DNA from: Chloroflexota bacterium
GTDB taxonomy: Bacteria; Chloroflexota; Dehalococcoidia; DSTF01; JACRBR01
Direction of reading: 5' to 3'
DNA length: 11,224 bases
Assembly: GCA_021813085.1 (NCBI GenBank)
Contig: JAKAMA010000043.1
Coordinates: forward strand, 1-11,224
Shown here: piece after piece, positions 1 to 11,224 of the stretch
Position numbering within the stretch: the stretch's first letter is position 1
Layout of the letters: each line of letters begins with the position of its first letter
Position numbers and translations under genes: made by a program
The notes under the pieces: model-generated
What the model was told of the DNA's origin: nothing
Database searches by the model: none
Seen by the model: only the letters and a program-made list of their open reading frames with translations

Positions 1-702
1 GTGGGTAAAGCCCTTGCTTTCCTCGCCGCCCACCAGGTTCTCGCGCGGCACCCGGCAGTCCTCGAACACGATGTCCGCCGTCGGCACGCCGCGGACGCCC
101 ATCTTGCGGTCCTGGCCGGCGACGCGGAACCCCGGCGACTTCGTCTCGACGATGAAGGCGGAGATACCCTTCGGCCCCGGTGTACCGTTGGTCCGCGCGA
201 AGGCGATCACGTAGTCGGCGACCGTGCCGCCGGAGATGTACATCTTCTCGCCGTTGAGCACGTAGTCGTCGCCGTCGCGCACGGCGCGCGTCTCGAGGTT
301 CGCCGCGTCTGAGCCGTGGTCCGGCTCGGTCAGGCAGAACGCGCCCTTGATCGAACCCGAGGCGATGCCCTCGCCGATCCACCGCTTCTGCCGCTCGTCG
401 CCGCCGATCATCACCGGCTGCGAGGGCAGCGCCGAGAGCAGCAGCATCAGCCCGGATGCGCAGCAGTACTTCGCCGCCTCCTCGACGGCCAGGGCCAGCG
501 AGAGCATGCCGGAGCCGCTGCCGCCGTAGGCCCGCGGGATCGTCAGCCCGGTCAGGCCGGTCTCCTTGAACGCCGCGAAGATGTCGTGCGGGTACTCCTG
601 CGTCTCGTCGATCTCGGCGGCGCGCGGGGCGATCTTCTCCTTCGCGATGCGGCGCGCCGTCTCCTGGATCAGGCGATGCTCTTCGGAGAGTGTGAAGTCC
701 AT
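1..702 (-). CDS. Acyl-CoA dehydrogenase, N-terminal 234 residues (cut by window edge)
   Basis: Flavoprotein that introduces the alpha-beta double bond into an acyl-CoA thioester and passes electrons to electron-transfer flavoprotein. The reading frame is open from the ATG at 702 to base 1 without a stop. The protein begins MDFTLSEEHRLIQE, the usual helical N-terminal domain. The family signature FCLTEPDHGSDAA lies at residues 122-134, and the FAD/substrate beta-domain motif LNGEKMYISGG at 149-159. The visible part ends at about residue 234. The catalytic Glu lies in the missing C-terminal half, so activity and substrate class (short, medium or branched chain) cannot be judged. GAGG lies five bases before the ATG as a Shine-Dalgarno sequence. 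It follows the GNAT gene on the same strand after 94 bases; a hairpin sits between them, so co-transcription is uncertain. The family call is firm. Confidence 0.93.
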   Translation of the reverse strand, partial: MDFTLSEEHRLIQETARRIAKEKIAPRAAEIDETQEYPHDIFAAFKETGLTGLTIPRAYGGSGSGMLSLALAVEEAAKYCCASGLMLLLSALPSQPVMIGGDERQKRWIGEGIASGSIKGAFCLTEPDHGSDAANLETRAVRDGDDYVLNGEKMYISGGTVADYVIAFARTNGTPGPKGISAFIVETKSPGFRVAGQDRKMGVRGVPTADIVFEDCRVPRENLVGGEESKGFTH

Positions 703-738
703 GACGGCCTCGCGTGCTGCTGGATGGATGACACCGAG

Positions 739-744
739 AGCGTA
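739..744 (-). promoter_or_regulatory. Possible -10 element for acyl-CoA dehydrogenase
   Basis: On the minus strand this reads TACGCT, fitting TAnnnT, and would place transcription start about 30 bases before the ATG at 702. No convincing -35 is visible. The same hexamer occurs in front of folC. Weak evidence on its own. Confidence 0.25.
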
Positions 745-786
745 GCGGCTGCGCGAAGCTAGAACCAAGCACCGAGAACCCGGAGC

Positions 787-808
787 GTGACGCCGCCTAT
801 GGCGTCGC
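787..808 (-). terminator. Hairpin spanning the GNAT stop codon, possible terminator
   Basis: GACGCC (789-794) pairs perfectly with GGCGTC (801-806), extended by a G-C and a G-U pair to 787-808, with a 6-base loop that contains the GNAT stop codon. There is no run of U after it on the minus strand, so it is only a candidate weak or attenuating terminator between the GNAT gene and the acyl-CoA dehydrogenase. Confidence 0.35.
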
Positions 809-1573
809 CGGCGCCGCCCACAGCACCTGCTCGTGCGCGGCCTCGAAGCCCAGGCGTTCGAAGACGGCGCGTGCGTCCCCGTCGGCGGCCGTGCGGAGCC
901 CGACGAGGTCGCAGCCGGCAGCCGCGGCATCGCCGAGCGCGCGCGCCATCAGCGTCGCCTGTACGCGGCGCCGGCGATGCGCCTTCAGCGTCGCGACGCC
1001 GTAGACGCCGGCGGTGCCGCCTTCGCACAGCAGGTGCAGCGTGGCCGCAGGCTCGCCGCGCAGGTACGCGAGGTAGAACGTGTGCCAGGGCTCGCTCAGG
1101 CTGCTCACCATCGCCAGACGGACCATCCGCCGCAGCCACGCCGGCGCGGATGGCGCGGCGACGATGTCTCGCACGGCGAGCGTATCCTCCCCCGTCGCCA
1201 CGCGTACCTCGACCTCGGGATTCGTACGGATCGCCGACACCTGCCCGCGGAACGCCATCGCCAGGCTCCGTCCGAGCACCCGCAACCCGCGTCCGGCGAG
1301 CGCCTTCTCGATGCCGCGCGGGCGGTCGAGCGGCGTCAGGCGCACGGCTGCCGTGCGGTCGTAGGCGCGCAGCAGCGAGAAGCCGATGTCGAGCAGGGCG
1401 TCGAGGCGGCGCCCGTCCGTCGTGAAGCTCTCGATGCAGTTGAGGTCCTCGGTCGGCGCGTCAGACGTCAGCGCGAGCGCGCCGCCGAGGTCGAGGTACT
1501 CGCCCCAGTGCGTGGCGCGCCGCAGCCGCTCGTTGTTGAGGATGCGCAGGGAGACCGCCGGGTCGAACGCCAT
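797..1573 (-). CDS. GNAT-family N-acetyltransferase (258 aa)
   Basis: Predicted cytoplasmic acyl-CoA-dependent acetyltransferase of unknown acceptor. The N-terminal ~115 residues (MAFDPAVSLRILNNERLRRA...) form a degenerate first lobe. The C-terminal GNAT fold is seen from about residue 165: strand 'FYLAYLRGEPAATLHLL', then 'AGVYGVATLKAHRRRRVQATLMARAL' split around the acetyl-CoA loop, then 'DLVGLRTAADGDARAVFERLGFE', the usual end of motif B. The pyrophosphate-binding loop, normally (R/Q)xxGxG/A (often HRRRGVQ in this subgroup), reads HRRRRVQ, with Arg about residue 203 in place of the first Gly. I choose the ATG at 1573. An in-frame GTG at 1600 is possible but has no Shine-Dalgarno, while TACACT lies six bases before the ATG and suggests a leaderless mRNA. 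It is divergent from the DUF1326 gene. The fold is confident; the substrate is not predictable. Confidence 0.8.
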   Translation of the reverse strand: MAFDPAVSLRILNNERLRRATHWGEYLDLGGALALTSDAPTEDLNCIESFTTDGRRLDALLDIGFSLLRAYDRTAAVRLTPLDRPRGIEKALAGRGLRVLGRSLAMAFRGQVSAIRTNPEVEVRVATGEDTLAVRDIVAAPSAPAWLRRMVRLAMVSSLSEPWHTFYLAYLRGEPAATLHLLCEGGTAGVYGVATLKAHRRRRVQATLMARALGDAAAAGCDLVGLRTAADGDARAVFERLGFEAAHEQVLWAAPATP

Positions 1574-1579
1574 GGGGTG

Positions 1580-1585
1580 AGTGTA
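1580..1585 (-). promoter_or_regulatory. -10 element TACACT, leaderless-type promoter of the GNAT gene
   Basis: On the minus strand TACACT (TAnnnT type) ends six bases before the ATG at 1573, which would put transcription start at or next to the first base of the start codon. No Shine-Dalgarno is well placed for this ATG and no -35 is evident. Confidence 0.45.
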
Positions 1586-1647
1586 GCGGCCTTCCGACAC
1601 GGCAGCGGCGCGGCCAATCGCCGCCGGGCCGGCGGTCGTACAGACAC

Positions 1648-1676
1648 TTGACGCGGCCGCGGCGCGGGTAGATAAT
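1648..1676 (+). promoter_or_regulatory. Near-consensus sigma70-type promoter of the DUF1326-DUF2182 pair
   Basis: TTGACG (1648-1653), 17 bases, GATAAT (1671-1676): each hexamer differs from consensus by one base and the spacing is ideal. The predicted start is near 1683, giving a ~37-base leader that is unusually AT-rich for this window and contains the 8-base palindrome TTCATGAA (1697-1704) just before the Shine-Dalgarno. The palindrome might be an operator half, but it is short. This is the best -35/-10 promoter in the window. Confidence 0.75.
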
Positions 1677-1706
1677 TGGCCCCGTCAAACTAAAACTTCA
1701 TGAAAT

Positions 1707-1711
1707 GGAGG
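1707..1711 (+). promoter_or_regulatory. Shine-Dalgarno GGAGG deciding the DUF1326 start
   Basis: GGAGG lies eight bases before the ATG at 1720. An in-frame ATG at 1705 overlaps this site and has no Shine-Dalgarno of its own, so 1720 is the start. Confidence 0.8.
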
Positions 1712-1719
1712 CCCCCACG

Positions 1720-2343
1720 ATGTCAACCGCCACCAAGGTCAAGTGGAGCCTGAAGGGCGACGCGCTGGGCGCGTGTAGCTGCGACTGGGGCTGCCCCTGC
1801 AACTTCGACGCGCCGCCATCGAAGGGCTGGTGCGAAGGGGGGTACAGCTTTCACATCAACCAGGGACGTCACGGCGACACGAAGCTCGACGGGCTCACCA
1901 TCGGCTTCTTCATCCACGCGCCGGGCGCGCTCCACCAGGGAAACGTCACCGGCTACCTGCTCGTCGACGAGAAGGCGACGCCTGAGCAGCGGGCAGCGAT
2001 CGGTCAGATCTTCGGCGGCGCGGCCGGTGGCCCGTTTGGGGCACTGGCAGGCCTGCTTGTGAAGGTGATCGGCCCGGAGTTCGTGCCCGTCGACTGGCAT
2101 CTCGATGGGCCGAAGAGCTACGCACGCTTCGGCGACCGGGCAGAGATGCGGCTGGCGGTGATCAAGAACCCGGTGACGGGTGCGGAGAGCGGGTTCACGC
2201 TGAAGATGACGAACGGGCTGCTCACAAATCAGGCGGAGATCATGGCCTCGTCCGTGTTGCGCATCAGACACCCGGAGCTGTCGTACGACCACTCGGGCCA
2301 GTACGGCGAGACGTTCAAGTTCGACTACGCGGGCGAGGGTTGA
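1720..2343 (+). CDS. DUF1326 domain-containing protein (207 aa)
   Basis: Member of the uncharacterised DUF1326 family; no function is established that I can name. The N-terminus carries a dense cysteine cluster, C19-S-C21-D-W-G-C25-P-C27, plus C38 (CxCxxxCxC followed by a fifth Cys), the family hallmark, suggesting a bound metal or redox chemistry. The rest is soluble with no signal peptide or membrane helix and includes a glycine-rich stretch near residues 98-110. The end, SYDHSGQYGETFKFDYAGEG, is polar. The start at ATG 1720 has GGAGG eight bases upstream and lies ~37 bases after a near-consensus promoter. It is followed 75 bases later on the same strand by a DUF2182 membrane protein; these two families commonly occur together, so they probably act as a unit. 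A role in metal handling is inference from the cysteines only. Confidence 0.88.
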   Translation: MSTATKVKWSLKGDALGACSCDWGCPCNFDAPPSKGWCEGGYSFHINQGRHGDTKLDGLTIGFFIHAPGALHQGNVTGYLLVDEKATPEQRAAIGQIFGGAAGGPFGALAGLLVKVIGPEFVPVDWHLDGPKSYARFGDRAEMRLAVIKNPVTGAESGFTLKMTNGLLTNQAEIMASSVLRIRHPELSYDHSGQYGETFKFDYAGEG

Positions 2344-2418
2344 CCGGGATCCGCGGGCGCAGGTGAGGCGCGCGGGCGCACGGCTCGCGCGACCATTCGG
2401 CAAGTGCGGGACGAAACG

Positions 2419-3189
2419 ATGACGACAGCCGCTACCAACTACCCGCTGCCGCGCGAGCGGAACCTCATCCTGGCGGCGCTGCTCGCGCTGTCCACTGCCG
2501 CCTGGGTCACGCTGCTCTGGCAATGGTCGATGTCCGGCGACGCCATGGGCCTGACGATGGGCATGGCGGCGCCCCTCTTCCTCGCCATCTGGGTCGTGAT
2601 GATGGTCGCGATGATGTTCCCGACGGCCGCGCCGATGATCCTGATGTTCGCGCGCGTGCAGGCGGGCAGGCGCGCCCGCGGCCAGCTCTTCGTACCGGTC
2701 TGGGTATTCGTCGCCGCGTACCTCGTCGTCTGGACGGCGTTCGGCGCCCTCGCCTATCCGGCGGCGCTCGGCGCCCAGGCGCTGGCGGAGCGCAGCATGT
2801 GGCTGATGGACAATGCCGCGCGCATCGGCGGCGGCGTGCTGGTCATCGCCGGCGTGTATCAGGTGACGCCGCTGAAGCGCGCCTGCCTCTCGAAGTGCCG
2901 CACGCCCATGACCTTCGTCATGACGTCGTGGCGCGACGGGGCGGCCGGCGCCTTCCGCATGGGCATCGAGCACGGCGCCTACTGCCTGGGCTGCTGCTGG
3001 CTGCTCTTCGTGATCCTCTTCCCGCTCGGCGTGATGAACGTCGCCGCGATGGCACTGATCACCGTACTGATCTTCGCCGAGAAGTCGCTGCCCCTGGGCC
3101 GCCAGGCGGCGACGCTGGCCGCGGCCGGGCTCGTCGCCTACGGCGCGTTCGCGATCGCGGTGCCGGCGGCGCTGCCGACGATGATGTGA
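2419..3189 (+). CDS. DUF2182 integral membrane protein (256 aa)
   Basis: Uncharacterised polytopic membrane protein of the DUF2182 family (annotated in databases as a predicted metal-binding membrane protein). Hydrophobic helices are visible at about residues 16-36, 47-79, 91-116, 136-150, 189-221 and 229-252. The family core WVVMMVAMMFPTAAPMI (about 58-74) is rich in Met. Possible ligands are C156 and C160 (CLSKC), H185, and C189, C192, C193 (HGAYCLGCC), located at the edge of a helix; E221-K222 follow. The start is taken at ATG 2419, preceded by a weak GGGACGA; an in-frame GTG at 2404 has no ribosome binding site. It is the second gene after DUF1326, 75 bases downstream with no promoter or terminator seen, so probably co-transcribed. 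Copper or other soft-metal handling would fit the Met/Cys content, but this is inference. Confidence 0.87.
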   Translation: MTTAATNYPLPRERNLILAALLALSTAAWVTLLWQWSMSGDAMGLTMGMAAPLFLAIWVVMMVAMMFPTAAPMILMFARVQAGRRARGQLFVPVWVFVAAYLVVWTAFGALAYPAALGAQALAERSMWLMDNAARIGGGVLVIAGVYQVTPLKRACLSKCRTPMTFVMTSWRDGAAGAFRMGIEHGAYCLGCCWLLFVILFPLGVMNVAAMALITVLIFAEKSLPLGRQAATLAAAGLVAYGAFAIAVPAALPTMM

Positions 3190-3227
3190 GCGCACGACGG
3201 TCAGCATCCGGCGGTCGGCGTCCGTGC

Positions 3228-3243
3228 GCCGGCGAGCGCCGGT
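3228..3243. terminator. Possible bidirectional terminator hairpin between convergent genes
   Basis: CCGGC (3229-3233), loop GAGC, GCCGG (3238-3242), plus a flanking G-U pair, lies in the 119-base gap between the convergent DUF2182 and aspartokinase genes. There is no U run on either side, so only the position and the GC-rich stem support it. Confidence 0.35.
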
Positions 3244-3308
3244 CTCAAGATTCGCGGATCCATCTCCACCGGCGCCCACGTGAGCATCCTGACGGCTGAC
3301 CCCGACCG

Positions 3309-4544
3309 CTACCCGGTGAGCTCGGCCGGCTCGGCCTTCTCCAGCTCGAAGGCGCGGTGCAGGGCGCGCACGGCGTCGGCGACGCGTTCCTCCGGCACGA
3401 TGCAGGTGATGCGGATCTCGCTGGTGGAGATGATCTCGATGTTGATGCCGGCATCGGACAGCGCCTTGAACATGCGCGCGGCGTAGCCGGGAGCACTCTG
3501 GATCCCCGTGCCGACGATGCTCACCTTCCCCATCCGCTCGTCGGCGATGACCTCCGCAGCGCCGATCTGCTCGGCCACGACGCGGACGTGCGTCAGCGCA
3601 CGCGGCAGGTCGCCCTTCGCGAGCGTGAAGGTGATGTCGGTGAGCTGCTCCTCGCTGGCGTTCTGCACGATGGTGTCGACGGACAGCCGCGCGTCGGCGA
3701 GCGGCGCGAAGATCTCCGCCGCGATCCCCGGCCGGTCCGGGACGTGGCGGACGGTGATCTTCGCCACGTCGAGGTCATGCGCGATGCCGCGGACGCGGTT
3801 GAAGCCTTCCATATCGACGCCTCCGTGAATCAGCGTACCGGGCTCCTCGCTGAAGCTCGACGCCACAAGGATGGGGATGTTGTAGACGGAGCCAAGCTCG
3901 ACGGCGCGCGGCGCCATCACCTTCGCTCCCTTGCTTGCGAGCTCGAGCATCTCCTCGTACGTGATGTCCTTGAGTTTGCGCGCCTCGGGTACGACGCGCG
4001 GGTCGGCGGTGTAGACGCCGTCCACGTCCGTAAAGATCTCGCACTGCGCGCCGAGCGCGGCGGCGAAGGCGACGGCGGTCGTGTCGGAGCCGCCGCGCCC
4101 GATGGTCGCGACATCCATCGTCTCGGTCAGGCCCTGGAAGCCGGCGACGATGACGACGCGCCCGCGCTCCACCTCCTCGCGCACGCGCTGCGGCTCGATC
4201 GCCAGGATGCGCGCGTTGCGGTGCACCGAGTCGGTACGCATGCCGGCCTGCGCGCCGGACAGGCTGATGGCATCGACGCCGATCGCGTGCAGCGCCATCA
4301 CCATCAGCGCGCTGGACTGCGTCTCGCCGGTGCTCAGCAGCACGTCCATCTCGCGCGCGTGCGGGCGGTCGGCGATCTGATGTGCGAGGGCGATCAGCTC
4401 GTCGGTCGTGTCGCCCATCGCCGAGACGACCGCGACCACGCTGTCGCCGCTCGCGGCACGCCGCTTGATGCGCGTGGCGACGTGCTTGATGCGCTCGGCG
4501 GTGGCCACGGACGTGCCGCCGTACTTCTGTACGACCAGTGCCAT
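3309..4544 (-). CDS. lysC: Aspartokinase (411 aa)
   Basis: ATP-dependent phosphorylation of L-aspartate, the first step toward lysine/diaminopimelate, threonine and methionine. Kinase-domain landmarks are K7-YGGTSV13, STGE at 71-74, GRGGSDT at 149-155 and FTDVDGVYTADPR at 171-183. Two C-terminal ACT domains follow, about 262-335 (VPDRPGIAAEIF, DTIVQNASE) and 340-405 (SIVGTGIQSAPGYAARMF, EIISTSEIRI), typical of feedback-regulated monofunctional enzymes of ~400-410 residues. The ATG at 4544 is preceded by GGGGAG about six bases upstream; the frame runs open to an ATG at 4643, but that extension is Arg-rich and unlike the family. It stands alone, divergent from folC, without asd or dapA next to it. 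Inhibition by lysine and/or threonine is expected from the family but cannot be assigned from sequence alone. Confidence 0.97.
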   Translation of the reverse strand: MALVVQKYGGTSVATAERIKHVATRIKRRAASGDSVVAVVSAMGDTTDELIALAHQIADRPHAREMDVLLSTGETQSSALMVMALHAIGVDAISLSGAQAGMRTDSVHRNARILAIEPQRVREEVERGRVVIVAGFQGLTETMDVATIGRGGSDTTAVAFAAALGAQCEIFTDVDGVYTADPRVVPEARKLKDITYEEMLELASKGAKVMAPRAVELGSVYNIPILVASSFSEEPGTLIHGGVDMEGFNRVRGIAHDLDVAKITVRHVPDRPGIAAEIFAPLADARLSVDTIVQNASEEQLTDITFTLAKGDLPRALTHVRVVAEQIGAAEVIADERMGKVSIVGTGIQSAPGYAARMFKALSDAGINIEIISTSEIRITCIVPEERVADAVRALHRAFELEKAEPAELTG

Positions 4545-4674
4545 CTCGCTCCCCGGTGTGCTGCGCGATTTGGTTCGGGTGAAGCGCCGTGATCGTAGCG
4601 AATCGCCGGGTCTGGCGCATCGCGGTCCGCAGGCTGCGTTCACGGCCTCCGTCCTGCGACCAGCGACGATCCGT

Positions 4675-4680
4675 TACGCT
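4675..4680 (+). promoter_or_regulatory. -10 element TACGCT, leaderless-type promoter of folC
   Basis: TACGCT ends five bases before the GTG start of folC at 4686, so transcription would begin at about the start codon. There is no Shine-Dalgarno in the few bases available and no good -35. Confidence 0.45.
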
Positions 4681-4685
4681 CAGGC

Positions 4686-6089
4686 GTGGCGTTCGAGCGG
4701 TACTTCGAGGCGGTCGACTACCTCCAGCGGCGGCTCTGGCATGAGCTGCCGATCGTGCCCGTCGAGCGCGCGCTCCAGGGACGGGTGCGGGCATTGCTGG
4801 CGCACTTCGGCGACCCGCACATGCGGTTCCCGGTCCTGCACGTCGGCGGCAGCGCCGGCAAAGGCTCGACCTCGACCATCGCGGCATCGATCCTGCGGGC
4901 TGCGGGCTTGCGCACCGGGCTCTACACATCACCGCACCTCCAGACGTTCATCGAGCGCATCAGCGTCGATGGGCGGCTGATCGCGCCCGGCGAGTTCGCC
5001 GATCTCGTGCTCGGGCTCGACCCGCTGGTGCGGCGGATGCACGTGGAGGTGCTCGACGGCGCCGGCTTCGGCCGGCCGTCGCTCGTCGAGGTGGCGTTCG
5101 CCACCGGCATGAAGCACTTCGCCGATGAGCGCTGCGATGCGGCGGTCATCGAGGTCGGCCTCGGTGGCCGCACCGACTGCACGAACGTGTTTGACGCGAA
5201 GGCGGTCACGGTGCTCACAAACGTGGACTACGAGCACCGCGAGCGCCTGGGCTGGTCGCTGCCGGCAATCGCGCGCGAGAAGGTGGCGACCATCCGTGGA
5301 GGTGAGACCGTGGTCACGGGCGCCCGGCGAGCGGAGGTGCTGCCGATTATCGCCGCGCGCTGCGCGGAGCGCGGCTCGGCGCTCTGGCGCCTCGGCCACG
5401 AGATCCGGGCGCGCGCCCGGTGCACGGATGCGGTCGGCAGCGTGTTCGACCTGCGGACGCCGCTGGGGTCGTTCGCATCGCTGCGGCTGCCGCTCGCGGG
5501 CGCGCACCAGGTGTCGAACGCGGCGCTCGCCGTGGCGTCGGCACAGCAGCTCGGCGCGGCCGCCGGGCGCGACGTAACGGAAGCGCACGTGCGCGAGGGG
5601 CTGGCGAGCGTGCGCCTGAGCGGACGGCTGGAGCTGATGTCCGAGGCGCCGCGCGTACTGCTCGACTCCGCGCACAACCCGATCGAGGTGCGCCGGCTCG
5701 CGCAGGCGCTCCGCAGCCACGAGCTGCGGCCCGCGGGCGGGCGGCGGGCGCCGCGGCTGCACCTCGTCGTGGGCATCCTGGCCGACAAGGATCAGCCGCT
5801 GATGGTGCGCGCGCTTGCCGCCGTCGCCGACCGCGTCGTCGTCACGCAGCCGCCGCTCGAGGAGCGCGCCGGCGACCCGGAGCACATGCTGGAGCTGTTC
5901 CGCCGCGCGCTTGGCGAGCGGCATGTGCGCTTCGAGCCCGCGCCCGAGCGCGCGCTCGACCTCGCGCTTTCGGCCGCGGCCGCGCGCGACGTGGTCTGTG
6001 TGACCGGCTCGATGTTCCTCGTAGGCGCGCTGCGCGCGCGCTGGGTGCCGGAGCGCGCCATCCTGCGGCGCCGGACGGCGGTGACGTAG
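4686..6089 (+). CDS. folC: Folylpolyglutamate synthase / dihydrofolate synthase (467 aa)
   Basis: ATP-dependent Mur-ligase-family enzyme that adds glutamate to folates (and, in bifunctional members, to dihydropteroate). Motifs: P-loop GGSAGKGST at 54-62; TSPHL at 81-85; EVGLGGRTDCTN at 156-167; DYEHRERLG about 181-189; GAHQVSNAALA at 272-282, the Mur-ligase central-domain end; DSAHNP at 327-332 at the start of the C-terminal domain; and VVGILADKDQ at 361-370. Length is slightly above the usual 420-440, with Arg/Ala-rich loops. The start is GTG 4686: no other good start precedes the conserved YFEAVDYLQRRL segment, and a TACGCT -10 sits just upstream. It is 62 bases ahead of purU, so the two folate genes may be partly co-expressed although purU has its own -10. 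Whether it is mono- or bifunctional is not determined here. Confidence 0.95.
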   Translation: MAFERYFEAVDYLQRRLWHELPIVPVERALQGRVRALLAHFGDPHMRFPVLHVGGSAGKGSTSTIAASILRAAGLRTGLYTSPHLQTFIERISVDGRLIAPGEFADLVLGLDPLVRRMHVEVLDGAGFGRPSLVEVAFATGMKHFADERCDAAVIEVGLGGRTDCTNVFDAKAVTVLTNVDYEHRERLGWSLPAIAREKVATIRGGETVVTGARRAEVLPIIAARCAERGSALWRLGHEIRARARCTDAVGSVFDLRTPLGSFASLRLPLAGAHQVSNAALAVASAQQLGAAAGRDVTEAHVREGLASVRLSGRLELMSEAPRVLLDSAHNPIEVRRLAQALRSHELRPAGGRRAPRLHLVVGILADKDQPLMVRALAAVADRVVVTQPPLEERAGDPEHMLELFRRALGERHVRFEPAPERALDLALSAAAARDVVCVTGSMFLVGALRARWVPERAILRRRTAVT

Positions 6090-6138
6090 CGGGAGCAGCG
6101 CGTCTTGCCAGCCGGTAGAACCGACTGCGCACGTCCTG

Positions 6139-6144
6139 TATGCT
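6139..6144 (+). promoter_or_regulatory. -10 element TATGCT, leaderless-type promoter of purU
   Basis: TATGCT ends seven bases before the ATG at 6152. No Shine-Dalgarno is present in the gap. TTGCCA at 6105-6110 resembles a -35 but is 28 bases away, too far to pair with this element. Confidence 0.45.
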
Positions 6145-6151
6145 CGCCAGC

Positions 6152-7015
6152 ATGACCGGCACCGCCGTCACCGCTGTGCTGCTGATCTCCTGTCGCGACC
6201 AGAAGGGGCTGGTCGCGGCGGTGTCCGACTTCCTCTACCGCAACGACGGCAACATCACCCACGCGGACCAGCACACCGACCCGCGGGAGGGCGTCTTCCT
6301 GCAGCGCGTCGAGTGGGAGCTGGCGGGGTTCCGCGTGCCGCGCGACGGCATCGCCGAGGCGTTCCGCCCGCTCGCCGAGCGCTTCGGCATGACCTGGAGC
6401 CTGCACTTCTCGGACGCCGTGCCGCGCGTCGCCATCCTCGTCTCGAAACTGCCGCACTGCCTGTACGACCTGCTGGCGCGCTGGCGGCTCGGCGAGATGC
6501 GGGCGGAGGTGCCGTGCATCATCAGCAACCACGACGACGCCCGGCCGATCGCGGAGAGCTTCGGTGTGTCCTACCACTACCTGCCCGTGACGGCAGCGAC
6601 GAAGGTCGAGCAGGAAGCCCGCATCGTGCAGCTTGTCGAGCGGGAGCGCATCGAGCTGATCGTGCTCGCGCGCTACATGCAGGTGCTCAGCGCGGGGTTC
6701 ACGGGGCGCTTCCGCCACCGCATCATCAACATCCACCACTCATTCCTGCCGGCGTTCGCGGGCGCGCGGCCGTACCACCAGGCGCACGAGCGCGGCGTGA
6801 AGGTGATCGGCGCGACGGCGCACTACGCGACGCCGGAGCTGGACCAGGGGCCGATCATCGTGCAGGAGGTCGCCCGCGTCAGCCATCGCGACGCGGTCGA
6901 GGACCTGGTACGCATCGGGCGCGATCTGGAAAAGGTCGTCCTCGCGCGCGCCGTCGACCTGCACCTGCGGCACCGCGTGATCGTCTATGGCAACAAGACC
7001 GCCGTCTTCGACTGA
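6152..7015 (+). CDS. purU: Formyltetrahydrofolate deformylase (287 aa)
   Basis: Hydrolyses 10-formyltetrahydrofolate to formate and tetrahydrofolate, balancing the one-carbon pool. An N-terminal ACT domain (about residues 5-85, starting AVLLISCRDQKGLVAAVSDF) precedes a formyltransferase domain with the catalytic triad region intact: N193-I-H195 in IINIHHSFLP, and D231 in ELDQGPII. FAGARPYHQAHERGVKVIGATAHY lies between them (shown in family alignments as the PurU-specific form, distinguishing it from PurN, which lacks the ACT domain). Length is typical (280-290). The ATG at 6152 is chosen over an in-frame ATG at 6140 because the -10 TATGCT overlaps the latter. It lies downstream of folC, strengthening the folate context, and is convergent with the MFS gene with only 11 bases between stop codons. 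Confidence 0.95.
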   Translation: MTGTAVTAVLLISCRDQKGLVAAVSDFLYRNDGNITHADQHTDPREGVFLQRVEWELAGFRVPRDGIAEAFRPLAERFGMTWSLHFSDAVPRVAILVSKLPHCLYDLLARWRLGEMRAEVPCIISNHDDARPIAESFGVSYHYLPVTAATKVEQEARIVQLVERERIELIVLARYMQVLSAGFTGRFRHRIINIHHSFLPAFAGARPYHQAHERGVKVIGATAHYATPELDQGPIIVQEVARVSHRDAVEDLVRIGRDLEKVVLARAVDLHLRHRVIVYGNKTAVFD

Positions 7016-7026
7016 CGCCGGGCCGG

Positions 7027-8526
7027 CTATGACTCGATGCGCGGCCTGGGCTCCGCGAGCTGCGACGCCGATGTCGCCACCACCTCCTGCGGCTGCATGC
7101 GCCGCCGTAGCGTCTCATCCGCCTTGCGGTCGTCGATGAAGAACGAGAGCGCGAAGGGGATCAGCAGGAACAGGAACGCGACGAAGAAGGCGTCGTGATA
7201 CCCCATCACGGCCGCCTGCGGGCCGGTGCCGTGGAAGTGCGTGCGGTTGATCGAGATGGTGACGATGAGCGCGACGCCGAATGACGCGGCGACCTGGCGC
7301 AAGGTGTTGTAGATCGATGATGCCGGCCCTTGCTTCGAGCTTTCGAGCGGCCCGTAGATAAGCGTCTGCGACGCGACGATGGCGAATGCGAACGGGAGGC
7401 CGCGGACGACGAGCAGCAGCATGACCCACCACCAGGGGCTGTCGAGCTGGAGCGTGAGGAACGGCAACATCAGCAGCGCGGCGAACCCGAAGCCGCCGAT
7501 CAGCATCCGGCGCGGGCCGATGCGCCCGTACAGCCGGCTCGCCAGCGGCAGCGAGAGCGCCGTGCCGAGCGCGCTCGGCGCCTGGATCAGCCCTGCCTGC
7601 AGCGGCGAGTACCCCTGCAACTCCTGCAGGAACAGGGTCAGCAGCAGAATGAAGCCGCCGAAGGCGCCGAACGCCGGCATCATCATCAGGTTGCCGGATG
7701 TGAACAACCAGCGCTTGAACAGGCGCAGGTCGAGGATCGGGAACTTCACGCGAAACTCGACCAGCGCGAAGACCACCATCAGCGCGAGGCCGCCGATCGC
7801 GAAGCCGATGACCCTCGCCGAGCCCCAGCCGGCCGTCGCCGCCTCGGAGAACGCGTAGAGCATCATCGCAGCGCCGGCGCCGCCGATGATCAGCCCTGCA
7901 AGGTCGAAACCCCGCTGCGCGTACTCCTCCTTGTGCTCGCGCAGCACGCGCAGGCCGACGAGGAAGCCCGTGATGCCGATCGGGAGATTGATGTAGAAGA
8001 TCCAGCGCCAGCTCACGTACTCGACGAGGTAGCCGCCGAGTACCGGCCCGATCGTCGGCGCCAGTACCACGGGGATCGAGATGATCGCCGACGCCTTCGC
8101 ACGCTCGACGCCGGGAAACTCGCGCGAGAGCATCGCCGTGCCGACGGGCGTCATCATGCCGCCGCCGATGCCCTGCACGAACCGGAACGCCACGAGTTCA
8201 GGGAGCGAGTGCGCCTGCCCGCAGGCGGCCGACCCGGTGATGAAGATCGCCATCGCCAGCAGGAAGGTCTTCTTCGTCCCGAAGCGGTCGGAGAGGAAGC
8301 CGGCCGCCGGGATGAACACCGCGAGGCTCAGCAGATACCCGGTGATCGTCCATTCGACCGCGGACGTGCTGGCGTGGAAGTCCTGGCTGAGCTTCGGGAT
8401 CGCCACGTTGACGACGGTCGTGTCCATCATGTCCATGAACAGACCGAAGACGAACACCATCGCGACGAGGTACTTGTACGGGACGTCCGCGAGCCTCGTC
8501 AGACGCACTGCCAGGCGCTCCTTCAT
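7027..8526 (-). CDS. DHA2-family MFS drug-type exporter, 14 TM (499 aa)
   Basis: Proton-driven efflux permease of the EmrB/QacA group in the inner membrane; substrate unknown. DHA2 motifs: D35-TTVVNVAIP44 in TM1 (motif D1); GFLSDRFGTKK at 76-86 (motif A, loop 2-3); PTIGPVLGG at 157-165 (motif C, antiporter signature) followed by WRWIFYINLPIG at 173-184. About 14 hydrophobic helices are seen, with a short polar tail. The ATG at 8526 has AGGAG only one base away, which is poor. A GTG six codons in (8508) is preceded by AAGGAG at nine bases and may be the true start; either keeps all helices. The open frame continues upstream to 8655, but that part is Arg-rich and unlike the family. No regulator or membrane-fusion partner is adjacent, so its physiological role is open. 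Confidence 0.92.
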   Translation of the reverse strand: MKERLAVRLTRLADVPYKYLVAMVFVFGLFMDMMDTTVVNVAIPKLSQDFHASTSAVEWTITGYLLSLAVFIPAAGFLSDRFGTKKTFLLAMAIFITGSAACGQAHSLPELVAFRFVQGIGGGMMTPVGTAMLSREFPGVERAKASAIISIPVVLAPTIGPVLGGYLVEYVSWRWIFYINLPIGITGFLVGLRVLREHKEEYAQRGFDLAGLIIGGAGAAMMLYAFSEAATAGWGSARVIGFAIGGLALMVVFALVEFRVKFPILDLRLFKRWLFTSGNLMMMPAFGAFGGFILLLTLFLQELQGYSPLQAGLIQAPSALGTALSLPLASRLYGRIGPRRMLIGGFGFAALLMLPFLTLQLDSPWWWVMLLLVVRGLPFAFAIVASQTLIYGPLESSKQGPASSIYNTLRQVAASFGVALIVTISINRTHFHGTGPQAAVMGYHDAFFVAFLFLLIPFALSFFIDDRKADETLRRRMQPQEVVATSASQLAEPRPRIES

Positions 8527-8662
8527 GCTCCTGCCGGCTGCCGCGGGATCACCTCTTGCACAGACATTGATGCAGACCGGGACGGCTGGCGCCAGCGGGA
8601 GATCGTACAGCGCCGTACGCCTGCGCATGCGCCGCCGGAAGCCCGCGGCGCGCACAATGGCA

Positions 8663-8684
8663 GAGGCCGCGCGAACGCGGCCTC
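8663..8684 (-). terminator. Strong hairpin terminator after the CAP-domain gene
   Basis: GAGGCCGCG (8663-8671) and CGCGGCCTC (8676-8684) form a perfect 9-bp stem with a 4-base loop (UUCG on the minus-strand RNA). It lies 32 bases beyond the CAP gene stop codon and before the MFS gene. The downstream minus-strand sequence has only scattered U residues, so termination may be imperfect, but this is the clearest terminator in the window. It separates two same-strand genes into different transcription units. Confidence 0.62.
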
Positions 8685-8716
8685 ACTCACCAGCTATGCC
8701 CGCGAGGAGCGTACGC

Positions 8717-9220
8717 TCAGCAGGCCGCGTTCCCTTCGAAGATCATCGTGTAGTACACCTTGCCATCGGCGGCCTTCGCCACGCCGGTGCCGAAGCGGGT
8801 GAAGTGGCAGTTGAGGATGTTCTCGAGATGGGGCGGGCTGTTCTCCCACATCTGCACCGCGACATCGGCGGTCTGCGCCCAGCCCCAGGTGTTCCAGGCG
8901 ATGTTTTCCCCGGCATACGCGTGCGTGACGCCGTTGCGGTCCATCAGGCAGACGTAGTTGCAGCCGTCCGGCGGGTAGTGGCTGAAGTAGTTGTTCGCCG
9001 CCATGTCCTGGCTGCGGATGCGGGCGATGGCGACAAGCTGCGCGTCCGGCCGCAGCGCCGGCAGGCCGTGCTGCTGGCGGATGGCGTTGATGCCGGTATA
9101 CGTGCGGAGCTCCGCGTTCGCCTCCGGGGTGCACGCTGTGAAGAGCGCGATGCCGGCGAGCGCGAGCAGCGCGACGAGCGGCAGTGCCAGCCTCGTGCGG
9201 GTGATGCGAATCTGGTTCAT
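8717..9220 (-). CDS. CAP/SCP-domain secreted protein (167 aa)
   Basis: Extracytoplasmic protein of the CAP (SCP/YkwD-like) superfamily; the molecular function of bacterial members is mostly unknown. Residues 1-10 are basic and 11-29 hydrophobic, a signal peptide. FTAC at 27-30 is a poor lipobox, so it may be a lipoprotein anchored at C30 or simply secreted. The CAP domain (about 40-162) shows NAIRQQHGLPAL, H81 in YFSHYPP, GEN at 104-106, and W125-ENSPPH131-LENIL with the terminal FGTGVA, that is, the cavity His/Glu/His residues. Four further Cys (87, 91, 138, 167) suggest disulfides; C167 is the last residue. GGGAG lies eight bases before the ATG. It is divergent from selD, and a strong hairpin follows the stop. 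Confidence 0.88.
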   Translation of the reverse strand: MNQIRITRTRLALPLVALLALAGIALFTACTPEANAELRTYTGINAIRQQHGLPALRPDAQLVAIARIRSQDMAANNYFSHYPPDGCNYVCLMDRNGVTHAYAGENIAWNTWGWAQTADVAVQMWENSPPHLENILNCHFTRFGTGVAKAADGKVYYTMIFEGNAAC

Positions 9221-9610
9221 GCTACCGACTCCCTCTACCGTCAGAGTCGGCGCGAGTCCAGAAATCTGAGGCCTCCTCCAAGGGTTCCCGGCGGCGCGCC
9301 CCCGCCCCCGCCGGGGTGGCGGCGTCGCAGGCTGGGCGCAAGCCGGTATCGGGGACCATGCGGTCTGACATCCTTGCCCTGGCGGCGCCGGCGTCCGCCT
9401 GCTCCGAACGCTCTAACCGCCGGGCAGGAGAGAAAGTGACGCCCTCTCACGCCGAACCGGGCATTCCTGACCGGTGGTGACCCGGCGCCCGCAGCCCGAC
9501 GAGGGGCGGCCCGTCCCGCGCACGGCGTCCGCCTCGGCACGCCTGCGGGCCCGGGCCGGAGCCGATACCCTGACGCCGCGCGCGATGCGCCTGAGAGGGG
9601 GTGATGCCGC
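9221..9610. other. 390-base divergent non-coding region between the CAP gene and selD
   Basis: No credible protein gene: the long minus-strand frame here is Arg/Pro/Gly-rich and runs antisense into selD. No tRNA is found; specifically, no TUCA-containing anticodon loop that could be tRNA-Sec. It must hold the promoters of both flanking genes, though none is clear (TACCCT at 9566-9571 is a weak -10 candidate for selD). Visible hairpins are CCGCCCCC paired with GGGG-U-GGCGG at 9302-9322 and ACCGG (9456-9460) with CCGGT (9471-9475). It may contain a structured leader RNA; I recognise no known riboswitch class. Confidence 0.5.
9596..9605 (+). promoter_or_regulatory. Shine-Dalgarno fixing the upstream start of selD
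   Basis: AGGGGGTGAT differs by one base from a full AGGAGGTGAT and lies at a normal distance (GGGGG ends nine bases before) from the GTG at 9611. It supports initiation at 9611 rather than at the internal GTG 9695, which has no such site. An in-frame TGA at 9602 excludes any longer N-terminus. Confidence 0.8.
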
Positions 9611-10657
9611 GTGACACGAGAAGAAGTCCGGCTGACGAGCCTGGCGTCCTGCGCCGGTTGAGCCGGCAAGGCGGGCATTGCCACGCTGGCGCAGGTGCTG
9701 CGCCCCATCACGGAGACGTTCGCCGCATCCGCCTTCCCCGACCTGCTCGTCGGGATCGAAGGGCCGGACGACGCGGCCGTCTACCGTCTGACGGACGAGA
9801 TCGCCATCGTCCAGACGGTGGACTTCTTTCCGCCTGTCGTCGACGACCCGCGACAGTTCGGCGGCATCGCCGCGGCCAACGCCATGAGCGACGTCTACGC
9901 CATGGGCGGTGAGGTGCTGCTGGCGCTGAACATCGCCGCCTTCCCGGAGGATCTCGATCCCGCAGTGATCGCGCGCGTCTTCCACGGCGGCGCCGAGAAG
10001 GTCGCCGAGGCGGGCGGCGTCATCGCCGGCGGCCACACGCTGTACGATGCCGAGCCGAAGTACGGCCTCGCCGTCACCGGCGTGGTCCACCCGGACCGCG
10101 TCATCGCCAAGGCCGGCGCGCGTGCGGGCGATGCGCTCGTGCTCACGAAGCCGCTGGGGACGGGCATCGTGCTGACGGCCGCGCGCGACGGCCGCGACCC
10201 TGCGGGACACGCCGCCGCCGCGGTCGTGAGCATGCTCGCGCTCAACCGCCACGCCTCCCACCTCGCACGCGACGCGGGGGCGCACGCGATGACCGACGTG
10301 ACCGGCTTCGGGCTGCTGGGCCACGCGGACGAGGTCGCCGCCCGCAGCGATGTGCGCATCGTCATCGATGCGGCGCGCGTGCCGGCGCTGCCGGGGGCAC
10401 TCGCGTACGCCGCCCTGGGCATCGTGACGGGCGGCGCCGCGCGCAACCGCGACGGCCTCGCGGACCGCGTGCGGCTGCCGGCGGGGCTCGATGCGGCGGT
10501 CGCGCACCTGCTCTTCGACCCGCAGACGTCGGGCGGGCTGCTCGTCGCGCTCGCGCCGCCCGCCGCGCGGGCGATGGTGCGGCGGCTGCACGACGACGGG
10601 CTGCCGGGCGCCGTCGTCGGGCGCGTGGAGGCGGGCGCGGGCGTGGTGGTCGAGTAG
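9611..10657 (+). CDS. selD: Selenophosphate synthetase with selenocysteine at residue 17 (348 aa, reads through in-frame UGA)
   Basis: Makes selenophosphate from selenide and ATP, the selenium donor for Sec-tRNA and selenouridine. Reading from GTG 9611 gives MTREEVRLTSLASCAGUAGK, with TGA at codon 17. This aligns without gaps to E. coli SelD (R7-L8-T9 ... C17 ... K20): the catalytic Cys17 position is U17 and the essential Lys20 is kept. An extra Cys14 precedes it. Downstream motifs are GPDDAAV with D53/D54, QTVDFF with D71, NAMSDVYAMGG with D94, GGHTLYDAEPKYGLAVTG, TDVTGFGLLGHADE and DPQTSGGLLVA, all typical, with normal family length. A start at 9695 would delete U17 and K20 and has no ribosome binding site. 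A SECIS-like hairpin follows the TGA. The gene is divergent from the CAP gene and 124 bases before glgA. A sequencing error making TGC or TGT into TGA is the main alternative. Confidence 0.92.
9659..9661 (+). other. In-frame UGA codon read as selenocysteine (Sec17 of SelD)
   Basis: The only stop triplet in an otherwise continuous, homologous frame from 9611 to 10657. It falls exactly on the SelD active-site Cys/Sec position, inside CAGUAGK. Confidence 0.87.
9665..9682 (+). other. Small hairpin directly after the Sec codon
   Basis: GGCAA (9665-9669) pairs with UUGCC (9678-9682) around an 8-base loop GGCGGGCA. It can coexist with the larger hairpin at 9688-9704. A competing fold pairs GCCGGC (9662-9667) with GCUGGC (9685-9690) and would exclude the latter. 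Its role is unknown; it is close to the UGA for a SECIS apical loop. Confidence 0.4.
9688..9704 (+). promoter_or_regulatory. Candidate bacterial SECIS hairpin in selD mRNA
   Basis: GGCGCAG (9688-9694) pairs perfectly with CUGCGCC (9698-9704), giving a 7-bp stem. If the top G-C opens, the loop is GGUGC. The tip GCAGGUGCUGC closely resembles the GCAGGUCUGC tip of the E. coli fdhF SECIS that SelB binds (from memory). The first G of GGU lies 32 bases after the UGA, within the UGA-to-loop distance I recall for bacterial SECIS elements (roughly 16-37). It is located inside the coding sequence, as is usual in bacteria. Confidence 0.72.
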
Positions 10658-10688
10658 CACCGCCTGCATCTTGGCGATGCTCGCCGAA

Positions 10689-10713
10689 GCACGCGCATGC
10701 GCGCGCGCTGTGC
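10689..10713 (+). terminator. GC-palindrome hairpin between selD and glgA
   Basis: GCACGCGC (10689-10696) pairs with GCGC-T-GTGC (10705-10713, one bulged T). It includes the 12-base perfect palindrome CGCGCATGCGCG (10692-10703). It lies 31 bases after the selD stop. There is no U tract, so a selD terminator is only suggested. Confidence 0.35.
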
Positions 10714-10719
10714 GACCGC

Positions 10720-10749
10720 TTGCCGCCCGACCCCTGGATTCGCTACACA
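10720..10749 (+). promoter_or_regulatory. Possible promoter of glgA
   Basis: TTGCCG (10720-10725), 18 bases, TACACA (10744-10749). Transcription would begin near 10756, leaving a ~26-base leader with AGGA (10771-10774) seven bases before the TTG start. A modest match. Confidence 0.4.
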
Positions 10750-10781
10750 TAGGGAGCATCCGCGCGCCCCAGGATTCCGAT

Positions 10782-11224
10782 TTGAACACCCTGTTCGCCT
10801 CGTTTGAGATGAGCCCGCTCGCCAAGGTGGGCGGCCTTGGCGACGTCGCGGGCTCGCTTCCACGCGCCCTGCGCGCCCGCGGTGCCGACGTGCGGGTCGC
10901 GATGCCGATGCACGGCGCCATCGACCGCAAGAAGCTCGATGCCGAGCACCTGCTCTCCGACGTGCGCGTCCCGTGGGCGAGCGGCGACCAGCGCGTCGAC
11001 GTGTGGTACACGAAGGTGCGAGGGGTGCCGGTGTACCTCGTGCAGGACGAACACTACTTCGAGCGGCCAAAGGTGTACGGCTATGACGACGACCTCGACC
11101 GCACGCTGTTCTTCTGCGACGCCCTGCTCGCGAGCGCGCACCACCTCGGGTTTCGTCCCGACGTCGTGCACGCGCAGGACTGGCACGCGGCCATGCTGCT
11201 CTCCCGCCTGTCCGCGATGGCGCA
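10782..11224 (+). CDS. glgA: Glycogen synthase, N-terminal 147 residues (cut by window edge)
   Basis: GT5 glycosyltransferase that transfers glucose from ADP-glucose to the non-reducing end of alpha-1,4-glucan. The visible part is the N-terminal Rossmann domain: MNTLFASFEMSPLAKVGGLG with the ADP-glucose-binding K15-VGGLGDV22, then SLPRALRARGADVRVAMP, a typical VYLVQDEHYFERPKVYG segment (84-100), FFCDALLASAHHLGFRPDVVH and the conserved H130-AQDWH135. The start is a TTG at 10782, because the conserved N-terminus begins there, no ATG or GTG lies in frame just upstream, and AGGA is seven bases before it. The C-terminal catalytic domain is outside the window. No other glycogen gene is adjacent on the visible side, and the gene appears to have its own promoter. 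Confidence 0.93.
   Translation, partial: MNTLFASFEMSPLAKVGGLGDVAGSLPRALRARGADVRVAMPMHGAIDRKKLDAEHLLSDVRVPWASGDQRVDVWYTKVRGVPVYLVQDEHYFERPKVYGYDDDLDRTLFFCDALLASAHHLGFRPDVVHAQDWHAAMLLSRLSAMA

Follow-up and report, generated by a model that had tools for sequence, protein, structure and literature searches.

The window, the whole stretch of DNA that was analysed (11,224 nucleotides), almost certainly carries an ordinary selenocysteine-containing SelD in which the UGA at codon 17 would be read as selenocysteine (Sec). The selD gene, which encodes selenophosphate synthetase, extends from 9611 to 10657 on the forward strand. This frame is opened by GTG at 9611–9613 and closed by TAG at 10655–10657. 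Its sole internal stop is the forward-strand TGA at 9659–9661, which is codon 17. The nearest in-frame stop upstream of GTG 9611 is a TGA at 9602–9604, and GTG 9611 is the only in-frame ATG, GTG or TTG between these two TGA codons. Ahead of it on the same strand, GAGGGGGTGAT at 9595–9605 shares 9 of 11 bases with the extended Shine-Dalgarno consensus AAGGAGGTGAT. A preliminary description of this DNA had placed the start at the same GTG with a Shine-Dalgarno sequence, named the same TGA as the sole internal stop, and traced SelD homology to 10657. The reading frame, the 9 matching bases and the family profile agree with it on each point.

In the comparison with NCBIfam TIGR00476 (cut-off 125), the product translated from GTG 9611 scores 368.8 bits and covers profile positions 1–310 of 311. 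The product translated from GTG 9695 scores 344.8 bits, 24 bits lower, and covers positions 30–310. Since the longer form scores higher, the segment before and around the TGA contributes SelD homology. The product also contains the Pfam AIRS and AIRS_C domains. It aligns with PDB 3u0o, which we take to be E. coli SelD, at E 4.9e-66, without gaps across query residues 2–35. In this alignment the residue of the TGA codon falls opposite the catalytic Cys17, and Lys20 and the RLT at residues 7–9 coincide, as the preliminary description had stated. The two enzymes differ in that the E. coli type has its own Cys17 and a second cysteine, Cys19, whereas the window SelD has a predicted Sec and a Gly at these places.

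Codon 17 was located in all of 111 SelD loci: that of the window, 80 of at least 224 confirmed contig loci, and 30 drawn from whole-genome relatives, a number that includes L046, a re-fetched copy of the window locus. It is TGA in 101 loci, TGC in seven and TGT in three; some of these loci seem to be duplicate entries of a single gene, such as L047 and L068. Reduced to distinct 60-base stretches, the loci comprise 96 TGA forms and ten Cys forms. Most of the 111 have RLT before codon 17 and Lys three codons later, and most are of the single-Sec form, without a second Cys two residues on. Across 60 genomes, SelD is above the cut-off in 39, with 40 matches. One TGA lies inside 38 of these matches and none inside the other two (G004 and G047). 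The exact position of the codon was examined in the 30 fetched loci and in G002. A scan for conserved TGA codons near sel genes in five genomes is dominated by wrong-frame matches and was used only for the SelD codon. The best named SelD matches, among those listed, are from Dehalococcoidia and other Chloroflexota assemblies, which makes an origin of the window in that group most likely. In G017, SelD appears as two adjacent matches 10 bases apart on contig C62 (13342–14061 and 14072–14311; profile positions 1–240 and 241–310), as if split by a frameshift or an assembly error.

Within the family of the window's genome, G004 carries a Cys-type SelD (L042, C430:3542–4474) that is 74% identical to the window SelD. 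It has TGC at codon 17 and no rule-passing hairpin with its loop 28–37 nt downstream. G004 nevertheless retains tRNA-Sec and a SelB relative. Comparison of the two sequences shows what would be a Sec/Cys exchange inside one family, with a predicted hairpin accompanying the UGA.

It is very unlikely that translation really ends at the TGA, or that sequencing or assembly turned a Cys codon into it, with the window SelD then being a pseudogene or an ordinary Cys enzyme. A single base separates TGA from TGC and TGT, the Cys codons that ten of the 111 loci have. However, the same TGA is present in 101 of the 111 loci (80 of the at least 224 contig loci being included), and it stands in G001, G002 and G003, which are separate genomes of the genus and family. 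The frame past the TGA is also open to 10655 and retains full SelD family homology.

In the list of open reading frames made without recoding, the SelD frame begins at GTG 9695–9697 on the forward strand. The preliminary description had warned that a simple caller would start there, giving a protein without the active site; the list does start there. As an in-frame start downstream of the TGA, this codon could in principle open an enzyme without the N-terminal part, but such a start is hardly credible here. The 16 codons ahead of the TGA are SelD-like across loci, most of them having RLT before it and Lys three codons further on; the Shine-Dalgarno-like sequence stands before GTG 9611; and only in the longer form does the TIGR00476 match reach profile position 1. 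A start at 9695 would also lose the catalytic residue. The annotation is thus corrected here, and the same trap awaits 101 of the 111 SelD loci examined (with 80 of the at least 224 confirmed contig loci), which have the TGA.

The draft genome of the window, G000, is 2.52 Mb in 399 contigs, 76.8% complete, with 3.73% estimated contamination. It contains an intact selA on contig C59 (525.6 bits against a cut-off of 267.9). Its selB is represented by the C-terminal 300 residues, in a frame that starts at the edge of contig C128. By itself this frame scores 29.8 bits for SelB. Across all 300 residues it shares 89% identity with the closing stretch of a 609-residue protein of G001, and that protein reaches 312.6 bits for SelB (cut-off 242.25). 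This match to the C-terminal part of a complete SelB is the reason for assigning the fragment to selB. Both contigs lie apart from the window, and at 3.73% contamination they could in principle be foreign to the genome.

In the G000 draft, 76.8% complete, tRNA-Sec was not found: ten matches fall below the family cut-off, and none is returned with stricter settings. ARAGORN identifies eight of the ten as Trp, Leu, Arg and Ser tRNAs. In the window, ARAGORN and Rfam gave no match. ARAGORN finds tRNA-Sec with anticodon tca in four near relatives, G001, G002, G003 and G004. The 3-kb surroundings of the G001 tRNA-Sec have only four short matches in G000 (49–155 bases, 71–83% identity), though the SelD proteins of the two genomes are 94.8% identical. 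From this comparison, the tRNA-Sec neighbourhood is most likely missing from the G000 assembly. The missing tRNA-Sec stands against Sec, but in a draft of 76.8% completeness it may reflect a gap in the assembly. The preliminary description had called for selA, selB and tRNA-Sec in the same genome. The first is present, the second is present as a contig-edge fragment, and the third is found in the near relatives instead of in G000. It had also held that a complete genome without selB and tRNA-Sec would speak against Sec; G000 is a draft and has the selB fragment.

In the wider survey (strict filters, E 1e-9), 32 of the 37 genomes whose SelD is above the cut-off and contains the TGA have tRNA-Sec, as do 4 of the 23 others. 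Genomes with a TGA-bearing SelD in which it was not found are G000, G015, G022, G026 and G043. Genomes with tRNA-Sec but without an above-cut-off, TGA-bearing SelD are G004, G010, G013 and G019. In the last three, tRNA-Sec is above its cut-off and no SelD is, with a partial SelD-like match in G010; these are probably incomplete drafts.

A full-length SelD frame would be expected from any readthrough, but decoding of the UGA as some other residue, whether by a near-cognate tRNA or under an altered genetic code, is most improbable: the alternates at codon 17 are TGC and TGT only (111 loci, with 80 of the at least 224 contig loci), selA, selB and tRNA-Sec belong to the lineage, and eight further genes of the window with a family assignment read as open frames under table 11, so there is no general recoding of UGA. 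Elsewhere in the window, a gene for a DUF1326 protein (PF07040, 1705–2343) lies directly before one for a PpoB2 'copper chaperone' protein (PF09948, 2404–3189), both on the forward strand.

A putative bacterial SECIS hairpin, GGCGCAG-GTG-CTGCGCC, lies at 9688–9704 on the forward strand (-11.3 kcal/mol), with its loop 33 nt after the UGA. The loop is GTG 9695, the start chosen by the non-recoding ORF caller. PMC13188914 gives the bSECIS rules as a loop of 3–9 nt that lies 16–37 nt from the UGA and has a G within its first two positions, on a stem of 4 bp or more. The hairpin fits these published rules. Taken by itself, the window hairpin is not significant, as 12.2% of synonymous resamplings also form all seven pairs. 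The 51-nt fold around the window UGA is matched by shuffled sequences (z 0.04). Since such a shuffle is uninformative in GC-rich sequence, synonymous resampling was instead carried out across the set.

In this control (20 synonymous resamplings over the set, with relatedness ignored), the best rule-passing hairpin has a mean of -9.49 kcal/mol in the 96 distinct Sec genes, against -4.42 (sd 0.41) when resampled. In the ten Cys genes the mean is -4.54, against -3.77 (sd 1.01). For loops at 28–37 nt, the Sec genes average -7.61 against -1.97 (sd 0.36). The Cys genes are somewhat under their control at this distance (-4.26 against -2.40, sd 0.97), and three of the ten reach -6 kcal/mol. For loops at 10–24 nt, both groups fall below control, the Sec genes at -4.31 against -2.48 (sd 0.24) and the Cys genes at -2.80 against -1.67 (sd 0.53). 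Over the set, the hairpin clearly exceeds the synonymous controls in the Sec genes; in the Cys genes any excess is weak at most.

All seven pairs of the window hairpin are present in 57 of the 96 distinct Sec genes and in none of the ten Cys genes; fewer than six of the seven are present in 32 of the 96. Two-sided changes occur at six of the seven pairs, most of them at pair 1 (11 sequences). In several relatives a different hairpin folds directly after the UGA. The hairpin at 9688–9704 is likely, not proven, to be the SECIS of the window selD.

Insertion of Sec at the UGA, as the preliminary description had proposed, is supported by the exchange of Sec and Cys codons, the intact selA, the selB fragment, the tRNA-Sec of the relatives and the SECIS-like hairpin. 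Translation would begin at GTG 9611. SelB and Sec-tRNA-Sec, recruited by a downstream hairpin (most likely that at 9688–9704), would insert Sec at UGA 17, and the ribosome would continue to the TAG at 10655. Sec17 and Lys20 would then belong to the active-site loop, and selenophosphate would be made from selenide and ATP, a chemistry established for the family and presumed for this member. Selenophosphate would in turn be used by SelA to form Sec-tRNA-Sec, and SelD would thus require its own product for its synthesis. The gene had been called autocatalytic for this reason, and the term applies here in no wider sense than has been described for Sec-containing SelD elsewhere.

Other selenium users were sought in the genus, whose most complete genome is G002 (98%), and in its relatives. 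FdhA has no match at E 1e-40 in G000, G001, G002, G004, G005 and G006 (20 genomes searched), and YbbB has no match in G000–G008. Of the eight genomes searched for the UGSC family, G000–G003 have no match and G004 has a partial one. The SelW/Rdx matches of G000–G005 are without TGA (eight genomes searched), and the seven AhpC/TSA matches of G000 have no internal stop. Taken over G000–G004, there is no TGA-bearing match to FdhA, UGSC or Rdx/SelW, nor to AhpC/TSA in G000.

TGA-bearing Fdh-alpha matches are found in G008, G009, G010 and G017, those of G008, G009 and G010 being below the family cut-off. In G009, an above-cut-off match to the UGSC family has one TGA inside (L172, C49:4923–5351), and the same contig has an Rdx match without a stop (C49:1127–1348). 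In G008, a SelW/Rdx match has one TGA inside (L176, C11:38066–38284) and is likely a selenoprotein in the same order, judging by its sequence.

From the FdhA, YbbB, UGSC and SelW/Rdx searches in G000, G001 and G002, it might be supposed that SelD stands alone, or nearly so, as a selenoprotein in the window's genus, with no selenouridine pathway and with the sel genes kept largely for SelD itself. If this were true, selA, selB, tRNA-Sec and selD would form a self-serving loop. Zhang et al. 2006 (PMC1794560) reported several species with YbbB in which SelD is the one selenoprotein. For the window's genus, this reading is improbable. At least in G004 another selenoprotein would be expected, because its SelD is of the Cys type, yet tRNA-Sec and a SelB relative are kept. 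This suggests another selenoprotein in the family, which counts against SelD as the only one.

According to PMC1794560, PMC2398784, PMC4561486 and PMC13188914, Sec-containing SelD is a well-described bacterial selenoprotein family. The known members share with the window gene full-length SelD homology, an in-frame UGA where the catalytic residue near the N-terminus is encoded and Sec machinery in the lineage, and there is no difference of substance. It was known before that SelD, which makes the Sec donor, is often a selenoprotein too. The finding leaves knowledge of SelD unchanged, and no claim of a first report in the Chloroflexi is made. The window selD is the long-known arrangement in one more uncultured bacterium.
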